Shown here in pieces: positions 1-64,000 of a stretch of 64,000 bases of DNA. The DNA lies in contig ONJM01000013.1 in assembly GCA_900318145.1 (NCBI GenBank), positions 1 through 64,000 of the forward strand, in the 5' to 3' direction. Numbering within the stretch: the stretch's first letter is position 1; each line of letters starts with the position of its first letter. A program made the position numbers and the translations under genes. Under the pieces are notes generated by a model. The model searched no databases. It was not told the DNA's origin and saw nothing but the letters and a program-made list of their open reading frames with translations. The stretch comes from an uncultured Eubacteriales bacterium (GTDB taxonomy: Bacteria > Bacillota > Clostridia > Christensenellales > Aristaeellaceae).

Positions 1-1
1 G

Positions 2-478
2 GTCTCCGAATACGGCGCGCAGCTGCAGGAAAAGCAGAAGGTTAAGTTCGTATACGGCGTCCTGGAAAAGCAGTTCCATAAGTACTATCTGAAGGCCGCG
101 AACATGAAGGGCATCACCGGCGACAATCTGCTCCGCCTGCTGGAGCTCCGTCTGGACAACGTGGTGTTCCGTCTCGGCCTGGCCAAGACCCGCCGTATGG
201 CCCGCCAGATCGTGAATCACGGACATATCCGTGTCAACGACATCAAGGTGGACATCCCCTCCTATCAGGTGAAGGTAGGCGACAAGATCACCCTGCGTAA
301 GCGCAGCGAGGAAATGGAAATGTTCAAGTCCCTGCGTGAAGGTACCGGCTCCCTGACCCCCAAGTGGCTGAGCTTTGACGCCCAGAACCTGGCCGGTACG
401 GTCGCCGCTCTTCCGACCCGTGAGGATATCGACCTGCAGGTCCAGGAGAACATGATCGTCGAATATTACTCCCGTTAA
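2..478 (+). CDS. rpsD: 30S ribosomal protein S4 (uS4), 5'-truncated by window edge
   Basis: Primary 16S rRNA-binding protein that helps nucleate assembly of the small ribosomal subunit. The frame is already open at base 2 (VSEYGAQLQEKQKVKFVYG), so the start lies upstream of the window; about 158 of the usual ~200 residues are visible. The S4 RNA-binding fold is plain (LLRLLELRLDNVVFRLG, then RQIVNHGHIRVN), and the C-terminus ends in the typical VEYYSR. It is the first gene of a compact rpsD-rpoA-rplQ set, 38 bp ahead of rpoA, the normal Firmicutes order. In many bacteria S4 feeds back on its own operon; the leader is outside the window. Confidence 0.97.
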   Translation, partial: VSEYGAQLQEKQKVKFVYGVLEKQFHKYYLKAANMKGITGDNLLRLLELRLDNVVFRLGLAKTRRMARQIVNHGHIRVNDIKVDIPSYQVKVGDKITLRKRSEEMEMFKSLREGTGSLTPKWLSFDAQNLAGTVAALPTREDIDLQVQENMIVEYYSR

Positions 479-516
479 TGATGAACGGACGACCCGATTG
501 AGGAGGGCAATACGAA

Positions 517-1464
517 ATGATCGTCGAAATCGAAAAAGCCCGCATCGAATGCGTCGAAGTTGGTCAGAACGGTTCTTACGGCCGTTTTGTAGTCGAACCG
601 CTGGAACGCGGTTTCGGCCACACCCTGGGCAACTCCATGCGCCGCGTGCTTCTTTCTTCCCTCCCCGGTGTGGCAGTCTCGTCCGTGCACATCGAAGGTG
701 TGCAGCATGAGTTCACCACGATCCCGGGAGTCAAGGAAGATGTCACGGAGATCATCCTGAACCTGAAGTCCATCGCCTGCAGAATGTTCGCGGAAGGCCC
801 CAAGCAGCTCAATATCGATGTGAAGGGCCCCTTCGAACTGAAAGCCGGGGATATCAGGACAGATGACGAAGTGGAAATCGTAAACCCGGAACTGCATATC
901 GCCACCCTGAACGAAGACGCGCATCTGCAGATGCAGCTGACCATTGAACGGGGCCGCGGCTATGTCAGCGCCGACAAGAACAAGACCGCCAGCATGCCCA
1001 TCGGCGTGATCCCGATTGACTCCATCTTTACCCCTGTGAAGAAGGTTAACTACCTGGTGGAAGACACCCGTGTAGGCCAGATCACCGACTATGACAAGCT
1101 GACCCTCGAAATCTGGACCAACGGAACGCTGAAGCCTGAAGAGGCGATTTCCAGCGCCGCCAAGATCCTGAACGAGCACCTGAACCTGTTCGTCAGCCTG
1201 ACCGACCAGGTCATGCCTGTGAACATGATTCAGCAGGAGGACGACAAGAAAGACAAGGTCCTGGAAATGACGATCGAGGAACTGGATCTTTCCGTCCGCG
1301 CATACAACTGCCTGAAGCGTGCCGGCATCAACAGCGTTGCTGAGCTGGTACAGAAGAATCAGGACGACATGATGAAGGTTCGCAACCTCGGCCGCAAGAG
1401 CCTGGAGGAAGTTGAGCAGAAGCTCAACGCGCTCGGGCTTGGCCTGCGACCCAACGAAGACTAA
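517..1464 (+). CDS. rpoA: DNA-directed RNA polymerase subunit alpha
   Basis: Alpha subunit of RNA polymerase: its dimer is the platform for beta and beta-prime assembly, and its C-terminal domain contacts UP elements and activators. At 315 aa it has the family length. The N-terminal assembly domain (residues ~1-230) shows [20 protein letters not shown], and the C-terminal helix-hairpin-helix domain (~250-312) shows [14 protein letters not shown] and [12 protein letters not shown]. The start is set by AGGAGGGCAATACGAA just before the ATG. It sits between rpsD and rplQ with short gaps, so the three are surely co-transcribed. Confidence 0.98.
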
Positions 1465-1482
1465 GAGTAGGAGGAATCCCCC

Positions 1483-1995
1483 ATGGCTAACCAACGCAAG
1501 CTGGGTCGCACGGCTGATCAGCGCAAAGCGCTGCTTCGCAATCAGGTGACCAATCTGATCTGGTATGGCCGTATTGAGACGACCATCTCCAAGGCCAAGG
1601 AAGTCCGTCGGATTGCCGACCGGATGATCACCCTGGCTGTGCGCGAATGCGACAACACGGTTTCCGTCACCAAGGAAACCCATAATGACAAGGGACAGCT
1701 TGTCACCCTGGACGTCGTGAACGATGCTCCTTCCAAGCTGCATGCCCGCCGCATCATGATGTCTTACCTGTATGACCTCCAGGAGTCCAAGAAGGACGAC
1801 GAGAACAAGGCTGAATACAGGGAACGCACCAAGGACAACAAGCACCCCGTCGTGGAAAAGCTGTTCCGGGAAATCGGACCCAAGTACAAGGCCCGCAATG
1901 CCGAGAAGAACTGCTCCGGCGGTTACACCCGTATTTATAAGCTCGGACCGCGCCGCGGCGACGCCGCCGAAATGGTCATCCTCGAGCTGATCTGA
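1483..1995 (+). CDS. rplQ: 50S ribosomal protein L17 (bL17), extended form
   Basis: Large-subunit protein near the peptide exit tunnel. The N-terminal part is typical ([20 protein letters not shown], then [17 protein letters not shown]), and the end [22 protein letters not shown] is canonical in pattern. At 170 aa it is longer than the ~120-130 aa form of E. coli or B. subtilis. The extra residues are an internal charged stretch (about 65-130) containing [20 protein letters not shown] and [14 protein letters not shown]. Similar long L17 proteins occur in gut Clostridia as far as I recall. Start follows AGTAGGAGGAATCCCCC. Last gene of the ribosomal operon; a terminator follows 36 bp later. Confidence 0.97.
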
Positions 1996-2030
1996 CCGCA
2001 CTTTTTCTTGTACACATCAAGCAAGCAAAC

Positions 2031-2065
2031 GCGTCCTCCCCTTGCACAAGGAGGGCGCATTTTTC
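2031..2065 (+). terminator. Rho-independent terminator of the rpsD-rpoA-rplQ operon
   Basis: A 9-bp stem (GCGTCCTCC at 2031-2039 with GGAGGGCGC at 2050-2058, one G.U pair) is followed by ATTTTTC. It lies 36 bp after the rplQ stop codon and just before the ribosome binding site of the next gene. The T run is short, so some read-through into 2081-2572 is possible. Confidence 0.8.
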
Positions 2066-2080
2066 GAAGGAGCAAATATC

Positions 2081-2572
2081 ATGCAGCTGTATTCCACGCA
2101 AACCGATCTGGCGGTCAGCCGGCGGCTGAACCGGCGCCTGGCTGTTCTTTTCATCGTGACCGGTCTGCTGCTGGCCGTATTTGTCTGGGCGGTGATCACC
2201 CGCACGGAGTGGCTGGCCATGGCTTCCGCCTGTGTGGCCGGATGCTTCGCGATCTTTTTTGCGGATCTTTTCTGCGCGCCGCTGTACCGGTACCGCCGCC
2301 TTGTGCGTTCGGCCGTCTCCGGCCGCAGCCACAGCCGTACACTGGAGTTTGCCCGCCTGGAGCCGGATATTTCGGTTGTGGACGGAGTTCCCTGCCGCAG
2401 TCTCATTTTCCTTGGTGATCCCGATAAGCACGGTTCCAGGGATATGCTCCTGTACTGGGATAACGAAATGCAGCTTCCCGTGATGGAGGCAGGCGCTTTC
2501 TATGCGGTGGAATACACCGGCAAGAACATCATCGGTCTGCAGCCCGCGGAAGCTCCGTCATCCCGCCCTTAA
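2081..2572 (+). CDS. Small membrane protein of unknown function
   Basis: A 163 aa protein I do not recognise. Two hydrophobic segments near the N-terminus (about residues 22-42, AVLFIVTGLLLAVFVWAVI; and ~46-70, MASACVAGCFAIFFADLFCA) form a hairpin in the membrane, followed by a soluble C-terminal domain of ~90 residues with no motif known to me. I start it at the ATG at 2081, preceded by GAAGGAG at good spacing; the earlier in-frame ATG at 2042 lies inside the terminator stem of the previous operon and has no ribosome site. Its last 44 bp overlap, convergently, the 3' end of the DUF4340 gene on the other strand. It may be expressed by read-through from the ribosomal operon. Confidence 0.7.
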   Translation: MQLYSTQTDLAVSRRLNRRLAVLFIVTGLLLAVFVWAVITRTEWLAMASACVAGCFAIFFADLFCAPLYRYRRLVRSAVSGRSHSRTLEFARLEPDISVVDGVPCRSLIFLGDPDKHGSRDMLLYWDNEMQLPVMEAGAFYAVEYTGKNIIGLQPAEAPSSRP

Positions 2573-3998
2573 TCAGATAAAACAGCGTGGACCCGTCCAC
2601 TGTTACAGCGTCATGGACGCCGTCCCAGCCGCACAGCTCCACTGTATGCGTTCCGCCGCTAAGCGTGCGGAACGTATATTTTTTATACGGTTTTTCCCAT
2701 ACCGTTTCCCGGGGGAGCGTTCCGCTGAAGGTAACCGTCAGCAGCCTGTCATATGCGGCTTCAAACGTCTCCCAGGAAACAGGCTCGCCGTTCAGCAGGA
2801 CTTCCCGCCTTTTTTCCTGGTTCTCCTCCGTTCTTTCCGCGTCACGCAGCACATATTCCCGGATCTCCCCGTTCGCTTCCTCTGTCAGGCTTTCCAGGGA
2901 CGCCAGCGGCGTCAGTACAGGATATCTGGCAGTTGTTCCCATGGGATCCGGTTCTGTAAAAACCGAAAGTGTAAAATGGCTTACCGTGAAAATCTCATCG
3001 GCATAGCGCACATAATCCGACAGCTCGTCCCGCGCGTTTCCGATCAGCAGCGTTACGGTACGTTCTCCATGCTCCTGTATATCGTATATGCCTGTCTCGC
3101 CCACTGTGCCGGTGCTTCCCGCCGCCATGTGAAAGATGATTTCCAGCCTGGGTTCCGCCAGCCCGTATTCCGCTGTTTTCTCTCCGTCCGCCGGCGCGGT
3201 GTACGCGCCCAGCCGGATGTTCTCCGCGCTTTTTTTCAGATTCTGTATGGCTTCCTCATCCGCCGGGTATGAAAAAGGAACCGTTACCGCCCAGTTCGAG
3301 GCCGCGTCCCGATCCGTAATCTTCCCCTGCAGCGCCCATTCGGCAAGAATGCTCCCTTCCCGGTCTTTCACAGTAATCCGGTCCAGGAGCGCCGCGTAAA
3401 TCTCCGGCTTTGCCACGGGATGCAGCAGCGCGAATTCCACGTCAAGATCCTCCGCGATTGCGGAAGACAGCGCGTAAAGGCGTCCGTCTCCTTCCGCGGT
3501 CATATAATACCAGCCTTCCTCCAGGCCCGTATCGTTCCCGACGTGTACCGTTGTCACAGTGCCGTCCGTATACCGGGCCGTTACTGTCACCCGCGGCTCC
3601 GCCAGGCCGAAATCCGCGGGGTTTTCCGCGTACACCGAGGAATCCTCGGATAGGATATCTTCATATCGCAGCTGCGTGACAGCTTCCGTCAGCATCTCCG
3701 CAGACTGTGTTTCCGCGTTCCAGTCGCCGCCGCCCTCCGGCTGAAGCGTTCCGTCCTCCGCGCGGATCAGCGTCCATGGTTCCTCTCCCCGCCGCGCCAC
3801 TGTCACGGAAATGAGCTCTGCCGCGTTCCGGTCGGTCAGCAGCCCGCCGTGATCTTCCTGCCGCTGCGGTTTTTCCGCCGGCCTGCCCAGCACGGCCGCT
3901 GAAATAACGCCGCCTGCCAGCAGCGCCAGCGCCGCGGCCATCAGGATTGCCCGGCGGTATTTTCTTTTCCTGTGTATCTTTCGCTCTACCTTCTGCAT
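2529..3998 (-). CDS. DUF4340 domain-containing membrane-anchored protein
   Basis: A 489 aa protein with an N-terminal membrane anchor (residues ~17-37, AILMAAALALLAGGVISAAV) and a long extracytoplasmic part containing repeated DUF4340-type units (e.g. NPADFGLAEPRVTVTARYTDG and YGLAEPRLEIIF). DUF4340 proteins typically sit beside GldA/GldF/GldG-like ABC systems, as here: it lies 40 bp downstream of the fused GldFG gene. The biochemical role is unknown; an accessory role for the ABC complex at the cell surface is an inference from context. Start ATG at 3998 follows GTGAGGAACT. The 3' end overlaps the convergent gene 2081-2572 by 44 bp with no terminator between them. Confidence 0.85.
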   Translation of the reverse strand: MQKVERKIHRKRKYRRAILMAAALALLAGGVISAAVLGRPAEKPQRQEDHGGLLTDRNAAELISVTVARRGEEPWTLIRAEDGTLQPEGGGDWNAETQSAEMLTEAVTQLRYEDILSEDSSVYAENPADFGLAEPRVTVTARYTDGTVTTVHVGNDTGLEEGWYYMTAEGDGRLYALSSAIAEDLDVEFALLHPVAKPEIYAALLDRITVKDREGSILAEWALQGKITDRDAASNWAVTVPFSYPADEEAIQNLKKSAENIRLGAYTAPADGEKTAEYGLAEPRLEIIFHMAAGSTGTVGETGIYDIQEHGERTVTLLIGNARDELSDYVRYADEIFTVSHFTLSVFTEPDPMGTTARYPVLTPLASLESLTEEANGEIREYVLRDAERTEENQEKRREVLLNGEPVSWETFEAAYDRLLTVTFSGTLPRETVWEKPYKKYTFRTLSGGTHTVELCGWDGVHDAVTVDGSTLFYLIKGGMTELPRAADR

Positions 3999-4038
3999 AG
4001 TTCCTCACCGTTCGTCCCCCGTCGGTACCGGCCTCGGA

Positions 4039-6162
4039 TTACCGGCGTCTGCGCAGCACAAGCAGCGCAGCCAGCAGTACGCCCGCGGGCAGCGCGGCCA
4101 GCAGAACCGCGCCCGGCTGAATGCTGCCGACGCCCAGGGCCGGGCGGACAGCTTCCTTTGCCAGAATATCAAGGTCGGACGCGTCCAGGTTCAGCAGGAA
4201 TTCCGCCATCCGGACGATCAGCTGCTGGCAGTCGGTCATGGCATATACCTGTTCGTTGGTCAGTGTCCCGGAGCATCCGACAATACATGCCCGGGATATA
4301 TACCCCCCGGCCGTTACCCGGCGTGCCTGCAGCGCCAGGGCAAAGGGCCCCTCCGGCTCTCCTTCCGCCCGATCCAGGCTGGTTGTTTCTCCTGACAACT
4401 GCTTCAGATAGCTTGTTTTTCCGCTCCGCAGAAGCGTACTCACCAGCAGGTTGCGGTCTGTTCCGTCCGTTTCCTCAAAAGCCCTGCATCCCGGCATCAG
4501 CAGTGTATCCGCGCCTGAGCTCAGCAGATCCGCTGTCAGGTCCGTCGCGCACATTTCCGGAATCAGGTACATTCTGTTTCCGCTGTAGTAGGTCTCCGGC
4601 GCGTTCCGGTCCGCCAGCACAATGCCGCTGAGCGGGACAAAGCCGTAGCTCCGCAGCAGTGCGGAGTAGCCCGGCATCCGGTCCGTCGGATCGCTGTAAT
4701 CGCATGTGAACAGGAAGCTTCCGCCTTTGTCGGCAAGCTCCATGATCCACGACAGCTCTTTCTCGTTCAGATCCTTCTGCGGGCTGAAGAAAACCAGCAT
4801 ATCTTCCGGATCCGGCATGTATTCCGGATCACTCAGGTCGGCGTACACCACTTCAAACCGGTTGGCGGTCAGCAGTCCGTCGAAATGCTTTACCGTTTCC
4901 CCGTCCAGCTCTCCGTGGCCCTGCGCGATCACCACTTTCGGAACGCTTTCACGCGAAACGTAGGAGATTGCGTTGGTTATACTCCGTTCATATGTCCATC
5001 CGGTATAGGTGTATTCGCCTGTATCCGGATCCATTCCAACGCTGACATAGTCTCCGGGCCCGAGAACTCTCCATCTCCCCGTATCCCTGCAATAAACAAT
5101 CAGGGAATTCTCCCCGGGTGTCTCCGTATCCGTGGAGAAACGGCTGATCAGTGCGGGATTCAGGCTTGGATCCAACTGTTCCCACGTCACCTTTTCACCG
5201 GCTGCGGCGTACCGGTCCAGCAGCTCCATCAGCGGCGCGTCCTCGTCTCCTTTGCGGAACAGCGCGTACATGTGAACCGGATGCTTCAGGTTGTCCAGTG
5301 TATCCTGCGTAATGGCGCTGTGGGTGGAAATACTGTTGAAGGAACAGTCTTTTCGCCATCCGTATTTCTTTTCCAGCTGCCCTGCGCCGATATCCATGGC
5401 AATGATGCCGGCGGCCAGCACTGCCAGCATCACCGTGGAATACTTCCTGAAACGGATTCCTCCGCCCTGTTTCTTTTCCAGCCGGTAAACGGTCAGTATC
5501 AGGAACAGCGCAATCACTGACAGGTCAAACAGGATTCCCGCAAAGCTCAGCTGCCCCATCAGGAATGGTTCATTCCGCGCGTACAGCGAGCAGAACCGCA
5601 GCGTACCGGCAATCCATTCGGCCTGTACAGCGTTCTCCAGCAGGTCCAGAATCCAAAGCAGGAAATTCGCGCCGAACGCCAGCACGGCTGCCGTCACAGG
5701 CGTGGAAGCGCATCCGCTCAGGAACAGGTCCAGGGCCGCAAAGGCGCATCCCTGCAGGATAAATCCCAGATAATTCACAGCCAGCTCCGCCGGATATACC
5801 CGCCCGTATACAGCGACAATCAGCGCGTACAGCAGCGTCATTCCCGCGGCCGTCAGCAGCACCGTCACCGCGGCCAGGTATTTCCCCGCGACAATCCGCT
5901 GCAGGGATACCGGGCTGGTCAGCAGCAGCTGGTCCGTTTTCTTCTGCTTTTCCTCCGCCAGCAGCCGCATGGTCAGCACCGGGCTCAGAAGCATCCACAG
6001 ATAGCTCATTTCCCCGATAAAGGTCGGAAGATCCCCGCTGCGCTGGTTCAGTATTTCCAGGTAAAACAGCACGGAGGAAACCGCCAGGAACACGCCCAGA
6101 AACACATACCCGGCTGCCGTAAAAAAGTATCCCTGCATTTCCCGTTTCCAGACTGCCCGCAA
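4039..6162 (-). CDS. Fused ABC permease and GldG-like auxiliary protein
   Basis: A 707 aa natural fusion. Residues ~1-240 are an ABC-2 type permease of the GldF type (six hydrophobic segments, including MLLSPVLTMRLLAEEKQKKT, a typical cytoplasmic loop, then LLLTSPVS). Residues ~250-680 resemble GldG: an extracytoplasmic ABC-associated region with VVIAQGHGELDG and a final membrane helix (AVLLAALPAGVLLAALLVL) ending in basic residues. It pairs with the ATPase immediately upstream (6214-7158) and the DUF4340 protein downstream. Substrate unknown; in Bacteroidota GldAFG is linked to gliding, but Firmicutes copies are not, so no motility role should be assumed. Start is TTG at 6162, 8 bp after AGGAGG. 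Confidence 0.88.
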   Translation of the reverse strand: MRAVWKREMQGYFFTAAGYVFLGVFLAVSSVLFYLEILNQRSGDLPTFIGEMSYLWMLLSPVLTMRLLAEEKQKKTDQLLLTSPVSLQRIVAGKYLAAVTVLLTAAGMTLLYALIVAVYGRVYPAELAVNYLGFILQGCAFAALDLFLSGCASTPVTAAVLAFGANFLLWILDLLENAVQAEWIAGTLRFCSLYARNEPFLMGQLSFAGILFDLSVIALFLILTVYRLEKKQGGGIRFRKYSTVMLAVLAAGIIAMDIGAGQLEKKYGWRKDCSFNSISTHSAITQDTLDNLKHPVHMYALFRKGDEDAPLMELLDRYAAAGEKVTWEQLDPSLNPALISRFSTDTETPGENSLIVYCRDTGRWRVLGPGDYVSVGMDPDTGEYTYTGWTYERSITNAISYVSRESVPKVVIAQGHGELDGETVKHFDGLLTANRFEVVYADLSDPEYMPDPEDMLVFFSPQKDLNEKELSWIMELADKGGSFLFTCDYSDPTDRMPGYSALLRSYGFVPLSGIVLADRNAPETYYSGNRMYLIPEMCATDLTADLLSSGADTLLMPGCRAFEETDGTDRNLLVSTLLRSGKTSYLKQLSGETTSLDRAEGEPEGPFALALQARRVTAGGYISRACIVGCSGTLTNEQVYAMTDCQQLIVRMAEFLLNLDASDLDILAKEAVRPALGVGSIQPGAVLLAALPAGVLLAALLVLRRRR

Positions 6163-6213
6163 CGGTTTCCCCTCCTCTCCCGCGTCAGAATCCCGGATCC
6201 TGCGGCTGTCCGC

Positions 6214-7158
6214 TCATTGGCGGCCGGAGCCGCTGATCACGCGCAGGAAAACCTCTTCCAGGTTTTCCCGCTCCTCCCTCATCATCCGGACCGGCAGTCC
6301 GCTGTCCGCCAGAGTCCGGAACGCCCTGTCCAGCGCCGCGCCGCTGTCTTCTCCCCGGACAGCTGACACCCGGACCTCTGCCACGCCCGTTTCTTCCTCC
6401 GGCAGCGCTTCCGCGTCTTCGAATCCGTCCAGGTGACGCAGCCGTTTCAGCACCGCCGGCGTTTCCCCGGCTATTTTCAGCCGGAGCAGCAGCCTGCCGC
6501 TGTCCGGATGCTCCGCGTCGTAATCCAGCGCCATCCGGCCCTCATCCAGAATGATAACCCGGCTGCATACCTGCTGCACTTCCGACAGGATGTGACTGGA
6601 AAAGATAACCGTATGTTCCCCGCGAAGCCGGCGGATCAGTTCGCGTATTTCCACCGTCTGCTGCGGATCCAGGCCGGTGGTCGGTTCGTCGAAAACCAGG
6701 ATCTCCGGCGCGCCGCACAGGGCCTGGGCAATTCCCGCCCGCTGCCGGTATCCCCTGCTCAGGTGCCCAAGCACCCGCGTCCGGACTTCCCGCAGCCCGC
6801 AAAGCGCAAGGATTTCTTCCACATGGTCCCTGACAGCCTGCTTCTTCACTTCCCGCAGCCGGCATACAAACCGGAGGTAACTTTCCGTCGTCATTTCATC
6901 ATACAGCGGCGGCCGCTCCGGCATATAGCCGATCAGACGCTTGCAGGCCGCCGGATCCTTCGCCATCTCCATGCCGCCGATCCTGATCCGGCCCGCGGAC
7001 GGCGGAAAATAACCGGTGATCAGGTTCAGCAGCGTCGTTTTACCCGCGCCGTTCCTTCCCAGCAGCCCCACCGTTTCTTTTTCTGTTATATGAAAGGAAA
7101 CATCCCGCAGCGCCGTCAGATTGCCGTATTTTTTTGTTACGGATTCCAGTTCAATCAT
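6214..7158 (-). CDS. ABC transporter ATP-binding protein (GldA-like)
   Basis: The 314 aa nucleotide-binding subunit that powers the GldFG-like permease. Walker A is GLLGRNGAGKTTLL (~residues 33-46), the signature is LSRGYRQRAGIAQAL (~134-148) and Walker B is EILVFDEPTTGLDP, with SSHILSEVQQVC as the H-loop. The ~90-residue C-terminal extension is typical of ABC-2 exporter ATPases. Ribosome site GGGAGG six bases before the ATG. The gene lies 48 bp after dnaE and 51 bp before the permease, in the same direction, so it probably belongs to one transcript with them. Confidence 0.93.
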   Translation of the reverse strand: MIELESVTKKYGNLTALRDVSFHITEKETVGLLGRNGAGKTTLLNLITGYFPPSAGRIRIGGMEMAKDPAACKRLIGYMPERPPLYDEMTTESYLRFVCRLREVKKQAVRDHVEEILALCGLREVRTRVLGHLSRGYRQRAGIAQALCGAPEILVFDEPTTGLDPQQTVEIRELIRRLRGEHTVIFSSHILSEVQQVCSRVIILDEGRMALDYDAEHPDSGRLLLRLKIAGETPAVLKRLRHLDGFEDAEALPEEETGVAEVRVSAVRGEDSGAALDRAFRTLADSGLPVRMMREERENLEEVFLRVISGSGRQ

Positions 7159-7206
7159 TTTCGGCCTCCCGCCGCAATTTCTTCGGTTCCCTGCCGCTGC
7201 CGCCGG

Positions 7207-10200
7207 TCACTTCAGGACCACGTTTTCCTTCCCCAGCGCGTTTCCGAGCCGCCGCAGGCAGCTTTCCGAGCCGTTGCACCAGTTGTCCCGCGGGCACAGC
7301 AGCGTAATCTTCTCCGACGGAATGTGCAGATACACGGGAATATTCCCTGCTTCCATTGCCAGCAGAGCGCCGGCCATATCCAGGTTTCTTCGTTCCAGCC
7401 GCAGGAAAAGCTTATGCGGCGCCTTCGACGCCCGCTGGGCATCCGTCATCGTTTCCTCCCTGCCGCGGTCCGGCTCCCCGGTCGCCAGCCTGTTCCATTC
7501 CGCGATCCGGGTTACCCGCTCCGCCAGCAGCTTTGGCGCCTCTTCCTCCCGTACGCTGATCTTCCCGCTGATCACCACCGCCGTGTCTTCCTGCAGAAGC
7601 GGCTGGTACTTTTCATAAATCCTCGGGAATACCAGGCATTCGATCTGTCCGGACATATCCTCCAGCGTCGCAAAGGCCATATAATCGCCTTTCTTCGTGG
7701 CTTTTCCCTTGACCTCTGTCAGGATACCGCCCATATCCACAAAGCGGCCGTCCAGCTCCCGGGCTTCCTCGCCGCTTTCTTCCCCGGCTTCCAGCTGTGC
7801 CGTGCTGAAGGGCATCCGGCCAAGGATTTCCCTGTATTCGTCCAGCGGATGCCCGCTCATATAGACGCCGGCCGCTTCCTTCTCCATCTGGAGCTTCACC
7901 CGCTGCGGGCAGTCCGGAATCTCCGGCAGTGTGATCTGCGCTTCAAACAGGGGCTGGTCGTCGCCTCCGAACATGTCAAACAGGCTTACCTGTCCGTCCA
8001 CGTTCTTCCGCCTGGCGGACTGATTTGCGTCCATGGCCCGTTCATATACCGCCAGCATCTGCGGACGGTTCGCCTGCATGGTGTCGAAAGCGCCGGCCTT
8101 GATCAGGCTCTCCACAACGCGCTTGTTGCATTCCGACGTGTCCACCCGCCTGCAGAAGTCAAAGATATCCCGGTATGCTCCGTTGCTTTCCCGTTCTCTG
8201 CGGATCGCGTTCACCGCGTTTTCCCCGACGCTCTTCACGGCGCCCAGGCCAAAGAGAATTGCCGGTTTTCCTTCCCGGTCCGTATCCACGGTGAATTTCC
8301 ACCGGCTCCGGTTCACATCCGGCGGCAGCACCGCGATGCCTCTTCCCCGGCAGTACTGGATGTATCCGGCGATTTTCCCCGTGTTGCCGTATACGCTGTT
8401 CAGCATCGCCGCCATAAACTGAACCGGATAATAACGCTTCAGCCAGGCTGTCTGCATCGCCACCACGCCGTAGGCCGCGGCGTGGGATTTATTGAAGGCA
8501 TAGCTGGCAAAGGAAATCATCTCGTCATAGATTTCGTTGGCCACCTGTTCCGGTACACCGTTGCGCACGCATCCCGGCACGGTTACTTTGCCGTCCTTGT
8601 CCGTCAGCCCGTGGACGAAAATCTCCCGTTCCTCGTCCATGACCTTATGCTTTTTCTTGGCCATCGCCCGCCGCACCAGGTCGCTCCGGCCGTAGCTGTA
8701 TCCCGCCAGATCCCGTACGATCTGCATCACCTGTTCCTGGTAAACCATGCAGCCGTAGGTCACGTCCAGAATCGGGCGCAGCTTTTCCGTTTTATATTTT
8801 ACGCTGGCAGGATTGACTTTCCCCGCGATATACCGCGGAATGGAATCCATGGGCCCCGGCCGGTACAGGGAAATCGCCGCGATAATATCCTCGAAGCAGG
8901 ACGGTTTCATGCTTGTCAGGAAGCCGGTCATTCCGGCGCCTTCCATCTGGAACACGCCCTCCGTGTCCCCCCGGCTGATCATGTCGTATACGCTGGGATC
9001 GTCCAGCGGGATATCCTCAGGTTTCATATCTCTTCCCGCTTCGCGCATCATATCCAGTGTATCCCGGATTACCGTCAGGGTCCGCAGCCCGAGGAAGTCC
9101 ATTTTCAGCAGTCCCAGCCGCTCGATGGTGCCCATGGGATACTGCGTGGTGATTACTTCGTCGTTGCGCTGCAGCGGCACGTATTCCATCACGGGTTTTC
9201 CCGTGATCAGCACGCCCGCCGCGTGGGTGGACGCGTGGCGCGGCATGCCTTCCAGCGTCAGCGCTGTATCGATCAGTTCCTTTACGCGCGGCTGATCGTC
9301 ATACATCTGCCGCAGGGAAGGCGACAGGTTCAGCGCCTTTTCCAGCGTCATGCCCAGATCCATGGGCACCGCCTTTGCCACCGCGTCCGTTTCCTGGTAG
9401 CTCATGCCCAGCACCCTGCCCACATCGCGCACGACGCCCCGCGCCGCCATGGTGCCGAAGGTGATAATCTGGCTTACGTGGTCCGCTCCGTATTTCCGCG
9501 CGACGTAATCGATAACCTCCTGCCGCCGTTCGTAGCAGAAATCCACGTCGATATCCGGCATGGAAATCCGTTCCGGATTCAGAAAACGCTCAAAAAGCAG
9601 CTGGTAGCGGAGTGGATCCAGCATCGTGATGCCGAGGGAATAAGCCACGATGGATCCGGCGCCGCTTCCGCGTCCGGGACCGACCATGATTCCGTGCGAT
9701 TTCGCGTAATGAATGAAATCCCATACGATCAGGAAATAATCCACATAGCCCATCTGTTCGATGGTGCTCAGCTCATATTCCAGCCGTGTGTACGGTTCGT
9801 CCCCTTCCTTCGCGTCCGGATACAGCCGGCGGATTCCCTCGCCGCACAGACGCCGGAGCATCTGCTGGGCTGTCTCGCCCTCCGGTACGGGATAGTGCGG
9901 AAGCCTGGTTACGCCGAACTCAAAAGTTACGTTGCAACGCTCCGCGATTTCCTTCGTCCGGTCCACCGCGTCCGGAACCTGCCGGAAAAGCGCGCGCATT
10001 TCCTCTTCGCTTTTGACGTACAGTTCCCCGGTTTCCATCCGCATCCGCTGTTCATCCGCCAGGGTTTTCCCGGTCTGGATGCACATCAGCACTTCCTGTG
10101 CGTGTGCGTCTTTTTTCTCCAGGTAATGGCAGTCGTTCGTGGCAACCAGAGGCACGTCCATTTCCCGTGCAATCGCAATCAGGCGGGGGAGAACCGTCTT

Positions 10201-10740
10201 CTCCTCCCGCAGATTGTGATCCATGATTTCTACATAGAAATTGTTTTTACCGAATATATCCTGCATTTCCCGGATATAGTTATGCGCGCTTTCATCCTGT
10301 CCGTTCAGCAGCATTTTAGGAAGGTCGCCGCTCAGACACGCGCTCAGGCAGATCAGGCCTTCATGGTACCGTCGGATCAGGTCATAATCGATCCTTGGCT
10401 TGTAGTAATACCCTGTCAGAAAACCTTCGCTGATCAGGCGCATCAGGTTCTGATACCCGGTGTTGTTTTCACAGAGCAGGATCAGATGGCTGTTTTCCCG
10501 GCCGGTTGCGGTTTTGTCCGTCCGGTCCCGGCATACATACGCCTCGCATCCGATAATCGGCTTTATTCCCGCGTCGTTCATCGCCGTATAGAAATCGATG
10601 ACGCCGTACAGCACGCCGTGGTCCGTAATGGCGCAGGAATCCATACCGAGCTCTTTCAGCCGCTTCACAAGCGATGAAATCCGGCAGGCCCCGTCCAGAA
10701 GGCTGTATTCCGTATGCAGATGCAGGTGTGTAAAGCTCAT
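7207..10740 (-). CDS. dnaE: DNA polymerase III subunit alpha (DnaE type)
   Basis: Replicative DNA polymerase of the DnaE class, 1177 aa. The N-terminal PHP domain begins FTHLHLHTEYSLLDG (metal ligands H5/H7/H9). The catalytic core carries GPGRGSGAGSIVAYSLGI and the two catalytic Asp residues in PDIDVDF (~395-400), with the third acidic site in KMDFLGLRTL (~546). A helix-hairpin-helix region follows (SLIKAGAFD), then an OB-fold domain near ~1000 (ATLEDMSGQIECLVFPRIYE). In Clostridia DnaE usually works with PolC, which is not in this window. It starts 7 bp after the stop of the small secreted protein gene; only a weak AAGGA lies 12 bp before the ATG, suggesting translational coupling. Confidence 0.97.
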   Translation of the reverse strand: MSFTHLHLHTEYSLLDGACRISSLVKRLKELGMDSCAITDHGVLYGVIDFYTAMNDAGIKPIIGCEAYVCRDRTDKTATGRENSHLILLCENNTGYQNLMRLISEGFLTGYYYKPRIDYDLIRRYHEGLICLSACLSGDLPKMLLNGQDESAHNYIREMQDIFGKNNFYVEIMDHNLREEKTVLPRLIAIAREMDVPLVATNDCHYLEKKDAHAQEVLMCIQTGKTLADEQRMRMETGELYVKSEEEMRALFRQVPDAVDRTKEIAERCNVTFEFGVTRLPHYPVPEGETAQQMLRRLCGEGIRRLYPDAKEGDEPYTRLEYELSTIEQMGYVDYFLIVWDFIHYAKSHGIMVGPGRGSGAGSIVAYSLGITMLDPLRYQLLFERFLNPERISMPDIDVDFCYERRQEVIDYVARKYGADHVSQIITFGTMAARGVVRDVGRVLGMSYQETDAVAKAVPMDLGMTLEKALNLSPSLRQMYDDQPRVKELIDTALTLEGMPRHASTHAAGVLITGKPVMEYVPLQRNDEVITTQYPMGTIERLGLLKMDFLGLRTLTVIRDTLDMMREAGRDMKPEDIPLDDPSVYDMISRGDTEGVFQMEGAGMTGFLTSMKPSCFEDIIAAISLYRPGPMDSIPRYIAGKVNPASVKYKTEKLRPILDVTYGCMVYQEQVMQIVRDLAGYSYGRSDLVRRAMAKKKHKVMDEEREIFVHGLTDKDGKVTVPGCVRNGVPEQVANEIYDEMISFASYAFNKSHAAAYGVVAMQTAWLKRYYPVQFMAAMLNSVYGNTGKIAGYIQYCRGRGIAVLPPDVNRSRWKFTVDTDREGKPAILFGLGAVKSVGENAVNAIRRERESNGAYRDIFDFCRRVDTSECNKRVVESLIKAGAFDTMQANRPQMLAVYERAMDANQSARRKNVDGQVSLFDMFGGDDQPLFEAQITLPEIPDCPQRVKLQMEKEAAGVYMSGHPLDEYREILGRMPFSTAQLEAGEESGEEARELDGRFVDMGGILTEVKGKATKKGDYMAFATLEDMSGQIECLVFPRIYEKYQPLLQEDTAVVISGKISVREEEAPKLLAERVTRIAEWNRLATGEPDRGREETMTDAQRASKAPHKLFLRLERRNLDMAGALLAMEAGNIPVYLHIPSEKITLLCPRDNWCNGSESCLRRLGNALGKENVVLK

Positions 10741-10747
10741 AGTCCCG

Positions 10748-11236
10748 TTAATCCTTGTCCGTAATACTGCCGATGATTTCAGCGGTCAGATCGGCTGCCG
10801 CCTGGTTGGCGTACCAGAAGCAGATCTCCTGAATCATATTTCCTTCCGTCAGGACGTAGCCGATACATTTCATGCCGGATTCCGGCGGATCGTCCGGATC
10901 CGTCACCCGGTACACGATCATATCAACCCCGCTGATTCTCTGGATGGCAATATCCTTGCTGTTCTCGGCCAGGGCTTTTGCGAGATACTCCAGCGTGGCT
11001 CCTTCACCGTTCTCGTAGCAGAAAAACTGAACCTCCAGCCCGAGCTTCTTCGAGGCATATACGAACCAGGCGTCGTCCTTCGCGTTAAGCGTTTTCCCCG
11101 GCCCGTCATATTCCATCCCGTCCGGAAGCGTCAGGCGGTAGCCGCTCTCCGGCAGCCGTACCTTCTGCTCCGCCAGTGCGCAGCAGCATAGCAGTCCCAT
11201 TCCCAGAGCCAGCAGAAAGCAAACCGCTTTTTTCAT
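10748..11236 (-). CDS. Secreted protein of unknown function
   Basis: A 162 aa protein with a clear signal peptide (KKAVCFLLALGMGLLCCCALAEQ; cleavage probably after ALA, residue ~24). The mature part (e.g. YRLTLPDGMEYDGPG, LEVQFFCYENGEGATLEYLA) resembles small exported proteins with a PsbP/DUF1795-like look, but I cannot assign a family with confidence. I start it at ATG 11236, preceded by GGGGAGGG; an open extension upstream has no ribosome site. It lies between the ABC permease and dnaE on the same strand. Function unknown. Confidence 0.75.
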   Translation of the reverse strand: MKKAVCFLLALGMGLLCCCALAEQKVRLPESGYRLTLPDGMEYDGPGKTLNAKDDAWFVYASKKLGLEVQFFCYENGEGATLEYLAKALAENSKDIAIQRISGVDMIVYRVTDPDDPPESGMKCIGYVLTEGNMIQEICFWYANQAAADLTAEIIGSITDKD

Positions 11237-11295
11237 GTACAGCCCTCCCCTGCACGGTGAATTGATATATTCCCCGGAATCCGCCGCGCCGCATG

Positions 11296-12981
11296 TCAGC
11301 CGGCGCAGTAATACTTGTCCACATTCTTCATCAGGATCCGGTACGCCCCGTAGGCCAGCGCCAGCAGTACCGCCAGCAGCACCGCGAACACCGGAACCAG
11401 GGTCCATCCCGCGTCCAGCATCAGGAAACCCGCGCCTGCCAGCGCGATCAGAATCGCCCAGGAAAGCAGCATGGAAATCAGCACGCCGAAGTTCTGCTTA
11501 ACCGCTTCCTGCTCTGTTACCCAGTCCAGCCGCGGTTTTTTCACATCCCGGCTCAATGCCAGGCAGGCGCATCCGAAGCAGAATACCAGGCACAGGATCG
11601 TTGCCATTGCTGTTTCCAGGATAAAGCCGTGCATCATCACCATAATCACGACGGCTGCGCAGATCACGCCGACAGCTTCCAGTCCGTATCCGACCGTCAT
11701 CTTGGCGTAAATCAGGGTCCGGGCGGAAACAGGCAGCGCCTTCAGGAAATCGTGGCCCTTCCCTTCCCGGGTTACCGCCGTGCTCAGCGCGGGATTCATT
11801 CCGGACATGTAGCTCAACGCGGCAGCCAGGATACACATAATGATCGCGGGGTTCAGCTGCCCGAGCAGTTCCGTCAGGCCGCCGCTTTCTCCCGCCGACC
11901 GGTTGAACATGACGCCGAACATAATGATCATCAGCACCGGCATAAACGCGATCGGCAGAATATTCGTCGCGTAGGAAGGTACGCGGATAATCTGTTTGAA
12001 TTCCCGCAGCACATTGGCTTTATAGGCGCTTCCTTCCCGGATGGCGCCCCGCTGAATGCCTTTTTTGCCGGAAGAGGAGGCCGGTGTCTCAGACTGCAGC
12101 AGCGAGAGCTTCCGGTAGAAGACGCCGAGTCCGGCGATCAGCGCTGCCGCCGCGGCCGCGCTCACCAGCGCGAACAGCGCGAGCTGGCCCCAGTCGCCCA
12201 GCAGACCTTCCGCAGCCCATCCCGCCGGCGGGAACATTTTTGTCATGCCGGAAATCCGCGCGGAATTCTCCAGGAAAAATTTCTGGAGCATTTCCCCCGC
12301 TTCCGCGCTGTCGCCGGTTATGCTGCCCACGTTCATCATCAGGATCATGTACGCGAGGAACAGCAGAATACCGCTGACGGTCAGAAGGATTTCCCTGTGT
12401 TTCCAGAGTGCGGAAAGCCGGACCAGGAAGGCTGAAAAGAATGCGGCGATGCAGATCGGCAGGATCGCCACCAGCAGCCAGACAATCACCATCCGGAGAT
12501 AGAAATCCGGCGCCTGTCCCGTACGCGTCCCGTACAGAATGCAGGCCGGCAGAAGGATCACCGCGTCGATCAGCGTCTCGGACAGCCATACCTGTGTCAG
12601 TTTCGCGCTCAGGATCGTCCGTGTTTTGACGGGCATGGAGGCCAGAAAAGCCGCGTCCCGCCCAAGGAACAGCGAACTCATGATAAAGAAGAACGCCATC
12701 ACCAGGGTTCCTCCGGTGCTCAGAACCACCGCGAGAATCACCAGCAGATTGCGCAGGTCCACAGGTGTCGGGGAATTCGCGGCAGGTGAAAGGAAATCCA
12801 GCGCTTTAGACTCAACAATGCAAAGAATTACACCCAGATAAATCACCAGGCCGGTCACGCCGATCATCATGCTGACCGTCCGGCCGCGTTTCTCCGTCAG
12901 GGCATTCTTCAGGTTACGGGGTTTCAGGTCCGCGTAACGGGACAGCAGCTGAAGTTTCAGCAGTGCAAAAAATGAGGTCAT
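11296..12981 (-). CDS. ABC transporter permease (large ABC-2 type exporter)
   Basis: A 561 aa membrane protein with about 12 hydrophobic segments arranged as two halves (e.g. MIGVTGLVIYLGVILCIV at ~38-55, IMCILAAALSYMSGM in the middle, WAILIALAGAGFLML and LVPVFAVLLAVLLALAYGAY near the end). It is the membrane partner of the ATPase encoded immediately upstream: the ATPase stop and this ATG overlap as ATGA, which implies translational coupling. Substrate unknown; the absence of a binding protein suggests export. Similar ATPase/permease pairs in Firmicutes are annotated as putative ABC exporters. Confidence 0.88.
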   Translation of the reverse strand: MTSFFALLKLQLLSRYADLKPRNLKNALTEKRGRTVSMMIGVTGLVIYLGVILCIVESKALDFLSPAANSPTPVDLRNLLVILAVVLSTGGTLVMAFFFIMSSLFLGRDAAFLASMPVKTRTILSAKLTQVWLSETLIDAVILLPACILYGTRTGQAPDFYLRMVIVWLLVAILPICIAAFFSAFLVRLSALWKHREILLTVSGILLFLAYMILMMNVGSITGDSAEAGEMLQKFFLENSARISGMTKMFPPAGWAAEGLLGDWGQLALFALVSAAAAAALIAGLGVFYRKLSLLQSETPASSSGKKGIQRGAIREGSAYKANVLREFKQIIRVPSYATNILPIAFMPVLMIIMFGVMFNRSAGESGGLTELLGQLNPAIIMCILAAALSYMSGMNPALSTAVTREGKGHDFLKALPVSARTLIYAKMTVGYGLEAVGVICAAVVIMVMMHGFILETAMATILCLVFCFGCACLALSRDVKKPRLDWVTEQEAVKQNFGVLISMLLSWAILIALAGAGFLMLDAGWTLVPVFAVLLAVLLALAYGAYRILMKNVDKYYCAG

Positions 12982-13715
12982 TCTTCTTCGCCTCCGTCAT
13001 CCGTCAGCTCGAGGAACAGTTCTTCCAGGCTGGCGCCGGTTTCGCCGGAGCGCAGTTCATCCAGCGTTCCGACGGCCTTCAGGCTGCCGTTGGCGATCAC
13101 GCCGATGCGTGTGCAGAGTTTTTCCGCCACTTCCAGTACGTGGGTGGAGAAGAACACCGTATTCCCCTCGTTGCAGTGCCGGATCATTTCTTCCTTCAGC
13201 AGATGCGCCGCCCGGGGATCCAGGCCGCCCAGGGGTTCGTCCAGAATCCAGACCGGCGGATTGTGAATCAGGGCGCCGATCACAACCAGCTTCTGTTTCA
13301 TGCCCTTACTATAAGAACGAACCTGGTTGTTGATTGCATCCTCGAGGGAGAAAATATCCAGGTACTTTTCGATATGCGCTTTCCGCTGCGCGTTTCCTAC
13401 CTGGTATATGTCCGCCATGAAATTCAGGTATTCCATCCCGGTCAGCCGGTCGTACAGATCGTTTCCGTCCGGCACAAAGCCGATCATCCGCTGCGCTTCC
13501 AGCCGTTCCGAATCCATCCGGTGCCCCGCCATGGTAATGGTTCCCTCGTCCGGCGTCAGCACACCGGTCATCATCTTTATCGTGGTGGTCTTGCCGGCGC
13601 CGTTCGGCCCGATAAACCCGAAAAGCTCGCCGCCTTCCACATGAAGGGTCAGGTCATCCACAGCCTTCTTGTTGTTCTTCGTGTATGTTTTGGTTACATG
13701 CTGCAGGTCAATCAT
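12978..13715 (-). CDS. ABC transporter ATP-binding protein
   Basis: The 245 aa ATPase for the adjacent exporter. Walker A FGFIGPNGAGKTTTIK (~33-48), signature VRSYSKGMKQKLVV (~130-143), Walker B VWILDEPLGGLDP and H-loop FFSTHVLEVAEK are all present. First gene of the ABC-secreted protein-dnaE-GldA run on the minus strand. An AGGAGG lies 12 bp before the ATG, slightly far, but no better in-frame start exists. The ~170 bp upstream, to the shared palindrome at 13884, presumably holds the promoter; I found no consensus pair I would defend. Confidence 0.93.
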   Translation of the reverse strand: MIDLQHVTKTYTKNNKKAVDDLTLHVEGGELFGFIGPNGAGKTTTIKMMTGVLTPDEGTITMAGHRMDSERLEAQRMIGFVPDGNDLYDRLTGMEYLNFMADIYQVGNAQRKAHIEKYLDIFSLEDAINNQVRSYSKGMKQKLVVIGALIHNPPVWILDEPLGGLDPRAAHLLKEEMIRHCNEGNTVFFSTHVLEVAEKLCTRIGVIANGSLKAVGTLDELRSGETGASLEELFLELTDDGGEEE

Positions 13716-13883
13716 GGGAACAATAATCCTCCTCGCCGTTTTCCGGCATTTTTATCATTTCCGACAGTATGGATTTTACCACATTCTGTCTGTTGTGAAA
13801 ACTGCCGCCGCCGCAAAATAGGCGGATGTATCCTGCGGAAAATGAAAAAGTACGTACAAAGCACAGTGTCCGGCCGTCTGATA

Positions 13884-13917
13884 CTGAAAAAACCGGGCAT
13901 ATGCCCGGTTTTTTCAG
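13884..13917. terminator. 34-bp perfect palindrome, terminator of the VanW gene
   Basis: A perfect palindrome: CTGAAAAAACCGGGCAT followed by its exact reverse complement. It has a GC core flanked by A6 and T6, so it can work as a rho-independent terminator in either direction. On the minus strand it terminates the VanW gene, and the TGA stop of that gene (13914-13916) is inside the outer part of the stem. On the plus strand there is no gene before it. Confidence 0.88.
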
Positions 13918-15101
13918 TGCACCTTGTAGATTCTGATCGTAAGCGCTCCGTCGCTCTTTGAGCTGGCTTCGATCCGGATCGGGAAATCGTAATGGTTCCT
14001 GAACCGGAGGTTCAGGTCGTCTCTTCCGACAGCCGCGTCCACGTGAATCGGCAGATAGCTGGCGCCGCTTCCGCCGTGGGCGTGCCGGTACAGCACTTCC
14101 AGTCCCGGCAGCTGCAGCACCACGTTATACAGCGTGCTGGCCACCTGGCAGGTGCCGCCGCCCGCGCCGGGCACCGCCTTGCCGTTGATCAGCACAGGCG
14201 CCGCTTTGTATCCGCGTCTCGTCGTATACGGTCCGAGAACCTTGTTGCCGTCGAAGATTTCACCCGGCTGCAGGACCATGGAAATAAATTCCGCGCCCAG
14301 CGCGATATTGTGGATCCGTCCGAGATTGGTCTCAGTCTGGTCCAGTTTGTAGTAGCTGGTATACGCCGCAATCGGGCAGTCCTCGAACATTTCCTCGTCC
14401 GTAGGCGATACCGGCCGCAGATCCGTCAGCTCGTTGGGATCGATGTAGCCGTATTCGCGCATATAGTTGACCATGGCCCAGCCCTCATAGAACTGCCAGA
14501 TGGAGATCTTCGTGCCCGGGTTCAGGATGACCCAGTTGTTTCCGTCATCCTCCGCCCCTTCGTTGAAACTCATATTCTTGCGCACATGGCAGCGGGTCGC
14601 TGTCTCCGCGATATAGGCGTGCTTCTGCGTGCCGAAGACCGGCGTGGTCGACGGATCCACCGCGGACGGCTTGCCGTTGTGTGTTCTGCCGGCTGTCCAT
14701 TCCCGAAGCACATAGCCGATCGTCCTGTCCTTCCGGACGATGACCCACCGCAGCCCGACGTACAGGATATCCACGCCGCTGATCCCGCCCTTGCCCTGCA
14801 AAAGCACTGTGTTCCGCGGCATCTTCGGATTCTTCTCGCTGTAGATGCGGGGATTTCCGTCCCTGATGGAGCAGGTGTAGATCGCCGGGGAGTTCAGGTC
14901 AAAATCCTTCAGCGTTTTTTCCTCGTAGACCCGGCCGGTTACGCGCTCCTCGATGTCTTCCTCGTCCAGCTTCCGGATCTCTTCCAGTTCCTCCTCCGTC
15001 AGCTCCGCTTCCCCTCCGGATAATTCATCTTCCGCATAACTGAAGCTGAGCCCTGTCCATAAAACGCACAGGCACAGGAATCCGCATAAAAAACGCCTCA
15101 T
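13914..15101 (-). CDS. VanW family protein with signal peptide and SH3-like region
   Basis: A 395 aa exported protein. The signal peptide is MRRFLCGFLCLCVLWTGLSF. A charged linker, then an SH3-like region (~70-230; VGLRWVIVRKDRTIGYVLRE and WAMVNYMREYGYIDPNEL), then a C-terminal VanW domain (~245-360) with NLGRIHNIALGAEFISM, LQPGEIFD and the hallmark GAGGGTCQVASTLYNVVL. VanW occurs in some vancomycin-resistance clusters but is widespread as a peptidoglycan-associated protein without known activity; no van genes are near, so this is not evidence of resistance. I choose ATG 15101 because AAGGGAG sits 8 bp before it; the ATG at 15119 has none. Confidence 0.9.
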   Translation of the reverse strand: MRRFLCGFLCLCVLWTGLSFSYAEDELSGGEAELTEEELEEIRKLDEEDIEERVTGRVYEEKTLKDFDLNSPAIYTCSIRDGNPRIYSEKNPKMPRNTVLLQGKGGISGVDILYVGLRWVIVRKDRTIGYVLREWTAGRTHNGKPSAVDPSTTPVFGTQKHAYIAETATRCHVRKNMSFNEGAEDDGNNWVILNPGTKISIWQFYEGWAMVNYMREYGYIDPNELTDLRPVSPTDEEMFEDCPIAAYTSYYKLDQTETNLGRIHNIALGAEFISMVLQPGEIFDGNKVLGPYTTRRGYKAAPVLINGKAVPGAGGGTCQVASTLYNVVLQLPGLEVLYRHAHGGSGASYLPIHVDAAVGRDDLNLRFRNHYDFPIRIEASSKSDGALTIRIYKVH

Positions 15102-15230
15102 GGGCACATCTCCCTTCATAACCGTATCATTATCTCTGTTTTTCAGTGCCCTGTCAAGGGTCCGCCGCCCGTTTGCCCTGTGATTTCAACGCAAAATCTT
15201 GTGTTCCCCTTTTCATTTGTCCCCATCCTA

Positions 15231-15239
15231 TGGTATAAT
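15231..15239 (+). promoter_or_regulatory. Extended -10 promoter for parE
   Basis: TGGTATAAT: a perfect -10 hexamer (15234-15239) with the extended TGn element just before it. The -35 region is poor (TTTTCA at 18 bp). It lies 61 bp upstream of the parE start, in the divergent gap with the VanW gene. Confidence 0.65.
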
Positions 15240-15299
15240 AAGAAAGTCTACCGTGCTCTGCGCGGCGGGCATTTCATCACCGACCTGAGGAGTGAACGC

Positions 15300-17336
15300 A
15301 TGACGCCGCAAACCTATAACGCCGGGAACATACAGGTGCTGGAGGGGCTGGAAGCCGTCCGTATGCGCCCCGGCATGTATATCGGGACCACTTCTGCCCG
15401 CGGCCTGCATCATCTGCTGTGGGAGATTGTCGATAACGCCATTGATGAAGCCGCGAACGGCTTTGCGGACGAGGTGACCGTTACCCTGCACAGGGACGGG
15501 TCCGCCAGCGTATGGGATAACGGGCGCGGAATGCCCGTGGATACGCATCCGACCCTTGGGATCCCGGGCGTGGAGGTAATCTTCACCGTGCTGCACGCCG
15601 GCGGCAAATTCAACAACGACAACTACGACTATTCCGGCGGCCTCCACGGTGTGGGCGCCAGCGTCGTCAACGCGCTGAGCCGCTGGCTCACCGTCGACGT
15701 CTATCTGAACTGGACGCATTACCGCATGTCCTTCACTTCCGACACTGATCCCGTTACACGCAAGATCGCGGCCGGAAAACCCGCCGGGCCGCTGGAGGTC
15801 CTCGGCAGCACCCGGAAGAAGGGAACCCTGGTTCGTTTCCTCCCTGACGACCGGATCTTCGAGGATGTGAAATTCCAGACGGAGACCGTGGCCCGCCGCC
15901 TGCAGGAGCTGGCCTATCTGAACCGCGGCGTCCGCATCACCTTTACGGACGAGCGCCTGGCCGATCCGGAAGCGCGCACCCGTGTCTTCTGCTACGACGG
16001 CGGTATCTCGGACTATGTTCTGTACCTGAACGCCGGGAAAACCGCCTTGCAGGAGGATGTGATCTATCTGGAAGGCCGGCGGGACACAGTGATCTGCCGC
16101 GCCGCCATCCAGTATACCGACGGGTTTACCGAGAGTCTTTTTTCCTATGTGAACAATATCAACACCCCGGAGGGCGGAACCCATGAAACAGGCTTCAAAG
16201 CCGCCTTCACCAAGTGCTTCAACGACTATGCCCGCCGTGCCGGCCTGCTGAAGGAGAAGGACAGCAACCTATCCGGCGAGGATTTCCGCGAAGGGCTCAC
16301 CTGCGTCCTCACCACCATGGTCAAGAATCCCCAGTTCGAGGGGCAGACCAAGGGGCGCCTGGGCAACAGCGAAGTGCGTCCCGCGGTGGAAGCCGTCATT
16401 TCCCAGCAGCTGACCGACTGGCTGGACAATCTGAAGAATCAGGAAGTGGCTTCCGCGATCGTTGCGAAAGCCATGCGCGCCGCCCAGGCCCGCGAGGCCG
16501 CCCGCAAAACAAGGGACAATATCCGCAAAGCCAGCCAGCTGGAGGCGGCGCCTCTGGTAGGCAAGCTCTCCAGCTGCACCGGCAGAAAATGGGAGGATAA
16601 CGAGCTCTTCATCGTTGAGGGCGACTCTGCCGGCGGCAGCGCCAAGCAAGGGCGTGACCGCCGTTTCCAGGCAATCCTCCCCCTCCGCGGCAAACCTCTG
16701 AACGTCGAAAAGAAGCATCTGGACCAGGTGCTCGCCAACGAGGAATTCCGCTCCCTGATCACCGCCCTGGGCACCGGTATCGACGAAGGCTTCTCACTCT
16801 CCAACCTGAAATACGGCAAGGTGATCATCCTTTCCGACGCCGACCAGGACGGCGCGCATATCCGCGCCATTCTCCTTACTTTCTTCCTCCGCTACATGCG
16901 GGATCTGATCACGGGCGGTCATGTGTATATCGGTATGCCGCCCCTCTATAAAGTCCAGAAGGGGCAGAACGTCATTTACGCCTATGACGACAAGGAGCTC
17001 GCGAAAGCCACCCGCTCCGCCGGCAAAGGCTATACGCTCCAGCGGTATAAAGGCCTGGGCGAAATGAACCCCGAGCAGCTCTGGGAAACCACCATGGATC
17101 CCTCCCGGCGGAAGCTTATGCGCGTCTCTATTGAGGACGCCGCGCTTGTCGACCGGCTGACCACCGTCCTGATGGGCGACAAGGTGGAACCGCGGCGGGA
17201 CTATATCAGCGAGCACGCGGATTTCAACAAGGAAGACCATTTTGACGAGAAACTGGACCAGAGCGCCGCATCCCGCAGGGATAACGCCGCGGCTGCCGCT
17301 TTTGACGCGAAATTCCCGGCGGAAGGGAGGGTGTGA
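15300..17336 (+). CDS. parE: Type IIA DNA topoisomerase subunit B (ParE/GyrB type)
   Basis: ATPase subunit of a type IIA topoisomerase, 678 aa. The GHKL ATPase region shows [19 protein letters not shown] and [15 protein letters not shown]; the Toprim region shows [14 protein letters not shown] and [10 protein letters not shown]; the C-terminus has [20 protein letters not shown]. It pairs with the A subunit directly downstream, whose start overlaps its stop. The parE-parC name follows the second topoisomerase operon of Clostridia; gyrase versus topoisomerase IV cannot be decided from sequence alone. I choose ATG 15300, with GAGGAG before it, over upstream in-frame ATGs because the family starts near [20 protein letters not shown]. 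Confidence 0.93.
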
Positions 17337-19855
17337 TCGCTTTGGCAAAAAGAAAAGAACCGGAAAAGCCCATCGTGAAGGACGATCCCTCCCGCATCAT
17401 TGATATCAATATGGAGGACGTCATGCACAACAGCATGATGCCCTATGCTGAGCATGTCATTCTCGAGCGCGCCCTTCCCCGTGTGGAGGACGGGCTGAAG
17501 CCTGTCCAGCGGCGCATCCTCTATACCATGATGGAGCTCGGCACAACGCCGGACAAGCCGCACCGGAAGTGCGCCCGTATCGTCGGTGATTGCCTCGGTA
17601 AATACCATCCCCACGGCGACTCCTCTGTCTACGGCGCCCTGGTCCATATGGCGCAGGATTTCTCCATGCGCGCTCCCATGGTGGACGGGCACGGCAACTT
17701 CGGCTCCATTGACGGGGACGGCGCGGCGGCCATGCGTTACACGGAAGCCCGCATGACTCCCCTGGCCATGGAGATGCTCCGGGATATCGAAAAGGATACC
17801 GTCCCTTTCCGCCTGAATTTTGACGATACCCTGAAAGAGCCGGATATGCTTCCCGCCCGCTTCCCGAACCTCCTGGTGAACGGCGCCAACGGAATCGCGG
17901 TCGGCCTTGCCACCAACATTCCGACGCACAATCTCGGAGAGTCTGTCCGCGCGGTCCTGGCGCAGATGGACAATCCCGATATTTCCCTGGATGATCTGAT
18001 GCGCATCCTTCCCGGGCCGGACTTCCCCACCGGCGGCGTCCTGCTCAATAATGAGGAAATCCGCAGGGGATACGAAACCGGCCGCGGGCGCCTGACGCTC
18101 CGCGCAAGGGTCCATACTGAGGACGGAACCAACGGCCGGAAGCTGCTGGTCATCACCGAGGTGCCCTACCAGGTGAACAAGGCCGCCATGCTGGAAAAGA
18201 TCCATAAGCTCAGCGAGGAGAAAAAGGCGGCGCTCGGCGGCATCTGCGATATCCGGGACGAGAGCGACCGCACCGGGATGCGCGCCGTGATCGAGCTGAA
18301 GCGCGATACGGATCCCGCGAAAGTCCTTGCGTATCTTTACAAATACTCGGACCTGCAGGTCACCTTCGGCGTCAACATGGTTGCCATTGCCGGCGGCAAG
18401 CCGGTCCTGCTGACCCTGAAGGAACTCATCGCCGGCTATATTGATTATCAGAAACAGGTCGTCACCCGCCGTACGGAATACGAGCTGAAGCAGGCGAAAG
18501 CGCGCGCCCATATCCTTGAAGGCCTGATGATCGCCCTGGACAACCTGGATGAAGTCATCGCCCTGATCCGGGCAAGCAAAAGCCCGAAGGAAGCCCGCGC
18601 CGCCCTCATGGAGCGGTTCAGTCTGTCGGAAGTGCAGGCGCAGGCTATTCTGGACATGCGCCTCCAGAAGCTGACCGGCCTGGAAATCGAAAACCTACGG
18701 AAGGAATACGCAGATCTCCTGAAGCTGATCAGCCGGCTGGAAGGCATCCTGAAGAGCGAAAAGAAACTCCGCGACGTCATCCGGAAGGAAATGGAAGCCC
18801 TTGCGGAACAGTATGCGGACGAACGCCGCACCACGCTGGAAGCGCCCGCGGATGTCCCCGTGGAGCTGCCGGACACAGCGCCCGTTCCTGAAGACGCCGT
18901 CATCGTCTTCACGGAAAACGGCTATCTGAAGCGCGTCTGGCCGGCGCAGCTGAAACGCACGCCGCTGCCCACCCCGGAGGAAAATCCCGGAGAGTCCGCC
19001 CGTTTCCTGCTGCCTTCCACCACGGCGGAAACGCTCTATATCTTCACAGACCTCGGCAACTGTTACCCCGTCGGCGTAGGCAGGATCGCGGAAAGCAAGC
19101 CGCGGGACCGGGGCCAGCTGCTGGCCGGCGTCCTTGCCGGGCTGGAGGACGGAGAGCAGGCGCTCTGGATGTTTACTGCCGATTCGCAGAAGCTCCGGTC
19201 CATGCCTGATTTTCTCTTTGTCACGAAAAACGGCATGATCAAGCGGACCGCCGCCGCGGATTATGACGTCCGCTCCCGGAAGTATCCCGCCCTCACCCTG
19301 AAGAAGGGGGATTCCCTGTTGGATGTGCGTCCTGTCGCCGGAGAGGACGATATCCTGCTGATCACCCGTGCCGGCATGAGCATCCGTTTCCCGCTTTCCG
19401 GCGTCCCTGTCCAGGGCCGTATCGCTTCAGGCGTCCGCGCCATGTCCGTGGAAGCCGGGGATGAAGTATGCTGCTTCCGCCAGCTTGCGCAGCATGACGA
19501 AGTGGTTCTCTTTTCCGAGCGCGGCTGGGCCAAGCGGATCCCCCAGATGGATTTCGAGTCCCAGAACCGCGGCGGCAAAGGCGTTCGTTGTTTCCCCTTC
19601 AACAAAAACGGTTCCAACGGCCGTTTCATCGCGGGGTTCAGCGTCCTTCCGGAAGACCCGCCTTCCACCCTGCTGATTTCCCAGCTGCGGTCTCCCGTGT
19701 CAAAGCTCAGCAGCAGTGAAATCCTTCTCCAGAACAAGTCCGGCAGAGGCATGCCCTATGTCATGGCTATTCTGGATGACGTGGTTACGTCGCTCACGGC
19801 CGTTGTTCCTCCGCCGGATCCTGCCGGTGAAGGCAGCCCTTCCGGCCGGTCCTGA
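17333..19855 (+). CDS. parC: Type IIA DNA topoisomerase subunit A (ParC/GyrA type)
   Basis: DNA-cleaving subunit, about 840 aa. The winged-helix region holds [20 protein letters not shown] and [20 protein letters not shown]; the catalytic tyrosine is in [10 protein letters not shown] (~135). A coiled-coil region precedes the C-terminal beta-pinwheel (~510-830). The wording of the N-terminal region ([19 protein letters not shown]) is closer to clostridial ParC-like proteins than to canonical GyrA. A degenerate GyrA box (QNRGGKG instead of Q-R/K-RGG-R/K-G) is nevertheless present at ~745, so the DNA-wrapping ability is open. The GTG start at 17333 overlaps the parE stop; a TTG at 17342, 11 bp from GGGAGG, is an equally likely start giving [10 protein letters not shown]. 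Confidence 0.92.
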
Positions 19856-19897
19856 GCATCCCCCGCCGGCCGCTGGCCGTTCATTCCCCCCGGTATC

Positions 19898-19918
19898 ATC
19901 CTGAGCGAAGCGAAGGAT
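19898..19918. repeat. Short dispersed-repeat-like element in the parC-ybaB gap
   Basis: The 86 bp between parC and the ybaB leader carries CCTGAGCGAAGCGAAGG flanked by AT and AT, an imperfect inverted repeat (ATCCT...AGGAT). I recall near-identical sequences as scattered intergenic repeats in unrelated bacteria, but cannot verify this here, and I see only one copy in the window. Confidence 0.4.
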
Positions 19919-19956
19919 TTAACAATCACAAAACCCGAACAATGAAAGGAGATTCA

Positions 19957-20298
19957 ATGATGGGCAGACAGAATTTCGGCGGCTTCGGAGGCGGAGCCAA
20001 CATGCAGCAGCTTATGCGCCAGGCGCAGAAAATGCAGCAGCAGATGCAGGAAGCGCAGGAGAAGCTTGATGCGGCAGAATATGAAGCGGCTGCCGGCGGC
20101 GGTATGGTTTCCGTCAAGGTTTCCGGCAAGCGTGAAATCACCTCCATCACGATCGATCCGCAGGTCGTGGATCCGGATGATATCGAGATGCTGCAGGACC
20201 TGGTCATGGCAGCTGTGAACGAAGCGCTCCGCAAGGGCGAGGAAGCCCGTGAGTCCGCAATGAGCCGCATGGCTCCAGGAATGGGTGGTCTGTTCTGA
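19957..20298 (+). CDS. ybaB: YbaB/EbfC family nucleoid-associated protein
   Basis: Small DNA-binding, nucleoid-associated protein of 113 aa that forms dimers. A Gly/Phe-rich start, then the helical stretch MQQLMRQAQKMQQQMQEAQE and the conserved VKVSGKREITSITIDPQVVD (~50-70), with a helical C-terminal part. It is placed just before recR with a 1 bp gap, the classic conserved pair across bacteria, suggesting a link to recombination. I use ATG 19957 because AAAGGAG is placed right before it; the ATG at 19942 precedes that ribosome site and must be spurious. Confidence 0.95.
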   Translation: MMGRQNFGGFGGGANMQQLMRQAQKMQQQMQEAQEKLDAAEYEAAAGGGMVSVKVSGKREITSITIDPQVVDPDDIEMLQDLVMAAVNEALRKGEEARESAMSRMAPGMGGLF

Positions 20299-20299
20299 G

Positions 20300-20902
20300 A
20301 TGAACGGTCAGATTGAACCCATTGAAACCATGGCGGCGGAACTGCACCGCCTCCCCGGCGTCGGTCCGAAGACCGCCATGCGCTTTGCGTATTATATTGC
20401 TTCCATGCCCCTGGAGGACGTACGCAGTCTTTCCGTCGCGCTTTGGGAAGGCCGAAAGGCAATCCGTTTCTGCAGTGTCTGCGGCAATTACGCGGCCGGA
20501 GATCTGTGTTCCGTCTGTGCGGATCAGGAACGCCACAACGGCCAGATCTGCGTCGTCCGGGATCCCCGGGATGTGGCCGCGCTGGAACGCACGCACGAAT
20601 ATGCCGGCCTCTATCATGTGCTTCACGGCACGCTCTCCCCGATGGAAGGCGTAGGGCCCGATGACATCCATATCCGTGAGCTCATGTCCCGCCTCGGCAC
20701 GGAAAAGGTTTCCGAGGTCATTCTGGCCACCAACCCGGATGTGGAAGGCGAAGCAACCGCTTCCTACATCGCCAGGCTTCTGCGTCCCATGGGGGTCCGC
20801 TGCACCCGCATCGCCCACGGTGTTCCTGTCGGCGGTGATCTGGAGTATACCGACGAGGTTACCCTCCTCAAGGCGCTGGAGGGCCGCCGTGAAATGCCGT
20901 AA
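20300..20902 (+). CDS. recR: Recombination mediator protein RecR
   Basis: RecR acts with RecO (and RecF) to load RecA at gaps. At 200 aa it has the family length: N-terminal helix-hairpin-helix (LHRLPGVGPKTAMRFAYYI), a four-Cys zinc finger (CSVCGNYAAGDLCSVC, residues ~54-69), and a Toprim domain (ICVVRDPRDVAALERT, later ATNPDVEGEATASYIARLL) ending in the typical GVPVGGDLEYTDEVTLLKAL. It starts 1 bp after the ybaB stop and has no strong ribosome site of its own, so it is probably translated by coupling. Confidence 0.97.
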   Translation: MNGQIEPIETMAAELHRLPGVGPKTAMRFAYYIASMPLEDVRSLSVALWEGRKAIRFCSVCGNYAAGDLCSVCADQERHNGQICVVRDPRDVAALERTHEYAGLYHVLHGTLSPMEGVGPDDIHIRELMSRLGTEKVSEVILATNPDVEGEATASYIARLLRPMGVRCTRIAHGVPVGGDLEYTDEVTLLKALEGRREMP

Positions 20903-20956
20903 TATCCGCTTCCCCTCCGGGGGAAGCGGCCGCGCGTCCGGGAAGGAGGGCATTGC

Positions 20957-22222
20957 TTGAGTCCTGAATTCTACCTTCTCCTTGCGTGCCTGGCGCTTCT
21001 GATTGTTTTCCTCATCCGCCAGGCCGCCCTCGCCCACCGGCAGGAAAATTTCCAGCTTCAGCAGGAGCACAATCTGTCTCTCCTGGGCAATCAGCTTCTG
21101 GACGAACTTGACGCCCAGCGGGACGAGTCCGTTTCCTCCCTTCAGGCAGCCAACCAGAATCTGCTCAGCACCATGTCGCAGATGGGGCAGAACCAGTCTG
21201 TCCTCCTGGAAAGCATGCAGCGCCAGGTCCTCCTTTCCACCCGCAACCAGGAAGAGAAGATCAATGCCCTTCGGCTGGAAAACGAACGTCAGCTGGATGA
21301 AATGCGGAAGACCGTGGACCGCCGTCTTTCCGAAAGCCTGGACAAGAAACTGGATACCAGCTTTGCCCAGGTCAGCGAGCGGCTCGAATCCGTCTACAAA
21401 GGCCTCGGTGAAATGCATACCCTTGCCGCCGGAGTGGGTGACCTGAAAAAAGTTCTTACCAACGTCAAAACCCGCGGAATCTGGGGTGAAATGCAGCTTG
21501 GCAGCCTGATCCGCCAGACGCTGGCCCCCGGCCAGTATGAAGAGAACGCGGCTGTCGTGCCCGGTTCCTCCGAACGCGTGGAATTTGCCATCCGCCTGCC
21601 GGACCGCAGCGGCGGAACCGTCCTGCTGGCAGTGGACAGTAAATTCCCGCAGGAGGATTATATCCGGCTTGCGGAAGCTTCCCAGGCCGGCGATGCCGCC
21701 GCCGCGGAAGCAGCCAGAAAAGCGCTGATGCAGCGGCTCAAAACCGAAGCCAGGAAAATCTCCTCCAAATATATCTCGCCGCCCTATACCGCGGATTTTG
21801 CCGTGATGTTCCTGCCTGTGGAAGGCCTGTATTCAGAAGCGGTTCAGTATCCTGAGCTGGTGGAAGCCCTTCAGCGGGAGGATCGGATTGTCCTGGCCGG
21901 TCCGGGTACTTTCGCCGCCATGCTGAACACGCTGCAGATGGGATTCCGCACCATGGCCATCGAAAAGCGCAGCAGCGAAGTCTGGCATCTTCTGGGCGAA
22001 ATCAAAACGGATTTCACCCGTTTCGCGGAAATCCTGGAAGCGACCCGCCGCCGCCTGGATCAGGCCGGTGAAACCATCGATTCCGCCATGTCCCGGACCA
22101 GGACCATCCGCAAAAAACTCTCCGGCCTTGAGGAATACACCGGTCTCCCGGCAGTCCCGGAAGATACGTCCGGCGCTTCCGCCGGTATGCCGGCGCCTGT
22201 GGAACAAAGCATTGAAAACTGA
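20957..22222 (+). CDS. rmuC: DNA recombination protein RmuC
   Basis: RmuC-family protein of 421 aa, thought to be a membrane-anchored nuclease-related factor that limits recombination at repeats. One N-terminal membrane helix (YLLLACLALLIVFLIRQAAL), a long coiled coil (~30-150), then the RmuC domain with GIWGEMQLGSLIRQTLAPGQ, VDSKFPQEDYIRL and VMFLPVEGLYSEAV. The start is TTG at 20957, six bases after GGAAGGAGGG. It follows recR by 54 bp on the same strand and closes the topoisomerase-recombination run; a terminator starts at its stop codon. Confidence 0.93.
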   Translation: MSPEFYLLLACLALLIVFLIRQAALAHRQENFQLQQEHNLSLLGNQLLDELDAQRDESVSSLQAANQNLLSTMSQMGQNQSVLLESMQRQVLLSTRNQEEKINALRLENERQLDEMRKTVDRRLSESLDKKLDTSFAQVSERLESVYKGLGEMHTLAAGVGDLKKVLTNVKTRGIWGEMQLGSLIRQTLAPGQYEENAAVVPGSSERVEFAIRLPDRSGGTVLLAVDSKFPQEDYIRLAEASQAGDAAAAEAARKALMQRLKTEARKISSKYISPPYTADFAVMFLPVEGLYSEAVQYPELVEALQREDRIVLAGPGTFAAMLNTLQMGFRTMAIEKRSSEVWHLLGEIKTDFTRFAEILEATRRRLDQAGETIDSAMSRTRTIRKKLSGLEEYTGLPAVPEDTSGASAGMPAPVEQSIEN

Positions 22223-22257
22223 AAGAAGCCCGCGTTTCCGCAGGCTTCTTTCTTTTT
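22223..22257 (+). terminator. Rho-independent terminator after rmuC
   Basis: AAGAAGCC/GGCTTCTT stem with an inner GCG-CGC extension, followed by TCTTTTT. It sits directly after the rmuC stop codon, between convergent rmuC and galM. Confidence 0.85.
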
Positions 22258-22281
22258 GCGCTTCCGTTCACCGGCTGCTGA

Positions 22282-23349
22282 TTATTCGTCCGCTCTGAAG
22301 GCATAGATCGTGGTGGTATCGTACTTTTCGCCGGGCCGCAGAATCGTGGTTCCCGGGAAGTTGGAATGGTTGGGATCGTCCGGGCAGTGCTGCGTCTCCA
22401 GGCAGAATCCGGAATAGTGTCCGTAATCCGCGCCTTCCTTGCCTCCCTTGATGTCCGTGGTGCACGCCGTATAGAACTGAATTGCCGGCTGATCCGTCAG
22501 CACTTCCATATAGCGGCCGGTCTCCTCATGCCATACGCTGGCAGCGGCGCCCATGGCCGATCCCTTCCGCAGGACAAAGTTGTGGTCGTATCCGCCCGCC
22601 GGAATCATCTGCGGGCAGGAATCCATGACCTCAAGTCCTTCCTCGATCAGCAGGCCGTCCCGCAGATCCAGCGGCGTATCCGCCACGGCCATGTATTCGC
22701 CTGTGGGAATCAGTCCGCTGTCCACCTTGGTAACCACGTCAGCGTCAATGGAGACCACATGGTCCTTGACGGTGCCGTGCTTGTGGCCGGCCAGGTTGAA
22801 GTAGGTATGGTTTGTCAGGTTGCACAGCGTAGGCTTGTCTGTTGTCGCTTCGTAGCGGATACTCAGGTCGCACATATCGTTCCACGTATAGGTCACCGTC
22901 ACATCCAGATTGCCCGGGTAGTTTTCCTCTCCGTCCGGGGAAATCCGGTGGAAGGAAACGGAATCCTCGTGATCCCCTTCCTTCGGCGTTCCGGTCCAGA
23001 AATGGGCGCTGAATCCGATGTTTCCGCCGTGCAGATGGTTTACACCGTGGTCGTTCAGCGCCACCTGGTATTCTTTCCCGTCAATCGAGAACTTCCCCGC
23101 ACCGATGCGGTTGCCGTAGCGGCCGACCGTGTCGCCGAAGCAGCCGTGCGGCCCGATATATCTTTCAAGAGAGTCAAATCCCAGCGCCACATCTTCCATA
23201 TTTCCGCCGGCATCCGGAACAATGATGGAGGTGCAGATCGCACCCCATTCCATCACCGAAACGGAAGCTCCCATGGCGTTTGTCATTGTAAACTTATGCA
23301 CATCTTTTCCTTTGGGGGATTTCCCCCAGACTTCACATTTGATGGACAT
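22282..23349 (-). CDS. galM: Aldose 1-epimerase (galactose mutarotase)
   Basis: Interconverts alpha and beta anomers of glucose, galactose, xylose and related sugars in the cytoplasm. The 355 aa sequence has the GalM fold markers: IGPHGCFGDTVGRYGNRIG, NDHGVNHLHGG (substrate-binding His), NLTNHTYFNLAG (catalytic His) and the C-terminal FCLETQHCPDDPNHSNFPG (catalytic Glu). Last gene of the xylB-nrdR-galM series on the minus strand. Next to a xylulokinase and xylanase, a role in preparing xylose or arabinose anomers is plausible. Confidence 0.95.
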   Translation of the reverse strand: MSIKCEVWGKSPKGKDVHKFTMTNAMGASVSVMEWGAICTSIIVPDAGGNMEDVALGFDSLERYIGPHGCFGDTVGRYGNRIGAGKFSIDGKEYQVALNDHGVNHLHGGNIGFSAHFWTGTPKEGDHEDSVSFHRISPDGEENYPGNLDVTVTYTWNDMCDLSIRYEATTDKPTLCNLTNHTYFNLAGHKHGTVKDHVVSIDADVVTKVDSGLIPTGEYMAVADTPLDLRDGLLIEEGLEVMDSCPQMIPAGGYDHNFVLRKGSAMGAAASVWHEETGRYMEVLTDQPAIQFYTACTTDIKGGKEGADYGHYSGFCLETQHCPDDPNHSNFPGTTILRPGEKYDTTTIYAFRADE

Positions 23350-23381
23350 ATTCTTCTCCCTTCCGGCGCGGCAGGCGCCGT

Positions 23382-23840
23382 TTACATTTTTTCCGCGACA
23401 AGCTTCTGCAGCTCGTTCATAAACGCTCCGACATCCGTAAATTTACGGTAAACCGCCGCAAACCGCACATAGGCGACGTCGTTCAGTTCCTTCAGTTCGT
23501 TCATCACCATATCGCCGATTTTTTCCGATGGTATTTCTCCTTCCATCGTGGCGTACGCCTTCTGTTCCACCCGCGTAACAATCTCGTCAATCTGCTGCAT
23601 GCTTACCGGCAGCTTATCGCAGGCGTGAAGAATCCCCGCCTTGATCTTCTGGGCGTCGAATCCTTCCCGCCGTCCGTCCCGCTTCACCACAAACAGCGGA
23701 CTCATCTCCACCTTTTCATAGGTGGTAAAGCGCCTGCCGCAGTTGATGCATTCTCTCCGGCGGCGAATACTGTTGCCGTCATCCGTCGGCCTGGAATCGA
23801 TTACTTTGCTGTCAAGGCAGCTGCAAAACTGGCATTTCAT
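23382..23840 (-). CDS. nrdR: Transcriptional repressor NrdR
   Basis: ATP/dATP-sensing repressor of ribonucleotide reductase genes, 152 aa. The zinc ribbon (CQFC at 3-6, CINCGRRF at ~31-38) is followed by the ATP-cone domain (VVKRDGRREGFDAQKIKAGI, ~50-140). No nrd gene lies in the window, so its targets are elsewhere. It sits between xylB (42 bp upstream) and galM (32 bp downstream) on the same strand, an unusual place; nrdR is more often near dnaB, coaE or nrd genes. A GGGGG lies ahead of its ATG. Confidence 0.96.
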   Translation of the reverse strand: MKCQFCSCLDSKVIDSRPTDDGNSIRRRRECINCGRRFTTYEKVEMSPLFVVKRDGRREGFDAQKIKAGILHACDKLPVSMQQIDEIVTRVEQKAYATMEGEIPSEKIGDMVMNELKELNDVAYVRFAAVYRKFTDVGAFMNELQKLVAEKM

Positions 23841-23882
23841 TCAATAATCCCCCGGTCGCTTATATTCTGGGCCGTCTGCCGG

Positions 23883-25409
23883 TTATTCAATCGTTTTCAG
23901 TTCCTTGAAGAGTTCCTTGTTGGTCAGGTACAGCTTCTTGTAGACTTCATACACTTTTTCGTACTTCGGAATATTCTCCTCAATGGGATCCTGCGCGGGA
24001 TTCACATGGATCATCGCCCGGCAGGCTTCCTGCACGCTGCCGTACAGGCCTGCGCCCACACCGGCCAGGATTGCGACACCCAGCGCCGGACCTTCCGTAT
24101 TCACGGTTGTCGCGACGGGGCACTTCATTACGTCGGCCAGCATCTGCCGCCACAGCGGGCTCTTTCCGCCGCCGCCGCAGGCCAGCATCGTTTCGGGAGC
24201 CACGCCCATTTCAGCCAGAACACCAAGGCAGTCATTCAGGCTGAAGGTAACACCCTCCATCACGGCACGCAGCAGGTCTCTCCGCTGGTGCATCGCGCTG
24301 AGGCCGAAGAAGATGCCGCGGCAGTCGCTGTCCAGGTGCGGGGTCCGCTCGCCCATCAGGTACGGCGCGTAAACCAGCTTGTTCGCGCCGATGGGGCTCT
24401 GGGCCGCCTCTTTGTTTGTCAGTTCATACGCGTCGACGCCCATGGACTCCGCCACTGTCTTTTCCGCCGCGCAGAAGTTGTCCCGGAACCATTTCAGGCT
24501 CAGGCCCGCTCCCTGGGTGACGCCCATCACGTGCCACGCGCCGGGAACGGCGCAGCAGAAGGTATGTACCCGGCCCTTCGGGTCGATCGCCAGCTTGTCC
24601 GTATGCGCGAACACGACGCCGCTGGTTCCGATGGTCGTAAAGGCTTTTCCGTCCTCCACAACACCTGTGCCTACAGCCGCGGCCGCGTTGTCTCCGGCGC
24701 CGCCGACGACCAGCGTCTTCTCGCTCAGTCCGGTCAGTTCCGCGGCTTTGGCGGAGATATGCCCGGTCACTTCGCAGCTTTCATAAACCTTGCCCAGCAT
24801 GCTCTTGTCAATATCCAGCATCTGCAGCAGTTCATCGCTCCAGCAGCGGTTCGGCACATCCAGCATCTGCATACCGCTGGCGTCGGAGACCTCTGTCGCG
24901 TAATCCCCCGTCAGCATAAAGCGGACATAGTCCTTCGGCAGCAGCACATGCTTGCATCTTGCGTAGTTCTCCGGCTCATGGTTCCGCACCCACATCAGCT
25001 TGCTCAGGGTAAATCCCGGCAGCGCGGGGTTGGCTGTAATCCGGATCAGGTTGTCATATCCGACTTTCGCCGTGATCTCTTCGCATTCCTTTGCTGTCCG
25101 CTGGTCGCACCAGATAATGGAGGGGCGGATCACCTCGTCCTTTTCGTCCAGCATGACCAGGCCGTGCATTTGACCGCTGATGCCCAGGGAAACGACATCT
25201 TCCCTGTCCACGCCGCTCTTCTCCAGCACCGTATGAATCGTGCTGACCGCCGCGTTGTACCAGTCTTTCGGCTCCTGTTCCGCCCAGCCGTTCTGCGGCT
25301 GGTACATCGGATATTCCACCGTCGCGGAGCAGATTGCTTTGCCTTTCTGGTCAAACAGAATTGTCTTTGTACCAGAAGTGCCCAGATCAATACCAAGCAG
25401 ATACTTCAT
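23883..25409 (-). CDS. xylB: Xylulokinase
   Basis: Phosphorylates D-xylulose to xylulose 5-phosphate, feeding the pentose phosphate pathway. The FGGY kinase of 508 aa has the N-terminal ATPase motif YLLGIDLGTSGTKTILFD, the substrate motif ISGQMHGLVMLD, IIWCDQRT, the C-terminal GTSGVVFAHTD and the adenosine motif MLACGGGGKSPLWRQMLADV. I place the start at ATG 25409 (AGAGG at 8 bp); upstream in-frame codons run through the promoter. A consensus promoter lies 50 bp upstream, so xylB can be transcribed separately from the xylanase gene before it. Confidence 0.95.
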   Translation of the reverse strand: MKYLLGIDLGTSGTKTILFDQKGKAICSATVEYPMYQPQNGWAEQEPKDWYNAAVSTIHTVLEKSGVDREDVVSLGISGQMHGLVMLDEKDEVIRPSIIWCDQRTAKECEEITAKVGYDNLIRITANPALPGFTLSKLMWVRNHEPENYARCKHVLLPKDYVRFMLTGDYATEVSDASGMQMLDVPNRCWSDELLQMLDIDKSMLGKVYESCEVTGHISAKAAELTGLSEKTLVVGGAGDNAAAAVGTGVVEDGKAFTTIGTSGVVFAHTDKLAIDPKGRVHTFCCAVPGAWHVMGVTQGAGLSLKWFRDNFCAAEKTVAESMGVDAYELTNKEAAQSPIGANKLVYAPYLMGERTPHLDSDCRGIFFGLSAMHQRRDLLRAVMEGVTFSLNDCLGVLAEMGVAPETMLACGGGGKSPLWRQMLADVMKCPVATTVNTEGPALGVAILAGVGAGLYGSVQEACRAMIHVNPAQDPIEENIPKYEKVYEVYKKLYLTNKELFKELKTIE

Positions 25410-25427
25410 ATGCATATACCTCTCTGT

Positions 25428-25487
25428 CCACAAAATATAGTGGTTTTTTCTGTTTACTATTATAGAATTGTGGATTTCCCCTGTCAA
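25428..25487 (-). promoter_or_regulatory. Consensus promoter of xylB with a candidate operator
   Basis: TTGACA (25482-25487) and TATAAT (25459-25464) on the minus strand are separated by exactly 17 bp, a full-consensus sigma-70-type promoter. Just downstream is CCACAAAATATAGTGG (25428-25443), an imperfect dyad with perfect CCAC/GTGG arms, placed where a repressor would block elongation or initiation. The regulator is unknown. Confidence 0.8.
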
Positions 25488-25557
25488 CCCGCAATCACGC
25501 GATTCCGCGCCTTGTTGCGCGGGCTTTTCCGGACACGGGAGCCGCGTTCCGAAGCGT

Positions 25558-27144
25558 TCACTGCGCCGCTTCAATCACCGCGTAGAACGCCGGTTTTGGA
25601 TTCAGGTTCCGGTCAAACAACAGTGGATAGCTCTGGCTCCGCCAGCTCATATTGTCCGAAAGCCCCCAGACCTGGACCGCCTCTGTCTGTTCCGCAAACC
25701 GCAGCATCAGTTCCATCATCGCCCTGTACTTGTCCGCCTGCGCCTGAAGCGATGATTCCGTAAAGCTGTTGATGCCGATATCCAGTTCGCTGACCCGCAG
25801 CCTGATTCCCAGTGCCGCGATCTTTTCCACCGCCGTTGTCATCAGTTCATTGCTGGGCTGGCCCGTCGTGTGATGCATCTGGAATCCGTATCCGTCGATA
25901 TTGCCCTGCGGAATCAGTGTGTTCAGCAGTCTGATGATTCCATTGAGCTTCCCGGTATACGCTGTATTGTAGTCGTTGTAATACAGCAGCACGCCTTCGG
26001 CGGCGTATTTCCGGGCATATTCAAAAGCCTTTTCAACGAAATCCTCACCGATGACCTTCACCCAGTTGGAGCCCTTCCGGAGCCAGTTGGTGCCGTCGTC
26101 GATCGCCTCATTCACCACATCCCAGCTGACAATGACGCCGGGATAAAGCTCCTCCGATTTCGTCAGCACTTCCCGGATATAGTTTTCCAGTCGTCCCAGC
26201 ATGACCTCCCGGGTCACCAGCGGTTTGGCCGTATCGTATCCTTCATGGAAGAAGGCTTCCGGTGTCTGGCTGTGCCATACCAGCACATGCCCGTGAACTT
26301 TGATCCCGTTCTGCATCGCGAACTCCAGCAGCGGCCTGGCCGCGTCCAGCCGCACCGCCGCCGCGGTCTCGTCCTCCGCCGCCAGTTTCCTGCTTGCGTT
26401 TACATCCAGCACGCTGTCCGGCTTCAGCTCGTTTTCAGGTGTAAGGATACTGTACTGCGCAATCATCATTTCCTTCAGCTTTGCGTTGCCGAAAGCAAAC
26501 TGCGGTACCGCCGCTCCGAAATCGAATTTTCCGGCGTATGCGTCTTTCAGGCTCGGAATGTTTTCCGCTTCCTGAATGACAGCCGGCGGTTCCGTGGCTT
26601 TGGGCGTCGGAATTCCGTTTGGACTCTCCACCCGGAAGTTCCGGATCTCAAAATTCAGGGTCGGAGCGTCTGTGGTCTCCACATAAAGTACGTAGCGTTC
26701 GTAATCCCCGGCCGTGTACTGTCCGGTCAGCGTGGTCCATTCGCCTTTTTTCACAGTGCCCCGGACCAGGTTCTCGTATCCGGTGCCGGAGCTGTCCGAT
26801 TTTTCCAGCGAAATCATGAAGTTTGCGCTGTCCGCCTCATCCTGATATACCTCAACGCTCAGCACGTACAGGTTGTCCGCCACCAGTTCAAAAGCCCGCC
26901 CCGGAGAATGCCAGTTGGCCGTCCGGCCTTCCGTCCGCAGCGTCGCCTCGGTGGTATGGTATACCTTTGAGGCTCCGCGGGCATACCACTCGTCGTCTCC
27001 AGCCGCAAAGCGGGATTCATAAACCAGTGTTTCAGCCGCCTCGGCCCGTGCGGGTTTTATGGCCAGCTGCGGAATAAAGGCAGCCGCAAGCGCGGCAATA
27101 ACAGCAAGGAAAATGACAGTTCGCAAAAATCCTTTTTTCTTCAT
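25558..27144 (-). CDS. Secreted GH10 endo-1,4-beta-xylanase with N-terminal carbohydrate-binding module
   Basis: Hydrolyses internal beta-1,4 links of xylan outside the cell. The 528 aa protein has a signal peptide (GFLRTVIFLAVIAALAAAFI, cut probably after ARA or AEA), a CBM22/CBM4_9-like module (~38-180, EWYARGASKVYHTTEATLRT), a Pro/Thr linker (GIPTPKATEPPAVIQEAE) and a GH10 catalytic domain (~205-525). The general acid/base Glu is in WDVVNEAI (~344) and the nucleophile Glu in VSELDIG (~452); HGHVLVWHSQTP is also present. ATG 27144 follows AAGGAGG. It lies just upstream of xylB on the same strand, fitting xylan use. Confidence 0.95.
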   Translation of the reverse strand: MKKKGFLRTVIFLAVIAALAAAFIPQLAIKPARAEAAETLVYESRFAAGDDEWYARGASKVYHTTEATLRTEGRTANWHSPGRAFELVADNLYVLSVEVYQDEADSANFMISLEKSDSSGTGYENLVRGTVKKGEWTTLTGQYTAGDYERYVLYVETTDAPTLNFEIRNFRVESPNGIPTPKATEPPAVIQEAENIPSLKDAYAGKFDFGAAVPQFAFGNAKLKEMMIAQYSILTPENELKPDSVLDVNASRKLAAEDETAAAVRLDAARPLLEFAMQNGIKVHGHVLVWHSQTPEAFFHEGYDTAKPLVTREVMLGRLENYIREVLTKSEELYPGVIVSWDVVNEAIDDGTNWLRKGSNWVKVIGEDFVEKAFEYARKYAAEGVLLYYNDYNTAYTGKLNGIIRLLNTLIPQGNIDGYGFQMHHTTGQPSNELMTTAVEKIAALGIRLRVSELDIGINSFTESSLQAQADKYRAMMELMLRFAEQTEAVQVWGLSDNMSWRSQSYPLLFDRNLNPKPAFYAVIEAAQ

Positions 27145-27231
27145 CGGACATCCTCCTTTATGCTTGTTCGCTCTTCTCATTTTCTTATCTTACTCGCTTC
27201 GGCTCTGTAATTCAACTGAAAATTGTTCGTA

Positions 27232-27278
27232 CAAAAAAGCAGGACATGCTTCACGTCTGCTCCGGTGCCTGTCCTGCT
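27232..27278 (-). terminator. Terminator after the GT2 gene
   Basis: On the minus strand AGCAGGACA (27270-27278) pairs perfectly with TGTCCTGCT (27238-27246) and is followed by TTTTTTG. It lies 19 bp after the glycosyltransferase stop and insulates the xylanase gene downstream. Confidence 0.87.
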
Positions 27279-27296
27279 GATCTGCGCATTCCGTTT

Positions 27297-28346
27297 TTAT
27301 TCCGCGGCTTTTTCATCCTCGATCCAGCGGCGTTCGTCGCTTTCCCAGGTCCTGGCGGAAATAATATACCGCGGCCGCTGTTTTGTTTCCAGATATGTCT
27401 TTCCGATATACTGCCCCAGAACGCCCAGGCTTATCAGCTGAATGCCGCCCAGGAGGCAGATAATGCAAATGGTGGATGTCCATCCGGCTACGGTGTTTCC
27501 CAGGCAGGCCTGTACAATTGCCCAGATCATGAGGATCAGGCCGATAATGCTGAAGCCGATTCCGAAGGTGCTGATCATTGAAATCGGCTTGACAGACAGG
27601 CTCGTAATCCCGTTGAAAGCCAGCGCGATCATTTTGCGCAGGGGGTAATGGCTTTCCCCGGCCAGCCGGACGCTGCGTTCGTAATATACGGTATCGGAAG
27701 GAAATCCCACCAGGGGAACCATGCCGCGGAGAAAGATATTGACTTCCCCGAAATCGGCAAAATGCTGCAGGACTTTCGCCGAAATGAGCCTGTAGTCCGC
27801 ATGGTTGAATACGATCTCCGCCCCCATGACTTTCATCAGGCGGTAAAAACCGACAGCGGTGGTCCGTTTGAACCACGAATCCGTCTGTCTGCGCGACCGG
27901 ACGCCGTACACCACTTCAGCTCCGGCCAGATACTTGTCCACCATTTCGTCCATGGCGTTCAGGTCGTCCTGCCCGTCACAGTCAATGGAAATGGTGATAT
28001 CGCAGCGGTCTTTTGCTTCCATCAGGCCTGCCAGTACGGCGTTCTGGTGCCCCCGGTTCCGGCTCTGGCAGATTCCCAGGCATTCCGGATGTTCCTCCGC
28101 CAGATTCCGGATAATTTCCCATGTGCGGTCCCCGGATCCGTCATTGACAAAGAGTACCCGGCTGTTCCTGCTGATTCTCCCGTCCTCTTCCAGCTGCTGC
28201 AGTTTCCGGAGAAACAGCGGCGCCGTCATCGGCAGCACCTGTTCCTCATTGTAGCAGGGAACTACAATCCACAGGATCGGGCGCGCCGCCTGTTTTGTTT
28301 CCGCTGCGGTGTTTTTCCGCCTTGGCTTTTTTATCTGTTCACTCAC
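27297..28346 (-). CDS. Family 2 glycosyltransferase with C-terminal membrane helices (DPM1/GtrB-like)
   Basis: A 349 aa GT-A enzyme likely to move a sugar from a nucleotide donor to undecaprenyl phosphate at the inner face of the membrane. Motifs: WIVVPCYNEEQVLP (~25-38), FVNDGSGDRTWEII, the metal-binding DCDGQDD (~125-131) and ADYRLISAKVL. Two membrane helices follow (~255-310; IGFSIIGLILMIWAIVQACL and ICIICLLGGIQLISLGVLGQ). Start is GTG at 28346 with AAAGGA upstream. It is transcribed divergently from ktrB. The acceptor and sugar are not evident. Confidence 0.92.
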   Translation of the reverse strand: MSEQIKKPRRKNTAAETKQAARPILWIVVPCYNEEQVLPMTAPLFLRKLQQLEEDGRISRNSRVLFVNDGSGDRTWEIIRNLAEEHPECLGICQSRNRGHQNAVLAGLMEAKDRCDITISIDCDGQDDLNAMDEMVDKYLAGAEVVYGVRSRRQTDSWFKRTTAVGFYRLMKVMGAEIVFNHADYRLISAKVLQHFADFGEVNIFLRGMVPLVGFPSDTVYYERSVRLAGESHYPLRKMIALAFNGITSLSVKPISMISTFGIGFSIIGLILMIWAIVQACLGNTVAGWTSTICIICLLGGIQLISLGVLGQYIGKTYLETKQRPRYIISARTWESDERRWIEDEKAAE

Positions 28347-28516
28347 TCTTTCTGTTTCCTTTCCGCCGCCTGTTCCGCCGCTATTTCCGCCGTTCTCTCC
28401 GGTATTATATCCTTTTCGGCATGCTGATTCAAGTTCAGCACGGATTCCCTTCTCCCCCGCGTCTTGATTTCACGGCCTTTCCGGGTGTATACTGCTTTCC
28501 GAAAGAAGGGAACAGA

Positions 28517-29887
28517 ATGCCGAAACGCCGCCGGAGAAAGGAATTCAAAAACCGTGGTTCCGTCAGTATCAGCCGGATCATGGCTTTGTCGTTCCTCGGG
28601 ATTATTATTCTGGGCACCTGCCTTCTGTCCCTGCCGGCAGCCTCCCGTTCCGGCCGATCCGCCGGATTTCTGACCTCGCTTTTCACAGCCACCTCCGCCA
28701 CCTGTGTAACCGGACTGGTCATGGGGGACACCTGGACCCTCTGGTCGGCGTTCGGGCAGGTCGTCATTCTGCTGATGATACAGGTGGGCGGCCTCGGCTT
28801 TATGTCCGCCGCTTCCATCGCCTATTTTACCCTGAAGCGGAAAGTCGGCATGCGTTCCAAGCTTGTGATGGCGGAATCCATCGGCGCCAGCAGCATCAGC
28901 GACATCACGGTCCATCAGCGGCGCCTGCTGATCCGTGCTTTTACGGTGGAAGGCGCCGGCGCGCTGATTCTGACCGTCCGGTTCGCTTTCGACTACCCGT
29001 TCCTGCAGGCGCTGCGGTTGGGTATTTTCCATTCCGTATCCGCCTTCTGCAACGCGGGATTTGATATTCTGGGGTTCCGCTCGCCCGGCAGCAGCCTGAT
29101 GCTGTACCATACCGATCCGTTCGTCTGCCTGACGCTGTGCGCCTTGGTCGTGCTGGGCGGCCTCGGTTTCCTTGTCTGGGATGAGCTGCTCCGGGAGCAT
29201 AATCCCCGGAAATGGAGCGTTTATACGCGCCTGGTGCTGATCACCAGCGGTGCGCTGCTCCTGCTCGGCATGGTACTCACCTGTATCCTGGAATGGGAAA
29301 ACCCCGGTACACTCGGTCCCCTGCCCCTCGGCGGAAAGCTGCTTGCCGCGCTGTTTCAGTCCGTAACCCTGCGCACGGCCGGGTTTGCCGGAATGGATCA
29401 GCAGCTGCTGACGCCCGCCTCAAAGGGCGTGGCCATTTTCCTGATGCTCATCGGCGGATCCTCCGGGTCCACTGCCGGCGGCCTTAAAACCGTCACCTTC
29501 GTGGTACTGCTGCTGTTCCTCTGGAACAGAATCCGCGGCCGCTATACTGTCAGTATCTTCAGCCGCACGATTTCCGACGATCATGTGCTGAACGCCATCA
29601 CCATTTTCGTTCTGATGGTAATCCTCAGCTTTGCCGGCGGGACCTTCATCTGCGCCACTTCTCCCGTGCCATTTTCGGATGGGCTGTATGAAACGGTTTC
29701 CGCTCTCGGCACCGTCGGGCTGTCCACGGGGATTACGCCGACGCTGCGCCCTGCGGCAAAAATAATGATTATCCTGTTCATGTATTTCGGCCGGGTAGGT
29801 TTGCTGACCATCAGCTTCGGTTTCCTGAAAAAGAAGCCCGCCGGGGAAAAATACAGATTTGCGAATACCGATCTGCTGATCGGCTGA
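28517..29887 (+). CDS. ktrB: Potassium uptake channel subunit (TrkH/KtrB family)
   Basis: Ion-conducting membrane subunit of a K+ (or Na+-coupled K+) uptake system, 456 aa. The four pore loops are visible: TATSATCVTGLVMGD, SVSAFCNAGFDILG, VTLRTAGFAGMD and SALGTVGLSTGIT, each with the selectivity-filter Gly. The first part is basic (KRRRRKEFKNRG), then membrane helices. I start at ATG 28517 (AGAAGGG six bases before) and not at upstream in-frame ATGs, which have no ribosome site. The regulatory subunit gene follows after 28 bp. Confidence 0.94.
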   Translation: MPKRRRRKEFKNRGSVSISRIMALSFLGIIILGTCLLSLPAASRSGRSAGFLTSLFTATSATCVTGLVMGDTWTLWSAFGQVVILLMIQVGGLGFMSAASIAYFTLKRKVGMRSKLVMAESIGASSISDITVHQRRLLIRAFTVEGAGALILTVRFAFDYPFLQALRLGIFHSVSAFCNAGFDILGFRSPGSSLMLYHTDPFVCLTLCALVVLGGLGFLVWDELLREHNPRKWSVYTRLVLITSGALLLLGMVLTCILEWENPGTLGPLPLGGKLLAALFQSVTLRTAGFAGMDQQLLTPASKGVAIFLMLIGGSSGSTAGGLKTVTFVVLLLFLWNRIRGRYTVSIFSRTISDDHVLNAITIFVLMVILSFAGGTFICATSPVPFSDGLYETVSALGTVGLSTGITPTLRPAAKIMIILFMYFGRVGLLTISFGFLKKKPAGEKYRFANTDLLIG

Positions 29888-29915
29888 TAATCCGGTTCTT
29901 TGGAGGAGGAATCCC

Positions 29916-30563
29916 ATGAAATCCTATGTTGTAATCGGCCTGGGCCGTTTCGGCCTCGAGATGGCCACCAAGCTTTACGCCTGCGGCGAAGATGTGCTGG
30001 CAATTGATACCGACGAGGCAATCGTCGACAAGTATGCCGATAAAGTCACCCGGGCGGTTGCCGCGGACGCGCGGGATATCGACGTGCTGAGAAAACTTGG
30101 GGTGGAGGCCTGTGACCGCGCTGTGGTCGCGATGGGTTCCGATCTTGCGGCTTCAGCCCTGATCACGATGAACCTGAAGACCCTGGGCGTGCCCTATATC
30201 ATCTGCAAGGCGCACGACGATACCTACCGGGAGATCCTGGAAAAGCTGGGAGCGGACCGGGTCATTATCCCTGAGCGGGAAATGGCGGACAAACTGGCGC
30301 TGGGCCTGACATCCACCGGCATTATGGAATATATCGAACTGTCCGATGAATACGGAATCGTGGAAATCACGGTGCCTGAATCCTGGTGCGGCAAAACGAT
30401 CCGCAGCCTCGATCTGCGTTCTGTATATGGCGTAAACGTGCTTTCTGTACGGCAGGGAGACGAACTGCAGATCCCTCCGGATATCGACAGGCCCCTGGAC
30501 AGGCAGTCCGCCCTGGTCGTCCTGTCCGCGTATGATACCATCGACAGGATCAAAAAAATGTAA
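29916..30563 (+). CDS. ktrA: Potassium uptake regulatory subunit (KtrA/TrkA family)
   Basis: Cytoplasmic gating ring subunit for the adjacent channel, 215 aa with a single RCK_N/RCK_C pair as in KtrA (TrkA has two). The Rossmann motif YVVIGLGRFGLEMA (~4-17), with acidic D31 in AIDTDE, suggests NAD(H)/ATP binding; RCK_C covers ~135-213 (YIELSDEYGIVEITVPESW). The ribosome site GGAGGAGG is strong. Co-transcribed with ktrB. RCK_C domains can bind c-di-AMP in Firmicutes; that is a family property, not seen here. Confidence 0.95.
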   Translation: MKSYVVIGLGRFGLEMATKLYACGEDVLAIDTDEAIVDKYADKVTRAVAADARDIDVLRKLGVEACDRAVVAMGSDLAASALITMNLKTLGVPYIICKAHDDTYREILEKLGADRVIIPEREMADKLALGLTSTGIMEYIELSDEYGIVEITVPESWCGKTIRSLDLRSVYGVNVLSVRQGDELQIPPDIDRPLDRQSALVVLSAYDTIDRIKKM

Positions 30564-30579
30564 ACGCCGGAAAAAGAGG

Positions 30580-30611
30580 AAGCGGGAGGATCCGTCCGGA
30601 TCCTTCCGCTT
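30580..30611. terminator. Shared terminator hairpin between ktrA and the CD1247-type gene
   Basis: A 15-bp stem (AAGCGGGAGGATCCG with CGGATCCTTCCGCTT, one G.T pair) with a tiny TC loop. T-rich stretches follow in both directions (GCTTTTTT on plus at 30621, CCTCTTTTTCC on minus), fitting a bidirectional terminator between convergent genes. Confidence 0.75.
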
Positions 30612-30626
30612 GCTGTTTCCGCTTTT

Positions 30627-31070
30627 TTATTCGTCCCCGTCTTCGTCTTCGGCCTCATCCGGTTCTTCCTCAGCGCCCTCCGGCAGCTCCGGAAACAGAT
30701 CCTTGCCGCATTCGGGGCACTTGGTTTCCTCGTCAAAGTCCACGTCGTCCGGATCGATGTCGATCATTGCGCCGCAGTGAGGGCACTCATACTCGATGGT
30801 GCTTTCAAATTCCTCTTCGTCGTCTTCCGCTGCGTCTTCGTCCTCATCGTCGTACAGATCGGCCTCCAGATCCGCCAGATCCTCGTCGATGCTCTCCACA
30901 TAGTCGCTCAGTTCGCCGTGGGACTCAGCCAGTGCTTCAAAGGATTCCCCGACTTCGCCAAGAACCTCCAGGATGTTGAGAATCAGCTTGTGGGCATCCT
31001 TTTCGGGATTCAGTTTCATGCCCTCAGCCAGGCCCTGGAGATAGCTGATCCTGTCTGTCAGTTTGCTCAT
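30627..31070 (-). CDS. Acidic zinc-ribbon protein with CD1247-type N-terminal domain
   Basis: A 147 aa protein with a helical N-terminal domain (~1-60, LTDRISYLQGLAEGMKLNPE) known from clostridial CD1247-type proteins, a very acidic middle (~70-90, DDEDEDAAEDDEEEFE), a zinc ribbon (CPHCG at ~96-100 and CPECG at ~118-122) and an acidic tail. Function unknown. It is upstream of nothing on its own strand and downstream of efp with a 61 bp gap, so it is likely the last gene of an efp-containing transcript. Confidence 0.88.
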   Translation of the reverse strand: MSKLTDRISYLQGLAEGMKLNPEKDAHKLILNILEVLGEVGESFEALAESHGELSDYVESIDEDLADLEADLYDDEDEDAAEDDEEEFESTIEYECPHCGAMIDIDPDDVDFDEETKCPECGKDLFPELPEGAEEEPDEAEDEDGDE

Positions 31071-31131
31071 ATTCCTGTTCCTTTCGCTGATGCGGTCGCC
31101 GCACCCGCATTGTCTTCGCTTTTACTTCCGG

Positions 31132-31689
31132 TCACGCGCGCTTCAGATATTCACCGGAACGGGTGTCAATCTGAATCTTGTCGCCGGTATTGATGAACAG
31201 CGGCACCTGAAGGCTGAAGCCGGTTTCCAGGGTGGCGGGCTTATAGGTATTGGACGCGGTGTCTCCGGCAAATCCGGGTTCGGTATCCGTTACTTCCAGC
31301 ACCACAAAGTTGGGGGCTTCCACGGAGAAAGCGCTTCCCTTGAAGAAGCGGACCGTAACATTGGTGCCTTCCTTCACGAAGGGAATGGCGTCTTCCACCT
31401 GATCCTTGCTCAGGGGCAGCTGTTCATAGGTTTCGGTGTCCATGAAGTAATACAGGTCGCCGTCGTTGTAAACGTACTGCATTTCCTTGGTTTCGATGAT
31501 GGCCTTGGGCATTTTGTCGGTGGGGTTGAAACTGCGTTCAACCACCGCGCCGGTCATCACGTTCTTGATCTTGGTGCGGACAAACGCCGCGCCTTTTCCG
31601 GGCTTTACGTGCTGGAAATCAACGATATTCCATACGCCGCCGTCCCACTCGATGGTAATGCCTTTTTTGAAATCGCCCGCTGTAATCAT
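31132..31689 (-). CDS. efp: Elongation factor P
   Basis: Rescues ribosomes stalled at polyproline stretches by binding next to the P site. At 185 aa it has the full three-domain family length: KOW-like domain I ([20 protein letters not shown]; the loop with the modified residue is PGKGAAF, Lys at ~32), then OB domains II and III ending in [17 protein letters not shown]. The start has a strong GGAGGAGAG. It follows the Xaa-Pro peptidase gene, the usual Firmicutes pepP-efp pair. Confidence 0.97.
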
Positions 31690-31767
31690 TGGTTTCTCTC
31701 CTCCGTAATAAAATAATCTTTTATATTTCCGTTATTCGGGTGTTCCCGTATTCTCCGGCGCGTTCCT

Positions 31768-32841
31768 TTACAGGATGATCAGCTGTTTTTCCGCGTCGGT
31801 CAGCGCCTCGCATCCGTTTTCCTTCACCAGGCATGTGTTTTCGATCCGCACGCCGCCCACACCGGGCACGTACACACCGGGTTCCACGGTAATCACGACG
31901 CCGGCCTTCAGGATTTCCTGGCAGGAAGGGCTCAGACGCGGTTCCTCGTGAATATCGATTCCGACGGAATGGCCCAGCCCGTGGCCGAAACGTCCCGCGT
32001 ATCCGCGCGCGTCGATATAGTCCCGCGCCAGCCGGTCGATATCGAAGCAATTCTTCCCGGCCGCAAGCGCGTCCTCACACATGGTCTGCGCGCGCAGCAC
32101 CGTATCATAGATCCGGCGCATCTCCTCTGACGGCTGACCGAACGCGACGGTCCGCGTCATATCCGCGCAGTAGTTGCCGACCTTTGCGCCGAAGTCCATG
32201 GTGATCATATCCCCGCGCCGGATCGTCCGGGAGCCGGGGATCGCGTGGGGAAGGCTGCCGTTCTCGCCCGCGGCGATAATGGTGTCAAACGCCGTCGTGT
32301 CCGCTCCCAGCCGCAGCATCGTGAAATTCAGCTCGATCTGCAGCTCTTTCTCTGTCATGCCCTCCCGGATCTTCGGGAGAATTGCGCGGAAAGCGTCCGC
32401 GGTGATTTTACAGGCTTTCCGGATCGCCATCACTTCGGTCGGCGTTTTTACTTCCCGCAGCTTCTGGGGCGCCTTATCCAGGGAAACACAGGACACTTCT
32501 TCTCCCAGGGCATCCCTGAGCGCGGTAAACCGGTCCACTGACAGATAGTTGGTTTCTGTCTTCACACATGTGATTTTCTCTGCCCGTACAAGTTCCGCGG
32601 CAATCTGGCCGGCGCTGCGATCCTTTTCCGTCATGAGTACTTCAAACCCCGGTGCCTGGCGCTCCGCCTGTTCCGTATACCGGAAGTCCGTCACGATTGC
32701 CCGGCGGTTTCTGGAGATGAACACCAGTCCTTCTCCGGTGTATCCTTCCGTCAGGTAGAACATGTTGGAAGGATCATAAACGATCACCGCTGTGTTTGCT
32801 CCGAGGCGGAGCAGATCCGCCAGCCGTTCCGAAGCTGTCAT
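31768..32841 (-). CDS. Xaa-Pro aminopeptidase/dipeptidase (M24 family)
   Basis: Cytoplasmic metallopeptidase that removes residues next to proline, 357 aa. An N-terminal creatinase-like domain (~1-130) precedes the pita-bread catalytic domain. Metal ligands are visible in order: Asp in MDFGAKVG, Asp in ADMTRTV, His in FGHGLGHSVG, Glu in TVEPGVYV and Glu in VRIENT. Directly upstream of efp on the same strand. A small perfect hairpin (TTCGCTT/AAGCGAA, 32866-32881) lies in its leader; I cannot say whether it is functional. Confidence 0.93.
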   Translation of the reverse strand: MTASERLADLLRLGANTAVIVYDPSNMFYLTEGYTGEGLVFISRNRRAIVTDFRYTEQAERQAPGFEVLMTEKDRSAGQIAAELVRAEKITCVKTETNYLSVDRFTALRDALGEEVSCVSLDKAPQKLREVKTPTEVMAIRKACKITADAFRAILPKIREGMTEKELQIELNFTMLRLGADTTAFDTIIAAGENGSLPHAIPGSRTIRRGDMITMDFGAKVGNYCADMTRTVAFGQPSEEMRRIYDTVLRAQTMCEDALAAGKNCFDIDRLARDYIDARGYAGRFGHGLGHSVGIDIHEEPRLSPSCQEILKAGVVITVEPGVYVPGVGGVRIENTCLVKENGCEALTDAEKQLIIL

Positions 32842-32919
32842 ACTATCCCTTGCCTTTCCGTGCCTTCGCTTGGAAGCGAATACACCTGTTTGTTATTTTA
32901 TCATATCCGCAGGAATTTG

Positions 32920-32952
32920 AAAAGAAAAAAATGACAGCGCCCCGGCGCTGCC
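32920..32952 (-). terminator. Terminator after thrC
   Basis: On the minus strand GGCAGCGCC pairs with GGCGCTGTC (one G.T pair) and is followed by ATTTTTTTC. It lies 41 bp after the thrC stop and separates thrC from the peptidase-efp genes. Confidence 0.9.
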
Positions 32953-32993
32953 ATAGAATTGATTTTTCTTCCGGCCGGATCCTGCCGGATCAG

Positions 32994-34481
32994 TCAGGAA
33001 AAGGCTTCCAGCACAGCTTCCCCCATCCGGTCCCTGCCGCACTCCGCGGTATGCCGCACCGGCAGCTCCCGCAGCTTCCTCACCTGCTCCGGCATCGGAA
33101 TCCCTGTATACTCCTGCAGTTTTTCACTGGCGGCGAACGGATCCCCGCCCGCGTTGTCGCCGGTCAGGGCGCTGAGCACATCCGCGGCAAACTTGTAGGG
33201 ACTTGCGGTGGAAACGATTACCGAGGGCGTGTCGTCCCCGGTGGCCTTCCGGTATTCCCGCAGCACGTGTCCGGCCACCGCGGTATGCGGATCGAAGAGA
33301 TAACCGTCCTGCTCCCAGCGCTTGCGGATTTCCGCAAGCGTGTCCTTGTTGTCCGCGCAGTCTCCCCAGAAAACGTCCGCCATCCATTCCGCCCGCTGAT
33401 CGCCAACGGAATAGCTGCCGCATTCTTTCAGCTGGCCCATCCAGGTACGGATCAGGCTGCCGTCCCGATCCGCCGCTTCATACAGCAGCCGTTCCAGATT
33501 GGAGGAAACGAGAATATCCATGCTGGGGCTGATGGTCTTGAAGAAGGTGCGGTGGGTGGAATAAATGCCGCTGCGGAAGAAGTCCGTCAGCACATTGTTC
33601 CTGTTGCTGGCGCAGATCAGCTTATTCACGGGAAGTCCCATCATCCTGGCGTAATATCCGGCCAGAATGTTGCCGAAGTTGCCTGTGGGCACACAGAAAT
33701 TCACCGGTTCGCCCGCGGCGATCGCGTGCTGCTTCAGCAGATCCGCGTAGGCGGAAAAATAATAAACCACCTGTGGAACCAGCCGCCCGAGATTGATGCT
33801 GTTCGCCGATGAAAGGGTCTTTCCCTTTTTGCCCATTTCCTCGCGGAAGGCTTCGGATCCGAAAAGCTCCTTGACGCCGGTCTGCGCGTCGTCAAAGTTT
33901 CCGTGCACGGCGATTACCCGCGTATTGCTGCCGCCGGTCGTCACCATCTGAAGCTTCTGTACGTCGCTGACGCCGTCCAGCGGGTAAAACACCGTACAGC
34001 TGGTGCCCGGAACGTCGCGGAACCCTTCCAGGGCAGCCTTTCCGGTGTCGCCGCTTGTGGCTACCAGGATACAGACTTCCCGGGTTTCTCCGTTCTTTTC
34101 CGCGGAAAGCCGCAGCAGATGCGGCAGCAGCTGCAGCGCCATATCCTTGAAAGCCAGAGTCGGCCCGTGGAACAGTTCCAGCGCCCAGGTGGCGCCGTCC
34201 AGCTTGGTCAGGGGAGCGATATCCGGATGTGCGAAACGGTCCGCCCCGTAAGCGGCGTGTACCGCGTCCTCAATTTCCCGCAGGGAAAAATCCTCCAGAA
34301 AACGCTTAAGCACCGCTGTCGCGCGCTTCTCGTAGCTCATTTCAGTCAGGGTTGTCAGCCGCTCCGGCGATACAGCCGGAAACATAGCCGGCACATACAG
34401 TCCGCCGTCAGGCGCGATGCCCCGCAGAATCGCCTGGCTTGCTGTGACGCAGCTTTCGCCGCGGGTTGAGAAAAACGACAT
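32994..34481 (-). CDS. thrC: Threonine synthase
   Basis: PLP enzyme converting O-phosphohomoserine to threonine, 495 aa, the long class. The N-terminal part reads RGESCVTASQAILRGIAPDG; the PLP lysine is in GPTLAFKDMALQLLPHLL (~115), and the phosphate-binding loop is VATSGDTGKAALEGF. Downstream, CVPTGNFGNILAGYYARMMG is typical. No hom or thrB gene is adjacent. A terminator sits in the 79 bp before its start, so it probably has its own promoter or is reached by read-through; AGAAGGAG gives the ribosome site. Confidence 0.96.
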   Translation of the reverse strand: MSFFSTRGESCVTASQAILRGIAPDGGLYVPAMFPAVSPERLTTLTEMSYEKRATAVLKRFLEDFSLREIEDAVHAAYGADRFAHPDIAPLTKLDGATWALELFHGPTLAFKDMALQLLPHLLRLSAEKNGETREVCILVATSGDTGKAALEGFRDVPGTSCTVFYPLDGVSDVQKLQMVTTGGSNTRVIAVHGNFDDAQTGVKELFGSEAFREEMGKKGKTLSSANSINLGRLVPQVVYYFSAYADLLKQHAIAAGEPVNFCVPTGNFGNILAGYYARMMGLPVNKLICASNRNNVLTDFFRSGIYSTHRTFFKTISPSMDILVSSNLERLLYEAADRDGSLIRTWMGQLKECGSYSVGDQRAEWMADVFWGDCADNKDTLAEIRKRWEQDGYLFDPHTAVAGHVLREYRKATGDDTPSVIVSTASPYKFAADVLSALTGDNAGGDPFAASEKLQEYTGIPMPEQVRKLRELPVRHTAECGRDRMGEAVLEAFS

Positions 34482-34499
34482 TTTTCCTTGTCTCCTTCT

Positions 34500-34529
34500 G
34501 AAAAAGAGGCGGTTTCGCCTCTTTTTTTC
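34500..34529 (-). terminator. Terminator between the P-loop gene and thrC
   Basis: Perfect AGAGGCG/CGCCTCT stem with a four-base loop, T-rich on the minus strand (TTTTTC). It sits 31 bp after the stop of the P-loop gene and ~20 bp before thrC. With so little room I read it as an intercistronic terminator and not as a T-box or peptide attenuator. Confidence 0.82.
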
Positions 34530-34559
34530 CTTGGTTATGATATTCCGGCAGACCCTTGC

Positions 34560-34970
34560 TCAGATCAGATACTGCTTCAGATGCTCCGGCAGCTCTTCCG
34601 GATCCGCGCTCAGGCTCAGTACAAAATCCACACCGTGCTTTTCCCCAAGCTCGGCCAGCGTACGTACAACCTGCTCGGTGTCCTGCAGTTCGGTATGGCA
34701 CAGGTTCAGAAACGCGTCCACAAACACAGTGCCGATGTCGAAATTGGAGGACAGCATTCCGCACAGGAAGCCGATAAACATATCGGCGTTGTGTATATGA
34801 TAATCTTCGGCGTTGATAAAACGGACCTTATGGTCCACGTCGAACATGTAGCGATTGTCGTCATCCAGGAAAACTACGTCGTGTTCCGCTTCCTTCGCGG
34901 TCGTATTAGTCAGGTCAATCAGCCGCTTCGTTTTGCCGGAGCCCTTCTTGCCTGCTATTACCTGTATCAT
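34560..34970 (-). CDS. Small P-loop ATP-binding protein of unknown function
   Basis: A 136 aa protein starting with a Walker A motif (VIAGKKGSGKTKRLI, residues ~4-18), followed by VVFLDDDNRYMFDVDHKVRF and an aspartate in TVFVDAFLNLC that could be Walker B. Similar small clostridial proteins are annotated simply as ATP-binding; some are loosely called PilT-like, without support here. It follows addB by 58 bp and has its own -10-like TATAAT around 35020 on the minus strand and a strong GAGGAGG before the ATG. Function unknown. Confidence 0.8.
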   Translation of the reverse strand: MIQVIAGKKGSGKTKRLIDLTNTTAKEAEHDVVFLDDDNRYMFDVDHKVRFINAEDYHIHNADMFIGFLCGMLSSNFDIGTVFVDAFLNLCHTELQDTEQVVRTLAELGEKHGVDFVLSLSADPEELPEHLKQYLI

Positions 34971-35028
34971 GGGAATACGCCTCCTCTGTGGTTCATTGTG
35001 GAATTTCCTCTGGTTTGATTATACACTA

Positions 35029-38000
35029 TTATTCTTCTTCACGCAACGTGTTTTCCCCGGCGGCGCTCCGCGCGATGTCCCGGTAAGTGACCGTTTCATT
35101 CCGCGGGCGCAGGGAATCCCGGCCCGCGTGGCACAGCGTCCGGTAAGTGCAGTAACGGCAGGGGCTGTCTTCCCGCGTTTTTCCGCGGGGCGTCGCTTCG
35201 ATTCTTCCGCGCCTGATTTCGCCCGCAATTTCCGCTGCTTTCGCCTCCGCCGCGGCCATCAGTCCCTGAAGCACGCCGTCTTCGACTGCCCATTCCACTC
35301 CCTTTCGCACCGTTCCGTCCTGCCGGAACACTTCATCTATGGAATAAGGCTGAATATCCCGGTCCATCGCCCGGACAATATCCTCCCGGGCATAAACAAG
35401 CCCTTTCATCCGCACTTTTTTCAGCCGCTCCGCCTCAGATTCTTCCGGCGTTTCATCGCCGCAGGACACTTCCGCGTCCTGCACCGGGAAAAACATGGCG
35501 CCAGCGGCTTTTGCGGACGGATAGGCTCTTTCCGCGGCCTTCAGGTAAATCATCAGCTGCAGCTGTTCCCCGTCCTCCATTTTCGCCGGATCCGGCTTTT
35601 TCTCCCTGCTCTTATTGTCCACAACGCGCAGCCAGATGCCTTCGCCGTTTTCATAGGTGTCGATCCTGTCGATGATTCCCTGCACGGCAACCCGCGATCC
35701 GTCTTCCAGCTCCAGCACCGTTGGCGGAAGTCCGCCCGGTTTTCCGAAGCTCTTTTCCGTCGCGATGGTCCTGAAATCGCTGTTGGCCGCGAATCTGGTC
35801 AGCACTCTGGCCGCGTGATGCACCCGCCGCAGATACTCCTCGCTCTGCCAGATTCCAAGCGCGTCCTCGCGCAGCGGCCCGTTTTCCCATTCCTCTGTCA
35901 GCTCGGCGCAGATGGCTTCCATAATGCCGTCCACCCGCTCATCCGCCAGCAGCGGCCATTCCTGCTCCGCCCCCGCCGTTTTCATATACCGGTCCAGAGC
36001 CGCATGAAAGAAGTTTCCTGCGGCCGCGCTGTCAAAATCGAAGGTTTCCTGCTTTACCGGCCGCAGTCCGTAATCGATGAAATGCTGATACGGGCAGGCG
36101 GCAAAACGTTCCAGGCGGCTGATGCTTACGGTCTCTGTCCGGAAAAGCCGTGCCGCTGTATCCTGCCGCAGCGCCGGGAGTTTTTTTCCGGCGCTTTCCG
36201 CGTCCAGCATCGCCTGCACCGTCCGTCCGTATATTCCGCTGTGCAGCAGGGAAACCGCGGCGCTTTCTGCCCCTTCCTCCCGTTTCCCCTCCCGCAGCGC
36301 TTCGAACAGGCCGCCCAGGGATTCCAGCGTCTTCTGGGGAGTGCGGAGGATATACCGCTCCGCGGTGCCCCGCACGCCGCCGCCCTCCCTTATCCGCGGA
36401 AAAACGGTCCGGATCGTGGAAATCATGGCATCTTCCTGCATCGGATTTCCGCTTTCGTCCTGCAGGCTCCAGCTCAGGCGCAGATACCTGCGCGGCGTTG
36501 TCATGGACCGGTAAAAATCGTATTTCCGGATCCAGCCTCTCCGTTCCCGGCTGATTCCGACTTCCCTGCCTGTTCCGTTTTCAAGCTCTTCCCGTTCCCG
36601 GTCTGTCAGCCACCCGCTCTCCGCGGCGGTCATAACGCCTTCCTGAAACCCCAGCAGGATCAGTGCCTCCGTATCCCCGGGAAGCATATGGCCGACGCCG
36701 CCCAGCATCACACCGCTCTCCGTCTCCGGCAGGGTGGACACGGCGGCGCCTGCAAGCGCGCTTTCCAGCATGTTTTTCAGATCCCGCACAGAGATCCGGC
36801 GCGTTCCCAGCAGTGCCCAAAGCTGATCCAGAAGGTCCATAAGCAGCTTCCAGATCTGCCTGTCCGCTACCGCCTCCCGGTAAAGTCCGCTGTCCAGCAG
36901 TGTTTCTTCCCGCTCCTTCAGCCGTTCCCGCACGCCCTCCGTTTCCAGGAACCGGACCACTGCCCGCAGGGATTCTTCGGCGTTCTCCGCTTTTTTAAGT
37001 TCCTCGCGGAACTTTTCGATTGGCGCGGTCATCTTCCGCCTCGCCGTTTCAGCTTCCGCCGCGTCCTCTCCCCGCAGGAAAGGCTGGCGCCACCGGCTTC
37101 CCTCAATCCCGTTGGCCTCCGCGTAATTTGCCAGAATCAGCGCTTCTTTCCCCGTCAGGTTGGAGAATCCGCTCAGGGCGGCCTCCGTCACCTGTTCCGT
37201 CGTATATCCGCCGCTGATACATTCCAGTGCCGCTGTAAGCATCCGGCATACGCCGTGGGAAACTGCCGGGATCTTTTCCGTAATGCAGAAGGGAATCCCG
37301 CTCAGCCGCAGCCTGGAGCACAGAACGCCTTCCAGGGCTGAACCGCCCGGCAGCGCGACGGCCATTCTTTCCCACGGAATCCCTTCCGCGTGCCACGCCA
37401 GCAGGCATTCAGCCGCCTGTTCCGCCTCTTCTCCCCGGTTCGCAGCGGCATAAAGGGTAATCGCTTCTCCCGCCTGTCCCGGAAATGGGTTTTCCCCGTC
37501 CGTAAAGGCGTTTTCATCCAGCCATTGCAGCATCGGACCGCAGTTTCTTCTGGGAGAAAGGATCCGGTATTGCGCCGTTTCCCCGCCCGTTTCCCGCAGT
37601 GCCTCCGAAAGCTTTTCCATGCTCCTGCGCTGTTCCCCGAAAAGCTGAGCGTCGGAAGCTTCACGCGTATCCGCCGTCAGAAAAACCCAGACATGCTGTG
37701 TAAGGCTCCATGCCCTGCACAGCAGTTCTCTGGTATCCGGGCGGATCGTGTCAAAGCCGTAGACCAGCAGATCCGTATCCCGGAAAATATCTGTCCGGCC
37801 CAGGCGGTTTACCGTATCCGTCCAAGCTTTCTTTTCATCCTCAAACTGTTCTGTCACCAGCGCTTCATAGCATTCCCGGATCCTGTTCAGGTCCAGGAGC
37901 TTTTCCCGGACGGCGCCTCTGGCGCTGTTCCGCGCGTACGCTTCCGTTTCTTCCGGGGTAATATCGCTGTCCCGCAGTTCCGCCAGCGCTTCACGCACCC

Positions 38001-38355
38001 GTTCAACAGCACCCGGCAGATCCGTCAGATTTCGGTAAAAGGTCAGGTTCTCCGCCTGTTCCGTCATTGCCCGGTGTACAGCCATCGTCTGTCCGGCTTC
38101 GTCCAGGGTTCTGCGCGCGTTTCCGCCCGTTTTTTCCCGGACCGTAAGCCGGAGCTTTCTCGGGCTGATCACCTCGATATCCAGGAGGCCTTTCAGGCGG
38201 AGATCCCCGATCAGCTCGCGCTCCGTCTGAAGCGTCATCTGTTCCGGCACGTACAGGATGACTTTCCTGCCTTTCCGCCGGCTGCTCAGAACAACCTTCA
38301 GCACCGCCGGCCAGACGCGGCCGCTTCGTCCCGTTACGATCCTGATCTTTTCCAT
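35029..38355 (-). CDS. addB: AddB-like subunit of helicase-exonuclease AddAB
   Basis: AddB forms, with AddA, the Firmicutes counterpart of RecBCD that resects double-strand breaks. The 1108 aa sequence has the C-terminal RecB-type nuclease (GIIDRIDTY; LRVVDNKS; LQLMIYL: Asp, Asp-X-Lys and the Q-motif present) and the four-Cys iron-sulfur cluster (CPYQHF at ~730 and CRYCTYRTLC near the C-terminus). The N-terminus reads TGRSGRVWPAVLKVV where family members usually have a Walker A GRSGSGKT, so ATP binding is probably lost. No addA lies next to it, although addB-addA is the normal pair. Confidence 0.9.
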   Translation of the reverse strand: MEKIRIVTGRSGRVWPAVLKVVLSSRRKGRKVILYVPEQMTLQTERELIGDLRLKGLLDIEVISPRKLRLTVREKTGGNARRTLDEAGQTMAVHRAMTEQAENLTFYRNLTDLPGAVERVREALAELRDSDITPEETEAYARNSARGAVREKLLDLNRIRECYEALVTEQFEDEKKAWTDTVNRLGRTDIFRDTDLLVYGFDTIRPDTRELLCRAWSLTQHVWVFLTADTREASDAQLFGEQRRSMEKLSEALRETGGETAQYRILSPRRNCGPMLQWLDENAFTDGENPFPGQAGEAITLYAAANRGEEAEQAAECLLAWHAEGIPWERMAVALPGGSALEGVLCSRLRLSGIPFCITEKIPAVSHGVCRMLTAALECISGGYTTEQVTEAALSGFSNLTGKEALILANYAEANGIEGSRWRQPFLRGEDAAEAETARRKMTAPIEKFREELKKAENAEESLRAVVRFLETEGVRERLKEREETLLDSGLYREAVADRQIWKLLMDLLDQLWALLGTRRISVRDLKNMLESALAGAAVSTLPETESGVMLGGVGHMLPGDTEALILLGFQEGVMTAAESGWLTDREREELENGTGREVGISRERRGWIRKYDFYRSMTTPRRYLRLSWSLQDESGNPMQEDAMISTIRTVFPRIREGGGVRGTAERYILRTPQKTLESLGGLFEALREGKREEGAESAAVSLLHSGIYGRTVQAMLDAESAGKKLPALRQDTAARLFRTETVSISRLERFAACPYQHFIDYGLRPVKQETFDFDSAAAGNFFHAALDRYMKTAGAEQEWPLLADERVDGIMEAICAELTEEWENGPLREDALGIWQSEEYLRRVHHAARVLTRFAANSDFRTIATEKSFGKPGGLPPTVLELEDGSRVAVQGIIDRIDTYENGEGIWLRVVDNKSREKKPDPAKMEDGEQLQLMIYLKAAERAYPSAKAAGAMFFPVQDAEVSCGDETPEESEAERLKKVRMKGLVYAREDIVRAMDRDIQPYSIDEVFRQDGTVRKGVEWAVEDGVLQGLMAAAEAKAAEIAGEIRRGRIEATPRGKTREDSPCRYCTYRTLCHAGRDSLRPRNETVTYRDIARSAAGENTLREEE

Positions 38356-38443
38356 CTGCAGGTAATTCCTCCCGCGGCGGTTCCCCGGCGGACTGCCGCT
38401 CTCCGTTTTTGCGCGTCCGGTATTTCAGTTTCCGGCGGTTCTG

Positions 38444-39337
38444 TCATTCGTTGCCGTCAGTCCCGCTGCCGCTTTCCTCACCGAACTGGAGCACCGGCAC
38501 CGTCGTGGAGCCTTCGCCTGCCATATACACGGGCAGCTTGCCGTCCCAGCTCTTGATCTCGTTGAAGCGGATCAGGTTTTCCGTCAGGGACTCAGCGATC
38601 TTCTTGTTGGCTTCGGCCTCCGCTTCGCTGCGCACCTTGGTGGCGTAGGCGTCCGCGTCCGCATTGATTTTCATCACGTTGGCCTGTGCCTCCGCGTTAA
38701 TGCGCTGGCGTTCCGCCTGCTGCTGGGTTTCCATGGTCATCTGAGCCTGCTCGATCTCCGCCTGCAGCTTCCGCTGCGCGGCCACCTGTTTGGCTTCAAC
38801 AGCGTCGGTAAAGGCGTCGGTGAAGTCCAGGTTTTCGATGCTCAGACTGATTACGTTGATGCCGTAATCCTTCAGTTCCTCATACAGCCCGTCCCGGATT
38901 GAGTTGCTCAGCTTTTCACGGTTCGCTACCAGGTTTTCCGCGCTGTACTTGCTGAATACGCCTTTTGTGATCTCCAGCATCCTGGGGTTTACCAGCTTGT
39001 TGAAATAATCCGTGCCGACTTCCTTGAACAGGTTCATGGCTGTGGATTTATTGATGGCGTAGTTGATGCTTCCGATGATGTTCACCTGCTGGATATCGCT
39101 GGAAAACGCTTCCGTAGTGAAGCTTGTCTTCTGCTCACGGTTGTCCATGGCGATAATCTGCTGGAAGGGGCTCTTGAAGTGAAGTCCGGCTTCCAGGGTC
39201 ACGTCCTCCACCTTGCCGAATGTGGTCACGATGCCGGTATACCCGGTTTCAACCGTCGCCGTGCAGGTAGTAATCACCAGCAGGATGACAGCCAGCGCGA
39301 TTCCCGCGATAATCAAAACTTTTTTCATGTTCCTCAT
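38444..39337 (-). CDS. SPFH/prohibitin family membrane protein
   Basis: A 297 aa protein with one N-terminal membrane helix (VLIIAGIALAVILLVITTCT), an SPFH domain (~25-190; VETGYTGIVTTFGKVEDVTL) and a long Ala/Glu/Gln-rich coiled coil (~185-255, AEIEQAQMTMETQQQAERQ). Such proteins oligomerise into membrane scaffolds; the partner here is unknown and no NfeD gene is adjacent. The start at 39337 follows GGGAGG at 8 bp. It lies upstream of addB on the same strand with an 88 bp gap. Confidence 0.92.
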   Translation of the reverse strand: MRNMKKVLIIAGIALAVILLVITTCTATVETGYTGIVTTFGKVEDVTLEAGLHFKSPFQQIIAMDNREQKTSFTTEAFSSDIQQVNIIGSINYAINKSTAMNLFKEVGTDYFNKLVNPRMLEITKGVFSKYSAENLVANREKLSNSIRDGLYEELKDYGINVISLSIENLDFTDAFTDAVEAKQVAAQRKLQAEIEQAQMTMETQQQAERQRINAEAQANVMKINADADAYATKVRSEAEAEANKKIAESLTENLIRFNEIKSWDGKLPVYMAGEGSTTVPVLQFGEESGSGTDGNE

Positions 39338-39487
39338 CTGTTTATCCTCCCTGTCCCTTCCGGGCGTCTGTCCGGGTTTTCCCCCGGTTCACGCCGTGAT
39401 TATATCAGCCGGCGCCGCGCTGTGTAAACTGTCAAACCCGCAAATTATACACGCTTATTTTTCCGGTTCCGGCCGCGCACCGCCATT

Positions 39488-39513
39488 GAAAAAGGACGCC
39501 GTTCCCGGCGTCC
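39488..39513 (-). terminator. Terminator after the degV gene
   Basis: Perfect GGACGCC/GGCGTCC stem with a six-base loop, followed on the minus strand by TTTTTC. It is 18 bp past the DegV stop codon. Confidence 0.88.
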
Positions 39514-39531
39514 GGATAATCTGTATACAGT

Positions 39532-40395
39532 TTACCGTTCTTTTCCCCGGAAGAACAGCGCCAGCGTTCCCGGACCGGAATGCGCGCCGATCACGGATCC
39601 GATTCCGGTAATCAGCATCGTTTCCCTGCCGTATTCTTCCCGGATAATCGTACTCAGAAGCTCCGCGTCTTCCAAGCAGTCACCGTGGGAAATAAAGATC
39701 GGCGTGTCCTCGAGGATCGTTTCCCCGAGTTTTTCCGCCATCCTGCGGATGGACTTCTTCCGGCCGTGCACCTGGGTAACCTTGATCAGGTGGCCTTCGT
39801 TGTCCACATGCAGCACAGGCTTCACATTCAGCGCCGTTCCCAGCAGGGCTGTGGCGGTGCTGATACGCCCGCCGCGTTTCAGGTATTTCAGATCCTCCAC
39901 GGTGAACCAGTGGCAGAGGTGCATTTTGTCCGCTTCCATGGCATCCGCGTTCTCATCCACGGACATCCCCTTCCTCCTGTTTTCGCAGGCCAGGTATACA
40001 AACAGGCCCTGGCCGGCGGACGCGCAGAGGGAATCCACCACCCGGATTTTCCGTTCCGGATATTTTTCCGCCAGCTGCGCGGCGGCTTTCTTGCCGTTTT
40101 CGCAGGTGACGCTCAGTCCGCTTGAAAATGCGAGGTAAAGCAGATCCTGTCCTTTTTCCAGGATCGGTGTAAACGCTGATGTAAAAGTATCCTCATTAAG
40201 GCCGGAAGTTTTCGCCACCCGGCCGTCCCGCATTTCCTCATAAAATTCTTTCATGGGCTGGTCGTGATCAAGGTGTTCAGCGCCGTCATCCGTAAACAGA
40301 TAGGGCATGCGGATCAGTTCCACATTCCACTCCCGCAGCTTCTCCGGCAGGATATCACACGCGGAATCGGTAATCAGTACATACTCAGCAGCCAT
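39532..40395 (-). CDS. DegV family fatty-acid-binding protein
   Basis: DegV proteins (FakB-like) bind a fatty acid and can present it to the kinase FakA. The 287 aa sequence opens YVLITDSACDILPE and has TSGLNEDTF, LYLAFSSGLSVTCENGKKAA, LKYLKRGGRIS and a C-terminal ISHGDCLEDAELL. No fakA lies nearby. Monocistronic, with a promoter at 40443-40472 and a terminator after it. Divergent from the paaK leader. Confidence 0.93.
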   Translation of the reverse strand: MAAEYVLITDSACDILPEKLREWNVELIRMPYLFTDDGAEHLDHDQPMKEFYEEMRDGRVAKTSGLNEDTFTSAFTPILEKGQDLLYLAFSSGLSVTCENGKKAAAQLAEKYPERKIRVVDSLCASAGQGLFVYLACENRRKGMSVDENADAMEADKMHLCHWFTVEDLKYLKRGGRISTATALLGTALNVKPVLHVDNEGHLIKVTQVHGRKKSIRRMAEKLGETILEDTPIFISHGDCLEDAELLSTIIREEYGRETMLITGIGSVIGAHSGPGTLALFFRGKER

Positions 40396-40442
40396 TTCGT
40401 TTCCTCCTCAAGCCTGCTATGCTGTCCGATGGACATCATTAT

Positions 40443-40472
40443 TTTATATCATGCTTTTCCTTTTAATGTCAA
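40443..40472 (-). promoter_or_regulatory. Promoter of the degV gene
   Basis: TTGACA (40467-40472) and TATAAA (40443-40448) on the minus strand, 18 bp apart, ~48 bp upstream of the ATG. Confidence 0.7.
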
Positions 40473-40538
40473 TCTTTCCTTTTCTTTTCCAGCCGGCCGA
40501 AGAACACGGAAAAAACAGCGATATCCGTCCTGTCCCCA

Positions 40539-40567
40539 TTGACACCTGCCCGGTACCGGAGTAAGAT
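40539..40567 (+). promoter_or_regulatory. Promoter of the paaK leader transcript
   Basis: Perfect -35 TTGACA (40539-40544), 17 bp spacer, -10 TAAGAT (40562-40567). Transcription should begin near 40574, giving a ~150-nt leader that ends at the terminator at 40682-40722, then paaK at 40760. Confidence 0.82.
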
Positions 40568-40613
40568 GCGTATGTCGTTCAGCGGCAAGTTTTTTTCAGG
40601 AGATTATTTTGCG

Positions 40614-40661
40614 ATGATGTACAGTGCGGCTTTCTTCTTTAGCAGCATTGCGATGGATTGA
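40614..40661 (+). CDS. Candidate Phe-rich leader peptide (attenuator) ahead of paaK
   Basis: A 15-codon reading frame, MMYSAAFFFSSIAMD, with AGGAG 11 bp before the first ATG. It holds three consecutive Phe codons (TTC TTC TTT, 40632-40640) and one Tyr codon. It lies inside the leader RNA between the promoter and a strong terminator, and its last codons (ATT GCG ATG GAT TGA) overlap the segment that can pair with the terminator's 5' arm. This matches the layout of translation-coupled attenuators such as E. coli pheL. No homology can be claimed for so short a peptide; the call rests on the arrangement. Confidence 0.6.
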   Translation: MMYSAAFFFSSIAMD

Positions 40662-40722
40662 TAAGCGCCCGGAAGCGCGAGAATCCACCGCCTTTTAGCG
40701 TTGAAAGGCGGTGGATTTTTTT
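40650..40722 (+). promoter_or_regulatory. Antiterminator/terminator switch ahead of paaK
   Basis: Terminator: AATCCACCGCCTTT (40682-40695) pairs perfectly with AAAGGCGGTGGATT (40704-40717), then T8 (40715-40722). Antiterminator: GCGATGGATT (40650-40659) can pair with AATCCACCGC (40682-40691) at 9 of 10 positions, which would block the terminator. A ribosome paused at the Phe codons leaves 40650-40659 mostly free (paaK on); one that reaches the stop at 40659-40661 covers it (paaK off). The terminator itself is certain by inspection; the switch is inference. Confidence 0.7.
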
Positions 40723-40759
40723 AGCCTTCCTGCATCGTCAGCACAAAAGGAGGTGCCCC

Positions 40760-42067
40760 ATGGGCAGATACTACCAGCCGGAGATCGAAACAGCTCCGAG
40801 AGAGAAAATACTGGAGATCCAGAACGAAAAACTGGTCCGTCAGGTGCGCCATGTCTGGGACAACGTTCCCTATTACCGCCGCCTGATGGAGGAAAAAGGC
40901 GTTGCCCCCGAAGATATCCGCGGTGTGGAAGACATCAGCAAACTGCCCTTCCTCAGCAAGGCGGATCTGCGGGATGCTTACCCCTACGGTCTTCTGGGTA
41001 CGGATCTGAAAAACTGTGTCCGCATCCATTCCACCTCCGGCACCACCGGAAAGCGCGTCGTGGCTTTTTATACCCAGCACGATATCGATCTCTGGGAAGA
41101 TTGTACTGCCCGGGCAATTGTCGCCGCGGGAGGCACCGAAGAGGATGTGGTGCAGGTCTGCTACGGCTACGGCCTGTTCACCGGCGGTTCCGGCCTCCAT
41201 GGCGGCTCCCACAAAGTGGGCTGTCTGACGCTGCCCATGTCCTCCGGCAACACCGAACGGCAGATCCAGTTCATGATGGACCTGGGGTCCACCATCCTCT
41301 GCTGCACCCCCTCCTATGCCGCGTATATCGGCGAAAGCCTGGCGGAAATGGGATACAGACCGGAGGATAACAAGCTGAAAGCGGGCATTTTCGGCGCCGA
41401 GCCCTGGACGGAGGAAATGCGCAGGGATATCGAAAAGAAGCTGGGTATCAAAGCGTATGACATCTACGGCCTCACGGAAACCAGCGGCCCCGGAGTAGCC
41501 TTCGAATGCGAAGAGCAGCACGGCATGCATATCAACGAGGATCATTTCTACGCGGAAATTATCGATCCGGATACAGGAGAAGTGCTGCCCGAGGGCGAAA
41601 AAGGAGAATTAGTATTCACCGCGCTTGACAAGGAAGCCTTCCCTCTCCTCCGGTACCGCACCCGGGATATCTGTGTACTGTCCCGGAAGCCCTGCTCCTG
41701 CGGCCGCACCCATGTGCGCATGAGCAAACCGATGGGACGCAGCGATGATATGCTGATTATCCGCGGCGTCAACGTCTTCCCGAGCCAGATCGAAACCGTG
41801 CTCCTCAAGGAAGGCTACACCCCGAATTACCAGATCGTTCTGGACCGCGAACGCAACAACGACACCTTCGACGTTTACGTGGAAGTCAGTACCGATCAGT
41901 TCTCCGACCTGATGTCCCAGATCCAGAAGATGGAGAAGAGTCTGGAAGCCGCCCTTCGCACCATGCTCGGTATCGGTCCGCGGGTGCACCTGGTAGCGCC
42001 GAAAACCATCACCCGCAGCGAAGGCAAGGCTGTGCGCGTAATCGACAAGCGGAAACTGCACGACTGA
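40760..42067 (+). CDS. paaK: Phenylacetate-CoA ligase (PaaK-type AMP-forming ligase)
   Basis: Activates an aryl acetate (phenylacetate or a relative such as indoleacetate) to its CoA thioester using ATP. The 435 aa protein has the adenylate-forming core: IHSTSGTTGKRVVAF (P-loop), DIYGLTETSGPGVAFECEEQ (A5-type motif), LRYRTRDICVL and the C-terminal GRSDDMLIIRGVNVFPSQIE hinge, plus a Cys-containing CSCGRTH. It starts 14 bp after AAAGGAGG at 40747 and is followed by an ACT-domain gene. In Clostridia this pair commonly goes with indolepyruvate oxidoreductase, absent here. Its leader carries the Phe-codon attenuator, which fits aromatic amino-acid metabolism. Confidence 0.94.
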   Translation: MGRYYQPEIETAPREKILEIQNEKLVRQVRHVWDNVPYYRRLMEEKGVAPEDIRGVEDISKLPFLSKADLRDAYPYGLLGTDLKNCVRIHSTSGTTGKRVVAFYTQHDIDLWEDCTARAIVAAGGTEEDVVQVCYGYGLFTGGSGLHGGSHKVGCLTLPMSSGNTERQIQFMMDLGSTILCCTPSYAAYIGESLAEMGYRPEDNKLKAGIFGAEPWTEEMRRDIEKKLGIKAYDIYGLTETSGPGVAFECEEQHGMHINEDHFYAEIIDPDTGEVLPEGEKGELVFTALDKEAFPLLRYRTRDICVLSRKPCSCGRTHVRMSKPMGRSDDMLIIRGVNVFPSQIETVLLKEGYTPNYQIVLDRERNNDTFDVYVEVSTDQFSDLMSQIQKMEKSLEAALRTMLGIGPRVHLVAPKTITRSEGKAVRVIDKRKLHD

Positions 42068-42161
42068 GCCGGGGCATGCACGCCCCGAAGACAGCCGGCG
42101 GCTTGTTTTCGGGAAAAACGGGCGGAAGCCCGGACAGAATTATGAATGGAGGCGAAACGCA

Positions 42162-42587
42162 ATGGCGATTACTCAGATCTCCCTTTTTCTCATGAATCAG
42201 CCCGGCCAGCTGGTGGAGGCCGTCGGAGCCATTTCTGAAACCGGCTCCAACATCCGCGCCATGAGCATTGCCGAAGCCAATGATTTCGGCATTCTCCGTG
42301 CGATCGTTTCGGATACGGACAAGGTTTGTTCCCTGCTGAAGGACAGATTTCTGATCACCCGCACCCCCGTGGTGGCCGCGAAGATGGACGACCGTACGGG
42401 CGCGCTGTATCCCATTCTGACCGCTCTTAACGAAAGCAACATCAATATTGAGTATATGTATGCCTTTACGGGCACCGGCCCGGAGGAAGCCTATGTGGTT
42501 CTCCGGGTGCAGGATCCCGCCCTGGCGGAAGACGTGCTCCACGCTGCCGGAATCACGACGCTCTCCGATGACAGCCTGAATCTCTGA
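42162..42587 (+). CDS. Tandem ACT-domain protein
   Basis: A 141 aa protein made of two ACT-like units (~1-70, ITQISLFLMNQPGQLVEAVG; ~75-140, ALYPILTALNESNINIEYMY). ACT domains bind amino acids. Small two-ACT proteins are regularly encoded beside paaK in anaerobes and are presumed to sense an aromatic or branched amino acid and modulate the ligase or transport; the ligand is unknown. GGAGG lies 9 bp before the ATG. The 94 bp gap after paaK has small hairpins (GGGGC/GCCCC, CGGGC/GCCCG) but no T run, so co-transcription is likely. Confidence 0.9.
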   Translation: MAITQISLFLMNQPGQLVEAVGAISETGSNIRAMSIAEANDFGILRAIVSDTDKVCSLLKDRFLITRTPVVAAKMDDRTGALYPILTALNESNINIEYMYAFTGTGPEEAYVVLRVQDPALAEDVLHAAGITTLSDDSLNL

Positions 42588-42694
42588 CGCGGCGGAAGCG
42601 GTCCTGTATTGTATTTTTGAAGTATTCCGCGGAAAAAAGCCCCCAAAGTCCCCGAACCTGCTTGAAATGGTAAGCTTTCGGCCATTGCAGCCCA

Positions 42695-42723
42695 TTGTTT
42701 CCGGCACGTATTTATGCTATGAT
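42695..42723 (+). promoter_or_regulatory. Extended -10 promoter for the 75 aa protein
   Basis: TTGTTT (42695-42700), 17 bp, TATGAT (42718-42723), with TGC just before the -10 (extended element). It is 68 bp upstream of the ATG at 42791. Confidence 0.78.
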
Positions 42724-42790
42724 ACGCGTGCGTGAAGCAGTTCACGTGTTATTTATGATTGCTGCGCGGTGCGCGGGAAAGGAAGAAACG

Positions 42791-43018
42791 ATGAAGAAGG
42801 TCATTTGCAAGGTCGAATACGATACCGAAGCTTCCGAGCTGATTCAGAAGAAGGTTTCCGGCGTGTTCGGCGACCCCAAGGGATATGAAGAATCCCTGTA
42901 CAAGACGAAGGACGGAAAGTTCTTCCTGTACGGCTTCGGCGGCCCCGAATCCCCCTACAAGGAAGAGACCATCAAGCGTCTTGCCGCGGACAAGGTTAAG
43001 GCCTGGCAGAAGGATTAA
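42791..43018 (+). CDS. Small conserved protein, probably highly expressed
   Basis: A 75 aa soluble protein. The pattern EYDTEASELI, then LYKTKDGKFFLYGFGGPESPY, then AADKVKAW resembles a widespread family of tiny hypothetical proteins of Firmicutes and Actinobacteria with an LYxTkxGxyFLyGxGG core; function unknown. It has its own extended -10 promoter and a strong terminator, and its codons (AAG, GTC, GAA, CTG, TTC, GGC) resemble those of the ribosomal genes at the window start, which suggests strong expression. AAGGAAG lies before the ATG. Confidence 0.8.
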   Translation: MKKVICKVEYDTEASELIQKKVSGVFGDPKGYEESLYKTKDGKFFLYGFGGPESPYKEETIKRLAADKVKAWQKD

Positions 43019-43029
43019 TCTCGTCTGTA

Positions 43030-43066
43030 AAAGCGCCTCGGCTCATTGAGCCGGGGCGCTTTTTTA
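43030..43066 (+). terminator. Terminator of the 75 aa protein gene
   Basis: AAGCGCC-CGGCTC/GAGCCG-GGCGCTT long stem with a short ATT loop, then TTTTTTA. It starts 12 bp after the stop. Confidence 0.93.
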
Positions 43067-43134
43067 TCCGTCAGAAGATGAAAAGCAGGCGGCGCAACGG
43101 CGCCGCCTGTCTGTGAAGTTATGTTCTGTTCCGC

Positions 43135-44593
<1,459 letters not shown>

Positions 44594-44638
44594 TGCGCTC
44601 ACTGCACTATTCGTGTTTTTTGTTTGTGTGCCGTCCCG

Positions 44639-45295
44639 TCACATTTCTCCGTTCAGGACAAAGCGGCGGATTTTCTCCGGAAGTTCTGTAATATCCCGGA
44701 TCACGCCGTCCGGCCGCTCCGCTTCGCCGAAGCCGTAGGCGGCATGGATAAAGGGAATGCCGGCAGCCCTGGCCGCCTCCTCGTCCTTGCGTGTATCCCC
44801 GATATACACAGCCTTTTCAAAGCCGTTGCGGTCCATTACCAGGCGGATATTTTCCCCCTTCGAAAGTCCCGTCCTCTCCCATTCCTCATAGTCGGCAAAC
44901 ATGCTTCCCAGTCCGGATCCGTGCAGAAACGCTTTTACATAGCCCAGCTGGCAGTTGCTGACGATCGTCAGCGTATAACCTTCCGCCAGCAGCGTTTCCA
45001 GCGTCTCCCGCAGCTCCGGATACAGCACGCCCGGATGGTCGTAGAGATAATCCACCTCATGGCGGCAGCACTCGCCGAACACTTCGTCCCGCCACGCCGG
45101 ATCCATTCCCGGCTGCAGAACCTCAGCGATCTCCTTCATCGTCATGCCCATTACCCGGTGCACGTCCTCCGCTGTAAGCATCGGCAGCGTTCCGTCCCGT
45201 TTCTGAAAAACCTCATTCCAGGATTCCGCCACCGGCTGCGCGGAATCCCACAGCGTTCCGTCCAGGTCAAACATTACCATCAGATCTTTTCTCAT
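44639..45295 (-). CDS. HAD superfamily hydrolase (phosphoglycolate-phosphatase-like)
   Basis: A 218 aa phosphatase-type HAD protein. Motif I VMFDLDGTLWDSAQ (nucleophile Asp ~10), a helical cap, motif II TIVSNCQ, motif III Lys in TGLSKGENI and motif IV YIGDTRKDEEAARAAG. Substrate unknown. Its ATG overlaps the stop of the DUF4037 gene (ATGA), and the three genes TPR-DUF4037-HAD run head to tail, so it is the last member of an operon. A GTG two codons upstream is a less likely start. Confidence 0.9.
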   Translation of the reverse strand: MRKDLMVMFDLDGTLWDSAQPVAESWNEVFQKRDGTLPMLTAEDVHRVMGMTMKEIAEVLQPGMDPAWRDEVFGECCRHEVDYLYDHPGVLYPELRETLETLLAEGYTLTIVSNCQLGYVKAFLHGSGLGSMFADYEEWERTGLSKGENIRLVMDRNGFEKAVYIGDTRKDEEAARAAGIPFIHAAYGFGEAERPDGVIRDITELPEKIRRFVLNGEM

Positions 45296-46233
45296 ACGCA
45301 CACCATCACATTCAAATTGCGGATTTCAGAATCCCGGATCCCGTCGTTTACCGAATAGGCGTGCTTTTCCAGATCCCCGCACACCGCTTCGGTCAGTCCC
45401 TGCGCCTGCAGCTTCTCAATCGTTTCCGACGCGATGCCTTCCATGCAGAAGTATTTGTCTTCCGCAAGGGCGCCGACGTTCTCTGTCGTCAGCAGCCACT
45501 CCAGCGACCGCGCGAGATCTTCCCCGCCCGGCAGCGCCTTCAGTGCCCGGAAGCTCCACTTGTAAAACGGCCTGTACTGCTTCTCCAGCAGGAACGCCGT
45601 AAACATCGCGTGGCTGACAAACTCGCCCGCCGCCAGCTGCGCCGCGCCCGTTTCGCCGTGCTGCAGGCACCGCCTGTAGTTGTACTGTCCGCTCTGGGCC
45701 ATCATCAGCAGATGCCCGGCCAGCCGCTTTCTCCGGACATCCTCCGGCATATTCCGCAGGATTTCCCGGTCCCGGGTCATTTCTCCCGCGTCATCCCGGA
45801 AAATTCTGCCGTTCACAGCTTCCGCCAGCGCCCAGTCCGGCAGCCGCAGCCAGTCCTGTGCCGTCATCGTCTCCGGCAGGCACCCGAGTTTTTCCCGGAA
45901 ATAATCTTCCCGGCGGAATACGCCGCGGCGCTGTCCGCCGGCCGGTCCCATCTTCTGCCGTACATATCCCTCAAACTCCGCCGGCAGTCTCGCGTAGGCC
46001 CGTTCCAGCAGGAACGCCGTACGCCGGTCCACCAGCTCTTCTCCGGGCAGAAACAGGCAGAATCCGGGTTCCCAGTCGTGATCTCCGGACACCGCGTCGT
46101 CAAATCCGTAGCATTCCGATCCGCTGCCTGTCAGTCCCGCGGCGATCAGGCCTTCAATCTCCGCAAACTGTTCCCGGATCATCGGTGCGCCGAACGCCTC
46201 ATAATATTTCTCGGCCAGTTCAAGCCCTTTCAT
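45292..46233 (-). CDS. DUF4037 protein (nucleotidyltransferase-fold)
   Basis: A 313 aa protein of the DUF4037 family. The N-terminal part has a nucleotidyltransferase-like signature: GLTGSGSECYGFDDAVSGDH then DWEPGFCLFL, i.e. a GS motif followed by DxDxE-like acidic residues (~35-60). The C-terminal two thirds are helical. Activity unknown; minimal nucleotidyltransferases can transfer AMP or nucleotides to drugs, RNA or proteins, but nothing here shows which. It sits between the TPR protein (3 bp gap) and the HAD hydrolase (overlap), so the three likely act together. Confidence 0.88.
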   Translation of the reverse strand: MKGLELAEKYYEAFGAPMIREQFAEIEGLIAAGLTGSGSECYGFDDAVSGDHDWEPGFCLFLPGEELVDRRTAFLLERAYARLPAEFEGYVRQKMGPAGGQRRGVFRREDYFREKLGCLPETMTAQDWLRLPDWALAEAVNGRIFRDDAGEMTRDREILRNMPEDVRRKRLAGHLLMMAQSGQYNYRRCLQHGETGAAQLAAGEFVSHAMFTAFLLEKQYRPFYKWSFRALKALPGGEDLARSLEWLLTTENVGALAEDKYFCMEGIASETIEKLQAQGLTEAVCGDLEKHAYSVNDGIRDSEIRNLNVMVCV

Positions 46234-46236
46234 GCC

Positions 46237-47070
46237 TCATGCTCCTCCGCGGCTTTCCCGGATCTCCCCGGCCCGCCTGTTCAGTTCAGCCTCCTCGGCA
46301 AAATACCCGTAATGCCCGAACACCGGCGCGCATTTCTCACACACGAAAGCATAGTAGCCGTCGTGCGGAACGCTCTCCCGGTCCAGAAGCTCCGCCGCCC
46401 GGTCCAGGTATTCGTCCGTATATTCAGCAGCCTCCTCCGGTCCCATCTCCGCTTCCAGCGCGTCCGCCATATTCAGCAGCGTGATTGCCTGCTCCGGTTC
46501 GCCGTGCTCCTGTTTTTCCATCACGCGCAGAGCGCCGGCGAACATATCCAGCGCCTCGGCGTACCGGCCGCAGGATGTCAGCGCCAGCGCCATATTGTTG
46601 TACAGGCCGCCCAGCCGTTCGTCGTTCTCCGGCAGGTTCCCTTCATAATTCTCCAGGGCTTTTTCAAAGTATTCCAGCCCGCCTGCGGGATCCCGGAAAG
46701 CTTCATGCACCGTGCCTGCGTTCACCCAGGTGGTGCCGGCCGTCACAGTTTCTTCCATTCCGAGCTTTTCAATGAGTTCAACCGCACGGCCCGCATGGAA
46801 AAGTGCCTCGTCCTTTTTCCCCTGCTTGCGGTAAAAACCCATCATTTCATTGTGCAGCATGAGCAGGCCGCGGTCGTCCCGGTTCATTTCCGCTTCCGCC
46901 AGCCAGTACTTCAGGTGGCGTTCCGCGCCGTTCCAGTCCGAGGCGTCTTCGTATTCACGCATTTTCCGCATAATCCGCGCCTGCGGAACCGGCTGTGCGC
47001 TTTCCGTTTCCCCCGGTTTCCCGCACAAGGCGCAGGCCGGATCGATATAGTCTTCCTTCTCGAGTTTCAC
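46237..47070 (-). CDS. Tetratricopeptide repeat protein
   Basis: A 277 aa helical repeat protein. A short N-terminal CxxC (ACALCGKPG, ~14-19) precedes several TPR-like helix pairs (e.g. WVNAGTVHEAFRDPAGGLEY, LYNNMALALTSCGRYAEALD, ITLLNMADALEAEMGPEEAA). TPR proteins mediate protein contacts; the 3 bp gap to the DUF4037 gene makes that its likely partner. No signal peptide, so cytoplasmic. First gene of the three-gene set. Confidence 0.88.
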   Translation of the reverse strand: MKLEKEDYIDPACALCGKPGETESAQPVPQARIMRKMREYEDASDWNGAERHLKYWLAEAEMNRDDRGLLMLHNEMMGFYRKQGKKDEALFHAGRAVELIEKLGMEETVTAGTTWVNAGTVHEAFRDPAGGLEYFEKALENYEGNLPENDERLGGLYNNMALALTSCGRYAEALDMFAGALRVMEKQEHGEPEQAITLLNMADALEAEMGPEEAAEYTDEYLDRAAELLDRESVPHDGYYAFVCEKCAPVFGHYGYFAEEAELNRRAGEIRESRGGA

Positions 47071-47118
47071 GCCTGAAAATCTCCTGTGTCATTGATTTTG
47101 CGGAGCGGTCCGCGGGAC

Positions 47119-47865
47119 TTATTCCCGCGCCTCCCGGATTGCCCGGATAAACTCTCTGCTCCGTTCCTGTTTCGGTGCGGCAAAGAATTCTTTCGACGCG
47201 CCGCTTTCGATTACTTTTCCGCCGTCCATGAACATAACCTTGTTGCTGACGTTCCGCGCGAAATCCATTTCGTGAGTCACAACCAGCATGGTCATGCCTT
47301 CCTCCGCCAGCCGGCGCATCACGCCCAGCACCTCGCCGATCAGTTCCGGATCCAGGGCGCTGGTGGGTTCGTCAAAGTAAATGATTTCCGGATCCATGGC
47401 AATCGCCCGGGCAATCGCCACCCGCTGCTGCTGTCCGCCGGACAGTTGGGAAGGATAGTTCTTCAGCCTGTCCGCCATGCCTACCTTTTCCAGTGCCCTG
47501 AACGCCCGCTCGTTGGCCTCATCCTTTGGCAGGCCGGCTCCGGAAGTCAGTCCCAGCGTAACGTTCTGCAGCGCGGTCTTGTTCAGGAAAAGGTTGTAGT
47601 TCTGAAACACGAAGGCTGTTTTCTTCCGAACCTTCGCGATCTCCGCCTTTCTGGCGGCATGCATGTCGAAAGTCTCTCCGTCAAACACCAGTTTGCCGCT
47701 GTCCGCCCGTTCCAGAAAATTCAGGCAGCGCAGAAAAGTGGTTTTCCCGGATCCGCTCGGTCCGAGGATTGCCGTCACGTCGCCTTTCTCCACATCCAGG
47801 TCAATACCGTCCAGCACGGTCAATCCGCTGAACTGCTTCCGGACGTCCCTGATCTTCAGCATCAT
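47119..47865 (-). CDS. Amino-acid ABC transporter ATP-binding protein
   Basis: A 248 aa ATPase of the polar amino-acid (GlnQ/TcyC-like) group. Walker A LGPSGSGKTTFLRCLN, signature QLSGGQQQRVAIARAI, Walker B IIYFDEPTSALDP, H-loop VVTHEMDFARNV. Translationally coupled to the permease (ATGA overlap at 47862-47865); GGAGG lies 9 bp before. Third gene in the order binding protein-permease-ATPase. Confidence 0.94.
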   Translation of the reverse strand: MMLKIRDVRKQFSGLTVLDGIDLDVEKGDVTAILGPSGSGKTTFLRCLNFLERADSGKLVFDGETFDMHAARKAEIAKVRKKTAFVFQNYNLFLNKTALQNVTLGLTSGAGLPKDEANERAFRALEKVGMADRLKNYPSQLSGGQQQRVAIARAIAMDPEIIYFDEPTSALDPELIGEVLGVMRRLAEEGMTMLVVTHEMDFARNVSNKVMFMDGGKVIESGASKEFFAAPKQERSREFIRAIREARE

Positions 47866-48536
47866 GCGTGCGCACCTCCGTAACTGTTCAGCCGCTTCTC
47901 TCCCCTGTGCTGCAGCCATGTCAGGATGGTGCAGAAAATCAGGTAGATTACCGCTGCCTCAATGTAAAGCGCCAGCGGTTCGTACACCCGCCCGTTGATG
48001 ACCTGCGCCTGCCGGAACAGCTCCATCACTGTAATGGTCGCCGCCATGCTCGTTTCCTTCAGCATCGCGATCATGGAATTGCTCAGCGCCGGGAACGCGG
48101 TGCGCATCGCCTGGGGCAGCACCACGTGCCAGATGATTTTCGGCCAGCTCATCCCGACGCAGTATCCGGCTTCCAGCTGCCCGACGCTCACGCCCTCCAG
48201 CGTCCCGCGGATAGTCTCCGCCATGTAGGCCGCCTCGTTCAGCCCCAGCACGATCACCGCCGCCGGGAACGCGGCCATCACGATGCCGACCTTCGGCAAC
48301 CCGTAGAACACGATGTACAGCTGCACCAGCAGCGGCGTGCCGCGGGTCACCCAGATGTAGAACCGGCAGATCTGGCTGAGTACTTTCACATGCGCGTACT
48401 GGATCAGCGCAACGATCAGCGCCACCGCGATCGCCAGCGCGAAGCTCAGCACCGTCAGCGGCAGCGTCACCGTCACGGCGTATTCCAGCATCTTCGGGAA
48501 GGATTCCACCAGGATCCCCCAGAGTCTTTCTGTCAT
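47862..48536 (-). CDS. Amino-acid ABC transporter permease
   Basis: A 224 aa HisM/GlnP-type permease with five hydrophobic helices (e.g. ALAIAVALIVALIQYA, MAAFPAAVIVLGLNEAAYMA) and the EAA-like loop EAGYCVGMSWPKIIWHVVLP that contacts the ATPase. Works as a homodimer with the ATPase and binding protein encoded on either side. Substrate class: polar amino acids or cystine, by family. Confidence 0.94.
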   Translation of the reverse strand: MTERLWGILVESFPKMLEYAVTVTLPLTVLSFALAIAVALIVALIQYAHVKVLSQICRFYIWVTRGTPLLVQLYIVFYGLPKVGIVMAAFPAAVIVLGLNEAAYMAETIRGTLEGVSVGQLEAGYCVGMSWPKIIWHVVLPQAMRTAFPALSNSMIAMLKETSMAATITVMELFRQAQVINGRVYEPLALYIEAAVIYLIFCTILTWLQHRGEKRLNSYGGAHA

Positions 48537-48589
48537 AATAATCCTCTCGCCGGCTCTGCCGGCCGTTTATCTCTCATAATGGAAAACCG

Positions 48590-48613
48590 GCGGGAAGCGC
48601 TTCCGCTTCCCGC
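48590..48613 (-). promoter_or_regulatory. Intergenic hairpin between binding protein and permease genes
   Basis: Perfect 10-bp stem GCGGGAAGCG/CGCTTCCCGC with a four-base loop, 23 bp past the binding-protein stop. No real T run follows (only TTTTCC 8 bases later). Such hairpins commonly stabilise the upstream mRNA part so that more binding protein than permease is made; that role is inferred. A second, weaker GCCGG/CCGGC hairpin is at 48549-48563. Confidence 0.7.
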
Positions 48614-48636
48614 TTGATGATCCCTTGCCGGAGCGC

Positions 48637-49494
48637 TCACTCCGCGGGGTTGGTCAGGTCCTCGCCGAAGTACTTGATGCTGATCTCCGCCAGCTTCCCG
48701 TTCTTCCGCGCTTCCGCAATGATCCTGTCCAGCTCCGCCTTCAGGCTTTCGGTCTCCGGGCCCTTCTTCATGGGCACCGCCACCGCTTCACCGGCGACCT
48801 CCAGTGCGACCTTGACCTTTGCGTCCGGATGCTCTGCGATGTAGCTTTCCACGGAGTCCTTATCGTTCAGCGTCGCGTCGATGCGGCCTGCGGACAGCAG
48901 CTCCATCGTCTCTCCCAGAGTATCCACGTAGGTCACAGTCGCTCCGTTCTTCTCCGCCAGCAGCGCGTAGGTGGAGTTCGGGGAGTTCGCGGTCTTCTTG
49001 TCCTTCAGATCGGCCAGCGTTTTGATGTCCTCGTTGTCCGCCTGCACCACCATCGCCATCTTGGAATAGATGTAGCTGTCGCTGAAGTTATAAGCTTCCG
49101 CGCGGGTCGGAGTGAACCCGACGCCGTTGCAGGCGATATCGAACCGGCCGGAATCGACGCCGGCCAGGATGCCGTCCCATGCGGTCTCGACGAATTCTGC
49201 CTTCACGCCCAGACCTTCCGCCAGCAGTTCACCGATTTCAACGTCGATGCCTGTCAGCTTGCCGTCCGCGTCATGGTATGTCCAGGGCTGCCATACGCCC
49301 TCCATCGCGATGATCAGGGATCCGCGCTCTTTGATCCGGGCCAGCACATCCTTGGTCTCTTCCGTCTGGGCAGGAGCTTCCGCTGCTTCCGGCTTCTTTT
49401 CTTCCGCGGGTCTTGTCAGCGACCAGATCAGCAGTCCGATGGCCACAGCCAGGCAGACGCATCCGATCGCCAGCCAAAGTTTCTTGTTCTTCAT
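48637..49494 (-). CDS. Amino-acid ABC transporter substrate-binding protein
   Basis: A 285 aa family 3 (SBP_bac_3) binding protein, anchored by an N-terminal hydrophobic segment (LWLAIGCVCLAVAIGLLIWS) and followed by a Glu/Ala/Pro linker. Core markers: GVWQPWTYHDADGKLTGIDV, NGVGFTPTRAEAYNFSDSYI and the C-terminal DRIIAEARKNGKLAEISIKY. The AIGC could be read as a poor lipobox, but the hydrophobic run continues past it. First gene of the transporter; candidates for ligand are cystine or other polar amino acids. Confidence 0.93.
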   Translation of the reverse strand: MKNKKLWLAIGCVCLAVAIGLLIWSLTRPAEEKKPEAAEAPAQTEETKDVLARIKERGSLIIAMEGVWQPWTYHDADGKLTGIDVEIGELLAEGLGVKAEFVETAWDGILAGVDSGRFDIACNGVGFTPTRAEAYNFSDSYIYSKMAMVVQADNEDIKTLADLKDKKTANSPNSTYALLAEKNGATVTYVDTLGETMELLSAGRIDATLNDKDSVESYIAEHPDAKVKVALEVAGEAVAVPMKKGPETESLKAELDRIIAEARKNGKLAEISIKYFGEDLTNPAE

Positions 49495-49553
49495 GTTTCA
49501 TTCTCCTCCGGATAAATATTTCATTCCTCGCTGGGGATCTTTCGCTCTCAGCC

Positions 49554-49997
49554 TCACTGTTCCAGCAGGCAGTGCAGCAGGCGGTACAGTTCTTTTGCGT
49601 CCTCGTCCCTCATCGTGAAGCACTGTCCGACCCGTTCCGGAATGCTCTTCAGCTCTTCCCGCAGCGCCCATCCGGCCTCCGTCAGTGAAACATACACGAC
49701 CCGCTCGTCCACTTTGCAGCGGCACCGGCTGAGCCATCCGCTCTCTTCCATTTTCTTGAGCAGCGGCGTCAGTGTTCCGCAGTCCAGGTACAGCCTGCGC
49801 CCGAGGTCGCCGACTTTCGCTTTCCCGTTTTCCGTTTCCCAAAGTGCCAGGAATACGATGTACTGGGTATAGGTCAGTCCGTAGGGTTTCAGCACCGGGT
49901 TATATCCGTTCACGACCTTCCGGGCTGCTGCGTACAGCGGAAAGCACAGCTGGTTGTCCAGCAGCAGCTGCGGGTATACCCTTCTCTCATTGCTCAT
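49554..49997 (-). CDS. OhrR/MarR-type peroxide-sensing regulator
   Basis: A 147 aa winged-helix repressor. LDNQLCFPLYAAARKVV (Cys18) matches the reactive N-terminal cysteine region of OhrR, and YTQYIVFLALWE, LYLDCGTLTPLLKKMEESGW and DERVVYVSLTEAG follow the family closely. OhrR proteins release DNA when that Cys is oxidised by organic hydroperoxides. It is the last gene of trxB-trxA-ohrR, so it probably represses its own operon via the dyad at 51281-51309. No ohr peroxidase gene is near. ATG 49997 (GAGG at 9 bp) is preferred over 50024. Confidence 0.88.
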   Translation of the reverse strand: MSNERRVYPQLLLDNQLCFPLYAAARKVVNGYNPVLKPYGLTYTQYIVFLALWETENGKAKVGDLGRRLYLDCGTLTPLLKKMEESGWLSRCRCKVDERVVYVSLTEAGWALREELKSIPERVGQCFTMRDEDAKELYRLLHCLLEQ

Positions 49998-50048
49998 GTT
50001 CTTTTTCCTCTTCCGGTGATTCAAAACCCGCCGTGCGGGGTATTCAGG

Positions 50049-50363
50049 TCACAGGTTTCCCTCGATCCAGCTCTTCATCGCGGGGCCGGGCTTGAATCCC
50101 ACCGACTGGGCGGCAACTTTTCCTTCCTTCAGCAGCAGCACCGTCGGAACGGAGGAAATGCCGAATCCGGCCGCCAGCGCGGAATCATCGTCCACATCCA
50201 CGTTGTAGAAATTCACTTTACCGGCCATCTCCTCCGAGATCTCCTCCAGCACCGGCGCCAGCATCCTGCACGGCCCGCACCAGGTGGCGGAAAAATCCAC
50301 CACTGCCGCGGCGTCCTTCACGACCTTTGTGTTGAAATCCTGTTCGTTGATCTTGGTAACCAT
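50049..50363 (-). CDS. trxA: Thioredoxin
   Basis: Small dithiol oxidoreductase, 104 aa. Active site WCGPC at residues 28-32 in VVDFSATWCGPCRMLAPVL, cis-Pro in ISSVPTVLLLKEG, and the Asp at 23 typical of thioredoxins. It starts 1 bp after the reductase gene and is followed 51 bp later by the OhrR-type regulator. ATG 50363 follows GGAGGAC. Confidence 0.96.
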   Translation of the reverse strand: MVTKINEQDFNTKVVKDAAAVVDFSATWCGPCRMLAPVLEEISEEMAGKVNFYNVDVDDDSALAAGFGISSVPTVLLLKEGKVAAQSVGFKPGPAMKSWIEGNL

Positions 50364-50364
50364 C

Positions 50365-51234
50365 TTATTTGTCCTCCTTCTTTTTTGTATCCAGGTAAAC
50401 GGCTGCGCTGATCGCCGCCACATTGCCTTCTCCCGCTGCTTTTACATACTGGTAGGGCAGCCCGGTCAGGTCCCCCGCCGCGAAGACTCCCGGCAGGTTC
50501 GTCCTCATCTCCCGGTCCACGGCCACGTGGGCTCCGTTCGTCTCCAGCCCCGGTACCAGCGTATCCGGCGCCACGGCCTCCCGCAGCACGAACACCCCGT
50601 CCGCTGCATACTCTCCGGCTTCCGTCCGAACGATTCTTTTCCCGTCCTTCTGCTCAATACCGGTCACTTTTTCCCGGATCACTGCAACCTTCTCCGGCAG
50701 ATTCGTTTCTTCGCTGTAGACCGGGAAATAGGTTACCTTGCTGCATACTTCGCTGAGGAACGCGGCTTCCGCCTCCTCCCGGGGACTGAAACCGACCACG
50801 ATGGTTTCCTTTCCCCTGTAAAGCGGCGCGTCGCAGGTGGCGCAGTAGCTGACCCCTCGGCCCAGCATCTCTTTCTCACCCGGCAGCGGCTTCGCTGTCA
50901 CCACGCCTGTCGCCAGGATCACCGCCTTCGCCTCCGGCATTTCTTCACCGATCTGCAGCGCGAAGTAGTCTCCCATCGCATACACAGCGCCGACGCGCCC
51001 TTCCGTAATCCGGATCCCCATAGCCTCAAGCTGGTTCCGGAAGGCGGCCGCCATCTCCGTTCCCTTTACCGACGGAAGTCCGGGGTAATTCCTGATTTCG
51101 TGTGCCTTTACAACCTTCTCGCTCATGTCCCGGCTGCCCACCAGCAGAATGCTTTTGTTGCGGTTCGCTGCCGTCAGCGCCGCGGAAACCCCCGCCGGTC
51201 CGGTACCGATTATCGCGATGTCAACTCTTTCCAT
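50365..51234 (-). CDS. Thioredoxin-reductase-like flavoprotein lacking NADPH motifs
   Basis: A 289 aa TrxB-fold flavoenzyme that should reduce the adjacent thioredoxin. FAD motif IAIIGTGPAGVSAALTAA (~6-23), redox-active YCATCDAP (Cys131/Cys134) and C-terminal FAAGDLTGLPYQYVKAAGEG are intact. The NADPH site is not: where TrxB has GGGxSAxEE the protein has VVGFSPREEAEAAFL (~146-160), and the HRRxxxR motif is replaced by VYSEETNLPEK. This is the profile of the ferredoxin-dependent flavin thioredoxin reductases described in clostridia; that electron donor is inferred. First gene of trxB-trxA-ohrR, GAGGAGG before the ATG. Confidence 0.9.
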   Translation of the reverse strand: MERVDIAIIGTGPAGVSAALTAANRNKSILLVGSRDMSEKVVKAHEIRNYPGLPSVKGTEMAAAFRNQLEAMGIRITEGRVGAVYAMGDYFALQIGEEMPEAKAVILATGVVTAKPLPGEKEMLGRGVSYCATCDAPLYRGKETIVVGFSPREEAEAAFLSEVCSKVTYFPVYSEETNLPEKVAVIREKVTGIEQKDGKRIVRTEAGEYAADGVFVLREAVAPDTLVPGLETNGAHVAVDREMRTNLPGVFAAGDLTGLPYQYVKAAGEGNVAAISAAVYLDTKKKEDK

Positions 51235-51280
51235 TGCTGCCTCCTCATGAAGAATCTTCCTTTCGTCAATTCTTCTTTTT

Positions 51281-51317
51281 GCAAATTATATTTTATACAA
51301 TATATTTGCTGTGTCAA
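51281..51317 (-). promoter_or_regulatory. Promoter and candidate OhrR operator of the trxB operon
   Basis: Minus strand: TTGACA (51312-51317), 16 bp, TAAAAT (51290-51295). An AT-rich imperfect dyad with GCAAAT/ATTTGC arms (51281-51309) covers the -10 region. AT-rich dyads of this kind are typical MarR/OhrR sites, so autoregulation is likely but not shown. Confidence 0.7.
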
Positions 51318-51333
51318 GACCTATTCGGCTTTT

Positions 51334-51465
51334 TTAATTATTTTTTCCGTCTCTGATGTGTTTTTCCGCTTTCTCCCTGTTACGCCTGGCTTTGTTCAGC
51401 GCATGCATGGCTTCAAAAGGCCCGACGATGGCGGACAGGATAATCAGAATCCAGTACCACGGCAC
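51334..51465 (-). CDS. Candidate 43 aa single-pass membrane protein
   Basis: Small frame with GTG start at 51465: PWYWILIILSAIVGPFEAMH is a membrane helix, followed by a basic, helical tail (NKARRNREKAEKHIRDGKNN). GGGAGG lies 8 bp before the GTG, and an extended -10 (TGGTATAAT, 51487-51495) lies just upstream. It is in the gap between trxB and the GH10 remnant on the minus strand. No family recognised; the composition and signals make it more than a chance frame, but proof is lacking. Confidence 0.55.
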   Translation of the reverse strand: MPWYWILIILSAIVGPFEAMHALNKARRNREKAEKHIRDGKNN

Positions 51466-51561
51466 GGCACTCGCCTCCCGGAAAATATTATACCACAGGC
51501 CGCCGGCAGCGGCACCTGCTGCCTTCGAATATTCCGTGCCGTGCCGGTCAGGTTCCTCTTC

Positions 51562-51741
51562 TCATCCCGTCAGGCGGATGATTACCGGTGCAGCACGACT
51601 GTATCCGCCAGATCCTCCGCAGCCGAACAGAAAACGATGGGAAATCTGATCTGCCTGAATTCTGTGGCCGGCTGCCGCTGTTCCGTCCGGATATACAACC
51701 TTAAGTCTTGCCCGTGCCTGGCGATGCGCGAACTGATTCAT
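51562..51741 (-). pseudogene. Remnant of a GH10-type xylanase-like gene (N-terminal fragment)
   Basis: A 59-codon frame with a good ribosome site (GAGGGATCCAT before ATG 51741). Residues 1-43, including RLKVVYPDGTAAAGHRI then QISHRFLFGCGG, match the N-terminal beta-sandwich start of gut-bacterial GH10-type enzymes, where HxFLFGC leads into the barrel domain. After CGG the sequence loses all resemblance (SGGYSRAAPVIIRLTG) and stops. The ~300-residue catalytic part is missing, so this is a deletion scar. The remaining bases to 51857 hold only chance short frames as far as I see. Confidence 0.6.
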
Positions 51742-51857
51742 ATGGATCCCTCATTTCCTTGTTGTTGTATTACCAGGGATATGCTTCTCCGGTGTAAGTT
51801 ACGAATACACTGCTGCATTCCTTTTCTCCCTTCTGAAAGAGGACCTTTCCTGTTTCG

Positions 51858-51893
51858 TTGACATATGCTTTTGTTTCGTGTAGAATCATTCTA
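51858..51893 (+). promoter_or_regulatory. Promoter with palindromic operator for the MBL-fold gene
   Basis: TTGACA (51858-51863), 17 bp, TAGAAT (51881-51886). The -10 is half of the perfect dyad TAGAATCATTCTA (51881-51893), so a bound repressor would hide the -10 box. Confidence 0.75.
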
Positions 51894-51935
51894 ATTCTTG
51901 AAGTTAACTCTAAGTCAATAGTTTGGGAGGAAAAA

Positions 51936-52751
51936 ATGAATCAGTTTCTGCAATCCGTATCGGAAATGCCGTCCCCTTACGGTACTGCCGTGCTCTGGTG
52001 GCTCGGTCAGATGGGGCTGCTGGTCAAAATGGGGGATACGGTTCTCTGCGTGGACTACTACGCTTCTGATTCCCCGGACCGGCAGGTGCTTCCCCCGGTG
52101 CCCGTGCGGGAAATGGCCGGCGTGTCCGCGTTCCTCGGCACCCATAATCACCTGGATCATATGGATCACAGCGCCTGGAAAGAGTGGGCGGTCTGCTGTC
52201 CGGAAGCAGCTTTCGTCTTCCCGTCCCTGCACAGGCAGGATGTCCTGGCGGACGGCGTCGGGGAAAACCGCTGCCTTGGGCTGAATGACGGTGAAAGCGG
52301 CCGGGTCGGCGGCGTATCGATCCACGCTGTGGCAGCAGCCCATGAATTCCTTTCTCCGGATCCTTCCGGACTTTATCCGTGCCTGCAGTATGTGATTGAA
52401 GGCAACGGGCTGCGCCTCTGGCACGCCGGGGATACGCTGCGGTATGAGGGGCTTCTGGCGAAGATTAAAGCTTTCGGTACGATAGACGCCGCGCTCCTTC
52501 CCATCAACGGGCGGGACGGGCGGCGCTACCGCGGGAACTGCATCGGCAATATGACCTTCCAGGAAGCGGTGGATCTCGCCGGCGAAGCCGGACCCCGTGC
52601 GGTTATTCCCGGGCATTGGGATATGTTCGCGGACAATCCCGGCGATCCGGACGCTTTCGCAGATTACGCGGACGCCAAGTATCCCGGGCGGTTCCGTGTG
52701 CTGCGTCCCGCGGTGCTGGAGCCCGTCCGTCTGGAAGCGGCCTCCCGGTAA
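51936..52751 (+). CDS. MBL-fold metallohydrolase (UlaG-like)
   Basis: A 271 aa metallo-beta-lactamase-fold hydrolase resembling UlaG (L-ascorbate-6-phosphate lactonase). Metal motif THNHLDHMDHSAW (HxHxDH-type, ~71-83), further ligands in LWHAGDTLRYEG and VIPGHWDMF, and WWLGQMGLLVKMGDTVLCVD at the start. No ascorbate PTS genes are near, so the substrate may differ. GGGAGG stands six bases before ATG 51936. Monocistronic, with its own promoter/operator and a strong terminator. Confidence 0.9.
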   Translation: MNQFLQSVSEMPSPYGTAVLWWLGQMGLLVKMGDTVLCVDYYASDSPDRQVLPPVPVREMAGVSAFLGTHNHLDHMDHSAWKEWAVCCPEAAFVFPSLHRQDVLADGVGENRCLGLNDGESGRVGGVSIHAVAAAHEFLSPDPSGLYPCLQYVIEGNGLRLWHAGDTLRYEGLLAKIKAFGTIDAALLPINGRDGRRYRGNCIGNMTFQEAVDLAGEAGPRAVIPGHWDMFADNPGDPDAFADYADAKYPGRFRVLRPAVLEPVRLEAASR

Positions 52752-52783
52752 AAACCGGCGGTTCATTCTGAACCGCCGGTTTT
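52751..52783. terminator. Strong bidirectional terminator after the MBL-fold gene
   Basis: Perfect 14-bp stem AAAACCGGCGGTTC/GAACCGCCGGTTTT with a five-base loop, overlapping the last base of the TAA stop. A4/T4 flanks allow use from either side, including for the minus-strand gene at 52893. Confidence 0.92.
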
Positions 52784-52892
52784 CATCCTCATACGCATTT
52801 TTCAGTCTCCGCCCGGAGCTTTATCCCGGCGGACGGCCCTTTTCATCCATCCGGCAGGGAATATGTCTCTCCGCCGGTGTGTTCCCTGTTGT

Positions 52893-53369
52893 TCAGTTCC
52901 AGAGAAAATTGATCGGAGACGTCTGTTCCAGCACCATTTCCCCTTCATATTCGCCGTTTTTCAGCGGAACATAACCGCCGTCCAGCTGAATACTGATAAT
53001 CAGATGATCATCCGTATCAGTCGCCAGCCAGTCAACGCGTCCCGTTTCTCCCGCGATCCGGACCAGCATACCCATTTTCACCGTATCCTTCATGGAAAGA
53101 GGAAGTTCACAATAGGCGAAGGTGCTGTAAGGCCCCATTCCTTCGGCAATTTCTTCCTCTGTATTTTCCATTGTCGTTATCAGCACACGGATCGGCAGGG
53201 TGTTTTCCATGGTAGTCGTGGACGCGTAAATCACAAACCCGGCCAGCGCCAGCACGATCGCGGACAGAAGCACCCACAGCCACGGGCTGGTCACCCGCAT
53301 ATAGTCATGCAGCTCTTCCGGAGAAGAGATATGCTGCTTTGTTCCGGTCGTTTGCTGTTCCATTTCCAT
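52893..53369 (-). CDS. Small membrane protein resembling the start of a bacteriocin-export HlyD subunit
   Basis: A 158 aa protein: a soluble start containing SSPEELHDYMRVTSPWLWVL, one membrane helix (VLLSAIVLALAGFVIYAS, ~33-50) and an extracytoplasmic domain ending VLEQTSPINFLW. The phrase SSPEELxxYMRVTSPxxW is the opening of NHLM-type bacteriocin secretion (HlyD-like) proteins, but the coiled-coil and lipoyl parts are absent, and no peptidase-ABC exporter or precursor gene is near. It may be an adaptor related to that family, or a truncated relic; function unknown. Confidence 0.7.
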   Translation of the reverse strand: MEMEQQTTGTKQHISSPEELHDYMRVTSPWLWVLLSAIVLALAGFVIYASTTTMENTLPIRVLITTMENTEEEIAEGMGPYSTFAYCELPLSMKDTVKMGMLVRIAGETGRVDWLATDTDDHLIISIQLDGGYVPLKNGEYEGEMVLEQTSPINFLWN

Positions 53370-53449
53370 TCCTCTTCCGGCTGTGCGCCGGTTTTTTCTT
53401 TCTTATAATTCTACCACAGATCCGCCATGTCCGTCACGCCGGATTTTCC

Positions 53450-53743
53450 TCACAGAATTCCTCTGCTCCACAGATATCCCAGCACGCCTGCCTGCAGGAG
53501 CATCATCAGCGGAAAGAAAACCCTGAAATACCAGTGCTTCGTCTTGTGGCGGAACAGAAACATCCCGAGGGTTCCTCCGAACGCTCCGAACAGTCCGGCT
53601 GCCAGGAACAGCGTTTTTTCGGATACCCGGCGTCCGTTCCTGCGGGCCTGCCGCTTATCGTGCGCCATCAGAAAAAAGGAGATCAGGTTCATCAGCAGCA
53701 CTGCTGCCGCGGCAATCAGTGTTACGGGTTTCACTTTTTTCAC
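53450..53743 (-). CDS. DUF1294 family membrane protein
   Basis: A 97 aa integral membrane protein with three hydrophobic helices and the DUF1294 signature: FFLMAHDKRQARRNGRRVSE, then LGMFLFRHKTKHWYF. Family function unknown. It is 80 bp upstream of the previous small membrane protein gene on the same strand. Confidence 0.9.
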   Translation of the reverse strand: MKKVKPVTLIAAAAVLLMNLISFFLMAHDKRQARRNGRRVSEKTLFLAAGLFGAFGGTLGMFLFRHKTKHWYFRVFFPLMMLLQAGVLGYLWSRGIL

Positions 53744-53829
53744 CCCCCGGCTTTTATAGCATGATCCTGCCGGTTTGTAAACCGTCTTCTTTGCCCTGCG
53801 TACAGCCGGTGCTCTTCAGATTCCGCGGA

Positions 53830-54453
53830 TCATACAATTTCTTTTTCCATCCGGACACAGCTGAAGGTTCCCCCGTTCACTTCACCGCCGCGGATTTCAT
53901 ATCCCATCTGTTCATAGAATGCTGTCTTGTTGTCCCTGCTGTTGAGCACCGAATGCCGGTATCCCATCTCCGCGGCCCATTTTTCACATTCAAGGACCGT
54001 CATCGTGCCGATTCCCAGGCGGCGGTATTCCGGCAGCACAACGACTCTCCCGATCATCATTTCGGTCCCGTTCAGCGGATACATCCTCGCCGTAGCGACC
54101 GGAAAGTCCTGATCCGTTACGACAATGTACCGGGTTTCCGGCGTGTCGTGTTCATCAAACTCCTCCCGGAGTGTAATATGGTGCTTCCTGGCCATCGCCT
54201 GGATCCGGACATAATAGGCGCCTGCCTGCTGCCAGGTTTCCGTCGCCCGGAGGATTTTCATATCCGGAAGCGGTTCAATCTTCGCGATATCGCTTTCAAA
54301 GATCTGGTACATCCCTATGCGGATGCTTTCCTCTTCCCTTGCGTATTCATGCAGGCCGTACTCCGGAGGAAATGTTTCAGCAACGCCCGTGAACACTTTC
54401 CCCCGGAAGTCTTCAATACGGATAATCCGGTTTTCAAACTGAAACAGGTTCAT
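53830..54453 (-). CDS. GNAT family N-acetyltransferase
   Basis: A 207 aa acetyltransferase. Residues ~1-60 form a small beta-rich leader domain (NLFQFENRIIRIEDFRGKVF) seen in some clostridial GNATs; the catalytic domain (~85-205) has the acetyl-CoA site IGRVVVLPEYRRLGIGTMTV and the C-terminal AFYEQMGYEIRG. Substrate unknown. AAGGAG at good spacing sets ATG 54453. An extended -10 (TGTTATAAT, ~54494) is just upstream. Confidence 0.9.
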   Translation of the reverse strand: MNLFQFENRIIRIEDFRGKVFTGVAETFPPEYGLHEYAREEESIRIGMYQIFESDIAKIEPLPDMKILRATETWQQAGAYYVRIQAMARKHHITLREEFDEHDTPETRYIVVTDQDFPVATARMYPLNGTEMMIGRVVVLPEYRRLGIGTMTVLECEKWAAEMGYRHSVLNSRDNKTAFYEQMGYEIRGGEVNGGTFSCVRMEKEIV

Positions 54454-54663
54454 GGCAGTCTCCTTATTCAGATCGTCTGTCTTTTTCTCCGGCATTATAA
54501 CACGGAACGTCCCGGAAAAACACAGTTTTCGCCTGTGCCGCGGAACCGGCCGCCGCTCCTTTCCGGCGGAATCGGCGACCGCCGGAGCCGTTCCGTCCCG
54601 GGTTTCCGGAGCCTGTCAGATTTCAGCGGCGGCTGTGCAGGAAATCCGGCAGCTGTGAAGAAT

Positions 54664-54695
54664 AAAAAAATGTTGTGCCTGATTGAACAGGCACA
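54664..54695 (-). terminator. Minus-strand terminator upstream of the GNAT gene
   Basis: TGTGCCTG/CAGGCACA perfect stem followed on the minus strand by ACATTTTTTT. It would end a transcript coming from the buk side, yet no minus-strand gene lies there. It could end a short RNA or be an attenuator in a long GNAT leader. The rest of the 342 bp GNAT-buk gap shows nothing else I can name. Confidence 0.6.
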
Positions 54696-54795
54696 GGTCG
54701 GGCGCCATCCGGACGGGTCGGTGCCGGCTGAATCATACAGAAAAAGGAGCAGGCTGAAGGATTCCGGAAGGAACCGCCTGACGCCGCGGACAGAT

Positions 54796-55908
54796 ATGGA
54801 AAAAATCTACAGGCTGCTGATTATTAATCCCGGTTCAACCTCCACCAAGATCAGTCTTTTTGACAACGAAAAGGAACGGTTTGAAAGAAGCCAGTTCCAT
54901 GACGCGCCTGTTTTGCTGCAGTTTCCCCACGTCAACGGCCAGGTTCCTTTCCGGTACCAGGTGATTCTGGATATGCTGAAGCAGGAAGGCGTGGATCCGT
55001 CGGAAATCGACGTGTTCGTCGGCCGCGGCGGCAGCGCGTGCACGCAGCCCAGCGGCGTGACGGTAATTGATCAGAAGCTGTATGACGACACCGAAGCGGC
55101 TGTCGGCGGCAGTGAGCACGCCGCAAAACTCGGCGTCATGCTGGCCTGGAAATTTTCCCAGGCTTACCATCGTCCCGCCTATACGCTGAATCCCACCAAT
55201 ATTGATGAATACTGTGATTACGCGCGTCTTACGGGCATCCGCGGCCTCTACCGCACCCCGCATTCCCATGTGCTGAATCCCAAGGCGGTGGCGGAAGCCC
55301 ATGCCAAAGCCCTGGGCAGGCCTGTTGAGGACTGCAATTTCATCGTGGCGCATATTGACGGCGGCGTTACCGTCAGCGCGCACTGCCATGGCCGCATGAT
55401 CGACGGCACCATGGGCGCTGACGGAGACGGCCCGTTCGCCCCCACGAGAATCGGCAGCGTACCTGTACTGGCGCTGCTGGACTATCTCGAATCCCATTCC
55501 GCAGACGATGTACGGCGGATGTGTTCAAGATCCGGCGGTTTTGTCAGCCTTTTCGGCACTTCCAATTCCGATACCGTTCACGCTCTGGTGGATCAGGGGG
55601 ATAAAAAGGCGGTGCTCGTCTGGAATACCATGATTTATCAGATCTGCAAGTGCATCGGCGAAATGAGCGCCGTGCTCTGCGGCAAAGTGGACGCCATTCT
55701 CCTTACCGGCGGTCTGATGCGGTTTGACGACATCACCGCCGGGATCCGGGAACGCTGCGGCTGGATCGCTCCGATCCATGTCTATCCCGGCGAAATGGAG
55801 CAGGAAGCAATGGCTTTCCCGGTACTGAAGGTGCTGCGGGGCCAGGCTTCGGCAATGACCTACAGCGGGAAAAACGTCTGGCAGGGATTTGAGGGCATAT
55901 CATTCTGA
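54796..55908 (+). CDS. buk: Butyrate kinase (acetate/propionate kinase family)
   Basis: Converts butyryl phosphate and ADP to butyrate and ATP (or works on a branched acid). The 370 aa ASKHA kinase has LLIINPGSTSTKISLFDNE, VFVGRGGSACTQPSGVTVID, AHIDGGVTVSAHCHGRMIDG and LLTGGLMRFDDI. The phosphotransbutyrylase gene ptb, its usual neighbour, is missing. I start at ATG 54796 by homology, but it has no ribosome site at normal distance, which is odd. The long open frame before it is not coding in my view. Confidence 0.92.
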   Translation: MEKIYRLLIINPGSTSTKISLFDNEKERFERSQFHDAPVLLQFPHVNGQVPFRYQVILDMLKQEGVDPSEIDVFVGRGGSACTQPSGVTVIDQKLYDDTEAAVGGSEHAAKLGVMLAWKFSQAYHRPAYTLNPTNIDEYCDYARLTGIRGLYRTPHSHVLNPKAVAEAHAKALGRPVEDCNFIVAHIDGGVTVSAHCHGRMIDGTMGADGDGPFAPTRIGSVPVLALLDYLESHSADDVRRMCSRSGGFVSLFGTSNSDTVHALVDQGDKKAVLVWNTMIYQICKCIGEMSAVLCGKVDAILLTGGLMRFDDITAGIRERCGWIAPIHVYPGEMEQEAMAFPVLKVLRGQASAMTYSGKNVWQGFEGISF

Positions 55909-55915
55909 CGAGGCG

Positions 55916-55957
55916 GCCGGTATCGTTTCCCGGGTTCCGATACCGGCACGGCGGTTT
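55916..55957. terminator. Hairpin between convergent buk and glgB
   Basis: Perfect GCCGGTATCG/CGATACCGGC stem (55916-55925 with 55938-55947) and a 12-base loop, then GCGGTTTTAC. It is 8 bp after the buk stop and likely its terminator, though the T run is short. Confidence 0.65.
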
Positions 55958-57897
55958 TACTTTTTCTGTATTTTGAAGAAAACAGCGGCCAGCGGCGGAA
56001 GAATGATTTCGCAGGAGAAGGGATGCTCCTCCTGCGGTATTTCTTCCGCCCGGAGGATACTGCCGTTATAGAGATTGCTGCCGCCGAACTCCGCCCTGTC
56101 GGAATTGAGGATTTCCGTCAGTTCGCAGTCAAAAGGCAGGCCGATCCTGTAATTCAGATAGGGCTGGGGCGTGAAGTTCACCGCGCAGGCGACGGCGCTG
56201 TCTTCGCCGTCGGACCGCATCACCGCAGCCACGCTGCGCTGGTTGTCGTTCACGTTCAGCCACTTGAATCCGTCCCAGCTGTCATCGATTCTGTGCATAG
56301 CAGGTTCGCTTCTGTACAGATTATTCAGTTCTTTCACAAATTTCTGCAGCTCCGGATGCCTTTCATAGCCGAGCAGGAACCAGTCAAGCTGTTCGTAATC
56401 CCTCCATTCCACGAACTGGCCGAACTCCCCGCCCATAAACAGCAGCTTTTTGCCGGGATGCGCCATATAATACCCGTACAGCGCGCGCAGGCCGGCAAAC
56501 TTCTGCCACAGGTCGCCGGGCTGCTTGTCGATCATGGACCCCTTGCAGTGAACCACTTCGTCGTGGGAAAACGGCAGCACATAGTTTTCGCTGAACGCGT
56601 ACATCATTGAAAAAGTAATTTTGTCGTGGTGGTACTGCCGGTAAATCGGATCGAGATCAATGTAGGAAAGGATATCGTTCATCCAGCCCATATTCCATTT
56701 GAAGCTGAAGCCCAGTCCGCCTTCGCTCACGGGATGGGTAACCTTGGGGAAGGCTGTGGATTCCTCCGCTACGGTAATCGCGCCGGGGCACTCCCGGTTG
56801 ATGGTTTCATTGAATTTCTGCAGGAAGCGCATCGCGTCCAGGTTTTCATGCCCGCCGTGCTGATTGGGCACCCACTGGCCGGGTTCCTTGCCGAAATCCA
56901 GGTACAGCATGCAGCTGACCGCGTCGCAGCGCAGGCCGTCCGCGTGGTATTCCCTGAGCCAGAACAGCGCGTTGGACAGCAGGAAGCTGACCGCTTCACC
57001 CCGCGCGTAATCGAAAAGCAGCGTTCCCCATTGCGGCATTTCCGCGCGGCGGGAGTCGGCGTGCTCATAGCACGGAGTTCCGTCGAACAGGCGCAGCCCC
57101 GCTTCGTCCTTTGGAAAGTGAGCGGGCACCCAGTCGAGAATCACGGCGATACCCGCCTGGTGCAGCCTGTCCACCAGGTACCGGAACTGATCCGGCGTGC
57201 CGTAGCGTGAGGTCGGAGCGTAATAGCCGATTACCTGATAACCCCAGGAGCCGTCAAAAGGATGCTCCATCACCGGCATAAATTCCACATGCGTATACCC
57301 CATATCCTGCAGATACGGGACAAGCAGGTCCGCGATCTCGGCATAATTCAGGACGCGTCCGTTTTCCCCCCTGCGCCATGTTCCCAGGTGCATTTCATAG
57401 ATGTTCATGGGCTGGCGGCAGGGCGTTTTCTCTTTCCGCAGTTCCATCCACCGGCTGTCGTTCCACGGGTATTCTGACAGGTTTCGCAGTTTGCTGCCGT
57501 TGCTGGGCCGCATTTCCATTTCAAAACCGTATGGATCGGCGCGCATATGCCATTCCCCGTTGGCGCACAGTATATCGTACTTATAAGTACGGAGCAGTTC
57601 CGCGGCTTCGGGGCTGCTGAACTGCTCCGGGTCGCGTTCCGGCCGGAATAAAGCGTCCGGCAGTCTCAGCTCCCATATGCCGTCGTACTGCTTGATCATC
57701 GGATAGGCTTCCCTGTCCCAGCCGCAGAACCCGCCCACGAGGGAAACGCGCTGTGCGTTGGGCGCCCAGACGGAGAAATGCCATTTCAGTTCTCCGTTTT
57801 CTTCCACAGGATGCGCGCCTAAAAAGTCATACGCGTCCGCGCAGTTTCCCATGTGAAAATTTTCACGCCGCTGACCGTCCGGTGGATTGTACCACAT
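55957..57897 (-). CDS. glgB: 1,4-alpha-glucan branching enzyme
   Basis: Makes alpha-1,6 branches in glycogen. The 646 aa GH13 enzyme has a CBM48-like N-terminal domain (HFSVWAPNAQRVSLVGGFCG), the barrel with GSWGYQVIGYYAPTSRYGTP, nucleophile Asp in GLRCDAVSCMLY (~324), acid/base Glu in VAEESTAFP (~375), Asp in FSHDEVVH (~445) and an all-beta C-terminal domain. ATG 57897 follows AGGAGGG at 9 bp; the family start WYNPPDGQRR supports it. No other glg gene is near, so it is a lone copy here. Confidence 0.95.
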   Translation of the reverse strand: MWYNPPDGQRRENFHMGNCADAYDFLGAHPVEENGELKWHFSVWAPNAQRVSLVGGFCGWDREAYPMIKQYDGIWELRLPDALFRPERDPEQFSSPEAAELLRTYKYDILCANGEWHMRADPYGFEMEMRPSNGSKLRNLSEYPWNDSRWMELRKEKTPCRQPMNIYEMHLGTWRRGENGRVLNYAEIADLLVPYLQDMGYTHVEFMPVMEHPFDGSWGYQVIGYYAPTSRYGTPDQFRYLVDRLHQAGIAVILDWVPAHFPKDEAGLRLFDGTPCYEHADSRRAEMPQWGTLLFDYARGEAVSFLLSNALFWLREYHADGLRCDAVSCMLYLDFGKEPGQWVPNQHGGHENLDAMRFLQKFNETINRECPGAITVAEESTAFPKVTHPVSEGGLGFSFKWNMGWMNDILSYIDLDPIYRQYHHDKITFSMMYAFSENYVLPFSHDEVVHCKGSMIDKQPGDLWQKFAGLRALYGYYMAHPGKKLLFMGGEFGQFVEWRDYEQLDWFLLGYERHPELQKFVKELNNLYRSEPAMHRIDDSWDGFKWLNVNDNQRSVAAVMRSDGEDSAVACAVNFTPQPYLNYRIGLPFDCELTEILNSDRAEFGGSNLYNGSILRAEEIPQEEHPFSCEIILPPLAAVFFKIQKK

Positions 57898-58059
57898 ATA
57901 ACCAATCCCTCCTGTCCATTTTGTTAAGCGGCCGCGTCCGTACCGCACCGGGCTCCGCTTCACCCGCAGCCGTTGAATTCAGTTTTTCAGGCATCTGTTC
58001 CCCTGCATCTTACCACAATGACCGGAAAAAGAAAAGAAATACATTGGAGCCGGAGTACG

Positions 58060-58086
58060 AAAAAACTCCGCCTGAAACAGCGGAGT
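58060..58086 (-). terminator. Terminator downstream of the GPH transporter gene
   Basis: ACTCCGC/GCGGAGT perfect stem with an eight-base loop and TTTTTTC on the minus strand, ~160 bp past the stop at 58245. The gap 57898-58244 otherwise holds only a 9-codon frame with a ribosome site (58125-58151), too small to call. Confidence 0.85.
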
Positions 58087-58244
58087 CCTCTGTCATTGCC
58101 CCGGATTTTTGCATTGTGTCCGGATCAGTCAATCTTCTTGACAATCGTCATTGCCGTTTCCTCTCCCATGTTTTATGGTCAACTGTTTATTCGTTCCGGA
58201 TCGCGCTGATGGAAGATTATTTTCCGTTTTTTTCTGTCACTGTT

Positions 58245-59663
58245 TTATTTTCTGTTCTGGATTGTCTTCATAACCTTTTTCTCGTCGTAAGCCATGAGGA
58301 TTACCGCGCCCAGCACGCAGAAGCACACCGCGGCAATTGCGACAATCCGCAGACCGGGTTCTGAAGCTGTCAGGTCATTGCTGGTTGTTGTCTGTTCGGT
58401 ACCCAGCACTGCCAGCGACGTAAACACAAGCATCGCGATGGACTGGCCGAACTTCATTGCGAATGTTCTGGCCGCGAAAAACATTCCTTCGCGGTTTTCT
58501 CCGGTCAGTTTCGCGTCTTCCTCCGCCACGTCGGCGACAATCGCCTGCGGAATAATCCCCAGCAGCGCCATCGGGAACGCGGAGATCAGGACGATCAGCA
58601 CGCCGGGAATCATGGATCCGGCGCCCAGGAACGGAACGACGCCGATCAGCGCCGTAATGAGATACGCCGCCGACAGTCCCAGGAATCCGATAATAACCAG
58701 CTTCTTTTTCCCGTGCTTCGCTACCAGCCTGCTTACAAACGGATAGAAGCATGCGCTCAGCACCGTCATCGCGCCCATAAACAGCATCGTGTTTGACTCG
58801 TCCAGTTTCATGGAAACTTTGACAAAGAACGGAAGTCCTGTCTGGAACAGCGTCAGTCCGACCCAGTACATGATATCGGACAGGGAAAATTTCCGGAATT
58901 CCTTGTTCCGGAATGTTTTGGCCAGGCTTTTAAAGGCGTTGCTGTCGCTTGGTTTCGCGTCCACAAATTCCTTCTCGTTCAGTTTGAATACCGGAACCAG
59001 CATGCAGATCAGCGCGAACACCGCCAGTACAATGAACCAGATCCGGTAGCTCCACGCGTATCCGACCATTCCCTGCAGCGGTCCGGCCAGTGCGAACGGA
59101 ACGTAGGCCAGCAGTGTCCCGAAGAAGAAAGTCAGGGAGATGGCAGTGGAAATGTACATCCGGTCTTCCTGTGTCTTCCCGAATTCAGAAATCAGCGCGT
59201 TGTACGGCGTACAGTACATCGTCATGAACAGATAGAACAGGATCAGCGTCACCAGTACCCAGACGATGTTCAGCGGGTTGGTGTCCCCGCTTTTGACGCC
59301 GCCGAACGGTGTACAGAACACCAGCACCGTTACGATCGCGAACGGAATGGCAGCCCGTTTCATAAAAGGAATCCGCCGTCCTTTCGGATTCCGGCTCCGG
59401 TCCGATAATGACGCGATCCACGGGTCGGTTACCGCGTCGAAAATCCGGCATATGAATGTAATCAGCCCAAGGATTGTCAGTACGCCCAGAATCACCAGTC
59501 CGGTAGGCACATAGAACAGCGCCCCTGAATCCTTTACAGCGTCAGCTGTCGGAAGATAGAATGTCACCAGCCATGTTCCGATGATTCCGCTCAGAATAGA
59601 CCACCCTAGCTGTCCGACCGCAAAAATACGCATTTCTTTTTTTGTCAGGCGTCTGGTATTCAT
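58245..59663 (-). CDS. Glycoside-pentoside-hexuronide (GPH) family sugar transporter
   Basis: A 472 aa MFS-type cation symporter with 12 membrane helices. GPH markers: GQLGWSILSGIIG at the start, RIFDAVTDPWIASLSDRSRN between helices 2 and 3, then YCTPYNALISEFGKT. It would import a glycoside or oligosaccharide together with H+ or Na+. No glycosidase is adjacent. A promoter sits at 59709-59737. Confidence 0.92.
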   Translation of the reverse strand: MNTRRLTKKEMRIFAVGQLGWSILSGIIGTWLVTFYLPTADAVKDSGALFYVPTGLVILGVLTILGLITFICRIFDAVTDPWIASLSDRSRNPKGRRIPFMKRAAIPFAIVTVLVFCTPFGGVKSGDTNPLNIVWVLVTLILFYLFMTMYCTPYNALISEFGKTQEDRMYISTAISLTFFFGTLLAYVPFALAGPLQGMVGYAWSYRIWFIVLAVFALICMLVPVFKLNEKEFVDAKPSDSNAFKSLAKTFRNKEFRKFSLSDIMYWVGLTLFQTGLPFFVKVSMKLDESNTMLFMGAMTVLSACFYPFVSRLVAKHGKKKLVIIGFLGLSAAYLITALIGVVPFLGAGSMIPGVLIVLISAFPMALLGIIPQAIVADVAEEDAKLTGENREGMFFAARTFAMKFGQSIAMLVFTSLAVLGTEQTTTSNDLTASEPGLRIVAIAAVCFCVLGAVILMAYDEKKVMKTIQNRK

Positions 59664-59708
59664 TTGTTCCCCCTGCTTTCTATGGATTTGTATGGCACCC
59701 GTACAGCA

Positions 59709-59737
59709 AGTATATCAGCAGAACAAAAAAAATACAA
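59709..59737 (-). promoter_or_regulatory. Promoter of the GPH transporter gene
   Basis: Minus strand TTGTAT (59732-59737), 17 bp, TATACT (59709-59714), about 46 bp upstream of the start codon. Confidence 0.7.
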
Positions 59738-59855
59738 GCACCCGCGGATTCCGAATCCGATCCCGCTTTCCTGTTCGTTTTCACGCTGTCCAAAAGCCGG
59801 CAGCGTCAGCAGTGGCCGGCCCCTGTTCCTGTTCAGAGCATACAGTCCGAAAGAA

Positions 59856-61007
59856 TCACTCTTCCATAAAGTCCGTGTCCATGGCCACCTGCAGCTGATA
59901 GTCCGGGAATTCCTTCTGCACCCGCTCTGTGACTTCCCGGTATACAGCCTTCCGGTCCTTCGCGTCAAAACTGACCACAACGTCAAAACGCATGGCCTTC
60001 TGATCTTCCAGCAAATAGAAGCCGTGCATCTGCCGGACATGTTCATGCGCCAGTACGATCTCCTGCACTTTCCGCTGCGCCTGAACAACACGTTCGTCTT
60101 TCGTGTTTACGGAGTATACTCCGATCGCCGTCAGGATGACATGATGCTCCGCGAGCACCTTCATCGTGATCTCCCGGATCAGCTGATCCAGCATCCCCGC
60201 TGAATAAGTGTCCGGCACTTCGATATGAATGGAGCCGTTCCAGGTGTCCGGTCCGTAATTGTTCAGCACCAGGTCATAGGCGCCCTGTACGTCCGGGAAG
60301 CTCATGACGGTTTCATGGATCCCCCTGGCAAGTTCCGTATCATTCCGTTCTCCGAGGATCCGGGAAATTGTATCCCGGAGCATTTCGATACCGGATTTGA
60401 TGATTACCAGGGAGATGACCGCGCCGAGCCAGGCTTCCAGTGACACATGGAAGATCAGGAAGATTCCCGCCGCGGCCAGTGTGGAGGCTGAAATGACTGA
60501 ATCCAGCGTGGCGTCTTCCCCGGAGTTGATCAGGGAATCAGATTTGACCTTTATACCGACGCTTTTCACATAGCGCCCCAGCAGGATCTTGACCGCCACG
60601 GCCACAGCCACGATGATCAGCGAAACAGCGTTGTAATCCGGCGTTTCAGGATGGATAATCTGCTTAACGGATTCCGTAAAGGAAGTGACGCCGGCATACA
60701 GCACGATCACGGAAATGATCATCGCGCTCAGGTATTCGATCCGTCCGTAGCCGAAAGGATGCTTTTTGTCCGGTTCGCGTCCGGCCAGCTTTGTGCCGGC
60801 AATCGTAATCAGCGAACTGCCCGCGTCGGAAATATTGTTTACCGCGTCAAGAACGATCGCGATGGAATTTGTCATCAGGCCGATTACCGCTTTGAAAGCA
60901 GCAAGAAATACATTGGCAACGATTCCGATCACGCTGGTTTTGACGATCGTTTTTTCGCGTGAATTCTCCGCTTCCTGTACCCGGTTCAGTTTCAGTGTTT
61001 CACTCAT
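59856..61007 (-). CDS. Cation diffusion facilitator family transporter
   Basis: A 383 aa metal/proton antiporter that exports divalent cations (Zn, Mn, Fe or similar). Six helices with metal motifs LDAVNNISDAGSS in helix 2 and NSGEDATLDSV in helix 5, then a cytoplasmic ferredoxin-like domain (~220-295). An extra ~80-residue C-terminal part (VVVSFDAKDRKAVYREVTER) follows, seen in longer CDF proteins. The Asp-rich sites leave the metal open. ATG 61007 with GGAGGGG upstream is chosen over 61094. Confidence 0.92.
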   Translation of the reverse strand: MSETLKLNRVQEAENSREKTIVKTSVIGIVANVFLAAFKAVIGLMTNSIAIVLDAVNNISDAGSSLITIAGTKLAGREPDKKHPFGYGRIEYLSAMIISVIVLYAGVTSFTESVKQIIHPETPDYNAVSLIIVAVAVAVKILLGRYVKSVGIKVKSDSLINSGEDATLDSVISASTLAAAGIFLIFHVSLEAWLGAVISLVIIKSGIEMLRDTISRILGERNDTELARGIHETVMSFPDVQGAYDLVLNNYGPDTWNGSIHIEVPDTYSAGMLDQLIREITMKVLAEHHVILTAIGVYSVNTKDERVVQAQRKVQEIVLAHEHVRQMHGFYLLEDQKAMRFDVVVSFDAKDRKAVYREVTERVQKEFPDYQLQVAMDTDFMEE

Positions 61008-61050
61008 TGCGGCCCCTCCGTATCTCCCGCTTTTTCCGGGAGATTCTGTG

Positions 61051-62235
61051 TCATGCGCCCTGGACATATTCGATGAATGCCTGCGCTTCTTCAAAGGTTT
61101 CCAGCCGCGCGGTATACATATACCGTCCCATCTGCGGCCAGTTCATCGGAGGCATTTCTTCCTGCATCATCATCCGGTCCCCGTACCGGGCCATGATTTC
61201 GTCATGCGTCCGGCCGTAAATATGGCCGTCCTTGCGGCTGGCATATACACAGTAGAAATGCTCCCTGGATTCCGGTACCTTCCGTGCGTCAAAGGCGACC
61301 ATATCCGCGTAGATCTGATAGACGTCCGTGGAATGCGCGAAATCCATCATGTCCGGCGTATAGCCCCCTGCCGGGCGCATGTTCACTTCCAAGGCCGCGA
61401 AATCCCCGATCTTTCCAAGGCCTTTGCGGGCTTTCGTCAGCCGGAAGAACTCCAGGTGTACAAAACGGCGGTCCACGCCGAAGGCCTTTACCGTTTTCCG
61501 GCCCAGTTCCCGCAGCTTTTCAGGAACTTCCGGGCAGGTATAGTACATCAGGTCCAGATCCTTGTTGACGATATCCATCACCGGAGGCCATACCGTCATG
61601 CTTTCAAACAGCGGCTCGCACCGGGAATCCAGGATCGCGTCGTAGGAGCAGATCTCTCCCTGGATAAACTCTTCCATCACATACGGTACATCCGGAGGGT
61701 TGTCATAAAACGCTTCCAGGTCCGCGTCGTTTTCCAGTTTCCAGGTATGCGTCGCCCCGACGCCAACGTCCGGCTTCACGATCACGGGGTATCCGACCTT
61801 CCGGATAAATGCTTTTCCGGCTTCCCGGTCTGAAACAATATGCTGCCTGGCGGTTGGAATCCCGGCTTCCAGATACAGTTTCTTCATCAGGCTCTTTTCC
61901 TTGATGAAGCTGATCCGGTCGGAACGGATCCCGGTCGTGATATTGAAATCCGTCCGCAGGCGGGCATCCTGCTCAAGCCAGTATTCGTTCATGGATTCGA
62001 CCCAGTCGATCTTTCCGTACCTGAAAGCAAAAAAAGCAACCGCCCGGTATACCTGATCATAATCTTCCAGGCTGTCAACACGGTAGTATTCCGTCAGGGC
62101 CGCTTTCAGCGGCGCTTCGAGGCTGTCATACGGAGCGTCCCCGATCCCCAGGACGTTGATCCCGTTCCGGTGCAGCCGGTCGCAAAACTGCCAGTAGGTA
62201 TGCGGAAAATGCGGAGAAATAAAAACATAGTTCAT
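61051..62235 (-). CDS. ATP-grasp ligase-like protein
   Basis: A 394 aa ATP-grasp enzyme with carbamoyl-phosphate-synthase-like layout: N-terminal Rossmann-like part (NYVFISPHFPHTYWQFCDRL), ATP-grasp core with KKLYLEAGIPTARQ, VGYPVIVKPDVGVGATHTW, VMEEFIQGEICSYDAI and the metal site ALEVNMRPAGGYTPDMMD. Such enzymes join a carboxylate to an amine or thiol via an acyl phosphate; substrates unknown. It follows the esterase gene by 5 bp, so the two form an operon. Confidence 0.9.
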   Translation of the reverse strand: MNYVFISPHFPHTYWQFCDRLHRNGINVLGIGDAPYDSLEAPLKAALTEYYRVDSLEDYDQVYRAVAFFAFRYGKIDWVESMNEYWLEQDARLRTDFNITTGIRSDRISFIKEKSLMKKLYLEAGIPTARQHIVSDREAGKAFIRKVGYPVIVKPDVGVGATHTWKLENDADLEAFYDNPPDVPYVMEEFIQGEICSYDAILDSRCEPLFESMTVWPPVMDIVNKDLDLMYYTCPEVPEKLRELGRKTVKAFGVDRRFVHLEFFRLTKARKGLGKIGDFAALEVNMRPAGGYTPDMMDFAHSTDVYQIYADMVAFDARKVPESREHFYCVYASRKDGHIYGRTHDEIMARYGDRMMMQEEMPPMNWPQMGRYMYTARLETFEEAQAFIEYVQGA

Positions 62236-62240
62236 TGATT

Positions 62241-62987
62241 TCAGATCCTTTGCTCATTGATCATATACGGCAGAAAATACCGCATCTGCTTAAACCACCA
62301 GGGCCAGTCATGATTTACGTCAAAGCCCCAGAAATCACACCAGGCTTCAATGCCCTTCTCCCGGAAAATCCGCTCCAGGTTCCGCAGCGTGCGCACGCCG
62401 TCCTCCTCCCAGGCTCCCTGACCGCAGCACAGGATGATCTTCCGTTCGTTGTACATCCTGATCCATGGATGATCCGCCGGCATGTTGGGAAGAAAGCGTT
62501 CCGGTGAATTGTCATACAGCGTCGGGTTCATCCAGCCGTCAAAGAAATAATCCGCGTCATAAACCCCGGACAGGGCAATGACGCCTCTGAAAAGATCCGG
62601 GCGGCGCAGGAAAGTAATCACCGCGTGATCCGCGCCCATGGAGAAACCGGTTACGGCAGGCGTCCGCGGATTGCGGAATCTGATCAGCGGGATCACTTCG
62701 TCCGTAATATAGCGGAAATACTGTTCCTGGCGGGCAGCGCGGATTTCATTGTCCCGGTCTTTGGGAGACCAGCTTTCCCTGTCCACTGTATCCACGACAA
62801 ACAGCTGGATTTTGTTTTCCCCGATAAAATCCGCCAGGTGATGGATCATTCCGAAATCCTCATAGTTATGGCACATGGAATCCTGTGTCGGAAACGAAAG
62901 AAACGGAATTCCCCCCTGGCCGTAGATCATGATGTGCATTTCCCGGTCCAGGTGCCGGCTGTAATGCGTAATCTCTTCCCTGTTCAT
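62241..62987 (-). CDS. Alpha/beta-hydrolase esterase (esterase D-like)
   Basis: A 248 aa alpha/beta hydrolase. Nucleophile elbow GFSMGADHAV (Ser ~117), family start YSRHLDREMHIMIYGQGGIP, likely acid and His in the C-terminal FDVNHDWPWWFKQM. No signal peptide. The same esterase/ATP-grasp pairing occurs in other gut Clostridia as I recall; a linked pathway is likely but the compound is unknown. A perfect CCGGCGGA/TCCGCCGG hairpin lies in its leader (63007-63027). Confidence 0.9.
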   Translation of the reverse strand: MNREEITHYSRHLDREMHIMIYGQGGIPFLSFPTQDSMCHNYEDFGMIHHLADFIGENKIQLFVVDTVDRESWSPKDRDNEIRAARQEQYFRYITDEVIPLIRFRNPRTPAVTGFSMGADHAVITFLRRPDLFRGVIALSGVYDADYFFDGWMNPTLYDNSPERFLPNMPADHPWIRMYNERKIILCCGQGAWEEDGVRTLRNLERIFREKGIEAWCDFWGFDVNHDWPWWFKQMRYFLPYMINEQRI

Positions 62988-63044
62988 GGCAAATCCTTTC
63001 AGTCTTCCGGCGGATCTGTTCCGCCGGCGGTAAAGACACTGGAT

Positions 63045-63073
63045 ATTATGTCACAGGCAACGCGCCCGGTCAA
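63045..63073 (-). promoter_or_regulatory. Promoter of the esterase/ATP-grasp operon
   Basis: Minus strand TTGACC (63068-63073), 17 bp, CATAAT (63045-63050), ~58 bp upstream of the esterase start. Confidence 0.72.
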
Positions 63074-63097
63074 TCAGGTCCCGTGATCTTCAGGCTC

Positions 63098-63556
63098 CTA
63101 TACGCTTTTCCGCGGGACCAGCCGGGTAAACACTTCAATTTTCAGCGGCTGCTGATTCTTTTCCTCAATCAGCTGAATAATCCGCGTCGCGGCAGTCTGG
63201 CCGAGAAAGGCCTTCGGCACCATCACCGTTGTCAGGGGAGGACTTACGTATTCGCAGGCAGGCAGATCGTCAAAGCCGACAACGGCCACATCCTCCGGAA
63301 CGCGCCATCCCGCTTCTTTCAGTGCTTTTACAGCTCCGATCGCGATCAGGTCGTTATCCGCGAAATAGCAGTCAGCCGGCTGTTCCCCTGCCGCCAGCAG
63401 GCTTTTCATATCCTCATAGGCTCCCTCCTGGGAAGGCGTCAGCCGAAGTACGGGAGACTTGGCGGTGGACATTCCGGCCGCGCGGATGGCTTTATAGAAG
63501 CCGTCGGCCCGCTGGTCAAAGTTGCTGATGGGGTAAGCTGAACGAAGATATCCCGG
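63098..63556 (-). pseudogene. LacI-family regulator, C-terminal part only
   Basis: Sugar-binding half of a LacI/GalR repressor: GYLRSAYPISNFDQRADGFY, then [39 protein letters not shown] and the end LKIEVFTRLVPRKSV. About 150 residues are readable. The DNA-binding helix-turn-helix and the first half of the sensor domain should lie at higher coordinates on this strand, but from ~63555 the DNA instead encodes an FGGY kinase on the other strand. Without the DNA-binding domain it cannot act as a repressor. Confidence 0.82.
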
Positions 63557-63558
63557 CT

Positions 63559-64000
63559 GTGCCGGCCTTTTCCGGTCTCGGCGCTCCTTACTGGAGCAGC
63601 GGTGCCAAAGCCATTCTTTGCGGTATGACCCGGATTACGGGAAAAAACGAAATCGTCCGCGCCGCGCTGGATTGCATTGCCTATCAGATCACCGATGTCG
63701 TCAGAATGATGGAACGCAGTGTCCCCTTCCCCATCCGGGAGCTCCGCGTGGACGGAGGGCCGACCGGCAACCGTTATCTGATGCAGTTCCAGAGTGATCT
63801 GCTGAACATTCCCGTCAGGATACCGGAAGCAGAAGAATTGTCAGCAGCCGGAGCCGCATACGCGGCGGGGCTGGCTGCAAAGCTCTATAACGGTGATATA
63901 TTTGACCGTCTCAGGTATGACTGTTTCATCCCCTCCATGGATGAAAGCACCCGAAAAGCCAGGTTCGCCGGCTGGCAGTCCGCTGTCAGTACTGCCTGCC
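63559..64000 (+). pseudogene. FGGY-family (glycerol-kinase-like) carbohydrate kinase, N-terminus missing
   Basis: C-terminal part of an FGGY kinase, running off the window: VPAFSGLGAPYWSSGAKAIL, GMTRITGKNEIVRAALDCIA, ELRVDGGPTGNRYLMQFQSD and LSAAGAAYAAGLAAKLY. These match the second (FGGY_C) domain of glycerol-kinase-like enzymes. The first ~250 residues, with the ATPase and substrate motifs, are absent: the frame is open only back to a stop at 63526 and contains no credible start. It abuts the truncated LacI gene head to head. Confidence 0.82.

Follow-up and report, generated by a model that had tools for sequence, protein, structure and literature searches.

The window, i.e., the entire 64,000-nucleotide stretch of DNA that was analyzed, carries on its plus strand a two-gene operon for a paaK-like AMP-forming arylacetate-CoA ligase (positions 40760 to 42067; Pfam AMP-binding and AMP-binding_C_2, PF14535/PF00501) and an ACT-domain-pair protein (42162 to 42587; PF19571, ACT_8). 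Both genes had been named as the target of a putative attenuator in an earlier, sequence-only reading of this locus, and the Pfam matches agree with it. The best NCBIfam match of the ligase, PaaK TIGR02155, scored 525.5 bits, which is below the curated cutoff of 646.3, and the safe name is therefore arylacetate-CoA ligase, PaaK-like. A promoter, a short open frame predicted to be translated, and an intrinsic terminator, all on the plus strand, precede this structural gene. The sigma-70-type promoter at 40539 to 40567 is made up of TTGACA (40539 to 40544), a 17-nt spacer, and TAAGAT (40562 to 40567), exactly as first read, and matched 10 of 12 consensus letters in a scan that returned 5 promoter-like sites in 5.1 kb versus 2.6 expected. 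AGGAG, a candidate ribosome-binding site of the leader frame, is present at 40598 to 40602 as claimed, but the 11 nt that separate it from the ATG at 40614 represent a long spacing. By eye, TTGACA-like boxes and purine-rich motifs occur at comparable positions in the leaders of relatives. The frame itself (40614 to 40661), read directly, has the 15 codons ascribed to it and is predicted to encode MMYSAAFFFSSIAMD before its stop codon, with three successive Phe codons, TTC TTC TTT, at 40632 to 40640.

These control codons end 9 nt 5′ of the antiterminator 5′ arm GCGATGGATT (40650 to 40659), which overlaps the last codons of the frame and the first base of the stop codon. A small hairpin, GCGC-N6-GCGC (40665 to 40678), supported by alignment and fold, separates it from a shared arm, AATCCACCGC (40682 to 40691), which according to the alignment, the covariation test, and the fold is both the 3′ arm of the antiterminator and the 5′ arm of the terminator. 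The two arms are complementary at 9 of 10 positions, bearing out the pairing proposed earlier; by a hand estimate, the chance of a 9/10 complement to a given 10-mer within about 60 nt is about 0.002. The intrinsic terminator (40682 to 40722), evident from sequence and fold and conserved among relatives, has a stem of at least 14 bp, in line with the earlier description, but ends in T7 (40716 to 40722) instead of the claimed T8, and the ATG of paaK follows 37 nt past the T run at 40760. Folding of positions 40574 to 40725 gave −52.5 kcal/mol (z = −2.7 versus shuffles). Elsewhere in the window, a promoter-like site on the minus strand (44593 to 44564, 11 of 12 letters) is accompanied by a terminator-like hairpin (44547 to 44511) at the start of the minus-strand frame 43135 to 44526, a putative glutamate dehydrogenase-like gene as judged by eye.

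A search for paaK covered 61 genomes, 49 of which had a match, and 30 loci were read. The ACT-pair gene came next after paaK in all 30, with gaps of 14 to 203 nt. Counting the window's own, 17 of 22 loci with at least 87% identity carry the leader upstream of paaK, with promoter, frame, arms, and terminator in a common layout. The other five (L006, L007, L010, L020, and L022) gave no full-length match to the leader covariance model, L020 retaining a terminator fragment only (E = 0.34). Eight more distant paaK loci (76 to 78% identity) had no exact pattern match, nor did the five of them searched with covariance model R1 give a match. A pattern scan of 84,980 species genomes returned 20 matches, i.e., 17 before paaK, one before pheA (L058), one unrelated (L061), and L069, which was short at first and was later shown to lie upstream of paaK; the record titles of 8 of the 20 name sheep or goat rumen, omasum, reticulum, or duodenum. 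The unrelated match, from Rhodospirillaceae, has no leader frame and was set aside, as was an exact-pattern match inside long reading frames (L041, in G003). Within the genus, R1 matched in 23 of 45 genomes, comprising 22 with a paaK-type match above 100 bits and one (G015) with a weaker match only; paaK was found downstream in 21 of these 22, the contig of G030 ending too soon.

The frame is conserved along with the RNA. In set A1, which holds 22 distinct leaders (21 paaK and 1 pheA), the homologous frame was open in all, with FFF in 20 and FAF in 2, and the arm cores paired in 22 of 22, which is partly by construction given that some leaders were found via pattern search. The sequence-only reading had asked for conservation of FFF upstream of the paaK genes of relatives and would have been contradicted by relatives keeping the terminator with loss of the frame, the Phe codons, or the antiterminator pairing; the opposite was found. 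On comparative grounds, conservation upstream of paaK settles the reality of the leader.

Homologous leaders were also present before other aromatic genes. Five weaker full-length R1 matches turned out to be paralogous leaders, whose predicted peptides are MFAYSYFYFYSIAMDS, MFANSYYYFYSPAMDG, and MRKVFGYYYFRNAMDG before chorismate mutase-prephenate dehydratase (PDT) genes and MMFAYAYYYFTGAMDGRG and MKGYSYYFTGAMDERRDASV before aroB. In genome G034, a paaK leader coexists with one before pheA (MRPYVSGFFFSRSAMD). Of 308 genomes searched in the family, 29 gave a match; these included two further Tyr/Phe leaders, from another genus (MFMYYYFYFNTAMDGR and MRRPDGYFYFISAMDG). Model R3, built from the five Tyr/Phe leaders, matched 22 of 45 genomes of the genus and revealed no further Tyr/Phe leaders there, five of its matches being those already known and the others paaK or pheA leaders. 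Among the 396 genomes of the order, 13 had an R1 match, three of them in another family and all three before pheA; applied to that other family, R1 matched 9 of 20 genomes. Model R2 matched 18 of the 396 genomes, 12 of them in genus g53 of this other family, which contributed 12 pheA leaders, 11 with FFF and 1 with FIF. Altogether, 12 of 13 pheA leaders belong to a family other than that of the window, and no leader was seen by eye upstream of the pheA gene of the window's own genome. Several candidates were rejected: the order-wide R1 matches L186 to L189 and the R2 matches L211 and G159 gave no aromatic leader of the attenuator kind, and G001:C38 has a terminator only.

The final count was 43 leaders, i.e., 23 of the paaK type (paaK visible in 22), 13 of pheA, and 7 of chorismate mutase-PDT or aroB, leaving out the matches G479 and G503 and the exact-pattern matches in G019 and G026; a mixed alignment with its arms out of register (A2) was likewise kept out of the counts. 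In 42 of the 43, the next downstream gene is paaK (22) or PDT/aroB (20), the contig of L115 ending too soon, and all 20 non-paaK targets matched Pfam prephenate dehydratase or 3-dehydroquinate synthase over the cutoff. Codons were parsed by script in 42 leaders and read separately in the remaining one (L207). FFF occurs in 19 and FAF in 4 of the 23 paaK-type leaders, whose 18 distinct frames average 3.2 Phe and 0.7 Tyr, and the pheA leaders carry FFF (12) or FIF (1). The seven chorismate mutase-PDT/aroB leaders combine Tyr and Phe, with means of 3.4 and 2.1, respectively. The control codons thus follow the target pathway, and the window's leader has a run of codons for the amino acid of its own, provided that PaaK serves to make Phe. 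Both Phe and both Tyr codons occur among the leaders. The last control codon ends 9 to 10 nt 5′ of the arm in Phe leaders and 6 nt in Tyr/Phe leaders (41 of 42 parsed), the exception being L003, where a further Phe is placed at the arm itself. The arm of g53, GCGATGTG, occurs in two reading frames, giving a peptide that ends in SDV or in AMC or AM before the stop, while FFF stays in frame; what is conserved is therefore the RNA and not the C-terminal peptide. Conservation of the peptide regardless of RNA pairing was not found, since its C terminus varies with frame and target.

In the alignment of the 22 leaders, 98.5% of cells keep the antiterminator pairs and 95.1% the terminator pairs, but several of these leaders had been retrieved with patterns that prescribe the arm cores; two pairs of the hairpin between the arms show changes on both sides. 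The covariation test used 37 arm pairs, 14 of them distinct, from both families (37 of 38 rows aligned by a script that anchors on arm positions 1 to 6). Pairing at positions 7 and 8 is complete (37 of 37) despite bases that change from one family to the other; it holds in 35 at position 9 and in 31 at position 10, and position 4 is a constant A-C mismatch. Over the 14 distinct arm pairs, positions 7 to 10 were paired in 49 of 56 cases, compared with a mean of 35.1 after shuffling, and none of 20,000 shuffles reached 49. Shuffles within families averaged 45.6, and 1,414 of 20,000 reached the observed pairing, which is not significant; the support therefore consists of a small number of between-family changes. 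Hence the compensatory arm changes anticipated earlier were found as joint changes between families but not as significant covariation within them. Judging from the aligned arms, the two change jointly between families. In 10 of 22 leaders, the base opposite arm position 8 is unpaired in the terminator.

The antiterminator and the terminator are mutually exclusive, and the end of the frame holds the 5′ arm of the former. In the window, the intermediate folds into the antiterminator at −17.8 kcal/mol with pair probabilities of at least 0.95, and the finished transcript folds into the terminator. Folds that mimic a stalled ribosome gave the antiterminator in 18 of 18 leaders, 18 of 21 having been computed. 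In the window, the antiterminator is still dominant without a ribosome (pairs 0.63 to 1.0). In attenuators of the classical trp/phe type, a protector hairpin favors termination when the leader is not translated, but not every member has one. In several leaders, including that of the window, the Phe codons can come to lie in the loop of a hairpin. A classical protector (1:2) hairpin was nonetheless rejected for the window, as the modeled Phe-codon hairpin leaves the antiterminator unexcluded. An untranslated leader is therefore predicted to read through, i.e., the model gives the window no safeguard against read-through without translation. Competition was partial in relatives, with the second arm pair at 0.36 in L011, 0.29 in L013, and 0.67 in L003, so these modeled leaders may have a protector.

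Taken as a whole, the sequence comparison makes it very probable that the leader senses charged tRNA-Phe by ribosome-mediated transcription attenuation. The earlier proposal of FFF-sensing attenuation is supported by the conserved layout and by the pathway-matched codons of homologous leaders. RNA polymerase would start near 40574, and a ribosome would translate the 15-codon frame behind it. If Phe-tRNA is sufficient, this ribosome would reach the stop codon and cover 40650 to 40659, leaving 40682 to 40691 free for the terminator, and the paaK-ACT operon would be off. When Phe-tRNA is short, the ribosome would wait on the Phe codons at 40632 to 40640, 40650 to 40659 would pair with 40682 to 40691, and the operon would be read because no terminator forms. 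Against an attenuator count the small number of between-family changes behind the covariation, the four paaK-type leaders that have FAF only, the absence of the leader from 5 of 22 close paaK loci and of matches from the more distant loci as searched, and the predicted read-through of an untranslated leader in the window. TnaC-type leader peptides stall the ribosome when a metabolite is bound, and the FFF peptide could likewise arrest it upon binding of, e.g., phenylacetate rather than for lack of Phe-tRNA. We consider such nascent-peptide arrest improbable: it would suit an aryl-acid gene induced by its own substrate and the constant AMD at the end of paaK leader peptides, followed by the stop or by one codon more (L012, L115, and L116), but the codons for AMD lie in the RNA arm that has to pair, a single g53 arm yields SDV or AMC/AM depending on the frame, and one or more codons follow in the aro leaders. 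YYYF or YFYFY-like runs also replace FFF before shared-pathway genes, and an identical design precedes pheA, which makes Phe. A constitutive terminator giving a short-lived small RNA, with paaK read from another promoter, deserves even less credence; the strong promoter-terminator unit of about 180 bp would fit it, but not the open frame with conserved Phe codons, the antiterminator arm, or the constant identity of the downstream genes.

Another alternative leaves the attenuator mechanism intact and concerns the target. PaaK could act in amino acid breakdown, through oxidative decarboxylation and arylacetate release, with the response to Phe serving another purpose, and the accessible part of PMC13285125 assigns indolepyruvate:ferredoxin oxidoreductase (IOR) to the fermentation of amino acids in Pyrococcus. 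We regard this as unlikely, since a switch turned on when Phe is short fits synthesis and since homologous leaders precede pheA; according to the same text, AMP-forming ligases typically favor acyl-CoA synthesis, and aromatic amino acid synthesis was suggested for IOR plus arylacetate-CoA ligase in Bacteroides. In relatives, the gene directly upstream of paaK matched IOR beta over a curated cutoff in all five loci tested (five of the eight at 76 to 78% identity), which makes salvage of phenylacetate to Phe the most likely role of PaaK. The ligase would make the CoA ester of phenylacetate and possibly of further arylacetates, and IOR would convert this ester by reductive carboxylation to phenylpyruvate, a route leading on to Phe. 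PaaK thus probably works in the anabolic direction: as a target, it would be understandable in the making of Phe from phenylacetate, not in catabolism. The window's paaK has no adjacent iorA; in its genome, IOR alpha scored over the cutoff twice, both times elsewhere, and neither gene had a leader by eye or an R1 match. A PaaK-like ligase about 43% identical to that of the window lies downstream of the second one (L231; G000:C35:54500-61500). Phe synthesis from phenylacetate in rumen bacteria was reportedly described by Allison in 1965, a work listed among the references of PMC7356843. The leader bears on the direction, synthetic or degradative, in which the ligase-IOR pair works; induction upon Phe shortage predicts that Phe is made from phenylacetate. 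Most likely, then, these gut Clostridia use the leader to keep a gene for making Phe from scavenged phenylacetate on only in Phe shortage.

The enteric pheL-pheA and pheM-pheST attenuators comprise a Phe-rich leader peptide, a terminator, and a competing antiterminator. The present leader resembles them in these elements and in having a Phe biosynthesis target, and differs in its three control codons, its paaK target, and the lack of a predicted excluding protector hairpin in the window. T-box riboswitches sense tRNA charging by antitermination; the leader would sense it too, but via a translated frame. No Rfam family matched L110, L183, L013, or L108 at the gathering score, and positions 40400 to 40800 of the window matched only miRNA, sRNA, and snoRNA families, with no T-box (RF00230), at E values up to 10. 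The window's genome has seven T-box matches (L031 to L037), three over the Rfam cutoff, and thus holds T-boxes alongside leader peptides. The statement that Firmicutes usually use T-boxes holds as a tendency only, because leader-peptide attenuators have already been reported in this phylum: the available portions of two papers describe His leader peptides of hisZ/hisS* in bacilli (PMC2965389), likewise in a setting where T-boxes are usual but with another amino acid, other genes, and another lineage, and a Leu-rich peptide of the Staphylococcus aureus ilv-leu operon (PMC5794164), for which mutations were consistent with attenuation. The latter concerns another amino acid and operon and was approached by genetics, unlike the comparison made here. 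Leader peptide attenuators of Actinobacteria, as far as the accessible text of PMC1262725 goes, are RNA elements of amino acid genes outside Proteobacteria, albeit in a different phylum. By title or abstract start, and with subscription papers mostly outside coverage, we found no report of a leader peptide for paaK, pheA, or aromatic genes from Clostridia or rumen bacteria, which agrees with the earlier remark that a paaK peptide attenuator is undescribed, and no description of a codon-swapped leader family. The mechanism class is known, while the members, the lineage, and the paaK target are apparently new. If confirmed, Phe and Tyr/Phe leader-peptide attenuators would be added to an order of Clostridia for which we found none described, and would amount to natural codon-swap experiments in which a common RNA switch is combined with differing control codons and targets.

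One subclade may go further. In all 8 computed paaK leaders with the arm GTCAGCGATGG (L011, L013, L014, L015, L018, L019, L057, and L228), a stretch before paaK and 13 to 156 nt past the terminator is complementary to the arm at 11 of 11 positions, G-U allowed, and only 0 to 3 of 400 shuffles were as good. It reads, for example, CC(A/G)TCG(C/T)TGAC, and is CTGTCGCTGAC in L018. L021 reached only 8 of 11, and L067 was left out of the computation; the window and the other computed leaders reached 6 to 9 of 11, with at least 129 of 400 shuffles as good. Speculatively, the leaders could form a transferable aromatic attenuator cassette whose codons are exchanged among paaK, pheA, and chorismate mutase-PDT/aroB, with a two-stage version in this subclade, where the post-terminator segment would refold the RNA after read-through and add a second checkpoint ahead of paaK. 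In L004, repeated GTCATTC(T/C)GAACGC-like units lie between the terminator and paaK, at about 1350 to 1490 in reverse-strand coordinates.
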